From: Pseudohaliea rubra DSM 19751
GTDB taxonomy: Bacteria; Pseudomonadota; Gammaproteobacteria; Pseudomonadales; Halieaceae
Length of the DNA: 64,000 nt
Assembly (NCBI RefSeq): GCF_000764025.1
Contig: NZ_KN234745.1
Location: forward strand, 62,001 to 126,000
Direction of reading: 5' to 3'
Part shown: in pieces, positions 1 through 64,000 of the stretch
Layout: every line of letters begins with the position of its first letter
How positions within the stretch are numbered: position 1 is the stretch's first letter
Notes under the pieces: generated by a model
What the model was told of the DNA's origin: nothing
Database searches by the model: none
The model's input: only the letters and a program-made list of their open reading frames with translations
Position numbers and translations under genes: made by a program

Positions 1-902
1 TTGGCGTGGCGCTGCTATACCGTGCGACAGGTACCCTCGATCTTCTTCAGCTCTCGGGCCAGGGTCCGGCCCTGCCGGGCGGTGCCGTGGCCTTTGCGCT
101 TATGGTCGCCGGGCTGCTGCTCAAAGCGGCGGTGTTCCCGCTGCACTTCTGGCTGCCGCCGGCGCACGCGAATGCCTCGCCGCCGGTCAGTGCGGCGCTC
201 TCCGCTCTGGCCGTAAAGGCTCCCCTCTACCTCCTGCTGCGCCTCTGGCTTTCTACCTACGATGGCGCCTGGCCCCTCGTTGCCGAACTGCTCGCAGCTA
301 TCGGTGCTGCCGGTGTGCTCTGGTGTTCCCTGCAGGCAGTACTGCAGCGGCGCGCCAAGCTGCTGGTGGCCTATTCCACCGTCGCGCAGCTGGGCTATCT
401 GCTCCTGGCCCTGGCCCTGGTCCCCGCGGCGGGAGCGGCCGCCTACGGTGCCTTTACGCTGCTGCTGGTCTCCCATGTGCTGGCCAAGGCGGGGTTGTTC
501 CTTGCCGTGGGCAACCTCGCGCGACGTGCGGGCCATGACCGCTTAGACGGCTTCGAGCGGGTAGTGCAGCACCTGCCGTTGTCCGCCAGTGCCATCGCTC
601 TGGCCGGAGTCAGCCTGATGGGTATGCCGCCCAGTGGTGGTTTCAACGGCAAGTGGCTGCTGCTTCAGGCCGCTATCGCCACCGGGGACTGGTGGCTGGT
701 AGCGGTGATACTCGTCGGCGGTCTGCTCGCGGCCGTGTATATCTTCAAACTGATCGAGCACACCTTCGGCGGCAGTGATCGCCCCGACGCAACGGCGCTG
801 CCACGGCGCATGGAATGGGCTGCTCTGACACTGGCCGCAAGCGCCGTGGGTGTCGGCTTTCTGGGTCAGCCTCTGCTGCGGCTCCTCGGGGGCGTGCCAT
901 GA
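1..902 (+). CDS. Proton antiporter-like membrane subunit (MrpD/NuoM type), 5'-truncated
   Basis: The gene is open to the left edge; the frame starts at base 3 and about 299 residues are visible. The protein is almost entirely hydrophobic and belongs to the family shared by Mrp Na+/H+ antiporters and the NuoL/M/N proton pumps of complex I. The characteristic block LLLKAAVFPLHFWLPPAHA is present with its ion-path lysine, followed by a second lysine helix (ALAVKAPLYLLLRL), a third lysine (HVLAKAGLFL) and the GMPPSGGFNGKW loop. The N-terminal part with the TM5 glutamate is outside the window. The stop overlaps the next start (ATGA), so the three genes form one operon. Whether it pumps sodium or serves another complex cannot be told. 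Confidence 0.85.
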   Translation, partial: GVALLYRATGTLDLLQLSGQGPALPGGAVAFALMVAGLLLKAAVFPLHFWLPPAHANASPPVSAALSALAVKAPLYLLLRLWLSTYDGAWPLVAELLAAIGAAGVLWCSLQAVLQRRAKLLVAYSTVAQLGYLLLALALVPAAGAAAYGAFTLLLVSHVLAKAGLFLAVGNLARRAGHDRLDGFERVVQHLPLSASAIALAGVSLMGMPPSGGFNGKWLLLQAAIATGDWWLVAVILVGGLLAAVYIFKLIEHTFGGSDRPDATALPRRMEWAALTLAASAVGVGFLGQPLLRLLGGVP

Positions 903-2395
903 GCGAGCACGAACTGCTGCCGCTGGCGGTGCTGGCGACATCGCTCCTGCCGGGCCTGGTGATCTTTTTCCTGCCCGAGGGGGCTGTGCGTGTGCGAAGC
1001 GTGCTCAATCTCGCCGGGGCCACGGTGAAGCTGGTCCTGGTGGCGGTGATGCTCTGGGGGGTCTCCAGGGGCGAGAACTATGCCGTGTCCTATCCGTTGC
1101 TGCCGGGCTTGACCTTTTCCCTGCGAGCGGACTCCCTCGCCTTGCTTTTTGTGACCCTGTCAGCGCAGCTCTGGTTTCTCACCACCATCTATGCCATCGG
1201 TTATCTCGAGAGTTCGCCGAACCGGGCGCGCTTTTTCGGTTTCTTCAGCCTCTGCGTCACCGCCACCGTGGGCGTCGCCATGGCCGGGAACCTGATCACC
1301 TTTTTGCTTTTCTACGAATTGCTGACGCTATCGACCTACCCGCTGGTGGTACACCGGGAAACAGCCGCGGCGCGGGCGGCGGGCAACCGCTACCTCGCCT
1401 ATACGATCGGCGGTGGCGCGGCGCTGCTTCTCGGTACGGCCTGGCTTTACGCCGAGACCGGGACTCTGACTTTTACGCCGCGGGGCTTCGTCGATGGCTC
1501 CGGGGCATCGTCACCGGTGCTGGCGGCGATTTTTTTCCTTCTCGTAGCCGGCGTCGGCGTCAAAGCTGCACTGGTGCCGTTGCACGGGTGGCTGCCCCGG
1601 GCCATGGTGGCACCGGCTCCGGTGAGTGCGCTCCTGCATGCGGTGGCCGTGGTCAAGGCGGGCGCTTTCGGCATCATCCGTATTGTCTACGACGTCTTCG
1701 GGGTGGAATACGCGGCAGAGCTCGGTGTGACCGACGCCCTGGCGGCGGTCGCTGCGGTCACCATCATCTATGGCTCCCTCCGCGCCCTGGCGCAGGACGA
1801 CCTCAAGCGGCGGCTGGCCTTCTCGACGGTGTCGCAGGTGTCCTACATCGCCCTTGGCGTGGCTATCGTCGGCCCGCTCGCCAGCATTGGCGGTATCGTC
1901 CACCTCGTCCACCAGGGGTTGATGAAGATCACGCTGTTCTTCTGTGCGGGCAACTACGCCGAGACCCTCGGCCTGCACAAGGTCAGCGAGCTGGACGGCG
2001 TAGGACGGCGTATGCCGCTGACGACCGCTGCTTTCACTGTGGCGGCGCTGGGCATGATCGGCCTGCCACCGATGGCCGGGTTTATCAGCAAGTGGTACCT
2101 CGGTCTCGGTGCGATTGAGGCCGGCGCCACCTGGGCTGTCTTTGTGCTGGCCGGCAGCAGTGCGCTGAATGCCGCTTACTTTCTGCCGATTCTCCACCGC
2201 GCATGGTTCCGCGCGCCCACCGCCGCCTGGGCACCGGTGCCCGCAGGCGTGCGGGCAGAGACGGCCCTTGCGCTGCTGCTGCCCCCGGTGATCACCGCAT
2301 TGCTGGTGCTCCTCGCAGGCGTGCTGGCATCCGTCCAATACAGTCCCCAGGAGTGGGCTACGCTGGTGGTGCGGCGGGAGTTCTACGCGCCATGA
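899..2395 (+). CDS. Proton antiporter-like membrane subunit (MrpD/NuoL type)
   Basis: This 498-residue integral membrane protein starts at the ATG that overlaps the previous stop; a longer in-frame start at 815 would lie inside the upstream gene. The family hallmarks are complete: the TM5 glutamate (LLFYELLTLSTYPLV), the TM7 lysine in VAGVGVKAALVPLHGWLP, the following lysine helix (LHAVAVVKAGAFGIIRIVYD) and a late lysine (GLMKITLFFCAGNYAE). It should therefore be a competent ion-translocating subunit in the inner membrane. It overlaps the genes on both sides by four bases, which points to co-translation and a shared complex. Assignment to MrpD rather than a NuoL or DabB relative is not certain. 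Confidence 0.85.
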   Translation: MSEHELLPLAVLATSLLPGLVIFFLPEGAVRVRSVLNLAGATVKLVLVAVMLWGVSRGENYAVSYPLLPGLTFSLRADSLALLFVTLSAQLWFLTTIYAIGYLESSPNRARFFGFFSLCVTATVGVAMAGNLITFLLFYELLTLSTYPLVVHRETAAARAAGNRYLAYTIGGGAALLLGTAWLYAETGTLTFTPRGFVDGSGASSPVLAAIFFLLVAGVGVKAALVPLHGWLPRAMVAPAPVSALLHAVAVVKAGAFGIIRIVYDVFGVEYAAELGVTDALAAVAAVTIIYGSLRALAQDDLKRRLAFSTVSQVSYIALGVAIVGPLASIGGIVHLVHQGLMKITLFFCAGNYAETLGLHKVSELDGVGRRMPLTTAAFTVAALGMIGLPPMAGFISKWYLGLGAIEAGATWAVFVLAGSSALNAAYFLPILHRAWFRAPTAAWAPVPAGVRAETALALLLPPVITALLVLLAGVLASVQYSPQEWATLVVRREFYAP

Positions 2396-3354
2396 GTCTG
2401 CTTACCCTGGTCGTCTTCGCGCCTCTGCTTCTGCTGCCGTTGCTCCCGCTCCTCTGCGGCCGCCCTCGTCAATGGCTGGTGCCGCTGGTCGCGCTTCTGC
2501 CTGTCGCGCTGCTGCTGCCGGCCCAGCCCCTGGCGTTACCCTGGATTCTGCTCGGCAGCGGTGTGGCCGGGGGTGGGCCGGGAGCCGCTGTAGTCTCGCT
2601 TGTTTCCGTGTTCTTTGCGCTGGCGCTGGCGCCGTGGGGGAAGGGTGCCGGGCTATCGCCCCGCGTCAGCGCTTGCCTGCTCCTGGCTCAGGCAGCGTGT
2701 ATCGCTGCCCTCGTCGCCACAGACCTGATGCTCCTGCTCGCTGGCTTCACCGTCGCGAGTTACGCGCTGCTCGCTGCCCGCCTGAGCAGCGGTGCGCTGG
2801 CCCCGGGCCGGCTGCCGGCCATCGTGCTGCTGCTGGTTCCCGGCGACCTGGCGGCGTTTGAACTTGCGCTGCTTTTTGCCAAGGTCGCAGACAATGCCGT
2901 CACTCCCTCTGTTGCCGGCGCAGCCGCTGTGCTGCCGGGGGCAACGGTCATCGCCGGCTTTGCTGCCCTCGCCGCTGCAAGCCGTGGCGCCCTGTTGCTC
3001 CTGGTGGCGCGGCGACCGGGGCAGCTGTTGCCCACTGCCACCCTGGTGCTGCTTGTTGTTCCCACGCTGGGCTGGCGCCTCGGCGATGCCGCTGGTGCCC
3101 TGAGTGCTGTCCTGGCGGTAGCCGCCGGCGCGGCTGCGACAGCGGCGCTGTCGAGGCTGTGGCCGCCGCTTGCAGCCCGCTTTACTCAGGCGCGGGAACG
3201 GGTGTCCTGGCGGTTGTTGCTGTGGCAGGGACTCGATGCCGGCGCATGGCCGGGCCGGCTCGCTGGCGCAGAGCGGGAGCTGGGTAGTTGGCGCTTTGCG
3301 CTCGCCGGGGCGATCGTGCTGGTGCTTTTACTGCTGATCGCCACGTTTTTTTAA
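2392..3354 (+). CDS. Hydrophobic membrane protein, degenerate antiporter-like subunit
   Basis: This 320-residue protein starts at the ATG overlapping the previous stop. It is made of leucine/alanine-rich membrane segments and ends in a single strong helix preceded by a basic, tryptophan-containing stretch (about residues 265-300), as antiporter-like subunits often do. A segment aligning with their TM5 is recognisable (DLMLLLAGFTVASYALLAA), but the glutamate is missing, and I find no KAA-PLH-WLP lysine block. It is probably a structural or degenerated third subunit of the same complex. The family is not named with confidence. Confidence 0.6.
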   Translation: MSLLTLVVFAPLLLLPLLPLLCGRPRQWLVPLVALLPVALLLPAQPLALPWILLGSGVAGGGPGAAVVSLVSVFFALALAPWGKGAGLSPRVSACLLLAQAACIAALVATDLMLLLAGFTVASYALLAARLSSGALAPGRLPAIVLLLVPGDLAAFELALLFAKVADNAVTPSVAGAAAVLPGATVIAGFAALAAASRGALLLLVARRPGQLLPTATLVLLVVPTLGWRLGDAAGALSAVLAVAAGAAATAALSRLWPPLAARFTQARERVSWRLLLWQGLDAGAWPGRLAGAERELGSWRFALAGAIVLVLLLLIATFF

Positions 3355-3362
3355 GTTCGTGC

Positions 3363-3439
3363 GCTGCGTTTCAGGACACGGTATTCTCGCCAACCCCCGG
3401 CGGAATGCCACTGCGGCGGCCGCTGAAACGGCATTTTTT
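3363..3439 (+). terminator. Possible terminator after the antiporter operon
   Basis: An inverted repeat GTTTCAG (3368-3374) / CTGAAAC (3423-3429) lies shortly before a run of six T (3434-3439). The loop is long (48 bases) but contains smaller GC-rich pairings. It sits just after the antiporter stop codon and before the next promoter. The evidence is weak. Confidence 0.25.
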
Positions 3440-3452
3440 CACAGGCAGACGC

Positions 3453-3500
3453 TTGACCCGGCGGGTCCGTCGGATACACTTGCTAGACACAAACAAGCAA
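3453..3500 (+). promoter_or_regulatory. Promoter with operator overlapping the -10 box (SnoaL/TonB block)
   Basis: A -35 box TTGACC (3453-3458) is followed after 16 bases by a -10 box TACACT (3475-3480). From 3480 runs an imperfect dyad TTGCTAG-N7-CAAGCAA (3480-3500). The same arrangement, with the same bases at nearly every operator position, recurs at 12316-12363 ahead of the divergent catabolic operon. An operator covering the -10 region implies repression, probably by the island's TetR protein (15811-16452); the identity of the repressor is inferred. Confidence 0.65.
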
Positions 3501-3560
3501 CTCGTCTTACCGAGCCTGACATAAGCCCGAAGGGCCATAACAGGGCAGGAGAGCACGACT

Positions 3561-4043
3561 ATGAGCGCAGACGCCGCGACGATCGAGGTCCTACTGGGGC
3601 GCATCGACCAGCTGGAAAGCCGCCAGGCGATCATCGACCTGGCTTCCGAGTACTGCCATGGCTTTGACAAGCGGGATTTCGACCGCTTCCTCGCCATATG
3701 GTGGGATGACTGTGTCTGGAATATCGGCCCGCCCTTCGGCGCCTTCGAGGGGCACGACGGGATCCGCGAGGCAGTAAAGAATGTGCTTTGGCCGGCCTGG
3801 GACGAAAGTCACCACCTGAGCACCAACAACACGGTCAAGTTCGATGGTCCCGACCGCGCCCGCGCCGTTTGTGACGTCGACTGCGTCGGCCGCCTGGCCG
3901 GGGAGAGCGTCTGTCAGATCGTCGGTGCCACCTACGAAGATCTGGTGGAGCGACGCGACGGGATCTGGCGCATCAAGCAGCGTGATGTGACGATCCACTA
4001 TTTCAACCCGGTCAATGGCACGCCGCTGACAGCTCCCGGCTGA
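3561..4043 (+). CDS. SnoaL-like (NTF2-fold) protein
   Basis: This 160-residue protein belongs to the SnoaL_4 branch of the NTF2-like superfamily, small cone-shaped enzymes that include dehydrochlorinases, ketosteroid isomerases and dehydratases. Visible signs are the opening helix pattern (RQAIIDLASEYCHGFDKRDFDRFLAIWWDDCVW), the histidine pair in DESHHLSTNN and the C-terminal strand IWRIKQRDVTIHYF. It starts at an ATG preceded by GGCAGGAGAG and is the first gene behind the 3453-3500 promoter. Its neighbours, a TonB receptor and a second SnoaL-like protein, suggest work on an imported hydrophobic molecule. The reaction is unknown. Confidence 0.75.
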   Translation: MSADAATIEVLLGRIDQLESRQAIIDLASEYCHGFDKRDFDRFLAIWWDDCVWNIGPPFGAFEGHDGIREAVKNVLWPAWDESHHLSTNNTVKFDGPDRARAVCDVDCVGRLAGESVCQIVGATYEDLVERRDGIWRIKQRDVTIHYFNPVNGTPLTAPG

Positions 4044-4051
4044 GCGGCGAT

Positions 4052-4067
4052 CGGCCGCGCGCGGCCG
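4052..4067. repeat. Perfect 16-bp GC palindrome between SnoaL gene and TonB receptor gene
   Basis: CGGCCGCGCGCGGCCG is self-complementary along its whole length. It lies nine bases after the SnoaL stop and 73 bases before the receptor start. There is no T-run, so it is not a normal terminator. It could slow transcription or protect the 3' end of the upstream message, or be a chance product of the GC-rich context. Confidence 0.4.
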
Positions 4068-4140
4068 CGACAGAATAATAGAAAGAAACGTTAAACCCAG
4101 AGTAATAACACAAGGATGTATCGCCGAGGAGGCAAGCCCC

Positions 4141-6432
4141 ATGATGAATCGTAAGAAGCAATTGGTAATTGCGCTGTCTGCCGCCGGTGTAGGGATCACT
4201 TCCGTACCGGTTGTACAGGCTCAGCAGGGTGTTCTGGAAGAAATCACCGTTACCGCGCGGAAACGCGAAGAAAGCATGCAGGACGTCGGCCTTTCTGTCA
4301 GCGCACTCAGCGAGACGGAAATCCAGCGCCAGTTTGCCCGCGATATTCAGGATCTGGCGAACATCGCTCCCAACCTCATTATTGATGACACGGGGCAGGG
4401 GCCGGGCGGTACTGCGGCGATCTTCATTCGCGGCGTCGGTGTTGCCGATCTGGAGAAAAACTTTGACCCGGCTGTCGGTGTCAGCGTCGACGGTGTTTTC
4501 ATCGGTTCCACCGCCGGTGCCTTGATGCGCAGCATTGACCTGGCCCGGGTGGAAGTCCTTCGCGGTCCCCAGGGGACGCTGTTCGGGCGGAATACCGTCG
4601 GCGGCATGATCAATATCGAGCGTACCCGGCCCACCGGTGAACTCGGCGGCCGCTTCCGCGCCGGTGTTGAAAACTACGACACCGCTTACCTGGACGGTAT
4701 TTTCAATTTCGCCCTTACGGAGGATCTCGCCGTGAAGCTTACGGCGTCGATGCGCGACCAGAACGAAGGTTACTACGACAACGTCACCCGTCGTGGTGAC
4801 CAGGGTCGCCAGGAGTACACTAACCTCGGTGCAAACTTCCTCTGGAACGCCACGGATACGCTGGAACTCGAGTACACCTACAACAGGGAAGAACTCGATC
4901 AGGACACGCCGCCGCTGGTGAATGTCACCCGTCCGGATCAGGCCTTCTGCGGCGTCTACGGCTACTGCGGCACCGCGATCGGCAACACGATCACCGGCGA
5001 TCGCCTCGGTGCGGCCGGTGGCGGTGGTGCACCGACTCCGCCGCCGGGCTTCGACACGAATGTATCCCTGCGTTCGCAGGTCGGCAATGAGTGGATGGAG
5101 GCCTTCTTCGACACGGAGACCCATATCTTCGAGGTGCGCTGGGATATCACCGATTCGCTGCGCATGGACTACATCTACGGCCGTTGGGAGTCAGACGAGG
5201 ATTCGCTGCAGGACTGGGATGGAACGCCGGATCTTCTTTACCACACGCAGCGCCCCGGCGAATGGGAACAAGACAGCCATGAGCTTCGCTTCACTTGGGA
5301 CAATAACGGCCCGCTCACGGCCCAGGCTGGCCTGTTCTACTGGGACTCCGAGTATGAAAGCCGTATGCGCAGCTACATCGGCTTCCTCGACCTCGCAAAT
5401 GGAGCACCGAACGATCCCGCGTTTACGTCGTTGATCGCGGATATCCCGCAGACTACGAATCAGACGACGGAATCTATCGCGGCCTTCCTGGAGGCCGACT
5501 GGCGCCTTAGCGATAAGTGGACGCTGACTTTTGGCGGCCGCTATACGGAAGATGAAAAGACCTCTGCGCAGTTTGGCGAGGTCAACACGCTATCGCAGGG
5601 ACGCACGCAACATCCAAGCGAGAAGTGGGATGAGTTTACTCCGCGCGTCGGTTTGAAGTACTTCTATAACGAAGACGTTATGTTCTTCGCGAACTATTCC
5701 GTTGGTTACCGTGCCGGTGGTTTCAATGGCCGCGTGGCGAGTCTTGAGGAAGCCATTCAGCCCTACGACCCGGAGACTGTGGACAACTACGAGCTGGGTG
5801 TGAAGTCGGAACTGTTCGATAACCGTCTGCGCATCAACGCCACGATCTTCACCATGGACTACCAGGACAAGCAGGAAGAACTGCAGCTGCCGTCGAACGA
5901 GACCGATACCGGGCAGAAGACCGTCGTCATCAACCCGTCGTCGGCTACGATCAGCGGCTTCGAGGTAGACGTGCAGGCCTACGTCACGCAGGGCCTCAGC
6001 CTTCGCGCCAACCTGGGCTACCTGGATTCGGAATACGATGATTTCGTGTACACGGATGTCGAGGGAGCCGTTGTGGATCTCAGCAACCTTGAGTTCCGTC
6101 GTGCGCCGGAGTGGACCGGTACCCTTGATGCCACCTACGAGTGGGAGATTGGCAGCGGCAATGCCTGGGTGCGGGGTTCCTACCGTTATATCGACGATCA
6201 TTACACCTCGATCACCAACAACGTGGAGTCGGAGAACGGTTCTCAGGGCCTGGTGGATGCATCGGTCAACTACGCGATCGGCGATCTCCAGTTCAGCCTG
6301 TTCGGCCGCAACCTGACGGATGAGGATACCTTCACCCACGGTTATGAAGTTGCGGGCCTCTGGTCTTATGCGTCGGTGCGCCGGCCGCGGACCTACGGCC
6401 TGGAAGTGGTCTATAACTTCAACAACAACTGA
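4141..6432 (+). CDS. TonB-dependent outer-membrane receptor
   Basis: The 763-residue protein has a signal peptide ending near residue 27 (VVQA/QQG) and a TonB box (EEITVTAR, about residues 33-40). A plug domain follows, with the typical VEVLRGPQGTLFGRNTVGGMINI segment cut by the usual glycines, then a 22-strand-type beta barrel rich in alternating aromatic residues and ending in YGLEVVYNFNNN. It takes up a scarce ligand energised by TonB-ExbBD. The family member cannot be named, but receptors beside SDR, SnoaL and acyl-CoA genes are common in steroid, terpene or aromatic degraders, so the ligand is more likely an organic substrate than iron. The start has a GAGGAGG site. Codon use looks less GC-rich than in the flanking genes. 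Confidence 0.93.
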   Translation: MMNRKKQLVIALSAAGVGITSVPVVQAQQGVLEEITVTARKREESMQDVGLSVSALSETEIQRQFARDIQDLANIAPNLIIDDTGQGPGGTAAIFIRGVGVADLEKNFDPAVGVSVDGVFIGSTAGALMRSIDLARVEVLRGPQGTLFGRNTVGGMINIERTRPTGELGGRFRAGVENYDTAYLDGIFNFALTEDLAVKLTASMRDQNEGYYDNVTRRGDQGRQEYTNLGANFLWNATDTLELEYTYNREELDQDTPPLVNVTRPDQAFCGVYGYCGTAIGNTITGDRLGAAGGGGAPTPPPGFDTNVSLRSQVGNEWMEAFFDTETHIFEVRWDITDSLRMDYIYGRWESDEDSLQDWDGTPDLLYHTQRPGEWEQDSHELRFTWDNNGPLTAQAGLFYWDSEYESRMRSYIGFLDLANGAPNDPAFTSLIADIPQTTNQTTESIAAFLEADWRLSDKWTLTFGGRYTEDEKTSAQFGEVNTLSQGRTQHPSEKWDEFTPRVGLKYFYNEDVMFFANYSVGYRAGGFNGRVASLEEAIQPYDPETVDNYELGVKSELFDNRLRINATIFTMDYQDKQEELQLPSNETDTGQKTVVINPSSATISGFEVDVQAYVTQGLSLRANLGYLDSEYDDFVYTDVEGAVVDLSNLEFRRAPEWTGTLDATYEWEIGSGNAWVRGSYRYIDDHYTSITNNVESENGSQGLVDASVNYAIGDLQFSLFGRNLTDEDTFTHGYEVAGLWSYASVRRPRTYGLEVVYNFNNN

Positions 6433-6460
6433 GACCTCGGGAACCGGGGAGGAGACCTGG

Positions 6461-7024
6461 ATGATGACCATGGAAGAACTCGCGGCCAGGGAGGCCATCA
6501 GAGACGTCATTCACCGCTACGTACGCGCCATCGACCGCATGGAAGAGGCGCTTCTGCGCAGCGTGTTCCACCCCGGCTCACGGCACAACCATTTTTACGA
6601 GGGCCCCTCCTCGGATCCGTCGGCGCCGTCGTCGCCGGAGGAACCGGGAGACTTTATTGCCTTCGCGTTCGGCTTCCTCTCGACCTGTGCCCGCACGCAC
6701 CACCAGCTCGGCAATACGCTGATCGAGTTTGACGGTGACGACGCGGCCCGGGTCGAGACCTATTTCACTGCCTACCATCTCATGCGCCCGAAGGGCGATC
6801 CGCTCGCCGGGCCGACGGCCTATGACAGCGAGATGGACTACCTGGTAGGCGGGCGCTACGTGGACCGCTTCGAGTGTCGCGATGGCGAGTGGAAGATCGT
6901 GCACCGCACCGGTCTGACCGACTGGATGCGCCTCGAGCCGTCCTGCAGCCAGGGCATGGGTGACCTGCCCGCGGCGACGGTGGGGCAGCGGGCACCGCAC
7001 GATTTCATCAACCAGGGCACCTGA
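6461..7024 (+). CDS. SnoaL-like (NTF2-fold) protein, second copy
   Basis: The protein is about 187 residues from the first ATG of an ATGATGACCATGG cluster, seven bases after GGGGAGGAG. Another in-frame start at 6320 would lie within the receptor gene and is rejected. The N-terminal helix pattern LAAREAIRDVIHRYVRAIDRMEEALLRSVFH and the strand YVDRFECRDGEWKIVHRTGLTDWM are typical of SnoaL_4 proteins. It shares the fold but little sequence with the copy at 3561-4043, so the two are not a recent duplication. The function is not predictable; it lies between the receptor and an SDR. Confidence 0.75.
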   Translation: MMTMEELAAREAIRDVIHRYVRAIDRMEEALLRSVFHPGSRHNHFYEGPSSDPSAPSSPEEPGDFIAFAFGFLSTCARTHHQLGNTLIEFDGDDAARVETYFTAYHLMRPKGDPLAGPTAYDSEMDYLVGGRYVDRFECRDGEWKIVHRTGLTDWMRLEPSCSQGMGDLPAATVGQRAPHDFINQGT

Positions 7025-7079
7025 GCGCCCACGCGCGGGCCCCTAGCCGCCAGGCAACAACAGGAAAAGGGAGATAGCA

Positions 7080-7919
7080 ATGCGCCTTGAAGGCAAGACC
7101 GCGCTGATCACCGGCGGTGCCAGCGGCATCGGCGCCGCGGCCGCCGAACTGTTCGTCCGCGAGGGCGCGAAGGTGGCCATAGTCGATATCCAGCGAGAGG
7201 CCGGTGAAGCGCTCGCTGAACGGCTGGGGGCAGGCGCGTTCTACCGTGACTGTGATGTAACGGAAGAAAGTGATCTGGTGGCCGCAGTGGATGCCACCGT
7301 GGAGCGCTTTGGCAGCCTGGATGCATTGTTCCACTGCGCGGGTATCGTCGGCTCTGTAGGACCCCTTGCGACTACCCCGGGCAAGGAGTGGCGCTTCAGC
7401 ATCGACGTGCTGCTGAACGGTACCTTCTACGCCATGAAACACGCTGCGCGGGTCATGGTCGGCCAGCGCAGCGGCTCCATCATCACCATGGCAAGCACCG
7501 CCGGTATCCTTGGTGGCCTTGGCCCCCACGCCTATACGGCTGCCAAGCACGGCGTGGTCGGCCTTACCAAAAGCGTGGCGACAGAGCTCGCTCGCAGTGG
7601 TGTCCGTGTTAATACGATCGCCGCCGCAAGCATGGCTACACCCATGGTAGCCAACGTTCTCACCGGTGATCCCAACGATATCGCCGGCGCTGAGCGGGCT
7701 CTCGCCGAGGCCTCTCCGCTGCAAGGCCGGCCAGGTTTGGCCATGGATGTGGCGAATGCGGCGCTGTGGCTCGCCAGTGACGACTCGGGCTATACCACCG
7801 GGCACACTCTCACCACCGACGCCGGCATCACCATCGGTGCGACTGCCGAGGGGCCGGCTTTTGCTGAGTACCAGCCGATCATCCGTGAGGCTGGGCGCAC
7901 CGGGCTCGACGTCGACTAG
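7080..7919 (+). CDS. Short-chain dehydrogenase/reductase (classical SDR)
   Basis: This 279-residue Rossmann-fold oxidoreductase has the cofactor loop TGGASGIG (residues 11-18) and an acidic residue D36 after the second strand, which favours NAD over NADP. N113 and the full catalytic set S139, Y152 and K156 (AYTAAK) are present. The second half of the usual NNAG motif is HCAG. A good AAGGGAG site precedes the ATG. It is the last gene of the rightward block and runs into a strong bidirectional terminator. It probably oxidises a hydroxyl or reduces a keto group of the island's substrate. Confidence 0.88.
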   Translation: MRLEGKTALITGGASGIGAAAAELFVREGAKVAIVDIQREAGEALAERLGAGAFYRDCDVTEESDLVAAVDATVERFGSLDALFHCAGIVGSVGPLATTPGKEWRFSIDVLLNGTFYAMKHAARVMVGQRSGSIITMASTAGILGGLGPHAYTAAKHGVVGLTKSVATELARSGVRVNTIAAASMATPMVANVLTGDPNDIAGAERALAEASPLQGRPGLAMDVANAALWLASDDSGYTTGHTLTTDAGITIGATAEGPAFAEYQPIIREAGRTGLDVD

Positions 7920-7937
7920 CGTTACCCCGCTAAAATG

Positions 7938-7972
7938 AAAAAACCCCGGCCGGAGACGGCCGGGGTTTTTTT
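7938..7972. terminator. Bidirectional rho-independent terminator
   Basis: A perfect 12-bp stem AAACCCCGGCCG / CGGCCGGGGTTT (7941-7952 and 7957-7968) closes a GAGA loop and is flanked by A on the left and T on the right. It lies between two converging transcription units and can serve both: the SDR on the plus strand and the PQQ dehydrogenase on the minus strand. Confidence 0.93.
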
Positions 7973-7986
7973 ACGCTGGACGAGAG

Positions 7987-10101
7987 CTAGTCGGGCAGCT
8001 CGAAGACGTAAAGGGCCTGGCCGTTCGTCGGCTGGTAGATTTCCGGCGAGAGCACTGCGGTGAGTGCGCGGAACACACCGATACCGGTCGGTACGGCGAT
8101 GTACTGCTTGCCGCCGGCCGTGTAGGTGATCGGGTAGCCGTGTAGCGGTGCGCCCAGGCGCGTTTCCCACAGCACAGTGCCGCTGTCCACGTCGAAGGCC
8201 TTGAAATAGCGATCCAGATCGCCGATGAACACGAGCCCACCGGCCGTGCCGAGGGCGCCGCTGAGGAACAGGGCGCGCTGCTCGTGGGACCAGCGCTCTT
8301 CCAGGGTGCGGACATCGTAGGCGGCCAGCTTGCCCAGCTTACCGCCGGCACCTGGCATTTCGTAGGTGCGTGAGTCACCGCCGTAGCCGCCGCCACCAAC
8401 CTCGAGGGGTACCTCCCGCCCGACCATGTCGGAGCAGAGCTGGTGCAGGGGGATGACGAGACTGCCCGCTTCGGGGTTATAGGTCGAAGCCTGCCAATTA
8501 TGGCCGCCGTAGATCCCCGGGCAGGCCTGGATGGTATCGCCTATCTTTGCTTCGAGGATGTCCTCCCGGTAGCTCACCCGGCCTGTTTCCCGATCGATCC
8601 CGGCAAAAACGTTCTGCGGCAGCGTTTCCTTGACCGCGATGAAGTCGCCGTTGCGCCGATCAAGTTTCCAAAGCAGCCCGTCTTTCCCGACGGTAAACAG
8701 AACCTGTCTACCGTCGATATCCACCAGGACGCGCTCGAAGCCGATATCCATGTCGATGGTCTCGCCGGGCACATGTTGAAAATGCCAGACGATGTCACCG
8801 GTTTTCGGGTTCAGGGCGAGGGTGGAATTTGTGTATAAGGCCTGGTCCGTTGCGCTCATGCCGCGGCTTGCCGCCACCCAGGGCTTTGCCTGGGAGGTGC
8901 CGATGAAAAACAGGTCGAGCTCCGCGTCGTAGGAACCGGCGATCCAGGCGTCGCCGCCGGCCCGCAGCGCCTGCGGTTGCCCGCCCCAGGTGTCACCTTC
9001 GGGGGTACCGGGGAGGGCGATCGTAGAGGTTCGCCACAGCTCCTCGCCCGTGTCCGGGTCGTGTCCGGTGATAAAACAGCCCGCTTTTGTATACAGCTCA
9101 CAGCCGTTTATGCCCGACAGGACCACGCCGCCGCCGACGATGGGGCCGGCTGTGTGCGTATAGGCTTCACGGTAGTCGGCCTTCGCCGTACGCCAGAGCT
9201 GCTCTCCGGTGCGTGCATCGATGGCGATCAGCGCCGCATCGTAGGTGCTCAGGAACAGCTTGTCCTCATAGATGGCAATGTTGCGCACCGGACCGCCGAG
9301 GGTCTTGGCCTCCGGTGGGAAGGTGTAGACGAACTCCCAGAGGACCTCCCCACTGGCGCCATCCACGGCCTGGATAATGTTCCCCGGGTGGGTGACGTAG
9401 AGGATGCCGTCGTGGGCCAGCGGCGTGACTTGATTGCTGCCGTCGCGCATGGCGAGAACCCAGGCCAGCTTGAGGTCGCCGACATTGTCCCGGTTGACCT
9501 GGGCGAGGGGGCTGTAGCCATGTCCGTCCCGGGTCCGACGCCAACTCAGCCAGTCCCCCGGTGGCGGATTGGCCAACATGGCTTCGCTTACCGGGGTATA
9601 GCTGTCAAGTCCTTGTCCGCGGAAGCCACCCCGGCTGCGAGCGGCTTGATCGATTGTCCCTGCCTCAGTGAAATTGAACCAGCCCTCGTCGCCGCTTGCC
9701 TCTTCGGCACCTTCCCCCACGGGAGCCAGCGCCGCGAGGTCGAGCAGGGGCAGGTCACCGGCTGCGGACTCCCGGTTGCGCTCCAGCAGGTAGGCGACGG
9801 CTGCTGCGAGGTCGCGATTGCGCAGCACCGAGGTGCCGCCCGGGGGCATGTTCGCTGCGGTGTAGCGCAGCAGGTCTACCGGTGAGGCCTGGCCCCACTT
9901 GTCGAGGAAGACAGGCCCGAGGAGAGCATTGCCGTGCGGCGATCCGCGCAGGGACATACCGTGGCAATTGGAACAGTGCCGAAGGTAGACGGCCTCGCCC
10001 GCGCTGGCCAGCTCCGCTGGCGTTGGCGGCTTCGCAGCGGCACCGGAGACGCCGGCAAGGAGCGTGGTGGCGAGAAGGGCAGGGGACAGGGCCTTGGGCA
10101 T
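7987..10101 (-). CDS. PQQ-dependent dehydrogenase with N-terminal cytochrome c domain
   Basis: The start at 10101 is chosen because it gives a clean signal peptide ([20 protein letters not shown], then AAA) behind AAGGAGA; the mature enzyme is periplasmic. Of 704 residues, about 25-115 form a cytochrome c domain with haem site CSNCH (C43, C46, H47) and a likely Met ligand in ANMPPGG (M85). The rest is an eight-bladed PQQ propeller with repeated tryptophan-docking blades ([35 protein letters not shown]). It should oxidise an alcohol and pass electrons through its own haem. In the well-known quinohaemoprotein alcohol dehydrogenases the haem domain is C-terminal, so this order is unusual. It is the last gene of the leftward acyl-CoA dehydrogenase/SDR unit. 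Confidence 0.88.
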
Positions 10102-10129
10102 GGGCTTTTCTCCTTCATGATATGCGGCG

Positions 10130-10882
10130 TCAGGCGCTGTAGCCGCCGTCGACGCCAATGATCTGCCCGTTGATATAGGCCGCCCCCGGGCTTAATAGGA
10201 AAGCGACGGTCGCGGCAACCTCCCCGGGATCGCCCAGGCGCGGCGCCGGAGTGCGGTCCAGGCACAGGCGTATCACGTCTTGAGCGGTCTGGTCGGCGGT
10301 AAAGGAAGAGTGGACGATACCCACATCAATCACCCCCGGAGCCACGGCGTTGATGCGCTTGCCATCGCCTGCGATCTCCCGGGCGAGCTGACGCACGATG
10401 CCGGCGATGGCCGTCTTCGGTATGCCTGACATGCCGTCGTTTTCGAGGGTGCGCAGCACGGCCGTGGTCAGCAGCTGCACAAGGGCGCCGCCGGGGGGGA
10501 GGCGCCGGGCCGCTGCCGTAAGTAGATGAAAGGCGCCGAAGACGTCGGTTTCCATGATCTCGCGGAACTGCTCGGGCGTGACATTCACGAGGGGGCAGAG
10601 AGGAATGGCGGGACCGGTCGCGTTGACGACCGCCGTCAGCGGCCAGTCACTACTGCCGGCTTCGCTGAGAAAATTATCCACCGCGTCCGGGTCCCGCAGG
10701 TCAACGGCGCTGCTGGTCACGGGCACGCCCAGGGCGCCGAGTTCTTCGCTGAGTGCGCGGGCACGGTCGCTATTGCGGTGATAACCGATGTGCAGTCCGT
10801 AGCCATCTGCGGCTAGACGACGGCAGCTGGCGGCCCCGAGACCGCCGCTGCCACCCACCACGGCTACCGTACGCTGGTCCAT
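10130..10882 (-). CDS. SDR-family protein without the catalytic tyrosine
   Basis: The start at 10882 follows AGGAGAAGG and begins directly with the Rossmann strand; a longer reading to 10957 would run into the upstream gene. The protein has 250 residues with the glycine loop GGSGGLG (10-16) and NATG in place of NNAG. The region normally carrying S-x12-Y-xxx-K reads T139, S152, K156 (SGIPK), so the catalytic tyrosine is replaced by serine while the lysine stays. The C-terminal [14 protein letters not shown] is standard for the FabG-like branch. It may bind NAD(P) without classic activity, or use other chemistry. It lies between the acyl-CoA dehydrogenase and PQQ dehydrogenase genes and is co-transcribed with both. 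Confidence 0.82.
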
Positions 10883-10953
10883 CCCCTGTGCCTTCTCCTG
10901 ATGCGCCGGCGAGCCGGGAGCTGGGCTCCCGGGGACGCGCCGGCGGCTAGCGC

Positions 10954-12249
10954 TCAATCCTCCAGATAGTGGCCGTACTTCTTGAGGGCCGCTTCGCGCA
11001 GCGTGGGCGTGTGGTAAGTCGGGAACAAGCCCGGCGAAGGCTCGTAGTCACGTAATACCGTGCGCGCCACCGTGATCTTGTGCACCTCTGAGGGGCCGTC
11101 GACCACACCAAGCTCCGGAATGTTCGCCCACATGGTCATCAGGGGCGTCTCATCCGACATACCCCAGCTGCCGTGAAGATGCATGACGCGGTAGATAACT
11201 TCCTGCAGCACCTTGGGCGTCGCGGCCTTGATGGCGGCAATTTCCTTGCGGACCTCCCGGTTGTATTCCTTGTACTTGTCGATCAACCAGGCTGTGTAGA
11301 GCACGTGCAGGCGGTACTGGAGAATCTGCGTGTAGGTGTCGGCGATTTTTTCCTGGGTCAGCTGCTTGTCCGCCAGCAGCTCGCCCTTGGTGTGACGGCT
11401 CTTGACTCGCTCGCACATCATGTCCATGGCTTTCTTCAGTACGCCGACGCTGCGCATGGCGTGATGCACGCGGCCGCCGCCGAGGCGCGTCTGCGCCACC
11501 AGGAAACCGCCGCCTTCTTCGCCGAGGAGGTTCTCTGCCGGCACGCGGCAGTTCGTAAAGCGCAGGTAGCCATGCACGCCGCCGCCCTGTTCAACATAGG
11601 GTCCGACCGCGGTATTGCGCAGGATCTCCAGCCCCGGCGTGCCTTTCTCGACGAGCACGATGGAGGCGCCCTCATGAATCGGCACATCTTTATTGGTCAC
11701 CACCATGACGAGGAGGAACTCGGAGAAGCTGGCGTGCGAGGCAAACCACTTTTCACCATTAATGACCCACTCGTCACCGTCGCGCTCCGCCGTGCAGGTG
11801 AACTGTGCCGGGTCGGCGCCTGCGTGGGGTTCGGTCATGGAGTAACAGGAGGCAATTTTGCCGTCGAGGAGAGGCTGCAGGAACTTTGCCTTCTGCTCCG
11901 GCGTGCCGAAGTGCGCGAGGATCTCTGCATTGCCGGAGTCAGGCGCCTGACAGCCGAATACGCTCGGTCCGAAGCGACTGCGTCCGAGGATCTCGTTCAT
12001 CAGCCCGAGCTTGACCTGCCCGTAACCCTCGCCGCCCAGCTCGGGGCCCAGGTGGCAGGCCCAAAGCTTTTCTTTCTTCACGATATCCCGGAGCGGGGCC
12101 ATGGCCTTCGCTGCGGGAGATTCCGGATCCCAGGGGTCCCCGGCGCCACGGAAGACGAGATCAAGGGGCTCGATTTCCTCTCGTGTAAAAGTATCAATCC
12201 AATCCAGCTTCCGCTGAAACTCAGGGTCAGTCTCGAAACTCCAGCTCAC
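10954..12249 (-). CDS. Acyl-CoA dehydrogenase, ACAD10/11-like
   Basis: This 431-residue FAD enzyme starts at GTG 12249. It shows the FAD/substrate segment CYSMTEPHAGADPAQFTCTAERDGDEWVINGEKWF (divided by the usual conserved glycines), the TRLGGGRVHHAMRSVG helix and the C-terminal GPSEVHKITVARTVL motif. At the position of the catalytic glutamate in medium-chain enzymes (YEGT) it has VDGP, making D384 the candidate base, as in ACAD10/ACAD11-type proteins. In mammals those enzymes are fused to an APH-type kinase; here a separate APH-type kinase (13127-14149) lies in the divergent operon. It is the first gene of the leftward unit and likely shares control with the 12316-12363 operator region. Confidence 0.88.
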   Translation of the reverse strand: MSWSFETDPEFQRKLDWIDTFTREEIEPLDLVFRGAGDPWDPESPAAKAMAPLRDIVKKEKLWACHLGPELGGEGYGQVKLGLMNEILGRSRFGPSVFGCQAPDSGNAEILAHFGTPEQKAKFLQPLLDGKIASCYSMTEPHAGADPAQFTCTAERDGDEWVINGEKWFASHASFSEFLLVMVVTNKDVPIHEGASIVLVEKGTPGLEILRNTAVGPYVEQGGGVHGYLRFTNCRVPAENLLGEEGGGFLVAQTRLGGGRVHHAMRSVGVLKKAMDMMCERVKSRHTKGELLADKQLTQEKIADTYTQILQYRLHVLYTAWLIDKYKEYNREVRKEIAAIKAATPKVLQEVIYRVMHLHGSWGMSDETPLMTMWANIPELGVVDGPSEVHKITVARTVLRDYEPSPGLFPTYHTPTLREAALKKYGHYLED

Positions 12250-12315
12250 GCAGCCTCCCGTTTGATTTTAGGGCCTCTGGGGTTGGTCCCGGCGCGCCTT
12301 GCGGGGCGCTGTGCC

Positions 12316-12363
12316 TTGACTTGGTAGGCTGCAAGTTTAAACTTGCTAGTCGCAAACAAGCAA
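12316..12363 (+). promoter_or_regulatory. Promoter with double operator in the divergent catabolic gap
   Basis: The -35 box TTGACT (12316-12321) and -10 box TAAACT (12338-12343) are 16 bases apart. The dyad TTGCTAG-N7-CAAGCAA (12343-12363) matches the one at 3480-3500. In addition a perfect 16-bp palindrome GCAAGTTTAAACTTGC (12331-12346) covers the -10 box and shares its last bases with the dyad, so two overlapping binding sites are present. The gap (12250-12392) is bordered by the start of the leftward acyl-CoA dehydrogenase unit, so one regulator could control both directions. Confidence 0.7.
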
Positions 12364-12392
12364 ATATTTATAACTCCCAAGCGCAGGATGCC

Positions 12393-13130
12393 ATGGACAA
12401 AGACACGACTACCTGGATTGTAACCGGAGCCTCCCGAGGGATCGGGCTGGCAGCTGCCGATCGTATCCTCGAGCAGGGCGGCCGCGTCGCCCTTGTGGCT
12501 CGCGGCGAGGGCCTGGAAGCGCTCGCAGAAGCTCGCGGTGACAACTGTATTGCCTGTCGCGCGGATGTCTCGCGGCCGGAAGAACTGGCCGCCGTCGCCG
12601 AGCGTGTGCTCGGCGAATGGGGTCGCATCGATGTGCTGGTCAACAACGCAGGCCTCCATCGCGGGGGCCGCGTCGGACGCCTCAAGCTCGAAGACTGGCA
12701 GGCCGTGCTGGATGTGAACCTTACCGGCGCGCTCCAGGCGATACGGGCGGTGGAGCCGCACTTCACTGACGGCGGTGCTATCGTTAACGTCGGCGCTGTT
12801 GTCGGTTTTCGGGGCTTTCCCGGCGATGTCGCCTACGCAGCGTCGAAGGCCGGACTCTCCGGCCTGACCCGCGCCCTGGCGATCGAGCTGGCCCCCCGGG
12901 GCATCCGGGTGAACCTTGTTATTCCCGGTCTCGTCCTCACGGAGATGACCGGCGGGGTCTCACCGAAGGCCCTCGAGGCCATGCGCCAGACCATTCCCCT
13001 GGGTCGTTACGGCGAGGCTGAGGACATCGCCCGGGTAATTCACTGGGTTGGCTCCAGCGATTATATGACCGGCGCCTTCGTGCCCGTGGACGGCGGCCTG
13101 CTGTCGAGCTTCGGAGTCCCCGGACAATGA
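12393..13130 (+). CDS. SDR-family oxidoreductase (FabG-like), catalytic serine replaced
   Basis: The 245-residue protein starts at ATG 12393 behind CAGGA; a TTG at 12321 in the same frame lies inside the promoter and is rejected. Motifs are TGASRGIG (11-18), NNAG (84-87), N109 and Y148-AAS-K152. The position thirteen before the tyrosine, normally serine, is A135 in NVGAVVGF, so one member of the triad is missing. R37 after the second strand hints at NADP. The stop overlaps the kinase start (ATGA). Together with the kinase and ligase it matches the gene set of the levulinate/4-hydroxyacid pathway, where the SDR acts on a 3-hydroxyacyl-CoA; that role is inferred. Confidence 0.85.
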   Translation: MDKDTTTWIVTGASRGIGLAAADRILEQGGRVALVARGEGLEALAEARGDNCIACRADVSRPEELAAVAERVLGEWGRIDVLVNNAGLHRGGRVGRLKLEDWQAVLDVNLTGALQAIRAVEPHFTDGGAIVNVGAVVGFRGFPGDVAYAASKAGLSGLTRALAIELAPRGIRVNLVIPGLVLTEMTGGVSPKALEAMRQTIPLGRYGEAEDIARVIHWVGSSDYMTGAFVPVDGGLLSSFGVPGQ

Positions 13131-14149
13131 ATCCCGCACAGGAAACGGCCCTGGCCAACTGGCTGGCAACCCACGCCGGCGTAACCGGCGCCCGGGTGTC
13201 CGGCGTTCTGGGCGGCGGGAATGCCAATGTCACGCTTCAACTCGACAGTGACGACGGACGCCTGGTGCTGCGCACGCCGCCGGAAAACGCCGTATCCGCC
13301 AAGGCGCACCGGGGTATTGAACGCGAGGGGCGGGTACTCCGTGCCCTGTCCGGGCGGGCGCGGGTTCCCGGTTTCGTCGCCTGGTGTGAAGATCCGACGG
13401 TCCTGGGCCGGCCCTTTCTTGTTGCGCGCCACGTCGACGGCGTCGCGATCACCTCGACGCTCCCGGCGAGCTACGACGCTACAGCAGAGAGTGTCAACCG
13501 CCTCGGCGAGGACCTCGTGGACGAACTGGCGCTCGTGCACACGCTGCCGTGGGCATCGCTGGGTCTGGAGGACTTCGGGCGCCCGGAGGGTTTTCTGGAG
13601 CGGCAGGTGACGCGCTGGCGGGAGGTCCGACGGGCCGACCAGGTGCGGGAACTGCCCGAGCTGGAGACGCTGGCTGCCTGGCTGTTGGCAGAGAAGCCGG
13701 CAGATCATCCCGGTGCCCTGACCCATGGCGACTACCACCTGGACAATACGCTCTCCCTGCCGGACCGGCCGGGCCTCGCGGCGATCATCGATTGGGAACT
13801 GGCGACGATCGGCGACCCGCTGTCAGATCTGGCGCTGCTGCTTATGTTCTGGGGCGACCAGCGGCGCTCGGCCCCCCCCGGCTTCCCGCACATCCAGGAG
13901 GTGAGCCGGCGCGCCGGCGTCCACAGCCGCCGGGATCTCGCCGAGCGTTGGTCCGGTCAGACCGGCATCACCCTGGACAACCTTGATTATTACCTGTGTT
14001 TTGCCTTCTGGCGCCTGGCGGCCATTGTCGAGGGCGCCTACGTGCTGTACCGCCGGGGCAAGGTCGATACGGCCTATGCCCGCGGTATCGAACAGGACGT
14101 ACCCGCGCTCCTGGCCGAGGCGGCTGCTGCAGCAAGAGGAGATTGGTAG
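13127..14149 (+). CDS. APH-type phosphotransferase (acyl-CoA-associated kinase)
   Basis: The 340-residue protein has the aminoglycoside-phosphotransferase fold: a catalytic loop HGDYHLDN (200-207; D202 as base, N207 for metal) and an IIDWELATIGDP segment whose D222 replaces the DFG aspartate. Near the N-terminus lies GGGNANVTLQL as nucleotide loop. Members beside acyl-CoA dehydrogenases correspond to the kinase half of ACAD10/ACAD11 and to LvaA, which phosphorylates a 4-hydroxyacyl-CoA in levulinate breakdown. The same role is likely here, since ligase, dehydrogenase and SDR genes adjoin. Antibiotic resistance is unlikely from context. It overlaps the SDR and directly abuts the ligase. Confidence 0.85.
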   Translation: MNPAQETALANWLATHAGVTGARVSGVLGGGNANVTLQLDSDDGRLVLRTPPENAVSAKAHRGIEREGRVLRALSGRARVPGFVAWCEDPTVLGRPFLVARHVDGVAITSTLPASYDATAESVNRLGEDLVDELALVHTLPWASLGLEDFGRPEGFLERQVTRWREVRRADQVRELPELETLAAWLLAEKPADHPGALTHGDYHLDNTLSLPDRPGLAAIIDWELATIGDPLSDLALLLMFWGDQRRSAPPGFPHIQEVSRRAGVHSRRDLAERWSGQTGITLDNLDYYLCFAFWRLAAIVEGAYVLYRRGKVDTAYARGIEQDVPALLAEAAAAARGDW

Positions 14150-15784
14150 ATGGCCGATTACGCGCCTATGCCCGCCACCATGATGCACATGCCGATGACT
14201 GTGCAGATGATTATGCGTCACGGGGCGAGCGTGTTCCCCGACAGCGTCGTTGCAGATTTCGATGGCGACCGGGTAACGCACACCCGCTATGGTGAGATCG
14301 CCCGGAACGCTGTGCGCCTCGCCAACCTGCTCCGCGACCTGGGGGTCCGTCTCGGCGATCGCGTGGGAACCTTCAGCTGGAACAACCGCGAGCATCAGGA
14401 AGCCTATCTGGCTATCCCTGCCATGGGCGCGATCATGCACACGATCAACGTGCGCCTGTCCACGGAGCAGATCGCCTTCGTGATCAATCACGCCGAAGAC
14501 CGCGTGCTGATCGTCGATGCGCAGCTTTTTGAGGTGCTCGCGCCGGCGCTGCCGCTCCTTGATACGGTCCAGCACCTGCTTGTTGTCGGAGCCGGGGCCG
14601 AGCCCGTCAGTGGCGCTGTTCACAGCCACGACTATCACAAGGCGGTGAGCCAGCAGCCGGATGACTATCCCTGGCCAACGCTGGACGAAAATGCGGCGGC
14701 CGCGATCTGCTATACGAGCGGTACCACGGGCAATCCAAAGGGCGTGGTCTACAGCCACAAGACCACCTATCTGCATGCGCTCGCTTCCCGCGCCACCGAT
14801 ACCTTCGGCATCTGCGAGGCGGACCGGCTGCTGCTGCTGCCGCCCATGTTCCACGCCAATTCCTGGGGCATGCCCTACAGCGGTTGGTTCTCCGGCAGCG
14901 ATCTGATCATGCCGGGGCCCCACGTGCAGCCGGACAAGCTCATTCGCCTGATCGGCAGTGAACGACCCACGTTCAGCGCGATGGTACCCACGGTGCTTGG
15001 AGACCTTCTGCGCGTGCCGGAAGAAGAGCTCGACATGCGCTGCTTCCGGCTGCTGGTGTCCGGCGGCTCCGCGGTGCCGCCGGCCATGATCGAAGCGGTG
15101 CGTGAACGCTGGGGGGTGCCCCTCCTGCAGGGCTGGGGTATGACTGAGACCAGCCCCATGTGCGTGCTGTCGCATCCGCCGCGGGAACTCGAGGGCCAGG
15201 CCGAGTCGCAATGGCGGGCCAAGAGCGGTCGCCCGGTGCCGGGCATTGAAGTGCGAGCAATAGACGATAGCGGTGAGCCGGTTCCCTGCGACGGGGAAAC
15301 CGTGGGTGAACTGCAGTTGCGGGGGCCCTGGGTGACCGGCGCTTACCACGGCATCGACGCCAGCGACAGCTTTACGGCGGACGGCTGGCTGCGCACCGGC
15401 GATGTTGGTCACATCGATAGCAAGTACTTCGTGCAGCTGACTGACCGTACCAAGGACGTGATAAAGTCCGGAGGCGAATGGATCTCGTCCGTGGACCTGG
15501 AAAATGCCCTGTCGGCCCACCCGGACGTAACCGAGGCCGCCGTGATCGCTGTGCCGGATGAGCGCTGGCAGGAGCGGCCCCTGGCAATTGTGGTCAGTCA
15601 CCGTCCCGACCTCGGTGCCGAAGAGCTTCGCAGCTTTTTGCGCGAACGCGTGGCGCGGTTCTGGATTCCTGAGCGCTGGGTTTTTGTCGATGCTCTCGAG
15701 AAGACCAGCGTCGGTAAGATCGACAAAAAACGTCTGCGGGAACGACGCGATGCGGGTGAGTTTGAGGTCCTGCGCGTGTCCTGA
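14150..15784 (+). CDS. Fatty-acid-CoA ligase (AMP-forming)
   Basis: This 544-residue ANL-superfamily enzyme activates a carboxylic acid to its CoA thioester with ATP. Visible motifs are the P-loop SGTTGNPKG (about 190-198), the A5-type GWGMTETSPM, the hinge region DGWLRTGDVG...DRTKDVIKSGGEWISSVDLE, and the C-terminal lysine in EKTSVGKIDKKRLRER. Its start immediately follows the kinase stop. The overall sequence resembles medium/long-chain ligases. In this operon it probably makes the CoA ester that the kinase, SDR and dehydrogenase then use. The acid itself is not predictable. Confidence 0.92.
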   Translation: MADYAPMPATMMHMPMTVQMIMRHGASVFPDSVVADFDGDRVTHTRYGEIARNAVRLANLLRDLGVRLGDRVGTFSWNNREHQEAYLAIPAMGAIMHTINVRLSTEQIAFVINHAEDRVLIVDAQLFEVLAPALPLLDTVQHLLVVGAGAEPVSGAVHSHDYHKAVSQQPDDYPWPTLDENAAAAICYTSGTTGNPKGVVYSHKTTYLHALASRATDTFGICEADRLLLLPPMFHANSWGMPYSGWFSGSDLIMPGPHVQPDKLIRLIGSERPTFSAMVPTVLGDLLRVPEEELDMRCFRLLVSGGSAVPPAMIEAVRERWGVPLLQGWGMTETSPMCVLSHPPRELEGQAESQWRAKSGRPVPGIEVRAIDDSGEPVPCDGETVGELQLRGPWVTGAYHGIDASDSFTADGWLRTGDVGHIDSKYFVQLTDRTKDVIKSGGEWISSVDLENALSAHPDVTEAAVIAVPDERWQERPLAIVVSHRPDLGAEELRSFLRERVARFWIPERWVFVDALEKTSVGKIDKKRLRERRDAGEFEVLRVS

Positions 15785-15810
15785 CGCTGCAGCCTGACGA
15801 GGAGCCACTC

Positions 15811-16452
15811 ATGCCACAGCCACAGCCATCCAGGGCCGAAGAAGGGCCGCTTACCCAGGCCGAGAGGACCGCGCTGTCTGACCGACGCATGTTCGAGGCG
15901 GCCATCGAACTTATCAACGAGTTCGGTACGCGCAAGATGACCCTGAAGGAGATCGGGGAGCGCGCCGGTTACAGCCGGGGGCTCGCGAGCTATCGCTTCG
16001 GTTCCAAGGACGGTCTGCTGCGGGAACTTTTCGGGCGCTTCGACATGCGCTGGAAGGAGCACCTCGGCGAGCGGCTCCAGGGGAAGCGCGGTATCGAGGC
16101 GATTCGCGCCGGCATCCACGCCCAGCGCGATTTCTTCCGCCGCGAGCCCAACTATCTGCGGGCCATGTACCTGCTCTGGTACGAATCCCTCGGCCACGAG
16201 TCGGATATCCGCAGTGCCCTCTCGGACCATCATGCGATCTACCGCAAGGATGCCCGGCAGTGGGCCGAGGCGGGAATCGCCGACGGCGATATCTCCTCGA
16301 CCATCGACCCGGAGCAGTTCGCCGTGCGCTACTGCTCCTTCATGTTCGGCACCATCTATCAGTGGCTGGTGGATGCTGATGCGCTGGACATCGACGGGCT
16401 CTTCGCCGATTACGAAAAGCAGATCATGACTATCCTGAGAACTGGAGTGTAA
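15811..16452 (+). CDS. TetR/AcrR-family transcriptional regulator
   Basis: The protein has 213 residues. The N-terminal helix-turn-helix is clear (RKMTLKEIGERAGYSRGLASYRFGSKDGLLREL, divided at its turn, about residues 45-80); the rest is the ligand-binding, dimerising helical domain. It is the only transcription factor in the catabolic island and lies within the operon behind the 12316-12363 operators, an arrangement typical of autorepressors released by a CoA thioester or acid. I infer that it binds the TTGCTAG-N7-CAAGCAA sites; there is no direct evidence. It starts at an ATG behind GACGAGGAG. Confidence 0.9.
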   Translation: MPQPQPSRAEEGPLTQAERTALSDRRMFEAAIELINEFGTRKMTLKEIGERAGYSRGLASYRFGSKDGLLRELFGRFDMRWKEHLGERLQGKRGIEAIRAGIHAQRDFFRREPNYLRAMYLLWYESLGHESDIRSALSDHHAIYRKDARQWAEAGIADGDISSTIDPEQFAVRYCSFMFGTIYQWLVDADALDIDGLFADYEKQIMTILRTGV

Positions 16453-16457
16453 CCGCC

Positions 16458-17261
16458 ATGGCTTACCTGCAACGCGACGACGGCAATGTTTACTTTGAGG
16501 ATCACGGCAGCGGTGAGCGGACCATGCTGCTGCTGCACGGCTGGGGCATGAGCCTCCGCGTCTGGGATGCGACACTGCTGGCGCTTCTCGACAAGGGCTA
16601 TCGGGTGGTGCTCATGGACCATCGGGGCTGCGGCGGGTCCGATAAGGATTTCGCCGACATGAGCATCGAGGCCATTGCCGGCGACGTGGTCGCCCTGGTC
16701 GGGCAGCTCGCCTTGAATCGCGTTGTGCTCAATGGCTGGTCTCTCGGTGGGGCCGTGGCGGTTGCGGCAGCCGCGCAGCTAGGCGAGCGCTGTGAGGGGC
16801 TGGTGCTGACTTGCGCAGCGTCACCGATTTACGTGCAGAAGCCTGATCTTGCCCTGGGTGGCACGCCGGAGGATATGGCCGCTACGGTGCAGGGTCTGAG
16901 TGAGGATCGCATCACTTTCCTCCATGGTTTGTCCCGGGCCGTCTGCGCGAAGCCCGTCGGCGAGGCGCTGGAGCATTGGATGTGGCGGGTGTTCACGGAG
17001 GCCTCCCCCCGGGCGATTGCGACCCTCGCCGAGCTCGGCCCGCTGGATCAGCGCGCTGTGCTCGCCGGGCTCAGCATGCCTATACTCAGCTACGTCGGTG
17101 GCCAGGATGGTTTTGTTGCGCCGCCGATCTGCCGTTGGGTGGCCGATAACAACCCGAATGCCCGCGCCGTGGAGCTTCCCGATTGTGGCCACGCACCGTT
17201 CATCGAAGAGCGGGAGCGCTACCTCGAGGAGCTGCTCGCTTTCCTCGGCAGCCTCAGCTGA
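16458..17261 (+). CDS. Alpha/beta-fold hydrolase
   Basis: This 267-residue hydrolase has the oxyanion segment LLLHGWG (25-30), a nucleophile elbow GWSLGG with S95, an aspartate-bearing loop after the sixth strand (YVGGQDGFV) and the C-terminal histidine in DCGHAPFIEE. It belongs to the BioH/pimeloyl-ester or carboxylesterase-like branch. The ATG is six bases after the TetR stop, so it is the last gene of the operon. It may cleave an ester or a C-C bond in the substrate of the island. The substrate is unknown. Confidence 0.87.
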   Translation: MAYLQRDDGNVYFEDHGSGERTMLLLHGWGMSLRVWDATLLALLDKGYRVVLMDHRGCGGSDKDFADMSIEAIAGDVVALVGQLALNRVVLNGWSLGGAVAVAAAAQLGERCEGLVLTCAASPIYVQKPDLALGGTPEDMAATVQGLSEDRITFLHGLSRAVCAKPVGEALEHWMWRVFTEASPRAIATLAELGPLDQRAVLAGLSMPILSYVGGQDGFVAPPICRWVADNNPNARAVELPDCGHAPFIEERERYLEELLAFLGSLS

Positions 17262-17285
17262 GGCGCACTGTCCCTTCGCGCCGTC

Positions 17286-18593
17286 CTACCAGGCGGCGCT
17301 GTTAGCACCCACCCGGTCACGATTTGTTTCCAGCAGGGCCCCGTAAGTCAGCACCCGGAAGGTATCTGCCAGTTTGGTCTGGTGCGGCACGCTCTGGGTC
17401 ATGAAAATGCCGACGATGTCGTCCACCGGGTCCACCCAGAAGCGTGTCCCGGCCGCGCCACCCCAGCCGTAGCTGCCGTCCGCACCCAATTCGCCGGTGG
17501 CCCCCGGGTCGACGCTCACGCCGACCCCCAGACCGAAGCCGTCGATGGAATAGAGGTTGTCCGTGGCGAGGCCCGCGACGTGATTGCGGCGCAGATGACG
17601 CACGGTAAGGGGTGCGAGTAGCCGCACGCCGTCCACGGCACCATCCCCCGCGAGCATCCGCGCGAAGCGCAGATAATCTCTGGCGGTGCTGACAAGGCCG
17701 CCGCCGCCGCTCTCAAACACGTTGCCCTCGACATAACTCCGGGTGAGTTCCGGGTCGGCAACCTGAAGCGCCTGTTCGTCGCTGAATTGCCAGGGCGCGT
17801 CCGGGGCCATGGTCGTTCCCCGGGGTGAGTAGAGCTGGGCAAGGCGGTCCCGCTTCGCTGCGGGCACCAGGAAGTGTGTGTCCGTCATACCCAGGGGCTC
17901 GAAGATCCGCTCGCGGAAGAAGTCGCCAAGGCTCATGCCGCTGACAGCCTCCACCAGCCGCCCCTGAACGTCCACGGCGACACTGTAATGCCAGCGCGTG
18001 CCCGGTTCATATTGCAGGGGCAGGGTGCCCAGAGTCTCTGTAAATGCCGGCAGGTCTGCCTTCTGGAACAGCCCGGCTTCCCGGTATCTTCGATCCACAC
18101 TGCTATCGCCGAAGAGGCCGTAGCTGAAGCCGGCACTGTGCCGCAGCAGGTCCCGGATCGTCGGTTGCCGTGCCGCCGTCCGCGTGGTCAGGGGGGTGTT
18201 GGGGTCAAGGTCTTCGGCGACGGCGAGGTCCGCCAGCTCCGGAAGGTACTCTGCCACCGGATCTCCGAGCAGGAAATGACCCTCCTCATAAAGCATGAGG
18301 ACCGCCACCGTGGTGACCGGCTTGGTCATGGAGTAGATGCGGTAGAGCGTGTCGGTTGTCGCGGGCCGGCCCGCCTCCCGGTCGCGGTCGCCCCAGGTGG
18401 CGTGGTAGACGACGTCACCACCTCTGGCGATGAGCCCCTCACCGCCAACCATGATCCCCGCGGCTACGGCGGCGTCCATGTGCCGGTCGATCCGGGCCAG
18501 GCGCTCGGCGGAAAAGCCGGTTGCCGCCGGGTCCGGGGCGGCCGTCAGCGTGCCGCAGGCAAAAAGAAGCAGGGAGAGGGCAAGCTGGCGCAT
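17286..18593 (-). CDS. Serine hydrolase of the class C beta-lactamase fold
   Basis: This 435-residue protein has a signal peptide (MRQLALSLLLFACGTLTAA); a cysteine at residue 13 makes a lipoprotein possible, although phenylalanine at -2 is unusual. The nucleophile motif S-x-x-K is SMTK (88-91). The second motif, normally YxN, reads YSV in WHYSVAVD, and the third, normally KTG/HTG, is WGG in YGWGGAAGTRFW. These changes match EstB-type esterases and related peptidases more than true beta-lactamases. It converges with the alpha/beta hydrolase gene (24-bp gap) and lies 68 bases downstream of the YqaA-like gene, so it may be the last gene of the amidoligase operon. Confidence 0.85.
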   Translation of the reverse strand: MRQLALSLLLFACGTLTAAPDPAATGFSAERLARIDRHMDAAVAAGIMVGGEGLIARGGDVVYHATWGDRDREAGRPATTDTLYRIYSMTKPVTTVAVLMLYEEGHFLLGDPVAEYLPELADLAVAEDLDPNTPLTTRTAARQPTIRDLLRHSAGFSYGLFGDSSVDRRYREAGLFQKADLPAFTETLGTLPLQYEPGTRWHYSVAVDVQGRLVEAVSGMSLGDFFRERIFEPLGMTDTHFLVPAAKRDRLAQLYSPRGTTMAPDAPWQFSDEQALQVADPELTRSYVEGNVFESGGGGLVSTARDYLRFARMLAGDGAVDGVRLLAPLTVRHLRRNHVAGLATDNLYSIDGFGLGVGVSVDPGATGELGADGSYGWGGAAGTRFWVDPVDDIVGIFMTQSVPHQTKLADTFRVLTYGALLETNRDRVGANSAAW

Positions 18594-18660
18594 CGCGGTG
18601 TTCCCGGTTCAACGAAAGCGCTACGCTAGCTCGCTTTGCCGGTCCAGGCAAATGCGCCTT

Positions 18661-19092
18661 TCAGCCTGGCTGAGGCGTCCCCACCAGGAGCGAGAGGGCG
18701 GCGTAGCGGAGGCCTTTGCCGACAGCAAGCAACGGAGCCACCTTCCATAGCGGTGCCTGCAAGGTGCCGGCGACCAGGGGAAGGGCATCACCGCCGAGGG
18801 GCAGCCAGGCGAAGAGCAGGCTCCAGTAACCGTAGCGGCTGTACCAGGCTGTAGCGCGGGCGAGCTGTCGCTCGCTCACAGGCCACCAGCGGCGTTCCCG
18901 GAAACGAAGCAGGGCGAGACCAAGGACCCAGTTCACCAGTCCCCCGAGCGTATTACCCAGGGTGGCGACCGCTACGAGTAGCGCAGGATCGCTGCCGCTG
19001 GCAAGCAGGCCAAGGAAGACCACCTCGGAGTAGAAAGGGAGAAAGGTCGCCGCGAGGAAGGCGCTGGCAAAGAGTACCGTGAGCTCAGCCAC
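18661..19092 (-). CDS. YqaA-like (DedA superfamily) membrane protein
   Basis: The GTG start at 19092 overlaps the stop of the preceding gene by eight bases and yields 143 residues; longer readings would run through that gene. The pattern is that of the small SNARE-associated/DedA-like YqaA family: an FLPFYSEVVFLGLL re-entrant helix, TLGNTLGGLVNWVLG, the R-rich loop and the YSRYGYWSLLFAWLPLGGDALPLVAG block, divided by small residues, with the conserved proline-glycine-D. DedA relatives flip or transport lipids or depend on proton motive force. The overlap with a gamma-glutamyl hydrolase gene suggests a shared task, which is not known. Confidence 0.8.
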   Translation of the reverse strand: MAELTVLFASAFLAATFLPFYSEVVFLGLLASGSDPALLVAVATLGNTLGGLVNWVLGLALLRFRERRWWPVSERQLARATAWYSRYGYWSLLFAWLPLGGDALPLVAGTLQAPLWKVAPLLAVGKGLRYAALSLLVGTPQPG

Positions 19093-19759
19093 GGCGTTCG
19101 AGGGCTGCCCGTACCAGCCAGCGGAAGAGGGCGCGCTGCGCAGACAGATAGAGCAGGTATTCCGGGTGCCACTGTACGCCGAGTATCGCGCGCTCGCGGT
19201 GCTCCACACCCTGCACAAGTCCATCAAGGTCGCGGCCGGTGATAGCCAGTTCCTCGCCTGGTCGGTCGACGGCCTGATGGTGAAGGCTGTTTACCCGGAG
19301 CCGTTTGCGGTGGGTGACCGCTGCCAGCTGCGAGCCGTGTTCGAGATCTACGCGCTTGGTGGGTAGCAGGCTTCCGCGGTTGCGGGTGCGCCGGCGCAGG
19401 GCGCGGATATCGCCGTGGAGATTGCCGCCGAGGACGACGTTGATGAGCTGGGCGCCGCGGCAGATGCCGAGAAGCGGCAGTCTGTGCTCCAGTGCACGCC
19501 GAACCCAGCGGAGCTCCAGCGCATCGCGAGCCGCATCGATGCGTACCGCTCCTTCCAGAACGCCGCCATAGTGCTCCGGCGCGATGTCGTTGCCGCCGCC
19601 GATCACCAGACCGTCGATGTCCTCAAGGGACTGCTGATGGCGCAGGCTGATGCGGACTGCCCGGGCGCCGCAGAGAGCCAGCGCCACTCGCGTACACCAC
19701 CAGGCGGATGCGTAGCGGCGGGCAGTGCCGGTCACGCCAATTCGCGGTCGCGCAGCCAT
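19085..19759 (-). CDS. Gamma-glutamyl-gamma-aminobutyrate hydrolase-like (peptidase C26)
   Basis: This 224-residue class I glutamine-amidotransferase-fold hydrolase has nucleophile C100 in GICRGAQ and the dyad H198/E200 in GVQWHPE. The LVIGGGNDIAPEHYGG segment is typical of PuuD-like C26 peptidases. The enzyme should cleave a gamma-glutamyl or related amide bond. It overlaps the amidoligase gene by 28 bases upstream and the YqaA-like gene by 8 bases downstream. Pairing of an amidoligase with a C26/GATase protein is a described theme (Iyer, Aravind and colleagues), implying synthesis and trimming of an amide-linked product. Confidence 0.88.
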   Translation of the reverse strand: MAARPRIGVTGTARRYASAWWCTRVALALCGARAVRISLRHQQSLEDIDGLVIGGGNDIAPEHYGGVLEGAVRIDAARDALELRWVRRALEHRLPLLGICRGAQLINVVLGGNLHGDIRALRRRTRNRGSLLPTKRVDLEHGSQLAAVTHRKRLRVNSLHHQAVDRPGEELAITGRDLDGLVQGVEHRERAILGVQWHPEYLLYLSAQRALFRWLVRAALERRG

Positions 19760-20706
19760 GGGGTGAGTTCCGTGCTCCAGGCGGCCCGGTCGACTCCGAC
19801 GAGCGGCCTTCCGCGTTCAAGAAAAGCTGTGGCGAGGTGCGCAAGGTCCTGCGGCCGCTGGGCGAGATCATCGATGATCCGCCAACCCTCCCAGGCGTTT
19901 CCGAGGGACCAGTCCGGGTCGTCGATGAGACAGTTCGGCAGGCGGTAGTGGAAGGCCGGCCGCGCCTTGACGCGGTCGTCCTGAACCGCTGCCTGCACGG
20001 CCGCGGCATCGAGGACGCTGAGTAGCGGCAGCATGTCCAGGGCCCGGTTGCGGGTGGAGTTGTGCTCAAGATAGGTGGCCAGGAGTGCCTTGCCGGTAGC
20101 TGGCGGTCCCCGCTCGCACAGCGTCCGGGTATAGGCTTCCGGGTAAAGGTCCACATAGGGGCTTACGCGTCGGGCGAGGTCTACGGCATGGGCGTCCACC
20201 AGCCACCACTGGAGCAGGGCGAAGGCAACCAGGTAGCGCCAGAGCGTCCCGGCTTCGAGGTCGGGCGCCTCGGTATTGATGTGGACGCCGTAGGCTGCGA
20301 TCACCGAGTCGCGGGTACCGGCAGCCCCGGCATTGCGGAGCGCGTCTACGAGCGGGTCAAGCAATAGGGCGAGTTTATCAAGAGGGATCGGCGGACAGAC
20401 CACCTCCAGCGGCACAATGCGCTCAGCGGCAAGGCTGAGGAGTTCTACCCAGCCCTCGCCGCTGCTGCCGTTCTGCTCGGCGGCCTGGCGCTTGAGGAAG
20501 TCCCAGTCGATCTCGATCGTAAAGTCGCCGGCTCCGGGAACGGCGAGCACGCAATGGGCCGCGTCCGCTTGCCGGCGCTCACCGCCGATGGCCTTTTGCA
20601 CCACGTTCGCTGCATCGTCGAGGGACAGGCCGGTGAACTCGATCTCCAAGCCGGCCCGGCGCCAGGCATCCCGGCGTGTGTGTGTTACCGCGGGAAGCGT
20701 AAACAT
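19732..20706 (-). CDS. Amidoligase-family protein (COOH-NH2 ligase, glutamine-synthetase fold)
   Basis: The 324-residue sequence matches the Amidoligase_2 pattern. An N-terminal GLEIEF (19-24) gives the two metal-binding glutamates, EIDWDF (65-70) and LEVVCPPIPLD (100-110) follow, then the GVHINTE strand (140-146; H142, N144) and an arginine-bearing segment near NRALDMLPLL. Such enzymes are predicted to join carboxyl and amino groups at the cost of ATP. No substrate is known for this branch. The gene overlaps a C26 hydrolase by 28 bases and lies 30 bases after an MFS transporter gene, so the transporter, ligase and hydrolases may form one operon. Confidence 0.82.
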   Translation of the reverse strand: MFTLPAVTHTRRDAWRRAGLEIEFTGLSLDDAANVVQKAIGGERRQADAAHCVLAVPGAGDFTIEIDWDFLKRQAAEQNGSSGEGWVELLSLAAERIVPLEVVCPPIPLDKLALLLDPLVDALRNAGAAGTRDSVIAAYGVHINTEAPDLEAGTLWRYLVAFALLQWWLVDAHAVDLARRVSPYVDLYPEAYTRTLCERGPPATGKALLATYLEHNSTRNRALDMLPLLSVLDAAAVQAAVQDDRVKARPAFHYRLPNCLIDDPDWSLGNAWEGWRIIDDLAQRPQDLAHLATAFLERGRPLVGVDRAAWSTELTPWLRDRELA

Positions 20707-20736
20707 GTGCCCAGCATAGCAGACTCGTCCCGTGCC

Positions 20737-22122
20737 TCAGTCTTGCGCCGCAGCCGGCGTGCCGTCGCGGGCGAGATCAGCAGGCAGGTTGCGGGCCGCG
20801 AGGAGGAAGCTGCCGATGGCCAGCAGGCCAACGCAGGCGGTTATCACCATGGCCCAGCGCAGGTTCTGGTCGCCGGCCATCGGCGCAAGCAGATCGCTGG
20901 CCAGACCCGTAAAAAAGGGCCCGAGCCCAAGCCCGATCATGTTGAGTACGAAGAACAGCACTGCGGACGTGAGCGCGCGCATGCGGGGTGGCACGAGGGC
21001 GTGGGCAATGGCGATGCTGGGCCCGAGGTAAAGGGAGTTCACCACGGAGACCACCGCGAGGACCGCCAGCACTGACGTCGTATGGTTGCTGAGGATTACG
21101 TAGAAGTAGGGGAAAAAAGCAAGGCCCCCACCGATGGCGGGCACCCACACGTACCAGCGTCGGTCGCCCACCGCGAGCCGGTCACCGAGGTAGCCGCCGA
21201 GGAAAGTGCCAATCGCGCCGGAAAGGCCCGCGACCAGGGACAGCACCAGCCCGACGTCGCCGACGCTCATGCCGTGGTTGCGGATCAGCAGCGAGGGTAG
21301 GAAATTGCCGTTGCCATAGGAGACGTAGGAAGTGAGTGCGCAGCCCATCGCGACGTACCAGAAGGATCGCCGCTCGCGGAGCAGGCGCAGGGTCTCGCCG
21401 ATGCTGGGGCGATGGTCGTTGCTGCCCGCAGCATCCCAGCGTCCGCGGGGTGGCTCGCGAACGGTGAGCGCCAGCACGATGGCGAAGAGAATGCCCGGAA
21501 GGCCCACGACCATGAAGGCTGCGCGCCAGCCGAAGGTGTCGGCGAGGATGCCGCCGAAGGCGTAGCCCAGGAGGATGCCAATATAGATACCCGAGGAGTA
21601 GAAAGACAGCGCCGTGCCGCGCTGTTCCGGCGGGTAATAGTCGCTGATCATGGAGTGAGCCGGGGGGCTGCCGCCAGCCTCTCCGAGGCCCACGCCGACC
21701 CGCGCCAGCAGCAGCTGTCCATAGCTCTGCACGAGGCCCGAGAGAGCCGTCATGCCGCTCCAGACGGCGAGGGCCGCTGCGACAATGTTGCGGCGGTTGC
21801 CCCGATCGGCAAGGTAGGCAATGGGGATGCCTGCGGTCACGTAGATGACTGCGAAGGTGAAGCCCGAGAGCAGCCCGAGCTGCGCGTCGGTCAGGCCCAT
21901 ATCGGCCTTGATCGGCTCCTGCAGGATCACCAGGATCTGCCGGTCGATGAAGTTGAAGGCGTAGACGATGGTCAGCATCACCAGCACGAAGCGTCGGTAA
22001 CGGGAGCTGAAGTTGTCGTCGCGGACATTATTGTTCTGAGTTGTCACGGCGGCACCACTGCTGCAGAGTGCGGAAGACTGTGCCACAGGCGCGGCGGATT
22101 TGGTATTTCTGGCTTCAGGCAC
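20737..22122 (-). CDS. MFS transporter, spinster-like
   Basis: This permease of up to 461 residues has twelve predicted membrane helices. The first helix ends in [10 protein letters not shown] and the 2-3 loop has the MFS signature [41 protein letters not shown] and the central REPPRGRWD loop are typical of the spinster-type branch. The N-terminus is uncertain: GTG 22122 is used, but GTG 22047 would remove a polar 25-residue leader and still leave a full transporter. It could export the product of the amidoligase genes behind it or import a catabolic substrate. The moaC gene diverges only 45 bases away. Confidence 0.85.
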
Positions 22123-22167
22123 GGCCTTTGGCTAGACTGCCGGGCCGATGAACGCAAGGCCGGAGCG

Positions 22168-22656
22168 ATGGCGGAGCTGACACACCTTGATAGTGAGGGC
22201 GAGGCCCACATGGTGGACGTGGGCGATAAGCCCGTGACCCGCCGGGAAGCGTCTGCGGCCAGTGACGTCATCATGGACGTTTCGACCCTGGCTCTGCTCC
22301 GGGCCGGTAACGCGGCCAAGGGCGATGTTTTTGCTGTGGCGCGCATTGCCGGTATTCAGGCGGCCAAGCGCACGGCGGAGCTCATCCCCCTTTGCCATCC
22401 GTTGCCGCTGGATCGGATCGACGTGGAAGTGACAGCCTGTGATGAGCTGCCCGGGGTTCGGATTGTGGCCCGCTGCGCGGTTGCAGGGCGCACGGGGGTC
22501 GAGATGGAGGCGCTGACCGCGGCGGCCGTGGCCGCGCTTACGGTCTATGACATGCTCAAGGCTGTTGACCGCGACATGACCATCGCCGCCACGCGGCTCC
22601 TGACGAAGCGCGGCGGCCGCTCCGGCGACTACCGGCGAGAGAACGCACCGGCGTGA
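22168..22656 (+). CDS. moaC: Cyclic pyranopterin monophosphate synthase MoaC
   Basis: This 162-residue enzyme makes cyclic pyranopterin monophosphate from the MoaA product in molybdenum-cofactor biosynthesis. Conserved blocks are [15 protein letters not shown], the substrate-binding [31 protein letters not shown] and the catalytic lysine in LKAVDRDM. The ATG at 22168 begins the typical MoaC N-terminus; an ATG at 22148 is out of frame. The stop overlaps the GTG of moaD. moaA and moaB are not in the window. Confidence 0.95.
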
Positions 22657-22901
22657 AGGTATTGTTCTTCGCCAGCGTGAGGGAGCGTCTCGGCAGCGGT
22701 GAGTGCGAGTTCACCGGCGCAGCGCTGCCGCCGGACCTGGACACGCTGCGCGGTGCTCTGGCGGCACGCAGCGACGTGTATCGGGAAGTGCTTGCACAGC
22801 CGAATCTGCTCTGCGCCGTGAACCAGATTGTGGTGCACGGCAATGTTGCCCTCGGGCCCGATGACGAGGTGGCTTTCTTTCCACCGGTCACCGGCGGCTG
22901 A
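22653..22901 (+). CDS. moaD: Molybdopterin synthase sulfur-carrier subunit MoaD
   Basis: This 82-residue ubiquitin-fold protein starts at the GTG overlapping the moaC stop. It begins [13 protein letters not shown] and ends in the di-glycine tail (FFPPVTGG), which is adenylated and thiocarboxylated before sulfur transfer to the pterin. moaE starts one base after its stop. Confidence 0.95.
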
Positions 22902-22902
22902 C

Positions 22903-23394
22903 ATGGGCCCGCGTTTCTGTCGTATCCAGCGGGAGGACTTCGACCCGGCCGCGCTGCAGGCGGCGGTGGCGACAGGAGATAGTGCGGGGGCAGTGGTGAC
23001 TTTTACCGGGCAGGTGCGGCGGCCCGTCGGTGACGACAGCTTCAGCGGTCTCACCCTGGAGCACTACCCGGGCATGACGGAACGCGCCATCGCGGCGATT
23101 CTCGACGAGGCAGGGGAGCGCTGGCCGCTCCTCGCTATCGGTGTGGTGCATCGCATTGGCGAGCTGGCCCCGGGTGCCAGCATCGTCTGGGTCGGTGCGG
23201 CGGCCGCCCACCGCGGCGATGCCTTCGCGGCCTGCGAGTTCACCATGGACTACCTGAAAACCCGCGCCCCGTTCTGGAAGAAGGAATATCGGGGTTCCGG
23301 AGCGCGCTGGGTGGAGGCGCGCCGCGGAGATGATGAGCGCGCGGCGCGCTGGCAGCGCGCGGCGCCAATGACCACGGCAAGGACGGAAGACTAG
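22903..23394 (+). CDS. moaE: Molybdopterin synthase catalytic subunit MoaE
   Basis: The 163-residue protein starts at ATG 22903, just past the moaD stop. The family hallmarks are VVTFTGQVR, LEHYPGMTERAI, HRIGELAPGASIVWVGAAAAHR divided at its glycines, and the active-site segment KTRAPFWKKEY with the two lysines that hold the pterin. It forms a heterotetramer with MoaD. The C-terminal 25 residues are arginine- and alanine-rich and longer than in E. coli. Confidence 0.94.
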   Translation: MGPRFCRIQREDFDPAALQAAVATGDSAGAVVTFTGQVRRPVGDDSFSGLTLEHYPGMTERAIAAILDEAGERWPLLAIGVVHRIGELAPGASIVWVGAAAAHRGDAFAACEFTMDYLKTRAPFWKKEYRGSGARWVEARRGDDERAARWQRAAPMTTARTED

Positions 23395-23399
23395 CAATT

Positions 23400-23882
23400 A
23401 TGGCACTGGATCCTCGGGCGCTGCGCAATACTCTGGGCAATTTCGCGACAGGGGTCTGTCTGGTCACGGCTTTGGACGGCGAGCTGCAGCCGCAGGCCCT
23501 CACGGTGAATTCCTTTTCATCCGTGTCCCTGGACCCCCCGCTGGTTCTGTGGAGCCTGCAGAACAACTCCGAAGCTTACGATATCTTTGCAACGCCGCAG
23601 CACTATGCCATCAACGTGCTGGCGGCGGAGCAGGAACTTTTGTCCACACGCTACGCGCAGTCCGGGGCTCATCTGCTCGACCCGGCCCATTTCACGCCCG
23701 GGGAGAACGGCGCACCGGTGATTACCGGCGCGCTGGCAGTCTTCGAATGCCAGCTGGCGGCGACGCATGAGGGCGGGGACCACACCATCATCGTGGGTCG
23801 GGTCGCCCGCTTTGCGGCGGATACCACCCGCGAACCGCTGGTCTTCTACCGCGGCGGCTACCGCGCGCTCGCGGTATCCTGA
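23400..23882 (+). CDS. Flavin reductase family protein
   Basis: This 160-residue FMN-binding split-barrel protein has LRNTLGNFATGVCLVTA, the conserved ALTVNSFSSVSLDPPLVLW strand-loop that holds FMN, and a late HTIIVGRVARFAAD strand. Such reductases supply reduced flavin to two-component monooxygenases or act as NAD(P)H:flavin reductases. No monooxygenase partner is encoded nearby. The gene follows moaE by five bases, so it may be co-transcribed with the molybdopterin genes without sharing their function. Confidence 0.88.
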   Translation: MALDPRALRNTLGNFATGVCLVTALDGELQPQALTVNSFSSVSLDPPLVLWSLQNNSEAYDIFATPQHYAINVLAAEQELLSTRYAQSGAHLLDPAHFTPGENGAPVITGALAVFECQLAATHEGGDHTIIVGRVARFAADTTREPLVFYRGGYRALAVS

Positions 23883-23886
23883 GCCC

Positions 23887-24438
23887 ATGAAGTTCTGTAG
23901 CGATTGCGGCGCTGCCGTTACCTTCCGTATCCCCCCGGGGGATGACCGGGAGCGTTTTGTCTGTGATGCGTGCGAGACGATTCATTACATCAACCCGAGG
24001 GTTATCGTGGGCTGCCTGCCGACCTGGGGCGACCAGGTCCTGCTTTGCCGCCGGGCCATTGAGCCGCGCCGCGATTACTGGACACTGCCCGCCGGGTTCA
24101 TGGAGAACGGCGAGACCACGGAGGAGGGGGCCGCCCGGGAAACCTGGGAGGAGGCCCGGGCGCGGGTCCGGGACCTCGCCCTCTACCGCGTTTATGACGT
24201 GCCGTATATCAATCAGGTGTATTTGTTCTACCGCTGCAGCCTGATTGACGGCAGCCACGCGCCCGGACCGGAGAGCACAGAAACCCGCCTCTACCGCCGC
24301 GACGAGGTGCCCTGGGACGACCTTGCGTTCCCGAGTATTTATCGGGCGCTGCGCGCCTTCTTCGATGATCGCGAGGCGGGCCGTGACTATCCGCACGCCG
24401 TGGAAACCATCTTTCGCCGTCGTGATGCCGGCGGCTGA
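23887..24438 (+). CDS. Nudix hydrolase with N-terminal zinc ribbon
   Basis: The 183-residue protein starts at the ATG four bases after the flavin-reductase stop. Residues 1-30 are a zinc ribbon with two CxxC knuckles (FCSDCG and CDAC). The Nudix box follows as GFMENGETTEEGAARETWEEA, cut here at its usual GX5EX7REXXEE pattern. The zinc-ribbon Nudix branch hydrolyses nucleoside-diphosphate derivatives such as NADH, FAD or ADP-ribose; the substrate is not evident. A longer in-frame reading upstream overlaps the flavin-reductase gene and is rejected. Confidence 0.9.
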   Translation: MKFCSDCGAAVTFRIPPGDDRERFVCDACETIHYINPRVIVGCLPTWGDQVLLCRRAIEPRRDYWTLPAGFMENGETTEEGAARETWEEARARVRDLALYRVYDVPYINQVYLFYRCSLIDGSHAPGPESTETRLYRRDEVPWDDLAFPSIYRALRAFFDDREAGRDYPHAVETIFRRRDAGG

Positions 24439-24477
24439 AACACGCCAGCATGACAGCCAGCCAACGAGGAGATCGCC

Positions 24478-24954
24478 ATGGCATTCCCCAAGATCGGTAA
24501 CCTGGCTCCGGCCTTTACGCTGCCCGACCAGGATGGCAGCAAGGTCAGCCTGAAGCAGTTTCGTGACGATAAGAATGTCGTTCTCTATTTTTACCCGAAG
24601 GCCATGACGCCGGGCTGTACGGTCCAGGCCTGCGGCCTGCGCGATAGCAGCAAGGCGCTGGCGAAGAAGGATACGGTCGTGCTCGGGATCAGCCCGGACC
24701 CGGTGGCACGCCTTTGCAAGTTCATCGACAAGGAACAGCTGAACTTCACGCTGCTCTCCGACGAGGATCACGCCATCGCCGAGAAGTACGGCGCCTGGGG
24801 CCTGAAGAAGTTCATGGGCCGCGAGTTCATGGGCATCCTGCGTACGACCTTTATCATCGGCAGGGACGGGCGTCTGAAATACATCATGGACAAGGTCAAG
24901 ACCAAGTCCCACCACGACGATGTGCTCGCTCTGATCGAAGAGCTGGGTCTGTAG
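24478..24954 (+). CDS. bcp: Thioredoxin-dependent peroxiredoxin (Bcp/PrxQ type)
   Basis: This 158-residue peroxiredoxin carries the active-site motif PKAMTPGCTVQACGLRD with peroxidatic C47 and, five residues later, resolving C52, as in BCP/PrxQ. It reduces hydrogen peroxide and organic hydroperoxides using thioredoxin; trxB is at 54077-55030. A clear AACGAGGAG precedes the start. Confidence 0.93.
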   Translation: MAFPKIGNLAPAFTLPDQDGSKVSLKQFRDDKNVVLYFYPKAMTPGCTVQACGLRDSSKALAKKDTVVLGISPDPVARLCKFIDKEQLNFTLLSDEDHAIAEKYGAWGLKKFMGREFMGILRTTFIIGRDGRLKYIMDKVKTKSHHDDVLALIEELGL

Positions 24955-24960
24955 CACACC

Positions 24961-25743
24961 GTGCTTTCCATCGTCACTCTCAACGCGAATGGCATACGTG
25001 CCGCTGCCCGAAAGGGTTTCTTTGCGTGGCTCGAGCAGGAACAGCCGGATATCGTCTGCATCCAGGAGACCAAGGCCCAGGAGCACCAGCTGGATGAGAG
25101 CCCGTTCTACCCGTCGGGCTACCACTGCTTCTACAATGACGCCGAGCGCAAGGGCTACAGCGGCACCGCGCTCTACTCGCGGGTGCAGCCGCGCAAGGTC
25201 ATCGACCGGCTCGGCTGGGATCCGGCAGACAGCGAAGGGCGCTACCTTCAGGCGGACTACGACGGCCTGTCGGTGGTGTCTCTCTACCTGCCCTCGGGTT
25301 CCAGCAGCGAGGCCGCGCTGGACAAGAAATACGCCTTCATGGATCGCTTTTATGAACATCTTCGTGGCCTGCGCCGCAAGCGCCGGGAGTTCGTGATCTG
25401 TGCGGACTGGAACATCTGTCACAGGGAAATCGACCTGCGCAACTGGAAAGCCAACCAGAAGAACTCCGGTTTCCTGCCCGAGGAGCGCGCCTGGCTGGAT
25501 CGGGTTTACAGCGAACTGGGCTACCGCGACAGCTTTCGCATCGTGGAGCCCGGCCCGGATCAGTACACCTGGTGGTCGAATCGCGGCCAGGCCTGGGCAA
25601 AAAACGTCGGCTGGCGCCTGGACTACCAGGTGATTACCCCCGGTCTCGCGGATCGGGTCCGTGCTGCATCCATCTACCGGGAGGAACGCTTCTCGGACCA
25701 TGCGCCGCAGACCATGGTTTTCGATCTGGCGCTCGCGTCCTGA
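24961..25743 (+). CDS. xth: Exodeoxyribonuclease III (AP endonuclease)
   Basis: The 260-residue protein of the exonuclease III/APE1 family starts at GTG 24961. Visible residues are the N-terminal N in TLNANGIRAA, the metal glutamate in VCIQETKAQ, the Y/D region YSGTALYSRV, the ADWNICHREIDLRN catalytic D-x-N block and the final SDHAP histidine. It cuts DNA at abasic sites and degrades 3' ends in base-excision repair. It lies six bases after bcp, giving an oxidative-damage pair. Confidence 0.94.
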   Translation: MLSIVTLNANGIRAAARKGFFAWLEQEQPDIVCIQETKAQEHQLDESPFYPSGYHCFYNDAERKGYSGTALYSRVQPRKVIDRLGWDPADSEGRYLQADYDGLSVVSLYLPSGSSSEAALDKKYAFMDRFYEHLRGLRRKRREFVICADWNICHREIDLRNWKANQKNSGFLPEERAWLDRVYSELGYRDSFRIVEPGPDQYTWWSNRGQAWAKNVGWRLDYQVITPGLADRVRAASIYREERFSDHAPQTMVFDLALAS

Positions 25744-25830
25744 GCCCGCTTCGTTTGCCCGGGGAGGCCAAACCCGTTACATTGCCGCGGCGGGAATTCA
25801 CCCTTTGTTTCCAGTGTAAGAAGGACAGCC

Positions 25831-26166
25831 ATGATCCCTTTCATCGCAGCCGCCCACGCCCAGGGCGCAGAGCAGCCGCCCGGTGGCGGCCTGTTTCAGA
25901 TCGTCTTTCTGGTCGGTCTGTTTGCTATCTTCTATTTCATCGCGATCCGGCCTCAGCGCAAGCGTCAGAAGGAGCACCAGGAACTGGTGGGCAGCCTTAC
26001 CAAGGGCGACGAGGTCGTCACCAGCGCGGGCATCCTTGGCCGTATCACCGCCCTGGACGACAATTACATGGTGCTCAACGTGGGCGAAAACACGACGCTC
26101 AAGTTCCAGCGCCTTCACGTGCACGCCAAGCTGCCTAAGGGCACGCTGAAGGCGATCGGCGACTGA
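25831..26166 (+). CDS. yajC: Sec translocon accessory protein YajC
   Basis: This 111-residue protein has one N-terminal transmembrane helix (FQIVFLVGLFAIFYFIAIR) followed by the highly conserved RPQRKRQKEHQELVGSLTKGDEVVTSAGILG region, divided here by its basic turn. YajC binds SecDF at the inner membrane. It normally sits between tgt and secD; here neither is present, and it is flanked by xth and an amino-acid symporter. The start is an ATG behind AAGAAGGA. Confidence 0.92.
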   Translation: MIPFIAAAHAQGAEQPPGGGLFQIVFLVGLFAIFYFIAIRPQRKRQKEHQELVGSLTKGDEVVTSAGILGRITALDDNYMVLNVGENTTLKFQRLHVHAKLPKGTLKAIGD

Positions 26167-26200
26167 CAACGCTGCCTCCTCACCGTACACCGGAACGTCT

Positions 26201-27529
26201 GTGCGCGATCTGATCGTCACCGTCAATGGCCTGGCCTGGGGGCCGGTCATGCTCCTGCTCCTCCTCGGCACGGGCATCTTCCTGACCCTCGGCCTGCGCT
26301 TCGCAACGCTGCGCCGCCTGCCCCGGGCCATCGGCTTGCTGCTGCGCGGGCGCACGGGCACAGGGCAGGGAGACATCTCGCCCTTCAGCGCGCTGATGAC
26401 GTCCCTGTCGGCGACCATCGGCACCGGGAACATCGCCGGCGTCGCGACGGCCCTCGCCCTCGGCGGGCCCGGCGCTCTGTTCTGGATGTGGCTCACGGCT
26501 TTGTTCGGCATGGCCACCAAGTACGCGGAAGCCGTCTGCGCAGTGCGCTTCCGGGAGCAGGATGCCAACGGTAACTACAGCGGCGGCCCCATGTACTACA
26601 TCCGCAACGGTCTCGGCCGGCGCTGGCATTTTCTCGCCTATGCGTTTGCTATCTTCGGCAGCCTTGCGGGTTTCGGGATCGCCAACACGGTGCAGTCGAA
26701 CTCCATTGCCCAGGTGCTGAACGACAGCTACGCGGTGCCTCCGCTGTTCACCGGGCTCGTGCTCATGGTGCTGGTGGGGGCCGTGGTGCTCGGGGGTATC
26801 CAGCGCATTGCCCAGGTGGCCAGTTACCTCGTGCCGATCATGGCCTCGAGCTACTTGCTTATGAGCGTGCTGGTGGTGGTATTTCATATCGATGCAGTGC
26901 CCGGGGCGTTGGTGGAGATCGTTGCGTCGGCCTTCACGGGTTCTGCGGCCACCGGCGGCTTTGCCGGGGCCACGGTCTGGGCCGCGCTGCGTTTCGGGGT
27001 GGCTCGCGGTATCTTCTCCAATGAGGCGGGGCTCGGCAGCGCGCCGATCGCCCACGCGGCTGCGCGCACCGACTCGCCGGTGGAGCAGGGCATGATCGCC
27101 ATGCTCGGGACCTTTATCGACACGTTGGTCGTTTGCACCATGACCGGCCTGGTCATCGTTATCATGGACGTGCTGCCGACCGGTGTGAGCGGTGCGAGCC
27201 TGACGTCCCTGGCTTTCGGCGGGGCCTTCCCGGGCGGGGAGATCATCGTCACCCTTGGGCTTTGTCTCTTCGGCTTTACGACCACCATCGGCTGGTCTTT
27301 CTACGGCGAGCGCTGCGTGGTGTTTCTGGTCGGGGTCCGCGGCGTCCTGCCGTTCCGCCTGCTCTGGGTCCTGGCCCTGCCGGTCGGTACGATGCTGCAG
27401 CTCGATCTCGTCTGGCTCCTCGCCGATACGCTCAATGCCTTCATGGCAATCCCCAACCTCATCGCGCTCCTGCTCCTGGGGCCGCTGGTCTTCCGTATCT
27501 CTTGGGACTACTTCGCCGGGGTGCGCTGA
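26201..27529 (+). CDS. Sodium:amino-acid (alanine/glycine) symporter, AGCS family
   Basis: This 442-residue permease starts at GTG 26201. The family marks are clear: FSALMTSLSATIGTGNIAGVATA cut by its conserved glycines (the ion-binding unwound helix), GPGALFWMWLTALFGMATKYAE, SGGPMYYIRNGLG, and GVARGIFSNEAGLGSAPIAHAAA. It imports alanine or glycine with sodium. It starts 35 bases after yajC. I see no clear terminator after it. Confidence 0.93.
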   Translation: MRDLIVTVNGLAWGPVMLLLLLGTGIFLTLGLRFATLRRLPRAIGLLLRGRTGTGQGDISPFSALMTSLSATIGTGNIAGVATALALGGPGALFWMWLTALFGMATKYAEAVCAVRFREQDANGNYSGGPMYYIRNGLGRRWHFLAYAFAIFGSLAGFGIANTVQSNSIAQVLNDSYAVPPLFTGLVLMVLVGAVVLGGIQRIAQVASYLVPIMASSYLLMSVLVVVFHIDAVPGALVEIVASAFTGSAATGGFAGATVWAALRFGVARGIFSNEAGLGSAPIAHAAARTDSPVEQGMIAMLGTFIDTLVVCTMTGLVIVIMDVLPTGVSGASLTSLAFGGAFPGGEIIVTLGLCLFGFTTTIGWSFYGERCVVFLVGVRGVLPFRLLWVLALPVGTMLQLDLVWLLADTLNAFMAIPNLIALLLLGPLVFRISWDYFAGVR

Positions 27530-27587
27530 GAGCGATCGTCGCCGGTGTTGATCCTGCGCAACGCCGCCCTTCATATCCTGTGCTTTC

Positions 27588-27621
27588 TTTAGGCGTGCGG
27601 CAGCTTTAGGCCTGCGGCAGC
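27588..27621. repeat. Tandem 17-bp duplication upstream of acetyl-CoA hydrolase gene
   Basis: Two adjoining copies of TTTAGGC-S-TGCGGCAGC (27588-27604 and 27605-27621) differ at one base. A third partial TTTGCCGG follows. The repeat lies in the 203-bp gap after the symporter gene. It may be a short slippage product or paired protein-binding sites. Confidence 0.6.
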
Positions 27622-27636
27622 TTTGCCGGGTCGAGT

Positions 27637-27665
27637 ACGGGGTGCGCCGCTCAGTCGCTCCCCGT
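27637..27665. repeat. Hairpin resembling the icd-clpS palindromic element
   Basis: The arms ACGGGG-T-GCG and CGC-T-CCCCGT (27637-27646 and 27656-27665) pair except for one T-T mismatch around a nine-base loop. The segment carries GGTGCGCC followed three bases later by CAGTCGCTCCCCG (27652-27664). Both strings also occur, adjoining, in the first hairpin at 49332-49352. It could be a remnant of the same element. Confidence 0.5.
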
Positions 27666-27732
27666 TCGCAGCCGCCCCGGAAAGACCACTCCGGGCCTTG
27701 CATGCATAGCGATAAAAAAGGGGACACTCGCC

Positions 27733-29868
27733 ATGACCGAGCTGCAGACTTCTCCTGATGCCTGTGTGGATGCCGCGATCGCGGCCGTAGGCAAGGACAT
27801 CCGCCTTGCCGCACCGCTGGGCCTCGGCAAGCCCGTCCAGTTGCTCAATGCTTTCTACCGTCGCGCCGCGGCGGACCGCAGCCTGCGGCTGCACATCTAT
27901 ACGGCGCTGTCGCTGGAGGTGCCGGTCCCGAAAGATCCGGTCGAAAAGGAGCTTGCCGGACCGATCATCGAGCGACTGTTCGGCGATTACGAGGGGCTGG
28001 CCTATCTGGAGGCGCTTCGAGGCGATGGGCTGCCGGAGAACATCACGGTCAGCGAGCTGTACTTCAAAGCCGGTTCCATGAAGGGGCTGGCCAGCGCCCA
28101 GCAGCACTATATCTCGAGCAACTACACGCATATTGCCCGCGATCTCTGCGCCGCCGGAGTCAACGTCCTTCTGCAGCTCGTGGCGGCCCGGGGCAGCGGC
28201 AGCGAGCGACGCCTCAGCCTGTCGTGCAATCCCGATACCGCCATGGACCTCCTCGCGTGCCTGCGCCGGGAACGGCCGGGCAGCTACCTGAGCATTGCTC
28301 AGGTCCATCCGCAGCTGCCTTTCATGACCAACGACGCGGAGGTGTCCCCGGAGACCTTCGACCTTGTGCTCGAGAACCCGGAGCTCGATCGGCAGCTTTT
28401 TGCCGTACCCAACCCGGCGATTCCGTTGACTGACTATGCTACGGCGCTGCATGCCAGCAGCCTGGTGGTAGACGGCGGCACGCTGCAGATCGGTATCGGC
28501 GCCCTGGGCGACGCGGTGGCCCATGCGCTTCTGCTCCGGCACCAACGCAGTGCCGACTACCGTGCGGTGCTCCGTGCGCTCGGGGGCACTGCCAGCGAAG
28601 GCCGTTTTGAACAAGGGCTGTACGTCTCCACAGAGATGTTCGTGAACGGCATGCTCCGGCTTATGGAGGCGGGCATCGTACGTCGTCGCGTTTACGATAA
28701 TCTCGCGCTGCAGGAAGGGCTGAATGCCGGTGTTATCACTGACACCATTGACGAGACCCTTTACGGCTACGCCCGGGATCATGGGCTGCTGCCGCGGGTG
28801 CTGGACGCCGGGGCCCTGGTTCAGGGACAGCATTGGGGGCTGCTCCCGGAGGAGCTCGCCCTGGCCGGCGAAGCGCTCTCCCTTGGCGGTGTCATGCTCG
28901 CCAACGATCTCGATGATGCCGTCACCCGGGCGCAGCTCCTCGACCGCGTCGGCGGGCGCCTGCTACGGCATGGCCGGGTTATCCACGGAGGCTTCTTCCT
29001 CGGGCCGCGGGATTTCTATGCAAAACTTTGCAAGCTGGACGACGAGGCCCGCGACGCTATCGCTATGACCAGCGTGCTGCGCACCAACCAGCTCCTCAGA
29101 GATTACCCCCTGTACTGCGCCCAGCGCCGGGATGCGCGTTTTATCAATACGGGGATGATGGTGAGCCTGAGCGGGGCGGTCACCTCCGATGCCCTTGAGG
29201 ACGGGACTGTGATCAGCGGCGTGGGTGGCCAGTACAACTTCGTCGCGATGGCCCACGACCTGCCCGGCGCGCGTTCCATTCTTTGTATCCGGGCTACCCG
29301 TGGCACAGGTAAAGGCCTGTCTTCCAATATTGTTCCGCACTACGGACACACCACGATCCCCCGGCATCTCCGCGATATCATCGTCACCGAGTACGGTGTG
29401 GCGGATCTGCGCGGGCAGGAGGATGCGGAGGTCATCCGGCGGCTCATCGCCGTCGCCGACAGCCGCTTCCAGGACGAGCTGGCGCAGGCAGCCAAGGCCG
29501 CCGGCAAGCTGCCGGAGCACTACCGGGTACCTGCAGACCGACGGCACAACCTGCCTGACCGCCTCGAGCAGGCCCTGGCCGGCTACTGCCAGGGAGGGCT
29601 CCTGCCGGACTACCCCTTTGGCACGGAGCTGACGGAGGAGGAGCTTACTCTGGCGGCGAGCCTGCGCCGGATCAAAGCCCTGAGCGAGGAACCCGCACAG
29701 TTCCTGGTGCGCTGCGTCCGCGCGCTCCTGCACCACCCGCAACACGAGGAGGCCCGGCACTACCTCGAGCGTATTCACCTCGACCATCCCGAGACCAGTC
29801 GCGAATTTCTGCTCCAGCAGCTGCTGCTGCTGGACCTTGAGGAGCGGGGTTTCCTGCGCGTGGGCTGA
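27733..29868 (+). CDS. Acetyl-CoA hydrolase/transferase family protein
   Basis: This 711-residue protein of the family I CoA-transferase type is related to acetyl-CoA hydrolase, 4-hydroxybutyrate CoA-transferase and succinyl-CoA:acetate CoA-transferase. The C-terminal catalytic half shows GGVGGQYNF-like ISGVGGQYNFVAMAHDLPGARS, GKGLSSNIVPHYGHTTIPRH and the signature TEYGVADLRGQ, with the glutamate that forms the acyl-enzyme. It is longer than the roughly 500-residue standard forms, with an extra C-terminal 150 residues (LPEHYRVPADRR onward) ending in leucine-rich helices. A distinct promoter was not found; the 203-bp gap before it holds repeats. Confidence 0.87.
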   Translation: MTELQTSPDACVDAAIAAVGKDIRLAAPLGLGKPVQLLNAFYRRAAADRSLRLHIYTALSLEVPVPKDPVEKELAGPIIERLFGDYEGLAYLEALRGDGLPENITVSELYFKAGSMKGLASAQQHYISSNYTHIARDLCAAGVNVLLQLVAARGSGSERRLSLSCNPDTAMDLLACLRRERPGSYLSIAQVHPQLPFMTNDAEVSPETFDLVLENPELDRQLFAVPNPAIPLTDYATALHASSLVVDGGTLQIGIGALGDAVAHALLLRHQRSADYRAVLRALGGTASEGRFEQGLYVSTEMFVNGMLRLMEAGIVRRRVYDNLALQEGLNAGVITDTIDETLYGYARDHGLLPRVLDAGALVQGQHWGLLPEELALAGEALSLGGVMLANDLDDAVTRAQLLDRVGGRLLRHGRVIHGGFFLGPRDFYAKLCKLDDEARDAIAMTSVLRTNQLLRDYPLYCAQRRDARFINTGMMVSLSGAVTSDALEDGTVISGVGGQYNFVAMAHDLPGARSILCIRATRGTGKGLSSNIVPHYGHTTIPRHLRDIIVTEYGVADLRGQEDAEVIRRLIAVADSRFQDELAQAAKAAGKLPEHYRVPADRRHNLPDRLEQALAGYCQGGLLPDYPFGTELTEEELTLAASLRRIKALSEEPAQFLVRCVRALLHHPQHEEARHYLERIHLDHPETSREFLLQQLLLLDLEERGFLRVG

Positions 29869-29926
29869 GCGGGCGTTTCTATGCCGAGCCTTCCACGTTG
29901 ATGCATGGGCGCGCTATCCTTGCCGC

Positions 29927-30832
29927 ATGCCTGTGACTCTGGACAACAAGCTCGTCATCGCCATCTCCTCGCGGGCGCTCTTCGATCTTGGCGAGAGCCA
30001 CCAGGTGTTCGAGGATCAGGGCCTTGCGGCGTACTCGGAATACCAGGTCGCCCACGAAGAGGAGCCACTGGCGCCCGGTGAGGCCTTTCCCCTGGTGGAA
30101 AAACTCCTGCGCATCAATCAGCGTCTTGAGGGAGATGCCCGGGTTGAGGTCGTGCTGCTGTCACGCAACAGTGCCGACACGGGCCTGCGGGTGTTCAACT
30201 CGATCCAGCACTACGAGCTGGCGATAAGTCGCGCAGCGTTTTGCGGTGGCGCCAGTCCCTGGCGCTACGTAAACGCCTTCGGTTGTCATCTCTTCCTGTC
30301 GACGGAGCCGGAAGATGTCCGCAACGCGCTGGAGTGCGGAGTTGCCGCCGCCACCCTTGTTTCCTCGCGCGCTGCCAGCGGCGCCGACGACCAGCTACGC
30401 TTCGCCTTTGACGGTGACGCGGTCATCTTTTCCGACGAGGCGGAGCGCGTCTTCAAGCTCGAGGGGCTCGAGGCCTTCACCGCGAGTGAACGGGCTTCGG
30501 CGCGTAAGCCTCTGGAGGGCGGGCCCTTCAAACCTTTCCTGGCGGCGCTGCACGAGCTGCAGCAGGCTTTCCCGCCGGCAGAAGCGCCGATCCGCACGGC
30601 CCTGGTCACGGCGCGCTCTGCGCCGGCGCACGAGCGGGTGATCCATACGCTCCGGGCCTGGAACATCCGCATCGACGAATCCATTTTTCTCGGTGGCCTC
30701 GATAAGGCGGATTTTCTTCGCGCCTATCAGGCCGACGTGTTCTTCGACGATCAGGAAACCTATTGCCGCTCCGCCGGTTCCCATGTGGCGACGGGGCATG
30801 TCCCGCACGGTGTTGCCAACGACCCTCGCTGA
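29927..30832 (+). CDS. Cytosolic 5'-nucleotidase of the NT5C1 type
   Basis: The 301-residue protein starts at ATG 29927, which begins directly with the family's KLVIAISSRALFDLGESH. It also has LLSRNSADTGLRVFNSI, the FDGDAVIFSDEAERVF block with paired acidic residues for magnesium, and LVTARSAPAHERVIHTLR. The family dephosphorylates AMP/IMP and is best known from animals as cytosolic 5'-nucleotidase IA, though bacterial members exist. It lies alone between the CoA-hydrolase gene and cysB. A role in nucleotide salvage is likely. Confidence 0.88.
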   Translation: MPVTLDNKLVIAISSRALFDLGESHQVFEDQGLAAYSEYQVAHEEEPLAPGEAFPLVEKLLRINQRLEGDARVEVVLLSRNSADTGLRVFNSIQHYELAISRAAFCGGASPWRYVNAFGCHLFLSTEPEDVRNALECGVAAATLVSSRAASGADDQLRFAFDGDAVIFSDEAERVFKLEGLEAFTASERASARKPLEGGPFKPFLAALHELQQAFPPAEAPIRTALVTARSAPAHERVIHTLRAWNIRIDESIFLGGLDKADFLRAYQADVFFDDQETYCRSAGSHVATGHVPHGVANDPR

Positions 30833-30870
30833 GTCTTATTACGCGAGGTGCTGGCCTGACACTCGTTTGA

Positions 30871-33257
<2,387 letters not shown>

Positions 33258-33320
33258 GGCCGGGATTGACCCGATGGCTGGACTGAAACTCTGGTTATCT
33301 TCATAAGCTCTTGTTTTGCA

Positions 33321-33349
33321 TTGACTTCCCGGCCCCCGGGGGCTATCGT
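33321..33349 (+). promoter_or_regulatory. Sigma70-type promoter of the propionyl-CoA operon with palindromic spacer
   Basis: TTGACT (33321-33326) and TATCGT (33344-33349) are separated by exactly 17 bases. The spacer contains a perfect 12-bp palindrome GCCCCCGGGGGC (33332-33343) abutting the -10 box. The carboxylase start is 115 bases downstream. The palindrome could be an operator or only GC-rich sequence. Confidence 0.6.
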
Positions 33350-33463
33350 CTTGGCCCCGAAATCCGGGTGTCCCCGTGCCGCGCTGCGTGCCCCCTGACC
33401 GCGCGGCGTACCCCGCGGGCGCCTGCAAGTAACAATAACCCCGCAGCCACGGTGGAGCACGCC

Positions 33464-35194
33464 ATGAGTCAAGCCAAGCAGACGCCCTACGCCAGCCTCG
33501 AGAACCCGTTCGCACCACAGGTGGAACGCACCTTCGAAGTGCCGGGGCAGATCGCTTCGGAGCCCGGACCTTACGAGGAGGCGCTGCGCGCGGGCGCAGC
33601 GCTGCAGGCCCGCCCCTTTGAAGCCGCCGGCGTTCGCAATGTGCAGCGACAGCACCTCAAAAAACGGATGACGGTCTGGGAGCGGATCAAGTTCATCGCC
33701 GACGAGTCGCCGACGGTGTTATACCAGAACTGGGGCCCGAACCTGGATGGCGCCTCGTTGGTAACGGCGCTGATTCGCGTCAGCGGCCGGGACGTCGCCA
33801 TCTACGGTCATGATTTCACCGTGCGCGCCGGCTCCATGGACGCCACCAACGGCAAGAAGCTCGCCCGCCTGTTCGAGCTCGCCGCCAAGCGGCGCATTCC
33901 CCTGGTCGGTCTTAACGATTCTGCCGGCGCCTACATCCCGGCGGGTGTCGGCGGCCTCGACGGTTATGCCGACGCCTTCACTGCGCTGCGAAAGATCAGC
34001 GGCGTGGTACCCAGCATTATGTGCATGTTCGGCTTCAATGCCGGTGGTGGCTCCTATCTCCCGCGCCAAGGTAGTTTCCTCATCCAGCCCAATGACACGT
34101 TCTTCGGGCTTACCGGTCCCGGGGTCGTGAAGTCCGTGCTGGGCGAGGACGTCACGCCGGATGAACTCGGTGGCCCCGGTGTGCACAGCCAGAGCGGCGT
34201 GACCGACTTCGTTGTGCCCGATGAAGTCGCCGCGCTGCGCAAGGTACGGGAACTGCTCAAGTACCTTCCCGGCTGTAACAACGAGCTGGCCCCGCACCAG
34301 CCATCCTCGGACCCGGTGAGCCGCAAGACCTGGGATATCGATATTCTCCTGAAGAAGGCCTTCAACTCGCCGACGGGTTTCAATACGCCGATCGATATCA
34401 GCGTTCTTATCCAGCAGCTTTGCGATCACGGTGATTTTCTCGAGCTCCAGAGCGAGCGCGCCCGCAACACCATCACTGCCCTCGGCCGTATGGGCGGTCA
34501 TGTGATCGGATTCGTCGCCAACAACTCCGCGGTGGCCTCGGGGCAGATCGATATCGACGCCGCCTACAAGAACGCGCGCTTTATTCGGTTCTGCAATCTG
34601 TACAACATTCCGATTATCTTCCTCGAGGACACCACGGGCTTCCTGCCCGGAAAGGAACAGGAAAGCCGCGGTATCGTCCAGGCCGGCCGTGCCATGCTCG
34701 ACGCCATCGTCGATCTGCGCACGCCGCGTTTCCTGGTGCTGGTGCGCAATGCCTTCGGCGGGGCCTACGCGTCTTATAACAACTATCCCACGGGGGCCGA
34801 CTTCGTCGTTGCTCTGCCCACTACGCGGGTGGCCGTCATGGGCCCCGCCGGCGTCGAGTACGTCTACAAGGATGAGTTGCGCAAACTCCGCAGCGCTGTG
34901 CCGGAGCGCCTGGCTGCGGAAACGCGTGCCCAGGAGAGCGCCGGCCTGTCGCCGGCTGAGGCAGAAGACGCTGCCCGGGCCCTGGTCGATGCCTGGGTCA
35001 AAGCCGAGGAGGCCGCGCTGGCACAGCGCTACGAGCGCGAGCTCATGAATCCTAACGAGGCACTGAGCCTCGGCTCCATCTCCCAGATCGTCATGCCCTC
35101 GGAGCTGCGCCAGGTGCTGGCGGAACACATGGACTTCTGCCTCCGTCACTACACGCCCGCGCCGCTGGCTTCCGTGCAGCGCGAATTCCACTGA
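33464..35194 (+). CDS. Acyl-CoA (propionyl-CoA) carboxylase, carboxyltransferase beta subunit
   Basis: The 576-residue protein starts at ATG 33464 ([10 protein letters not shown]) behind GGTGGAG; a longer frame from 33311 begins in the promoter. It is a two-lobed crotonase-fold carboxyltransferase: N-lobe [41 protein letters not shown] divided at its glycines, [16 protein letters not shown] and [13 protein letters not shown]-lobe [26 protein letters not shown] in pieces, [15 protein letters not shown] and [22 protein letters not shown]. It transfers CO2 from biotin to the acyl-CoA. Genes for epimerase and methylmalonyl-CoA mutase downstream indicate propionyl-CoA as substrate. Confidence 0.92.
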
Positions 35195-35225
35195 CCCGGC
35201 GCCCCAGCTACGATAAGGAAATCCC

Positions 35226-38039
35226 GTGTCCAACGAACATTATCTGCACAATCCGCTTATTCACGCCGACCGTCGCCTCGGCCGCCACCGTTCACCCTGG
35301 GTGCGCCAGTTCGACTGCACGCACATCGCGCCGCTGATTATCTGCCGGGGGCCGATCCGCAAGGAAGCCATGGACGTGTTCCGGGAAATGGGCATTACCC
35401 GTTTTGGCATTCTGCTCTCCGAGAAGGACTCGATCACTTACCAGAATGCCCTCGCTCCCGAGCTGCGTGCCATGACCGACCCGGACCGCATCCACCGCGT
35501 GCCGGATTACACGGGCGCCAACAAGGAGGAGCGGGAGCAGCGCATCCGGCAGATCATCAATATTGCCCACGACAACGGCTACAACGCCATCTTCGCCGGC
35601 TATGGTTTCATGGCGGAGGATGAGGCCATGGTTGCTGCCATGGAGGCCGCCGGTCTGAACTTTATCGGTCCCTGCTCGCGTACCGTCCACGATGCCGGCC
35701 TGAAAGACGAAGCCAAGCGCACGGCCCTCAAGGCGGGCGTCTCGGTCACGCCGGGGGTGGACAACGCCACCGCGCTCACTTTGCTCAAGAAGTGCCCGGA
35801 CGCTACGGCACTGAAGGCCCTTGCGGAGGAGCATGATCTTGCACTTGATCCGGCGATTTTCGAGGCAGGCGCGCTGGAACTGCCGGACCTCGCTGACCGC
35901 GTTCTCGCCGCCTCCTACGGCAAAGGCATTGATCTCTATACCGTCGACGAACTCTGCGAGACCCTCACGGAGGTCGTAGAGCAGATGACGGCCCAATACC
36001 CGGAGAACCGCGTGCGCCTCAAGGCCATCAGCGGTGGTGGCGGCAAAGGCCAGCGCATCCTGGGCATCGGCGAAGTCGCGCGCTCTCCGGAATTGACCCG
36101 CGAGATCCTCAACGAGGTGAAAACCACCGGTGTGGGCGACAACAAGAACGTGCTGGTGGAGCTGAACATTGAAACGACCCGGCACCAGGAAATTCAGGTG
36201 CTCGGCAACGGGCAGTGGTGCATCACCCTCGGCGGGCGGGATTGCTCCCTGCAGATGCATGAGCAGAAGCTGCTCGAAGTTTCCGTGACCGATGAGAGCC
36301 TGCGCACAGCGCTCGCCCAGGCCGAGGCGGAAGACAACGCGGAAGAGATCCGTATCCTCACGCAGGAAATCCGAACCCTCGAGGAGATGGAAGACGAGGC
36401 GGCGCGCTTCGGCAAGGCCGTCGGCCTGGATTCTGTATCGACCTTCGAGTGCATCGTCGACCGGGACAAGCATTTCTTCATGGAAATGAACACGCGTATC
36501 CAGGTAGAGCACCGGGTGACGGAGCTCTGTTATGCGCTCCGCTTCACGAATCCGGAGGATCCGGCCGATTCCTTTGTGGTCGAGTCGCTGGTGGAGGCCA
36601 TGGTGCTGCTTGCTGCGCACGGTCCCGCGCTGCCGCAGCCGACCCGGGAGGTGCGCCACAATGACAGCGTTGAGGCGCGCCTGAACGCCACCAACCAGGC
36701 GTTGAAACCGGCCGCCGGCGGCGTTATTGAATACTGGTCCGACGCCGTCGACGGCGAGATCCGCGACGACCAGGGCATCAGTCTGCACAACCCGGACACC
36801 GACAGCTTCATGAAGTACACGCTGGCCGGGGCCTATGACTCGAACATCGCGCTTCTGCTCACGGTAGGGGATACCCGCCTGGAAACGTACCAGCGTCTGG
36901 CCGAGACGATCCGCCAGGCGCAGATGCGCGGCAAGGAGCTGGCCACCAACCTCGAGTTCCACTACGGGTTGGTCAATTGGTTCATCGGCAACAACATCAA
37001 CGCCCGGCCGACGACACGTTTTATTGTCCCGTACCTCACCGCCGTGGGTGAGCTCAGGGCCCGGGCCAACAACATCGACCTGCATCACGCCTGGGAAGGT
37101 CTGCGCCGGCACCTGCTGGCAGCGCATGAGGGCGCAGCGGCAAAGGAGCTCGCTGCTGCCCTGGATCGCAAGCAGACGCTGATTCTTCGTCCCCTGGAGC
37201 TTCTCCTTGCCCAGCCGCACATGCTCGCCGGCTGGCTCAGCATCCACCGCGACAGCTACACGATGCTCGATGGCCACAGCAGCTGGAACGGCAACCCGCT
37301 GCTGCTTCTTGACGAGACCTATCATTACCTGGACATGGACTACGATCCCGATGCCCCCGCGGCCTCGGTGGTCTGGGACCACGATCACGAGCTTCTTCAG
37401 GCGGGCCTTGCCTTCTATGGCGAGCTGCATGCTGTGCTCGGGGAGGACGACTGGCTGGCGCTCAGTTCCCGCCTGGCGGAGGAGCGCGCCCCCGACGGTA
37501 TGGCGGCGGACCGCTGGGCTGCGGTCCGGGCAGCTCATCGGGGCTTCCAGGCCGGAATGGAACTGCTATCCGTGCTGCCGAGGCTCGCGGAGGCGTCCGG
37601 TTTCTTCGAGCTGTCGGTGAACGCCGACCTCAGCATCCATATCCCTGAGCGTCTTCTCGATGCCGAGCACCAGGCGGCCATGGCCAAGGTCCTTGTGCCG
37701 CCGCCGCGGGCAAAGGCTGACGAGATTCTCGCCGAAAGCGGCGGTATGTTTTACGGCCGCGAAACACCGACGCACGAGCCCTACGTCAGCGTCGGCGATC
37801 ATTTTGAGGCCGGCGACCCGCTGTATATCGTCGAGGTCATGAAGATGTTCAACAAGGTATACGCGCCCTTTGCGGGCACTGTGGACGAGGTGCTGGTGGA
37901 AGAGGACGGGGTGATCATCAGCAAGGGCCAGCCGCTGTTCAAGATCACCCCCGATGAGAAAATTGTCATCGAGTCGCCGGCGGAGGTCGCAGCGCGTCGC
38001 CGGGCCGCTACCGATGAATTCCTGGCCCAGCTAGTCTGA
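35226..38039 (+). CDS. Acyl-CoA (propionyl-CoA) carboxylase, biotin carboxylase and biotin-carrier subunit
   Basis: This 937-residue protein starts at GTG 35226 behind AAGGAA. The N-terminal part is a biotin-carboxylase ATP-grasp unit: pre-ATP-grasp fold (residues 1-150), ATP loop KAISGGGGKGQRILG (about 270-284), then FECIVDRDKHFFMEMN and NTRIQVEHRVTE, the bicarbonate/biotin site. The C-terminal 80 residues form a biotinyl domain with EVMKM and biotin-accepting K873. About 300 helical residues between them (530-840) have no motif I recognise and probably bind the beta subunit. The usual alpha subunits are about 650-700 residues, so this is a long variant with an insertion between the pre-ATP-grasp fold and the ATP loop. 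Confidence 0.9.
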   Translation: MSNEHYLHNPLIHADRRLGRHRSPWVRQFDCTHIAPLIICRGPIRKEAMDVFREMGITRFGILLSEKDSITYQNALAPELRAMTDPDRIHRVPDYTGANKEEREQRIRQIINIAHDNGYNAIFAGYGFMAEDEAMVAAMEAAGLNFIGPCSRTVHDAGLKDEAKRTALKAGVSVTPGVDNATALTLLKKCPDATALKALAEEHDLALDPAIFEAGALELPDLADRVLAASYGKGIDLYTVDELCETLTEVVEQMTAQYPENRVRLKAISGGGGKGQRILGIGEVARSPELTREILNEVKTTGVGDNKNVLVELNIETTRHQEIQVLGNGQWCITLGGRDCSLQMHEQKLLEVSVTDESLRTALAQAEAEDNAEEIRILTQEIRTLEEMEDEAARFGKAVGLDSVSTFECIVDRDKHFFMEMNTRIQVEHRVTELCYALRFTNPEDPADSFVVESLVEAMVLLAAHGPALPQPTREVRHNDSVEARLNATNQALKPAAGGVIEYWSDAVDGEIRDDQGISLHNPDTDSFMKYTLAGAYDSNIALLLTVGDTRLETYQRLAETIRQAQMRGKELATNLEFHYGLVNWFIGNNINARPTTRFIVPYLTAVGELRARANNIDLHHAWEGLRRHLLAAHEGAAAKELAAALDRKQTLILRPLELLLAQPHMLAGWLSIHRDSYTMLDGHSSWNGNPLLLLDETYHYLDMDYDPDAPAASVVWDHDHELLQAGLAFYGELHAVLGEDDWLALSSRLAEERAPDGMAADRWAAVRAAHRGFQAGMELLSVLPRLAEASGFFELSVNADLSIHIPERLLDAEHQAAMAKVLVPPPRAKADEILAESGGMFYGRETPTHEPYVSVGDHFEAGDPLYIVEVMKMFNKVYAPFAGTVDEVLVEEDGVIISKGQPLFKITPDEKIVIESPAEVAARRRAATDEFLAQLV

Positions 38040-38048
38040 GGAGAAGCC

Positions 38049-38459
38049 ATGATCACTGCCCTGGACCATATCGCCATCGCCGTGCCTGACCTGGATGCGG
38101 CCATCAAACGCTTTCTGGAGGATTTCGGCCTGCCCTTCGAGGGCACCGAGGATGTCGAGGACGCGAAGACCGCGACGGCTTTTTTCCCGCTTCCCGAGAC
38201 CAGCATCGAGCTGGTGCACCCGCTGCGCGGTGAGGGGCCTATCGCCCGCTACCTGGAGAAGCGCGGTGGCGGTATTCATCATTTGTGTTTCCGCTCGGAC
38301 GACATCCATGCCGACGTGGCGCGACTGCGTGATAAGGGTTATCAGTTCCTGGCCGACGAACCCGCACCCGGCGCACACGGCGCCCTGACTATTTTCATCC
38401 ACCCGAAGAGCTGTGACGGTGTTCTTATCGAGCTGAACCAGCCGGGCGAAGGACACTGA
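38049..38459 (+). CDS. mce: Methylmalonyl-CoA epimerase
   Basis: This 136-residue vicinal-oxygen-chelate protein starts at an ATG behind TGAGGAGA. Metal ligands are visible in [11 protein letters not shown] (first histidine), SIELVHPL (glutamate/histidine region), [14 protein letters not shown] (second histidine) and ILIEL-like VLIELNQP (final glutamate). It interconverts (S)- and (R)-methylmalonyl-CoA between the carboxylase and the mutase. Confidence 0.93.
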
Positions 38460-38460
38460 C

Positions 38461-40620
38461 ATGAGCAAGAAGATCTACGACCCCGAGCAGGCGACGCCTG
38501 AGGCCTGGCGCGCGCTGGCCACGAAGCAGATGAAGGGCGGCGACCCCGCGGAGCTCACCTGGCACACGCCGGAGGGTATCGACGTGAAGCCGCTGTACAC
38601 CGCGGCTGACCTCGAGGGCCTCGCCTACACGGACACGATGCCCGGGTTGTCACCGTACCTGCGGGGCCCGCAGGCGACCATGTACGCCGGCCGCCCGTGG
38701 ACCATCCGTCAGTACGCCGGCTTCAGTACCGCCGAGGAGTCCAACGCCTTTTACCGCAAGGCCCTTGCCGCCGGTGGCCAGGGCATCTCTGTGGCTTTTG
38801 ACCTTGCGACGCACCGCGGCTATGACTCCGACCACCCCCGGGTGACCGGCGACGTTGGCAAAGCCGGTGTGGCCGTGGATTCGGTCGAGGACATGAAGGT
38901 TCTCTTCAACGGTATTCCCCTGGACAAAGTGTCGGTATCCATGACCATGAACGGTGCCGTGCTGCCGGTTCTTGCGGGCTATATCGTAGCCGCAGAGGAA
39001 CAGGGCGTTTCCCAGGAGCAACTCGCCGGGACCATCCAGAACGATATCCTCAAGGAGTTCATGGTCCGCAATACCTACATCTACCCACCGGCGCCGAGCA
39101 TGAAGATCATCGGCGATATCATTGCCTACTGCTCGCGGCACATGCCGCGCTTTAACACGATCTCCATCTCCGGCTACCACATCCAGGAAGCCGGCGCCGA
39201 TGCGGCCCTCGAACTGGCCTATACACTCGCCGACGGCAAGGAGTACATCCGCACGGCGCTCGCGGCGGGCCTGCATATCGACGACTTCGCGCCGCGCCTG
39301 TCCTTTTTCTGGGGCATCGGCATGAACTTCTACCTGGAAATCGCCAAGTTGCGTGCGGCGCGGCTGCTCTGGGCGAAAATCGTGTCCGAGTTCGAGCCCG
39401 AGAACCCGAAAAGCGCCATGTTGCGCACCCACAGCCAGACCAGTGGCTGGTCGCTCACGGAGCAGGATCCCTATAGCAATGTGGTGCGCACCACCATCGA
39501 GGCGATGGCGGCGGTATTCGGCGGCACCCAGTCTCTGCATACGAATGCTCTCGACGAGGCCATCGCACTGCCGTCGGAGTTCGCCGCACGCATTGCCCGC
39601 AACACTCAGCTCATCATCCAGGAAGAGACCCACATTACCGATGTTGTGGACCCCTGGGGCGGCAGCTATTTCATGGAGAAGCTTACCCAGGACATGGCAG
39701 ATCGGGCCTGGGAGCTCATCGAGGAAGTGGAGGCGGCCGGCGGCATGGCCAAGGCCATCGAGAGCGGTATGCCCAAGTTGCGCATTGAGGAAGCGGCAGC
39801 GCGCAAGCAGGCACGCATTGATCGGGGCGACGACGTCATCGTCGGGGTAAACAAATACCGTTCCGGTAACGACGATGCGGTGGAGGTCCTGGAAATCGAG
39901 ACGGAGGCCGTGCGCAAGGCGCAGCTCGCCCGCCTCGAGAAGCTGCGCAGTGAGCGCGACGAGCAGGCAATCGAGGACATCCTCGAACAGCTTTATCAAG
40001 CCGCTGTCTCTGGGGAAGGTAATCTTCTGGAGCTGTCTATCGAGGCGACCCGGCGCCGCGCCACCGTAGGCGAGATATCCTTTGCCCTGGAGCGTGAGTT
40101 CGGTCGTTATACGGCTCATGCGCAGACCGTGTCCGGGGTTTACGGGTCCGCCTTCAAGGAAGACGGCGACTGGCAGGAGATCGCCGGCGACATTGAGGCT
40201 TTTGTCGAGCGCCACGGGCGGCGGCCGCGCATGCTGGTTTGCAAAATGGGCCAGGATGGCCACGACCGTGGTGCGAAAGTAGTGGCCACGGCCTTCGCGG
40301 ACGTCGGCTTCGATATCGATCTGTCGCCCATGTTCTCCACCCCGGAGGAGGTTGCCCGGCAGGCGGTCGAAAACGACGTGCACGTGGTCGGTGCCTCTTC
40401 CCTGGCCGCCGGCCACAAGACCCTGGTGCCGGCTCTCCTTGAGGAACTGCGCAAGCAGGGCGCCGGGGAGATCGTGGTCATTGCCGGCGGGGTCATCCCG
40501 CGCGGTGACTACGACATGCTGCGCGAGGCCGGTGTCAAATGCATCTTCGGCCCCGGGACGCCCATCCCCAAAGCCGCTCGCGAAGTGCTCACGGCCATCA
40601 ACGACGCTGTTTGCGACTGA
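38461..40620 (+). CDS. scpA: Methylmalonyl-CoA mutase (single-chain)
   Basis: The 719-residue protein carries both parts of the enzyme in one chain. The TIM-barrel substrate domain has [33 protein letters not shown] in conserved pieces, [21 protein letters not shown] and [17 protein letters not shown]. The B12-binding domain has DGHDRG with axial H601 (D599, H601, G604). It isomerises (R)-methylmalonyl-CoA to succinyl-CoA. The start follows the epimerase stop by one base, and meaB begins at once after its stop. Confidence 0.96.
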
Positions 40621-41580
40621 ATGGCGGCCGTCGATGTCGAGGCGCTGAAGCGCGGCGAGCGCCGGGCCCTGGCCAAGGCGATCACCCTGGTAGAAAGCCG
40701 CCTCCCGGCACATCGGGATGCGGCCCAGGGTCTCCTCGAGAGCGTACTGCCGGCCACTGGCAACAGCGTCCGCGTTGGTATTACCGGCGTGCCGGGGGTT
40801 GGCAAGTCGACCTTCATCGAGGCCTTTGGCCTTCACCTCATCGGCAAGGGCAAGCGCGTGGCCGTCCTCGCCGTGGACCCGAGCTCACCGCTGGGCGGCG
40901 GTTCTATCCTGGGCGACAAGACGCGCATGGAACAGCTCTCCCGCCGGGACGAGGCCTTCATCCGGCCTTCGCCCTCGGAAGGCACGCTCGGCGGCGTGGC
41001 CCAGAAAACCCGCGAGACCATGCTGCTCTGCGAGGCCGCCGGCTACGACGTGATTCTTGTCGAGACCGTGGGCGTCGGCCAGTCCGAATATCAGGTTGCG
41101 GCCATGGTCGACTTCTTCATGGTGCTTATGCTCCCGGGCGGTGGTGATGAACTGCAGGGAATCAAGAAGGGCATTCTCGAACTCGCCGACGCGTTGGTGA
41201 TCAACAAGGCCGACGGCGCCAGTGAAGAGCTCGCGCGACAGTCCCGTCAGCACTACGTTAACGCTATGGGGCTGCTTCGCCACACCACTTTCTGGACGCC
41301 GCGGGTGATGACCTGCTCGGCGCTGAAGGGGCTGCATATCGATGCGGTCTGGGGCATGGTTGTGGATTATTACCTGGAAGCAAAGAAGCTCGGGGCCTTC
41401 GATGCCCGCCGCGCGCGCCAGTATCGGGACTGGATGCACCAGCTCGTGCGCGAGATGCTCCTCGCCCGCCTGCAGGCGCAGCCTGAACTGAAGGGCCTGC
41501 TACCCCGGCTGGAGGCCGACGTCGAGGCCCAGCGTACGACGCCCTACAATGCTGCCCGGCAGATCGTCGAGCTCGTCTGA
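40621..41580 (+). CDS. meaB: Methylmalonyl-CoA mutase-associated GTPase MeaB
   Basis: This 319-residue G3E-family GTPase has Walker A GVPGVGKST, a Mg-binding VDPSSPLGGGSILGDKTRM divided at its glycines, ILVETVGVGQSE (switch/Walker B) and the base-specificity motif NKAD. MeaB-type chaperones load and protect the B12 cofactor of methylmalonyl-CoA mutase, which fits the gene immediately upstream. It ends the propionyl-CoA operon, 18 bases from a converging gene. Confidence 0.95.
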   Translation: MAAVDVEALKRGERRALAKAITLVESRLPAHRDAAQGLLESVLPATGNSVRVGITGVPGVGKSTFIEAFGLHLIGKGKRVAVLAVDPSSPLGGGSILGDKTRMEQLSRRDEAFIRPSPSEGTLGGVAQKTRETMLLCEAAGYDVILVETVGVGQSEYQVAAMVDFFMVLMLPGGGDELQGIKKGILELADALVINKADGASEELARQSRQHYVNAMGLLRHTTFWTPRVMTCSALKGLHIDAVWGMVVDYYLEAKKLGAFDARRARQYRDWMHQLVREMLLARLQAQPELKGLLPRLEADVEAQRTTPYNAARQIVELV

Positions 41581-41598
41581 GGCGTCCCCGAGGCCTCT

Positions 41599-42516
41599 TC
41601 AGATATGCAGGGCGCGCAGTTCCGGCGTTTCCTGCCCCTGGCGCCACAGCACGTCGAAACGCTCCAGGGCCTGCGCTGCCCGGGGGCGGTCGTCGGGCTG
41701 GTAGCTGCCGCCGCTCAGTGGGTCGGCAGGCAGAGCGAGCAGACCATCCCGGTCGCGGATCACGCAGCTATCGCCGGGCCACTGCGGGTGCTCCGGCAGT
41801 TCGCGCAGGGACAGCTTACTGGGCAGGCGGCGGGCCAGGACGAGGAGGGCACTGCCGCGGGTTGTCAGAGCGCGCCCGTCGGCAACGAGGATGCGCACCT
41901 CCGCCTCCCGGGTCTCCCGGCAGAGGGCTGTAATCGCCTCCCTGAGACCGGGGGGCTCAAACAGCGCCGGGTCCAGAGCGGGGCTGAGCAAGGCCAGCTG
42001 TCGCCGGGCGCTGCGCGCCAGCGACAGCACGAGCGTGGCGAAGGGCTCCGGCTGGTACACCGGCGCCACAGGAACCGGGCAGTCAAGGAAGTCTATGGTC
42101 AGTGCCATGGCCACGTGCGGTATGCCTGCTTCCTCGAAGCGCTCCCCCTCGGCGGCAAAGCCCCGGCTCGCGTAGAAACCTTCGGCGTGAGCCTGGGCGT
42201 GGAGATAGACCCGGCGCAGACCGCGCTGCCGGGCTTCCTCGATCAGGGCGGCGAGTACCGCTGCGCCGACACCCCGGCCGCGCCAGGCCGGCAGCACGGC
42301 CATGCGGCCGATCTTGCCATCAGCGAGCAGCCGTCCGCAGGCGACGGCTTCGCCCCGGTCCCGGGCAATTACGTGCAGTGCGTCGCGGTCGCGGCCGTCC
42401 CATTCGATCTCCGGCGGTACCTGCTGTTCGTGGACGAAGACCGTTTCCCGAAGGCGCTGCAGCGTGGCTTCGTCCTGCGCCCAGCGGGCGCGCGTCAGCG
42501 TCAGCTCAGTCGACAT
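41599..42516 (-). CDS. GNAT acetyltransferase fused to a C-terminal PLD-like domain
   Basis: The 305-residue protein starts at the ATG that overlaps the roxA stop by 11 bases. Residues 1-145 are a GNAT domain (FVHEQQVPPEIEWD, IGRMAVLPAWRGRGVGAAVL with the acetyl-CoA loop RGRGVG, and YLHAQAHAEGFYASRGFAA), close to ElaA-type enzymes. Residues 150-305 resemble an uncharacterised half-PLD-type domain (EAEVRILVADGRAL, LAHRLPSKLSLRELPEH-like pattern, DRDGLLALP) that I have seen next to or fused with GNAT proteins in pseudomonad-like genomes. No catalytic HKD motif is present. The acetyl acceptor is unknown. Confidence 0.8.
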   Translation of the reverse strand: MSTELTLTRARWAQDEATLQRLRETVFVHEQQVPPEIEWDGRDRDALHVIARDRGEAVACGRLLADGKIGRMAVLPAWRGRGVGAAVLAALIEEARQRGLRRVYLHAQAHAEGFYASRGFAAEGERFEEAGIPHVAMALTIDFLDCPVPVAPVYQPEPFATLVLSLARSARRQLALLSPALDPALFEPPGLREAITALCRETREAEVRILVADGRALTTRGSALLVLARRLPSKLSLRELPEHPQWPGDSCVIRDRDGLLALPADPLSGGSYQPDDRPRAAQALERFDVLWRQGQETPELRALHI

Positions 42517-43636
42517 CGATGGCCCCCTCTTCGAGGCAGTGCGCGAGCAGCCGCTCGCCGTCCGCCGTGGCGAGCAAGGTGGCGAGTTGGTTGCCGGCGA
42601 GGGCTTTGCCCGCCGCCAGCTCAAGCACACCATCGCGAAGCCCGCCCGCGACCCGCAGGGCGCAGCCGTTAGTGAACACGAGCAGATCGTCGCCATCGGC
42701 CTGCCAGGCGATGCGGGCGCCGGGACGGGGGGAGACCACGGCCTCCGCGTCAGCCAGGCGCCGCAGCGCCGCGTCGATTTCCTCCTCCCCGGGGGCCTCC
42801 ACGTGTGGATTCTCCGTGACCAGCTCGCCGAACCAGTCATTATCCTCCAGCTGGTCGAGGGCGGCCTGCAGCTGCAGCCGGGCCCGCTCCAGGTCCCGGC
42901 TGCGGATTTCTCCGGCCCGTCGGGCGGGCTCGAGGTGCCGGTCCTGATAGAAAAGCTCGTTGTCCAGGGATTCGAGAGCCCGATCCGCCCAGCGAGAGAC
43001 CATGTCGTTGAGGCGCGGTGCACGCAGCCCAAGGGAGTAGGTAGTGCAGGGACCCTCGGCGATTCCCCAGTGGGCGATGCGGGGCGGCAGGTAGAGAATG
43101 TCGCCGCACTCGAGGAGGTACTCCTGGCGAGTCTCGAAATCGGCAAGAAGGCGCAGCGTGGGGTGCGGCAGCAGCGCACAGTCACGGTCACAGTAGCCGC
43201 CGAGGTGCCAGCGGCGGCGGCCACTGCCCTGAAGCAGGAAGACGTCGTAGTTGTCGTAGTGCGGCCCTACGCTGCCGCCGTCGGTAGCCCAGGACACCAT
43301 CACGTCCTCGATGCGCCAGCGTGGAATCGGGGCGAGGGTGTCGAGGAGGGCGGCAACCGCCGGTGACCAGCGGTCGACGCCCTGAACGAGCAGTGTCCAG
43401 GGATGATCGCGATGGAAGTCTTCCGGGGCGAAGGGCCCGTCGGTCTGCCTCCAGCCATCGGGCGCGCGCTCTACGATACGGGCCTCAGCGTCGGGCTCCA
43501 TGGCGAGCCCCGCAAGGTCATCGCCGTCCAGGGGCGGGGCAAAGGCCGGCAGCGCGCCGCGAAAAAGCCGCGGCCGCTGCTGCCAGTCCCGGGCGAGAAA
43601 GGCCTCCCAGTCGATGGCGAGCGGCTCAGGGGCCAC
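42506..43636 (-). CDS. roxA: Ribosomal protein uL16 arginine hydroxylase (JmjC-type, RoxA/YcfD-like)
   Basis: The 376-residue protein starts at GTG 43636, four bases after the purB stop. It is a JmjC/cupin 2-oxoglutarate, Fe(II)-dependent oxygenase: the iron ligands are H126 and D128 in GPHYDNYDVF and H189 in RIAHWG, with the DILYLPP strand before the last. The spacing is almost that of E. coli YcfD, which hydroxylates an arginine of ribosomal protein L16. A winged-helix C-terminal part (LVFTNGCALRVAGG) follows. Confidence 0.9.
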   Translation of the reverse strand: MAPEPLAIDWEAFLARDWQQRPRLFRGALPAFAPPLDGDDLAGLAMEPDAEARIVERAPDGWRQTDGPFAPEDFHRDHPWTLLVQGVDRWSPAVAALLDTLAPIPRWRIEDVMVSWATDGGSVGPHYDNYDVFLLQGSGRRRWHLGGYCDRDCALLPHPTLRLLADFETRQEYLLECGDILYLPPRIAHWGIAEGPCTTYSLGLRAPRLNDMVSRWADRALESLDNELFYQDRHLEPARRAGEIRSRDLERARLQLQAALDQLEDNDWFGELVTENPHVEAPGEEEIDAALRRLADAEAVVSPRPGARIAWQADGDDLLVFTNGCALRVAGGLRDGVLELAAGKALAGNQLATLLATADGERLLAHCLEEGAIDVD

Positions 43637-43640
43637 GGCT

Positions 43641-45669
<2,029 letters not shown>

Positions 45670-45671
45670 AG

Positions 45672-46766
45672 CTACGCCCCGCGCTCGATGATGGCGCCAC
45701 CGAGGCAGCGATCGTCCCGGTAGAAGACCGCCGATTGTCCGGGGGTCACCGCCCGCTGCGGCGCATCGAAAACAACCCGGAGGCCCTCGCCCTCGCTGTG
45801 CACGGTACAGGCCTGATCCTGCTGGCGGTAGCGGATCTTGGCCGCGCAGCGCAGGGGCAGGGACGGCGTCTCGTCGCTGACCCAGGTCGGTGCACCGGTC
45901 CACAGGGATTGCTTGAAGAGCGCCGGATGATCGTTGCCCTGGGCGACCAGCAGCTCATTGGTGTCCAGGTTCTTGCCGACGACGTACCAGGGCGCTTCGT
46001 CGCGTCCGGCCAGGCCGCCGATGCCGAGCCCCTGGCGCTGGCCGATAGTGTGGTACATGAGGCCCTGGTGCCGACCGAGCTGCTCACCGTCGACGCTGAC
46101 GATAGCCCCGGGCTGTGCCGGCAGGTACTGCTTGAGGAAGTCGCTGAAGCGGCGCTCGCCGATGAAGCAGATGCCCGTGGAGTCTTTCTTGTCATGGGTG
46201 ACGAAGCCCGCGGCCGCAGCCAGTTCCCGTACCCGCGACTTCGGCAGGTCGCCCAGGGGGAAGAGGGTGCGCGCCAGCTCGCCGTGGCCGACGGCGTGGA
46301 GGAAGTAGCTCTGATCCTTGGCCGCATCGAGCCCCTTGCACAGGGTGGCCCGCCCGGCTTCGTCCACCCCCCGACGTGCGTAGTGGCCGGTGGCGATGCA
46401 GTCGGCGCCAAGCTGCAGGGCATAGTCCAGGAAGGCGCGGAATTTGATCTCTCGATTGCAGAGTATGTCCGGGTTCGGTGTGCGGCCGGCCCGGTACTCG
46501 GCGAGGAAGTGTTCGAAGACGTTGTCCCAGTACTCGGCGGCGAAGTTGGCGCCGTGCAGGGGGATACCCAGCCGGTCGGCGACAGCCTGGGCGTCGGCGT
46601 AGTCGGCCTTCGCGGTGCAGTACTCGGTGCCGTCATCCTCGTCCCAGTTTTTCATGAACAGACCCTCGACCCGGTAGCCGGCCTCCAGAAGCAGGAGGGC
46701 GCTTACCGATGAATCGACGCCGCCGGACATGCCGACGATGACGGTCTTGGAGGCGTTCCCGGTCAT
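45672..46766 (-). CDS. mnmA: tRNA-specific 2-thiouridylase MnmA
   Basis: This 364-residue PP-loop enzyme has ATP loop MSGGVDSS (13-20), catalytic C103 in [12 protein letters not shown] and C200 in [13 protein letters not shown], and ATGHYAR. It thiolates U34 of glutamate, lysine and glutamine tRNAs with sulfur delivered by a Tus relay. Its ATG overlaps the nudJ stop by four bases. Confidence 0.97.
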
Positions 46767-47215
46767 GAGTCGAAGAGCAGGTCCAGAGGGTGGATGGCGC
46801 CGGCACGATGACGCTCTAAGGCGGCGAGCACCAGCGGGCTGCGCAGTTTAGCAGAACGCTCGAGGATTTCCTCGTAGCGGAGCCAGTGCACTGCGGTGAT
46901 GTCCGCGTCGATCTCGTCCGATGCGCGGTGCGTTACGGGGCTTGCGAGGAAGGTTGTGCGCAGGAAGCTGGGCGCCCCGGCGGGCGGCGTATAAAGAGAT
47001 ACACCGATCACCCCGGTGAGGACTACCTCCCAGGCGGTCTCCTCGCGCACCTCTCGCCGGGCCGCGGCGGCCAGCCCCTCGCCCGGCTCCAGGTGTCCGG
47101 CAGGCTGGTTGAACACGAGTTCGCCGGTCGCCTTGTCGCGCTCTTCCACGAGCAGGTAGCGGCTGCCATCAAAGACCACTGTGGCCACGGTGGCACGCGG
47201 CGTCCAGCGTTTCAT
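46763..47215 (-). CDS. nudJ: Nudix hydrolase NudJ
   Basis: The 150-residue protein begins [24 protein letters not shown] and has the Nudix box [20 protein letters not shown] (GX5EX7REXXEE). NudJ removes phosphate from thiamine-pyrophosphate precursors and nucleoside phosphates. Both ends overlap neighbours by four bases (rluE upstream, mnmA downstream), as expected of the conserved rluE-nudJ-mnmA operon. Confidence 0.92.
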
Positions 47216-47784
47216 CGGCGCCTCCGGGGCGCGGAGGCCGGCAGGTGTACCCGTGTCTGCCGCCCCTGGCCCGGGGCGAGGTCACCGAGGATCCAGTCGG
47301 CAACGGCGATGCGCACCAGGCGCAGCGTTGGCAGGCCGACGGCGGCGGTCATGCGCCGCACCTGACGGTTACGCCCCTCGCGGAGGGAGAGCTCCAGCCA
47401 GCAGTCCGGCAACGTTGGACGGCTGCGCACCGGCGGCTGTCGGGGCCAGAGCGGCGGTGCGGGTACCCGGCGGACGCGCGCAGGCAGCGTCGGGCCGTCC
47501 TTGAGCAGCGGTCCGGCGCGCAGCGCGTCAAGCTGTGCCTCGCTGGCTGCACCCTCAACCTGGGCCAGGTAGGTTTTCCAGTGCCGGTACCGTGGATTGG
47601 CGATGCGCTGCTGCAATGCCCCGTCGTCGGTGAGCAGCAGCAGACCCTCGGAGTCGTAGTCGAGGCGGCCGGCGGGGCGGAAGCCCGGTGCGTCGAGGTA
47701 GTCGGCCAGGGTGCTGCGACCCTCGCCGTCGGTAAACTGGCTGAGGACCCGGAAAGGCTTGTTGAACAGGATGATCTCGGCCAC
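47212..47784 (-). CDS. rluE: 23S rRNA pseudouridine synthase RluE
   Basis: This 190-residue pseudouridine synthase of the RsuA/RluB/E/F class lacks an S4 domain, which fits RluE. The catalytic aspartate is D42 in [50 protein letters not shown] (in pieces) and IGDWxLGDL-like ILGDLAPGQ are typical. RluE modifies U2457 of 23S rRNA in E. coli. It is the first gene of the leftward operon and diverges from icd across a 152-bp gap. Confidence 0.92.
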
Positions 47785-47936
47785 AGGGCTCTCCCGCTAC
47801 GGCGACTAGGGCGGCCTCGGCGCGCCTCGGAAGGAGAGTCCCGGGGGTTATTCTGGTACACTCCGTACCGCTTGAGCAGGGCCCCTGCACGGCGCTCCGC
47901 GCTCGACATCCAACCATACTGTATTGGAGATATTCA

Positions 47937-49190
47937 ATGGGCTATCAGCACATCCAGGTGCCCGAGACGGGTGAACGCATCACGGTCAATGACGACCACA
48001 GTCTCAGCGTCCCGGACAACCCGATCATCCCTTACATCGAGGGGGACGGCATCGGCGTGGATATCAGCCCGGTCATGATCAAGGTGGTCGACGCCGCTGT
48101 CGAGAAGGCCTATGGCGGCAGCAAGAAGATCTCCTGGATGGAGATCTATACCGGCGAGAAGGCCGCGGAACTCTACGAAGGCGACTGGTTCCCCGGCGAG
48201 ACCCTGGAAGCCATCAAGACCTACTCCGTGGCTATCAAGGGTCCGCTGACCACACCGGTCGGTGGCGGCTTCCGCTCCCTGAACGTGGCTCTGCGCCAGG
48301 AGCTGGACCTCTACACCTGCCTGCGCCCGGTGCGCTGGTTCGAGGGTGTGCCGTCGCCGGTGAAGAATCCCGGTGACTGCAACATGGTCATTTTCCGCGA
48401 GAACTCTGAGGATATCTATGCCGGTATCGAGTACCAGGCGGATACCGACGAAGCGAAAAAGGTCATTGATTTCATCATCAACGAGATGGGCGCCACCAAG
48501 ATCCGTTTTCCGGAGAACTGCGGCATTGGTATCAAGCCGGTATCGAAAGAAGGCACGCAGCGCCTGGTCCGCAAAGCGATCCACTATGCCATCGATCAGG
48601 ACCTGCCCTCGGTGACTCTCGTGCACAAGGGCAACATCATGAAGTTCACCGAGGGCGCCTTCCGCGACTGGGGTTACCAGCTTGCGCAGGAAGAGTTCGG
48701 CGGCGAGCTCCTCGATGGCGGTCCCTGGGTTGAAATCAAGAACCCGAACACCGGCAAGCAGATTATTATCAAGGACGTGATCGCCGACGCCATGCTGCAG
48801 CAGGTGCTGACCCGGCCGAAGGATTACAGCGTCGTCGCCACCCTGAACCTGAACGGCGACTACCTGTCTGACGCCCTGGCGGCCCAGGTCGGTGGTATCG
48901 GCATTGCGCCGGGCGCCAACCTGTCCGATACGGTAGCCCTGTTTGAGGCCACCCATGGCACGGCACCCAAGTACGCCGGTCAGGACAAGGTGAATCCCGG
49001 CTCGCTGATCCTCTCCGCCGAGATGATGCTGCGCCACCTCGGCTGGAACGAGGCGGCGGACCTGATCATCAACGGCATGAACGGTGCCATTCAGGCCGGC
49101 ACGGTGACCTACGACTTCGAGCGTCTGATGGAAGGCGCCACCCTGGTCAGCTGCTCCGGCTTCGGCGACGCGCTCATCGAGCACATGTAA
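47937..49190 (+). CDS. icd: Isocitrate dehydrogenase (NADP-dependent)
   Basis: The 417-residue protein follows the E. coli Icd sequence closely: [13 protein letters not shown], the substrate and phosphorylation loop [23 protein letters not shown] cut at its serine, [32 protein letters not shown] in pieces, and a C-terminal [21 protein letters not shown]. The regulatory serine is preserved, so AceK-type control is possible, though aceK is not seen. A strong terminator follows. The gene is preceded by TTGGAGA. Confidence 0.97.
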
Positions 49191-49207
49191 GGGTCTTGCC
49201 CCGCGTC

Positions 49208-49236
49208 AAAGGCCCGCTTGTGCGGGCCTTTTTTTT
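49208..49236 (+). terminator. Rho-independent terminator of icd
   Basis: A nine-base stem AAGGCCCGC / GCGGGCCTT closes a TTGT loop and continues into a run of eight T (49229-49236). It begins 18 bases after the icd stop codon. Confidence 0.95.
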
Positions 49237-49315
49237 AATTTTCTGGCAGGTGTCCGGGATTGCTACGGGGTACTCCCGGGGGGCGCTGTTTAGTCCGCGC
49301 TTGCCGCAGCATGCC

Positions 49316-49390
49316 GGGGCAGCTGCTGGAGGGTGCGCCCAGTCGCTCCCCGATACACGCTTTGTGGGCGCACCCTCCAGCAGCCGCCCC
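49316..49390. repeat. Palindromic element 1 of an inverted pair in the icd-clpS gap
   Basis: Arms of 18 bases (49322-49339 and 49367-49384) pair perfectly; two more pairs extend the stem inward and, past one mismatch, GGGGC/GCCCC (49316-49320 and 49386-49390) extends it outward. Between them lies a 27-bp core (49340-49366) beginning CAGTCGCTC and ending GCTTTGTG. Its reverse complement is the core of element 2, while the stems of the two elements are unrelated. The gap has no credible coding sequence. Confidence 0.9.
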
Positions 49391-49439
49391 TACCGCCGTG
49401 GAGCCGGCCACGCCGCGCCGGGAGCTGCACACAGCGGCA

Positions 49440-49514
49440 GGGTTGAGGGCCGGATGCTTCTCTCACAAAGCGTGTATCGGGGAGCGACTGAGAGAAGCAT
49501 CCGGCCCTCAACCC
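49440..49514. repeat. Palindromic element 2 of an inverted pair in the icd-clpS gap
   Basis: Perfect 24-base arms (49440-49463 and 49491-49514; left arm GGGTTGAGGGCC...TTCTCT) flank a 27-bp core (49464-49490) beginning CACAAAGCG and ending GAGCGACTG. This is the exact reverse complement of the core at 49340-49366. The single-stranded loops of elements 1 and 2 are therefore complementary over at least 23 bases. No T-run follows the stem. Confidence 0.9.
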
Positions 49515-49641
49515 GGAATCGTGCGACGCACGGTTCCCACTCCCAGCAGCTCCCCCGACACCGCTGGGATTCAAGGAGATTTGTCTTATAATGCTTGCGT
49601 TGGTAACGAATCCGAGGGAGCCGAAGAGCAGTATCGTGAGC
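49515..49641 (+). promoter_or_regulatory. Region upstream of clpS: small dyads and consensus -10 box
   Basis: After element 2 come a short hairpin AATCGTGC-GAC-GCACGGTT (49517-49535, one G-T pair) and a weak dyad CCCAGC/GCTGGG (49542-49547 and 49563-49568). A perfect -10 box TATAAT is at 49587-49592; no good -35 box is seen at the usual distance. Transcription from here would start near 49599, inside the most upstream ATG frame, which favours a clpS start further downstream. Confidence 0.5.
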
Positions 49642-49992
49642 ATGATGCGCAGCCGTTTCACCGAGCGCCTGTCGGCGCAGGAAGACGACGCCGATGGTGG
49701 TCTTGCGCTGGAAAACGCGCAGCCCGAGCTCAAGAAGCCCCCGCTGTTCAAGGTCGTTCTGCTCAATGACGATTACACGCCGATGGAGTTCGTGGTCGAA
49801 GTTCTGGAGCAATTTTTCCTCATGAATCGCGAGCAGGCCACCCAGGTCATGCTCACGGTGCACACTCAGGGTAAGGGCGTCTGCGGCGTCTACACCCGCG
49901 ATATCGCCGAGACCAAAGCGGCGCAGGTCAATCAATACGCACGAGAGCACCAGCATCCGCTGCTGTGCGAAATCGAGGCATCGGAGGGTTGA
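49642..49992 (+). CDS. clpS: ATP-dependent Clp protease adaptor ClpS
   Basis: From ATG 49642 the protein has 116 residues, close to the family's usual 105-120. The core is unmistakable: [20 protein letters not shown], then [20 protein letters not shown] and [10 protein letters not shown]. The NDDYTPMEF loop and following helix form the pocket for N-terminal Phe, Leu, Trp or Tyr. A GTG at 49636 or the ATG at 49591 are other possible starts; the latter overlaps the TATAAT box. ClpS hands N-degron substrates to ClpA, encoded 20 bases downstream. Confidence 0.93.
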
Positions 49993-50011
49993 ACCCCGGG
50001 GAGCACTGGCC

Positions 50012-52294
50012 ATGCTGAGCAAAGATCTTGAGCAGACGCTCAACGACGCGTTTCGGGCAGCGAGGGCGCGCCGGCACGAGTTCATGACCGTGGAGCACCT
50101 GCTCCTCGCCCTCCTTGACAACAATGATGCGATCCGCGTGCTGAAGGCCTGCGGAGCGGCGCTCAGCAACCTGCGCGGGGACCTCGTCGAATTCATTGAC
50201 TCGACGACGCCACTTATCCCCGAGGACGATGCCGAGCGGGAGACCCAGCCCACCCTGGGGTTCCAGCGCGTGCTGCAGCGGGCCGTGTTTCACGTCCAGT
50301 CCTCGGGCAAAAGCGAGGTCACCGGCGCCAACGTGCTGGTGGCAATCTTCTCCGAGCAGGAGAGCCAGGCCGTCTACTTCCTGAAGACCCAGAGCGTCAC
50401 CCGCCTGGATGTGGTCAACTACATCACTCACGGCATCTCCAAGGTCTCCGACGAAGAGGGCGAGGACGAGCAGATTCCCGGTGCGACGGCAGAGGCGGGC
50501 GCCGAGGAGGCCGAGGCAAACCCGCTCGACACCTATGCGACCAACCTGAACGCCGAGGCCGAGGCGGGCCGCATTGATCCGCTTATCGGCCGTATCGCCG
50601 AGGTCGAGCGGGTAGTGCAGGTGCTCGCCCGGCGGCGCAAGAACAACCCGCTGCTCGTGGGCGAGTCCGGTGTCGGCAAGACGGCGATAGCCGAGGGCCT
50701 GGCCAAGATGATCGTCGATGGTGAGGTGCCGACGCTGCTCAAGGACGCCAGCGTCTACGCGCTGGACCTCGGCTCGCTCCTCGCCGGCACCAAGTACCGG
50801 GGTGATTTCGAGAAGCGTTTCAAGGGCCTGCTTGCCGAGCTGAAGCGTCGCGAGGGGGCCATTCTGTTCATCGATGAGATTCATACCATCATCGGCGCCG
50901 GTGCCGCCTCCGGGGGCGTCATGGACGCCAGCAACCTGCTCAAACCCCTGCTCACCTCCGGCAAACTGCGCTGCATCGGATCTACCACCTTCAGCGAGTA
51001 CCGCGGCATTTTCGACAAGGACCGGGCGTTGTCCCGGCGCTTCCAGAAAGTCGATGTGCTCGAGCCCAGCCCGGACGATGCCTACAAGATTCTCAAGGGC
51101 CTCAAGTCGCGCTTTGAGGAGCACCACGGCCTGCGCTACACAGACAAGGCCCTGCGCGTTGCCACAGACCTGTCGGCGCGCTACATCACGGACCGCTTTC
51201 TCCCGGACAAGGCCATCGATGTAATCGATGAAGCCGGCGCCTTCCAGCAGCTGCAGCCGCCGTCCAGGCGCAAAAAGGTTGTTGGCAAAAGCGACGTTGA
51301 GGCGGTCGTGGCGAAGATTGCCCGCATCCCGCCAAAGACCGTGAGCAGCAACGACAAGGAAGTGCTCGCCAAGCTCGAGAGCAACCTGCGCATGGTGGTC
51401 TTCGGCCAGGACAAGGCTGTGGGCGCGCTGGCTACCTCCATCAAAATGGCCCGGGCCGGGCTCCGCGGTGGCGACAAGCCCATCGGTTCCTTCCTCCTTG
51501 CCGGGCCCACGGGCGTCGGCAAGACCGAGGTGACCCGACAGCTTGCCAACATTCTCGGCCTCGAGCTCATCCGCTTCGACATGTCAGAGTACATGGAGCG
51601 GCACACGGTCTCCCGGCTCATCGGTGCACCCCCCGGCTACGTCGGCTTCGACCAGGGCGGTCTGCTCACGGAGGCTGTCACCAGGCATCCGCACGCGGTG
51701 GTGCTCCTCGACGAGATCGAGAAGGCGCATCCGGAAGTGTTCAATCTGCTGCTGCAGGTCATGGACCATGGCACGCTGACGGACAACAACGGTCGCAAGG
51801 CTGATTTCCGCAACGTCATTCTGGTCATGACCACCAACGCCGGTGCCGAGAACATCAGCCGGCGCACCATCGGCTTTACTACGCAGGATCACAGTACGGA
51901 CGCCATGGAGGCGATCAGCAAGTTGTTTACGCCGGAGTTCCGTAACCGCCTCGACAGTGTCGTGCAGTTCGAAGCGCTCGGTGAGGACGTGATCCTTACG
52001 GTAGTCGACAAGTTCCTGTCGGAGCTGCAGGGTCAACTGGACGAGAAGCGGGTATTGCTGGACGTCGACGAGGACGCCCGCCTCTGGCTGCTGGAGAAGG
52101 GTTATGACCGACACATGGGCGCACGGCCCATGGAGCGGGTGATCCAGGAATACATCAAGAAGCCCCTGGCAGACCTCGTACTCTTCGGGCCGCTGGCCAC
52201 GGGCGGAACCGCTTTCGTACGCCTGAACCAAGCCGGTGATAAACTGGAAGTGCGGGTGGAAGAAGAAGAGGCCGCGCTCGCCGAGGAGGGTTGA
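50012..52294 (+). CDS. clpA: ATP-dependent Clp protease ATP-binding subunit ClpA
   Basis: This 760-residue AAA+ unfoldase has an N-terminal helical repeat domain that docks ClpS, a first ATPase module with [14 protein letters not shown] and [15 protein letters not shown], and a second with [14 protein letters not shown] and [23 protein letters not shown] in pieces. It lacks the long coiled-coil insertion of ClpB and carries an IGF-like loop ([10 protein letters not shown]) for ClpP docking. With ClpP it degrades N-degron and other substrates. It converges with infA. Confidence 0.97.
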
Positions 52295-52312
52295 GCGCCT
52301 GCCCGGGGCGCC

Positions 52313-52531
52313 TCAGCGCTCGCGGTAGGTGATACGCCCCTTGGTGAGGTCATAAGGCGTCAGCTCCACGCGGACCTTGTCACCGGTGAGGATACGGATG
52401 TAGTTCTTGCGCATCTTGCCGGAGATATGGGCCGTGACGACGTGGCCATTCTCCAGCTTGACGCGAAAGGTCGTGTTGGGAAGGGTGTCGATGACTTCCC
52501 CTTCCATCTCGATCTGGTCTTCCTTTGCCAT
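52313..52531 (-). CDS. infA: Translation initiation factor IF-1
   Basis: This 72-residue OB-fold protein, [20 protein letters not shown] through ITYRER, is essentially the canonical sequence, with [21 protein letters not shown] divided at the turn. It binds the ribosomal A site during initiation. Its place between clpA and the aminoacyl-transferase genes is as in pseudomonads. Confidence 0.97.
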
Positions 52532-52619
52532 ATGACCCCGGGGTCCTGAAACGACGAGCGCGCATTTTGCCGCAAAGCTCGCCGGAGTTCCACCAGCCCG
52601 ACAACGACAGATCGGGCGC

Positions 52620-53354
52620 TCAGAAAAGCCCGTCGTCCTTGCTAGGATCCACTGCCTGCCAGCGGTTCTCCCGGAATAGCTCCAGGGGCCGGTATTCTGC
52701 TTTGTAGGTCATCTTGCGGCAGTTGCGAATCCAGTAGCCCAGATACACGTGGGGCAGTTCCCGTGCCCGGGCCGTCTCCAGCTGCCAGAGGATGGCGAAG
52801 CGTCCGAGACCCCGGTCGGCGGCATCGGGATCGAAGAAGGTGTAGATGGCCGATAGGCCGTCGAGCATTTCATCCACCACCGCCACGGCCAGCAGCCGAT
52901 CGTTTTCCCGGAACTGATAGTAGCGGGTGCAGTCCCAGGCGTTGCTTAGAAACGACTCGTACTGTTCCCGGTCCGGGGGATACATGTCGCCGTCGGCATG
53001 GCGCTCGCGGATGTAGCGCTCATAGAGCCCGTAGCATTCGTCGTCGCGGATATGGCCCGCTTCGTGCACGGCAAGATCGCTGTTGCGGCGCCAGCTCCGG
53101 CGCTGGCTCCGGTTCGGCTGGAACTGGTCCACGGGGATGCGGGCCGGGATACAGGCGTTGCAGTGCGCACAGTGGGGCCGATAGATGTGATTGCCGGAGC
53201 GCCGGAAACCGAGGAGCGACAGGTTGGTGTAGAGGCTCTGGTCGACCGGCTGCCGCGGGTCGATGAACAGAGTCGTTGCCTCCTCCTGCTCCAGGTAACT
53301 GCAGCGATGGGGGTAGGTGGTGTAGACCTTGAGATCCCGCAGTGAAGACGTCAC
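52620..53354 (-). CDS. bpt: Aspartate/glutamate leucyltransferase (Bpt, ATE-like)
   Basis: This 244-residue protein of the bacterial arginyltransferase-like family starts at a GTG overlapping the aat stop. It has [18 protein letters not shown], the cysteine knuckle [33 protein letters not shown], and the C-terminal [20 protein letters not shown] in pieces. Bpt attaches leucine to proteins with N-terminal Asp or Glu, making ClpS substrates. It is translationally coupled to aat. Confidence 0.93.
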
Positions 53355-54064
53355 GCCAATGCTCCCGTGTCTTCCGGCAGGCGCCAGGCGCCCGCCGCCA
53401 TCTCGTCGGTCACAGTTTGGGCAAGCATAGCCTCGAAGTCCACTCGGGGGATGAGGCGGGCCCCCAGGGAAAGAAGATGCTCCGTTTCAACCTGGCAGTC
53501 GATGACGCGGCCGCCGCCCTCGCAGAGCAGGTGGGCGAGGCCCGCCAGGGCTACCTTGGACGCATCCGGAGAGCGGCTGAACATACTCTCACCGAAGAAA
53601 GCACCGCCAAGGCAGACCCCGTAGAGGCCGCCGGCGAGGCGGCCTTCGCGATCCCAGGCCTCGATGCTGTGGGCGTAGCCGGCATCGTGGAGGGCGGCAT
53701 AGGCGGTCTCCATGCGCGGCGAGATCCAGGTTCCGTCCTGGTGAGGCCGTGGCGCGGCGCAGGCCGTCATGACCTCGCGAAAGCAGCGATTGACGGAAAG
53801 CTGGAAGCGCTGCCGGCGGAGGGTGCGGCGCAGGCTGCGAGCGCAGTGGAACTCGCTCGGGAAAAGCACCAGGCGGGGGTCCGGGGTCCACCAGAGCACG
53901 GGCTGCGGCTCCTCGAACCAGGGAAAGATGCCACGCCGGTAGGCGGCAAGGAGCCGTCCGGGGGAAAGGTCCTCGCTCACGGCAAGGAGGCCGTTGGGAT
54001 AGCTCAGGGCCTCCCTCGACGGCGGAAAGGGGTCGTCCGGTGCCAGGAAGGGAAGCAGCGGCAC
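53351..54064 (-). CDS. aat: Leucyl/phenylalanyl-tRNA-protein transferase Aat
   Basis: This 237-residue GNAT-like transferase starts at GTG 54064. It shows FPPSREALSYPNGLLAVSEDLSPGRLLAAYRRGIFPWF in recognisable pieces, WWTPDPRLVLFP, GTWISPRMETAYAALH, WDREGRLAGGLYGVCLGGAFFGESMFS in pieces and DCQVETEHLLSLGARLIPR. It adds Leu or Phe from tRNA to N-terminal Lys or Arg, creating N-degrons for ClpS-ClpA. Confidence 0.95.
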   Translation of the reverse strand: MPLLPFLAPDDPFPPSREALSYPNGLLAVSEDLSPGRLLAAYRRGIFPWFEEPQPVLWWTPDPRLVLFPSEFHCARSLRRTLRRQRFQLSVNRCFREVMTACAAPRPHQDGTWISPRMETAYAALHDAGYAHSIEAWDREGRLAGGLYGVCLGGAFFGESMFSRSPDASKVALAGLAHLLCEGGGRVIDCQVETEHLLSLGARLIPRVDFEAMLAQTVTDEMAAGAWRLPEDTGALA

Positions 54065-54076
54065 GGCGCGCGAAGC

Positions 54077-55180
<1,104 letters not shown>

Positions 55181-55211
55181 CTGCCGGTTGGCAGCGTTCG
55201 GAGGAGAGCAC

Positions 55212-57524
<2,313 letters not shown>

Positions 57525-57527
57525 GCC

Positions 57528-58136
57528 GTGTTTCTGCGCAGTCTCTTGCTCGTCGGCCTGCTTGGGCTGGCGGTGGTCGCCCGGGCGGACGGGGCGGCTG
57601 CGGAGCTGGCCGCCAGGCTGGCGCCGCTGGCCCAGCTGAGCGGGCGCTTCGAGCAGACCGTGGAGGGCGGCGGCGGCGCGACGCCAGCCCGAAGCGCCGG
57701 CCGTTTCAGCCTGCGCCGGCCGGACCAGTTCCGCTGGGAAATCATCGAGCCGGACCGCCAGCTCCTTGTCGCCGGCAATGGCGTGCTCTGGCACTACGAC
57801 CGGGACCTGGCGACAGCCACCCGGCGCCGCTTCGACGACGCGGCGTCGGCGCCACTGCTGCTTCTGGCCGCCGACGGGCCGGCCCTCGCCGGGGCGTTCG
57901 CGGTGGAGGTCCTTGCTGCCGACCGCTACCGCATCGTGCCGCGGGCGGAAAACGCGGGCTTTCGCGAGGCCGAGCTCACTTTCGCCGCTACGCTGCCGGC
58001 CACGATGCGCATCACTGACCGGCTCGGGCAGGCTATCGACATCCGCTTTCTCGCGCTCGATCAGGCGCCGCTGCCCGCGGGTACCTTTGACTTCACCCCG
58101 CCCGCCGGAGTGGACGTGTACCGGGAAGACAATTGA
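57528..58136 (+). CDS. lolA: Outer-membrane lipoprotein carrier protein LolA
   Basis: The 202-residue periplasmic protein starts at GTG 57528, three bases after the ftsK stop. A signal peptide ends about residue 20 (VVARA/DG). The mature part shows the LolA pattern LAPLAQLSGRFEQTV, AGRFSLRRPDQFRWEIIEPDRQLLVA (in pieces), LWHYDRDL and a C-terminal strand FDFTPPAGVDVYRE. It ferries lipoproteins from LolCDE to LolB. The position between ftsK and rarA is the common gammaproteobacterial one. Confidence 0.93.
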   Translation: MFLRSLLLVGLLGLAVVARADGAAAELAARLAPLAQLSGRFEQTVEGGGGATPARSAGRFSLRRPDQFRWEIIEPDRQLLVAGNGVLWHYDRDLATATRRRFDDAASAPLLLLAADGPALAGAFAVEVLAADRYRIVPRAENAGFREAELTFAATLPATMRITDRLGQAIDIRFLALDQAPLPAGTFDFTPPAGVDVYREDN

Positions 58137-58139
58137 GCC

Positions 58140-59486
58140 ATGGCGGGGCTGAGTAGTGACGATCTCTTCGCCGGCAGCTCAGCGGGTGCCTACCAGCCTC
58201 TGGCGGCGCGCCTGCGCCCGGCCAGCCTCGATGCCTTTGTCGGGCAGCGTCATCTTCTGGGTCCCGGTAAGCCCCTGGCCAGCGCATTGGCCCGGGGTCA
58301 GCTCCACTCCATGCTCTTCTGGGGACCGCCGGGCGTCGGCAAGACCACCCTGGCCCGCCTCGCCGCCGGGGCTGCCGACGCCGAGTTCCTGCAGCTGTCT
58401 GCGGTGCTGGCAGGGGTCAGGGATATCCGCAGCGCCGTTGACCGGGCCCTCGCCGCCCGCGCGGGCGGGCGGGACACGGTACTTTTCGTCGACGAGGTAC
58501 ACCGCTTCAACAAGGCCCAGCAGGATGCCTTTCTGCCTTATGTAGAAGACGGCACGCTGATCTTCATCGGCGCCACCACGGAGAACCCGGCCTTCGAATT
58601 GAACAGTGCGCTACTGTCCCGGGCGCGCGTCTACAAGCTTCGCCCCCTTGCCCCCGCCGAGCTGGAGACACTCCTGGAGCGGGGTCTGACGGCGCTGCCA
58701 GAGGGGCTGCCGGCGGCCCCGGGGGTACTCGCACGGATTGCGACCCAGGCTGACGGCGATGGCCGCCGGGCCCTGAACCTGCTGGAGCTGGCCGCGGATC
58801 TGGCCGCCGCCGGCGACGGCGCCCCCGGCTACCTCGACGACACGCTCCTGGACGAGGTACTGCAGCAGTCCCTGCGCCGTTTCGACAAGGGCGGCGATGC
58901 CTTCTATGACCAGATCAGTGCGCTGCACAAGGCGGTGCGGGGGAGTGCGCCGGATGCTGCGGTGTATTGGCTCTGCCGCATGCTCGATGGCGGCTGTGAC
59001 CCGCTCTATATCGCTCGTCGCGTTGTGCGTATGGCCAGCGAGGATATCGGCAACGCCGACCCCCGCGCGCTGGGTCTGGCTCTGGATGCCTGGCAGGTTC
59101 TCGAGCGCCTCGGCAGCCCCGAGGGAGAGCTGGCGCTGGCTCAGGCGGTGCTCTACCTCGCCGTGGCGCCTAAGAGCAATGCCGTATACAGCGCCTTCAA
59201 GGCCGCGGGCGCGGCCGTGCAGGCGGGCGGCAGCGAGGAGGTGCCGAACCACCTGCGCAACGCACCCACGGCGCTGGCGAAGGCGGAAGGCCATGGCTCG
59301 GACTATCGCTATGCTCATGACGAGCCGGAAGGTTATGCAGCGGGCGAGAATTACTTTCCTGAAGCCCTGCAGGGTCTGCGCTTCTATCACCCGGTGGATC
59401 GCGGACTGGAGCAGCGTATTGCCGAGCGGCTGGCGCGTTTCCGGTCCCTTGACGCCGGCAGCGCCCGGCGGCGCTACAGGGGTTGA
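58140..59486 (+). CDS. rarA: Replication-associated recombination protein RarA (MgsA)
   Basis: This 448-residue AAA+ protein of the clamp-loader type has [21 protein letters not shown], Walker A GPPGVGKT (K68), Walker [22 protein letters not shown] in pieces, the sensor [21 protein letters not shown] in pieces, and the C-terminal domain with [13 protein letters not shown] and [12 protein letters not shown]. It acts at stalled replication forks. It starts three bases after lolA. Confidence 0.96.
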
Positions 59487-59550
59487 GAGTGTCCGTGCGC
59501 TGGTAAAGGCCGTACAATCCCCGCGCAGGATGGCAAGGCAAGGCTCCGCC

Positions 59551-59925
59551 ATGAAATACCTGCTTTTTGTAGCCCTCGGCGGTGCCGGCGGGGCAGTGAC
59601 CCGATACCTGCTCGGCCTGTGGGCACACGGGCTCTGGGCCGGCCCCTGGCCTCTGGGTACCTTTATGGTCAACGTGCTGGGATCGGCGGGTATCGGCGTC
59701 GTATTCGTGCTGCTGGAGCGCGGCAGCCTGCACCCGGATTGGCGCAGCGTGCTTATGGTCGGCTTTCTCGGTGCCTTCACGACCTTCTCGACCTTCTCCC
59801 TGGAGACCGTCGAGCTGTGGCAGGGAGGGCAGGCTGGCCTGGCCCTGGCCTATGCGCTGGTCAGCGTCCTCAGCTGTGTGCTCGCTGTCGCCGGTACCCT
59901 AACCCTGCTGCGCGCTTTCTCCTGA
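59551..59925 (+). CDS. crcB: Fluoride channel CrcB/Fluc
   Basis: This small 124-residue membrane protein has four helices and the Fluc signatures GGAGGAVTRYLLG, GTFMVNVLGSAGIG (with the pore asparagine) and GFLGAFTTFSTFSLETVEL (the phenylalanine box). It exports fluoride as a dual-topology dimer. The ATG at 59551 is chosen over long upstream frames inside rarA. No fluoride riboswitch is visible in the 64-base gap. Confidence 0.94.
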   Translation: MKYLLFVALGGAGGAVTRYLLGLWAHGLWAGPWPLGTFMVNVLGSAGIGVVFVLLERGSLHPDWRSVLMVGFLGAFTTFSTFSLETVELWQGGQAGLALAYALVSVLSCVLAVAGTLTLLRAFS

Positions 59926-59958
59926 GCCGCGGTAACAGGATCGATTACAGGACAGAAC

Positions 59959-61257
59959 ATGCTCGACGTTCGCGAACTCAGAAAGGACCCGGAGACGGCT
60001 GCCGCAGCTCTTGCCCGGCGGGGCCATCATTTTGATGTCGAGGCCTTCCAGGCCCTGGATGGTCGTCGCCGGGAGGCGGCTATTGCCAGCCAGGACCTGC
60101 TCGCTGAGCGCAAGGCTGCCAGCAAGCAGGTCGGCAAGCTGGTTGGCGGGGGTATGTCCGTCGACGATGCCAAGGCGAAGGTGAAAGAAACGCTCGAGGC
60201 CATCGGCGCGCGGATCGACAGCGCCACGGAAGCGGCCCGGGCAGCGCAGGGGGAACTGGAGGCCTGGCTGGCCACCGTGCCCAATCTGCCCGACGACAGC
60301 GTCCCGCCGGGAAAGAGCGAAGACGACAACGTCGAGGTGTTGCGCTGGGGCGAGCTTCCGGTCTTTGCCTTCGATGCCCGGGACCACGTAACTCTGGGGG
60401 AGGGGCTGGGCCTTCTCGATACGGACGCGGCGACGAAGATCACCGGCTCGCGCTTCGTCGTCATGCACGGTCAGCTGGCACGGGTGCACCGCGCCCTGGT
60501 GCAGTTCATGCTGGATCTGCACACCCGGGAGCACGGTTACCGTGAGGTCTACGTGCCCTACATTGTCAATGCCGACTCGCTACGCGGCACCGGGCAGTTG
60601 CCGAAGTTTGCCGAGGACCTGTTCCGCCTCGAGGGAGACGATGATTACTATCTGATCCCCACGGCGGAGGTGCCGGTGACCAACCTCGGTCGGGACCGCA
60701 TCTTCGAGGCTGCGGAGCTGGGGGAGGGTGGCCTCGCCTTTGCCAGTCACACCCCCTGCTTCCGCAGCGAAGCCGGCAGCTACGGCCGCGACACCCGCGG
60801 TATGATCCGCCAGCACCAGTTCGAAAAGGTCGAGCTCGTGCGCTTCGTGCGCCCCGGCACGTCCGACGAAGCCCTCGAGGGCCTCACCGGGCATGCCGAA
60901 GAAGTCCTGCGGCGCCTCGAATTACCCTATCGCAAGGTGCTGCTCTGCGGTGGCGATCTGGGCTTCTCGGCGCGCAAGACCTACGATCTCGAAGTCTGGC
61001 TGCCGGGGCAGGCGGCCTATCGGGAAATCTCCTCCTGCAGCAATTTCGGTGATTTTCAGGCGCGCCGCATGCAGGCGCGCTGGCGCAATCCGGACACGGG
61101 TAAGCCGGAGTTGCTGCACACGCTGAACGGCTCCGGGCTGGCCGTGGGACGGACCCTTGTGGCGCTGCTGGAAAATGGCCAGCAGGCAGACGGCAGCGTA
61201 ATACTCCCCGCGGCCCTGCGTCCCTACCTCGGCGGACTGGAGCGCCTGGTGGCCTGA
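59959..61257 (+). CDS. serS: Seryl-tRNA synthetase
   Basis: The 432-residue protein has an N-terminal coiled-coil arm (residues 1-105, [21 protein letters not shown] with two long charged helices) that binds the tRNA. The class II catalytic domain has motif 2 [28 protein letters not shown] (in pieces) and motif 3 [16 protein letters not shown]. It charges serine and selenocysteine tRNAs. The start is an ATG after an ACAGGACAG site. Confidence 0.97.
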
Positions 61258-61259
61258 GC

Positions 61260-62657
61260 ATGCATTCGCTGCCGGTCTTCCTGCGCCTGGCTGAGCGCCC
61301 GGTGCTGCTGGTAGGGGGCGGCACCGTCGCCCTGCGCAAGGCGCGCTTCCTCTGCCGGGCGGGGGCCCGGGTGACCGTGATTGCGCCCACCATCGATCCC
61401 GCGCTGCGGTCGCTCCTCGAGACCCGGGGCGGGGTGTGGCTGTGCCGCTGCTACCGCCGCGGCGACCTTGCCGGCAAGGACCTGGTCATTGCGGCGACCC
61501 CGGACGGTACGGTCAACGCTGCCGTGGCTGACGAGGCCCGGGCCCGGCGACTGCCCGTGAACGTGGTCGACACCCCGGCGCTGTGCAGCTTCACGTTTCC
61601 CGCGATCGTCGACCGGGACCCGCTCCTCATTGCTATCGGTACCGGTGGTGCCAGCCCGGTACTCGCCCGCGCGGTGCGCCGACGCCTGGAAACGCAGCTC
61701 CCTGTGAACTTCGGCCGTCTCGCGCGGTTCCTCGGCACTTGCCGCGACCGGCTCCGCGCCGCGATCAGCGACGAGAGCGCTCGGCGCAGAATGCTCGAGA
61801 CGCTGGCCGAGGGACCGATCGCCGAGCAGGTGCTCGCCGGCAACGAGGCCGGCGCCGGGGCTTCTCTGGAGGCGCTCCTCGCCGGTGGCGCGCAGCCGCG
61901 CGGGGAGGTCTTTCTCATCGGCGCGGGCCCCGGCGATCCGGATCTTCTGACCTTCCGCGCACTGCGACTCCTGCAGCGCGGCGATGTCATCCTCTACGAC
62001 CGGCTGGTCGGAGAAGGTATCCTGGAGCTTGCCCGGCGCGACGCCGAGCGCCTCTACGTGGGCAAGCGCCGGTCCGAGCACAGCGTGCCCCAGGACGAGA
62101 TCAACCGCACCCTTGTGGAACTTGCCCGCCAGGGCAAGTGTGTTGTGCGCCTGAAAGGCGGCGATCCCTTTGTGTTCGGTCGCGGCGGCGAGGAAATGGA
62201 TGAACTGGCCCGGGCGGGCATACCGTTTCAGATCGTACCCGGTATCACGGCCGCCAACGCCGCCGCCTGTTATGCAGGTATCCCCCTCACGCACCGGGAT
62301 TACGCTCAGTCGGTCCGCTTCGTTACCGGGCATACCCGGGACGGCCAGCTCCGGCACCAGTGGGAAGACTTCCAGTCACCGACGGAAACGCTGGTGTTCT
62401 ATATGGGGCTGGTGGGCCTGCCGATCATCTGTGAGCAACTCGTGGCCCACGGCCGCGACCCCGCTACGCCGGTGGCGCTGGTGGAGAAAGCAAGCACGGC
62501 GGAACAGCGGGTCATTACCGGAACGCTGGGCACTATGAAGGCCATCGTGGCGCTGGAGAAACCCGAGCCGCCTACGCTGATCATCGTCGGCGATGTGGTC
62601 CGTCTGGCGGCGGAGCTGGGCTGGTACAGCAAGGTAGAGGGCCGGCCGGTCCACTGA
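61260..62657 (+). CDS. cysG: Siroheme synthase CysG (trifunctional)
   Basis: The 465-residue fused protein starts two bases after serS. Residues 1-150 are the precorrin-2 dehydrogenase/ferrochelatase domain (LPVFLRLAERPVLLVGGGTVALRKARFL in pieces, with the GGGTVA NAD loop). Residues 215-460 are the uroporphyrinogen III methyltransferase with FLIGAGPGDPDLLTFRALR, VVRLKGGDPFVFGRGGEE, and VPGITAANAAACYAGIPLTHR in pieces. It makes siroheme for sulfite or nitrite reductase, consistent with CysB in this window. Confidence 0.96.
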   Translation: MHSLPVFLRLAERPVLLVGGGTVALRKARFLCRAGARVTVIAPTIDPALRSLLETRGGVWLCRCYRRGDLAGKDLVIAATPDGTVNAAVADEARARRLPVNVVDTPALCSFTFPAIVDRDPLLIAIGTGGASPVLARAVRRRLETQLPVNFGRLARFLGTCRDRLRAAISDESARRRMLETLAEGPIAEQVLAGNEAGAGASLEALLAGGAQPRGEVFLIGAGPGDPDLLTFRALRLLQRGDVILYDRLVGEGILELARRDAERLYVGKRRSEHSVPQDEINRTLVELARQGKCVVRLKGGDPFVFGRGGEEMDELARAGIPFQIVPGITAANAAACYAGIPLTHRDYAQSVRFVTGHTRDGQLRHQWEDFQSPTETLVFYMGLVGLPIICEQLVAHGRDPATPVALVEKASTAEQRVITGTLGTMKAIVALEKPEPPTLIIVGDVVRLAAELGWYSKVEGRPVH

Positions 62658-62676
62658 GGGATCGGCGGCGCGGCGC

Positions 62677-64000
62677 CTAGTCTTTTTCGGGGCTGCGGAT
62701 GGCGTAGGCCTGCTTGCGCATAAGCAGTGCATCAACGAGGATATTGCCGGCCTCGTCAAGCAGCACATCTTCGGCTTCCTCGCCATCCTCCGTGTCACCG
62801 GCTTCCGCCAGCGTCTCCTCATCATCCGGCTCTTCATCGAAGGACGTGAGCGGCTCCTCGCCCAGGGCTTCGCGGCGCTTGTTCTCGATCGCCAGGGCCC
62901 GGGCCTTGCGCGCCTCGCGCTCCGCGCGGCGCGTTTCCTCGTTCAGGGAGACCACCTTGATATCGTCATTCTCGTCGGCCAGTGCGACCCGATCCACCAG
63001 AAAGTTGAAGTCCGGGTCTCCCGCGCTGCGCTCCTGGAAGAGGGCGGAGAGCTCCGGTATGAGTTGATCAAGGTCGCCGTAGCGCCGGTGGCGCACCGGG
63101 TTGATCTGGTCCCAGGACAGCGCGTGCTCGAGGGCGCTCTCGCCAATGTCCTCGGGATCGTAAAGAGACGGGAACGTAATGTCCGGAACGACACCGCGGT
63201 GTTGCGTGCTATCGCCGGAGATGCGATAGAATTTGCTCTCGGTAATCTTGAGTTGCCCTTCCGTCAGCGGTACCAGCGTCTGCACCGTGCCTTTGCCGAA
63301 CGAGCGATCCCCGACGATGATTCCGCGCTCGTAGTCCTGGATCGCGCCGGCGAAGATCTCGCTGGCCGAAGCGCTCAGGCGGTTGATGAGTACCACAAGG
63401 GGGCCGTCGTAGTAGCTCGAGCGCAAGCGCTTACCGTCCCGCCAGACGCGCCGGGAGGAGTGGCGGATCTGCACCGTGGGGCCGTACTCGATAAACAGGC
63501 CCGTGAGCTCATTGGCCTCCTGCAGGGAGCCGCCGCCGTTGTTGCGCAGGTCGACCACGATGCCTTCGACGCCTTCAGCCTCCAGCTCGCCGAGGAGTCG
63601 CCGCACGTCGCGCGTCGTGCTCTTGTAGTTGTCGTCGCCCCGGCGCATGGCCTCGAAGTCGATGTAAAAGGCGGGAATGCTGATGACCCCGACCTTGATG
63701 GTGCTGTCCTCGCCGGCGGGCACTTCCAGCACGCGACTCTGGGCCGACTGCTCCTCGAGCTTCACGGTGTTGCGCACAATCTGGATTTCCTTGTGCACCT
63801 CCGTGGAGGGCGCATCGGCCGGAATCACGCTCAGCCGCACGGTGCTGCCCTTGGGGCCGCGGATCAGGTCGACAACCTCGTCCAGGCGCCAGCCGATAAC
63901 GTCGACCAGCGCTCCGCTGTCGCCCTGGCCCACCGCGATGATTCGATCGGCCGGCTTGAGCTCGCCCTGCTTGTCGGCGGGACCGGCGGCGACCAGTCGC
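62677..64000 (-). CDS. prc: Carboxy-terminal (tail-specific) protease Prc, N-terminally cut by the window end
   Basis: The frame stays open to the right edge; about 441 residues are visible. They begin within the PDZ domain (KPADRIIAVGQGDSGALVDVIGW, in pieces) and continue into the S41 protease fold: VDLRNNGGGSLQEA, VVLINRLSASASEIFAGA with the nucleophile serine, and GDRSFGKGTVQTL with the lysine base. The C-terminal region (DUF3340-like: FPSLYDPEDIGESALEHALSW, and a charged tail rich in Glu/Asp) is that of Prc rather than the smaller CtpA. It acts in the periplasm on proteins with apolar C-termini. It converges with cysG. Confidence 0.92.
   Translation of the reverse strand, partial: RLVAAGPADKQGELKPADRIIAVGQGDSGALVDVIGWRLDEVVDLIRGPKGSTVRLSVIPADAPSTEVHKEIQIVRNTVKLEEQSAQSRVLEVPAGEDSTIKVGVISIPAFYIDFEAMRRGDDNYKSTTRDVRRLLGELEAEGVEGIVVDLRNNGGGSLQEANELTGLFIEYGPTVQIRHSSRRVWRDGKRLRSSYYDGPLVVLINRLSASASEIFAGAIQDYERGIIVGDRSFGKGTVQTLVPLTEGQLKITESKFYRISGDSTQHRGVVPDITFPSLYDPEDIGESALEHALSWDQINPVRHRRYGDLDQLIPELSALFQERSAGDPDFNFLVDRVALADENDDIKVVSLNEETRRAEREARKARALAIENKRREALGEEPLTSFDEEPDDEETLAEAGDTEDGEEAEDVLLDEAGNILVDALLMRKQAYAIRSPEKD

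Follow-up and report, generated by a model that had tools for sequence, protein, structure and literature searches.

A dispersed family of intergenic hairpins with a conserved apical loop and freely varying, paired stems in Pseudohaliea rubra and other bacteria

Two facing hairpins between icd and clpS

The window, a 64,000 nt stretch of contig NZ_KN234745.1 of Pseudohaliea rubra DSM 19751, contains in the gap between icd and clpS two hairpins of 75 nt each, whose stems are mutually unrelated and whose loops are identical but inverted. The features of this region are the following.

47937-49190, plus strand: open reading frame with translation, upstream neighbour outside the element, which we take to be icd (isocitrate dehydrogenase) from its recognisable sequence and the naming in an earlier note
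49210-49236, plus strand: rho-independent terminator of icd, a neighbour, AGGCCCGC-TTGT-GCGGGCCT followed by a T-run, read directly
49316-49390, plus strand: hairpin 1, type B, with stem 49316-49341 / 49365-49390 of 26 positions and one A.C mismatch (49321/49385)
49342-49364, plus strand: conserved 23 nt loop of hairpin 1, GTCGCTCCCCGATACACGCTTTG
49391-49439, no strand: inter-hairpin spacer, which starts with TACCGCC; the other strand reads GGCGGTA/GGGG (slash, stem border), a GTAG foot
49440-49514, minus strand: hairpin 2, type A, with a perfect 26 bp stem 49440-49465 / 49489-49514 and the core on the minus strand
49466-49488, minus strand: second copy of the 23 nt loop, inverted, of hairpin 2
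49587-49592, plus strand: TATAAT of the likely clpS promoter, a neighbour, read directly and conserved in a sister genome that lacks the hairpins

The earlier note on this DNA had described two hairpins with arms of 18 and 24 bp around a common inverted 27 bp core. Both hairpins are present, but their arms have 26 positions each, and the common core, which we confirm, is better described as a loop of 23 nt, with an A-T and a C-G pair closing it. The two loops can indeed pair with each other, as the note had pointed out; this follows directly from their inverted placement and makes a separate explanation superfluous. Within the window the core is found at the two hairpin sites only, the number expected by chance being zero. 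When the region was folded as RNA, the energy was -142.7 kcal/mol compared with -93.0 +/- 4.9 kcal/mol in shuffled sequences (z = -10.3), and DNA folding of each hairpin gave z values of -8 to -12 on both strands. No T-run of a rho-independent terminator was seen 3' of the hairpins, the flanks of which are of the TACCGCC / TGCCGC type, and no Rfam family reached its gathering score at the hairpins; miRNA-family matches were discarded, as they lay far under the gathering scores and reflect only a long hairpin.

Copies in the host genome and beyond

In the host genome of the window (G000; 3.2 Mb, 86 contigs), the 26 nt core occurs 43 times if up to three mismatches are allowed, the reversed pattern not once, and the covariance model together with the core scan yields about 76 hairpins. 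Save for a few hybrid or decayed ones, the core copies examined in this genome are hairpin loops. The stems belong to two related types, A and B. Hairpins in opposite orientation within less than 300 bp of each other form 23 pairs, each of which combines one hairpin of type A with one of type B; the loops converge in 22 of these pairs, and in 21 of the 22 pairs scored both loops belong to a common sequence subfamily. Both types also include a longer variant of the loop, which contains an additional inner palindrome, AGCCTGACCCGGCCGG, and the sister species carries a related variant. Gene context was derived from a simple, ad hoc codon model, according to which all 76 hairpins are intergenic, mostly between tandem or convergent genes. 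Inverted doublets, extragenic position and high copy number, three features of REPINs, are all present.

A few copies have an unusual build. The hybrids at C1:6181 (L001) and C22:4434 (L038) combine the left arm of type A with the right arm of type B around a single loop, as would be left after loss of the central part of a doublet, and the loop at C5:5809-5885 (L104) is a half-core near-palindrome (GTCGCTCCACGA-TTCGTGGAGCGAC) that fits an inverted duplication within the loop.

When one genome of each GTDB species was scanned for exact matches, two further carriers emerged, ERR599053_bin.87, a Halieaceae MAG, and HGW-Gammaproteobacteria-14 (G416), which belongs to a distant clade. The latter has four copies according to the covariance model, and its relatives G417 and G418 have one intact copy and three copies, respectively. 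A family-wide search returned core matches in other Halieaceae genera (42 in G1090, five in G1163, three in G1089, two each in G1165 and G1141, one in G1093), as well as two degenerate hairpins in G018; facing heterodimers occur in other genera as well. The CCCC-type core with at most two mismatches was found in no other sampled Pseudomonadales genome (1 in 392), a figure that understates the distribution since this pattern is blind to other loop variants. A class-wide search with model R2 returned this genome only, its first filter having scored few candidates per genome, so that absence elsewhere is not proven by it. Several of the host genomes compared are fragmented assemblies.

The phage search and a second viral scan gave no match, the only viral contig match (L043) was a chance hit inside a coding gene where the hairpin is absent, and two weak plasmid matches were likewise judged to be chance. 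One-mismatch matches in G419, G1018, G1022, G924, G1120 and G1127 were rejected because the hairpin is absent, and the model matches in G420 and G456 are other palindromes, one of them resembling a Pseudomonas-type REP. At L111 1501-1588 (G420) lies a distinct long palindrome of Pseudomonas-type REP-like sequence (TGTAGGAGCGACTG), which has AGTCGCTCC in common with the loop. Downstream of icd in G014 (L139), AGTCGCTCCTTGATA matches the loop consensus over 15 nt with no hairpin around it and may be due to chance. The hairpins at L110 1501-1575 (G417) and L114 1501-1575 (G418) stand in frame within a predicted ORF, close to its N-terminus, and therefore would be translated as 25 codons; ORF 1463-2959 of L110 begins with a lipoprotein-like signal. 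Comparison of G417 with G418 shows one stem block in which both arms have changed, from GG/CC to AA/TT.

In the sister genome G001, which has a ClpS of 95% identity, the icd terminator and clpS promoter are both kept with no hairpins between them, and the icd-clpS doublet was found in none of the other relatives whose gap was read. Five further sites (L001, L024, L032, L088 and L095) have no hairpins in G001; its gap at L032 has unrelated sequence and that at L095 a remnant like the outer motif. One site is common to both genomes, with the C9 doublet of G000 corresponding to a single hairpin in G001. The gaps at the empty sites have diverged too far between the two genomes for the exact element ends to be placed, and no clean target-site duplication could be made out, a possible direct repeat being visible by eye at C14:1425 only.

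Loop conservation, stem covariation and strand bias

The loop is conserved where the stem is not. Between G000 and G416 the loops have an identity of 0.88 and the arms of 0.31-0.32, which is near chance, and for the distant clade as a whole (HGW-Gammaproteobacteria-14 and two relatives) the loops are 82-88% and the arms 31-42% identical to those of G000, with stems that are still 26 bp long and nearly perfectly paired. Hairpins of the same stem type and loop subfamily within G000 have identities of 0.93-0.97 in the loop, 0.72-0.79 in the arms and 0.39-0.62 in the 18 nt flanks. In an alignment of 27 hairpins, drawn from ten genomes, pairing extends to 94.4% of the cells, double changes affect 25 of the 26 pairs, and the covariation score is 1.005 compared with at most 0.204 with the partners slid; earlier alignments led to similar pairing and covariation results. 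Copies of the same type differ at 5.5-7.0 of the 26 stem positions, the arms within one hairpin mismatch at 0.9-2.4, and a stem length of about 26 is retained throughout the lineages. The earlier note had proposed that recognition lies in the core and that a stem may take any sequence that preserves its pairing; this was borne out by many intergenic copies with differing, nearly self-complementary stems. Many of the type-A hairpins of G1090 (L217-L235) share mismatches that recur close to the base of the stem, GGTCCCGG versus CCGCTCCC, and that recall the conserved bulge of E. coli REPs.

The mismatches that do occur are biased towards one strand. Among 115 hairpins, those with fewer than 19-20 paired positions being excluded, the strand with the loop as written has 113 A.C, 15 G.T and 106 other mismatches. 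A.C outnumbers G.T in ten genomes and equals it in one, with the reverse in none; the first five genomes contribute 65 versus 12 and the six found later 48 versus 3. Read on the complementary strand, the A.C cells are G.T or G.U wobbles, and we therefore take the excess to mean that wobble is tolerated on that strand. These counts are partly common by descent, but the distinct position/pair events still number 29 versus 10 (p = 0.003) in the first five genomes and 23 versus 3 in the later six. The excess is alike for hairpins of types A and B, which have opposite orientations within a doublet, it holds on both contig strands, and it is seen with the core sense (A.C:G.T 19:2) or antisense (23:6) to the flanking genes; therefore, the bias tracks the loop and not a transcript. 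The appearance of wobble tolerance might also be produced by a mutation bias specific to one strand, as most A.C cells derive from G-C pairs (46 A.C versus 9 G.T), but a small excess also in the few A-T-derived cases (9 versus 3) makes cytosine deamination less likely as the sole cause.

The stem base has a motif on the same complementary strand that tolerates wobbles. It reads GTA/G at the 5' foot, in exact register, in 23 of 36 type-B stems of G000, and NNA/G at most type-A stems of this genome and at most feet in other Halieaceae genera; the copies in G416-G418 have no GTAG foot. This GTAG/NNAG foot recalls the GTAG guide of REP elements only in part.

Covariation of this kind might also arise from template switching between the arms during DNA replication, in which case the loop would seem conserved since the copies spread recently. 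Template switching is able to produce stems and to keep them paired (PMC8794818), and it can homogenise the arms of inverted repeats with inversion of the spacer (PMC8604942). In keeping with such events, the loop is inverted relative to its flanks in the copies C6:59342 and C3:75710, and the copy at C5:5809 has the palindromic half-core loop described above. However, clearly inverted loops amount to only 2 of 68, the loops remain 0.82-0.88 identical across lineages with near-chance stems and are better conserved than their flanks, and a bias of A.C over G.T is not predicted. We thus consider template switching an unlikely explanation of the family as a whole, while it may contribute to the upkeep of the stems, given the two inverted loops.

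A role as RNA appears still less probable. Here, the hairpins would act as 3'-UTR or antisense stem-loops, the loop binding a protein or RNA and altering mRNA stability or termination. That the ad hoc codon model places all copies between genes, for the most part tandem or convergent ones, is compatible with this, as is the situation in G416, where each of the four copies lies a short way 3' of a gene and has its core in the sense orientation of the mRNA, and REPs are thought to act at the RNA level in some hosts (PMC3733652). Yet the mismatches of mRNA-sense copies are still A.C and not G.U (19 versus 2; in G416 3 versus 0), and the idea is weakened because the bias does not track transcription. 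The partners of a doublet are oppositely oriented, so that one transcript cannot satisfy both, and the Rfam comparison, with no family at its gathering score, lends no support. The more specific suggestion of the earlier note, an RNA switch between the icd terminator and the clpS promoter, is not supported: the element is spread genome-wide, the hairpins are absent from this gap in the sister genome and other relatives, and the wobble bias is independent of transcription.

A putative mobile doublet and its relation to known repeats

On balance, we lean towards a REPIN-like, non-autonomous mobile doublet that is recognised via its loop as folded single-stranded DNA. The module would be the 75 nt hairpin, consisting of the conserved 23 nt apical loop on a 26 bp stem of nearly irrelevant sequence, and two such hairpins with different stems would face each other over a spacer. 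The folding strand would be the complement of the loop as written (loop CAAAGCGTGTATCGGGGAGCGAC), and folding would take place as single-stranded DNA during replication or transfer. A putative enzyme might then recognise the loop, probably together with the NNAG/GTAG foot at the stem base, and move or copy the doublet to intergenic sites. The data show the anatomy, the copy number, the conserved loop on a free but covarying stem, the A-plus-B composition of doublets, the strand bias and the lack of the hairpins at this site in the sister genome; that single-stranded DNA is the working form, that a protein recognises it and that mobility is provided in trans are inferences. Of the three readings offered by the earlier note, two are the best supported, namely a non-autonomous element and a target of mobility or recombination that is acted on in single-stranded form.

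No Y1 transposase (RAYT/IS200-type; Y1_Tnp, PF01797) was found in G000, G001, G416, G417 or G418 in a search in which the positive controls gave signals, and a RAYT origin is hence unsupported in these five carriers. Among the best 25 of 101 Pfam families matched by genes adjoining the copies in other Halieaceae there is no transposase, the matches listed being housekeeping or metabolic families, and the PHROGs listed for adjoining genes name no transposase. A sequence-specific apical loop on a sequence-free stem scaffold of fixed length, with dispersed single-stranded-DNA sites moved by a non-Y1 enzyme, is a tentative proposal that we rate as conceivable rather than probable.

An ordinary MITE with terminal inverted repeats (GGTTCATCGCNNATTTCC), moved by a DDE transposase and carrying the hairpins as passengers, is very unlikely to account for the family. 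In many G000 copies GGTTCATCGCNNATTTCC does border the hairpins on the outside, frequently next to the T-tract of a terminator (with a noisy control), and a plain MITE is possible in G000, where the motif lies outside many doublets. However, the GGTTCATCGCNNATTTCC matches fetched from places away from hairpins showed no transposase and no parent insertion sequence, and the hairpins of G416-G418 and other genera lack GGTTCATCGCNNATTTCC in their near flanks. A search for a gene bearing this terminal motif led nowhere. The family resembles MITEs of DDE insertion sequences in being small, non-autonomous and intergenic and in the inverted terminal motif in G000; it differs in that a parent insertion sequence was not found and that all hosts share the hairpin module and not a terminal repeat.

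The closest likeness is to REPINs and GTAG-type REPs, which are associated with RAYT / TnpA-REP and are likewise short multicopy intergenic palindromes arranged as inverted doublets with different partners, with strand-specific features, compensatory stem changes and a GTAG foot, here on the type-B hairpins. The claim in the earlier note that conservation is the opposite of that in REP-type repeats was only half right: the hairpins form REPIN-like inverted doublets in which one stem type has a GTAG foot. In a survey of REPs, stems had 5-13 bp and loops 2-20 nt, and head-to-head heterodimers were common (PMC3733652); here, the stem has 26 bp and the loop 23 nt, or about 38 nt. REPINs of SBW25 conserve their ends while the inner hairpin covaries (PMC3116915), whereas our family has a conserved apex and is roughly inside-out. 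TnpA-REP recognises folded single-stranded hairpins strand-specifically, and the tetranucleotide foot and the loop contribute (PMC8266576). Unlike REPINs, the five searched carriers have no Y1 transposase and G416-G418 no GTAG foot. With its oversized stem and loop, its partial GTAG foot and the absence of RAYT in five carriers, the family is REPIN-like but not proven to be a REP. The CGTC-type REPs share with our family the arrangement as palindromic doublets in head-to-head orientation, many of them heterodimers, and have no known transposase of their own, but their stems measure 8-9 bp and their loops 4-5 nt, and they occur mainly in alphaproteobacteria (PMC3733652).

Integron attC sites share the variable stem, the recognition of a folded strand and the strong preference for one strand. 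They conserve the box ends and extrahelical bases and have a variable terminal structure (PMC2727003), in contrast to the conserved terminal loop and nearly bulge-free stem seen here; conservation of the attC type, with stem-base boxes and a variable apex, was not observed in our hairpins, which are conserved at the apex. We found no description of a family with such an anatomy in the open-access literature searched, which misses most subscription papers. REPs, attC sites and other known palindromic repeats of the dispersed kind are recognised by a foot, by stem irregularities and by short loops. The combination of a fixed long loop with a drifting, well-kept stem provides more than 100 natural variants and makes the folding strand readable from sequence alone, and the family is a bacterial test case for long stems kept paired by selection or by template switching. 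If the loop is indeed recognised in single-stranded DNA, this would point to an enzyme for whose discovery the loop would be a clean sequence tag.
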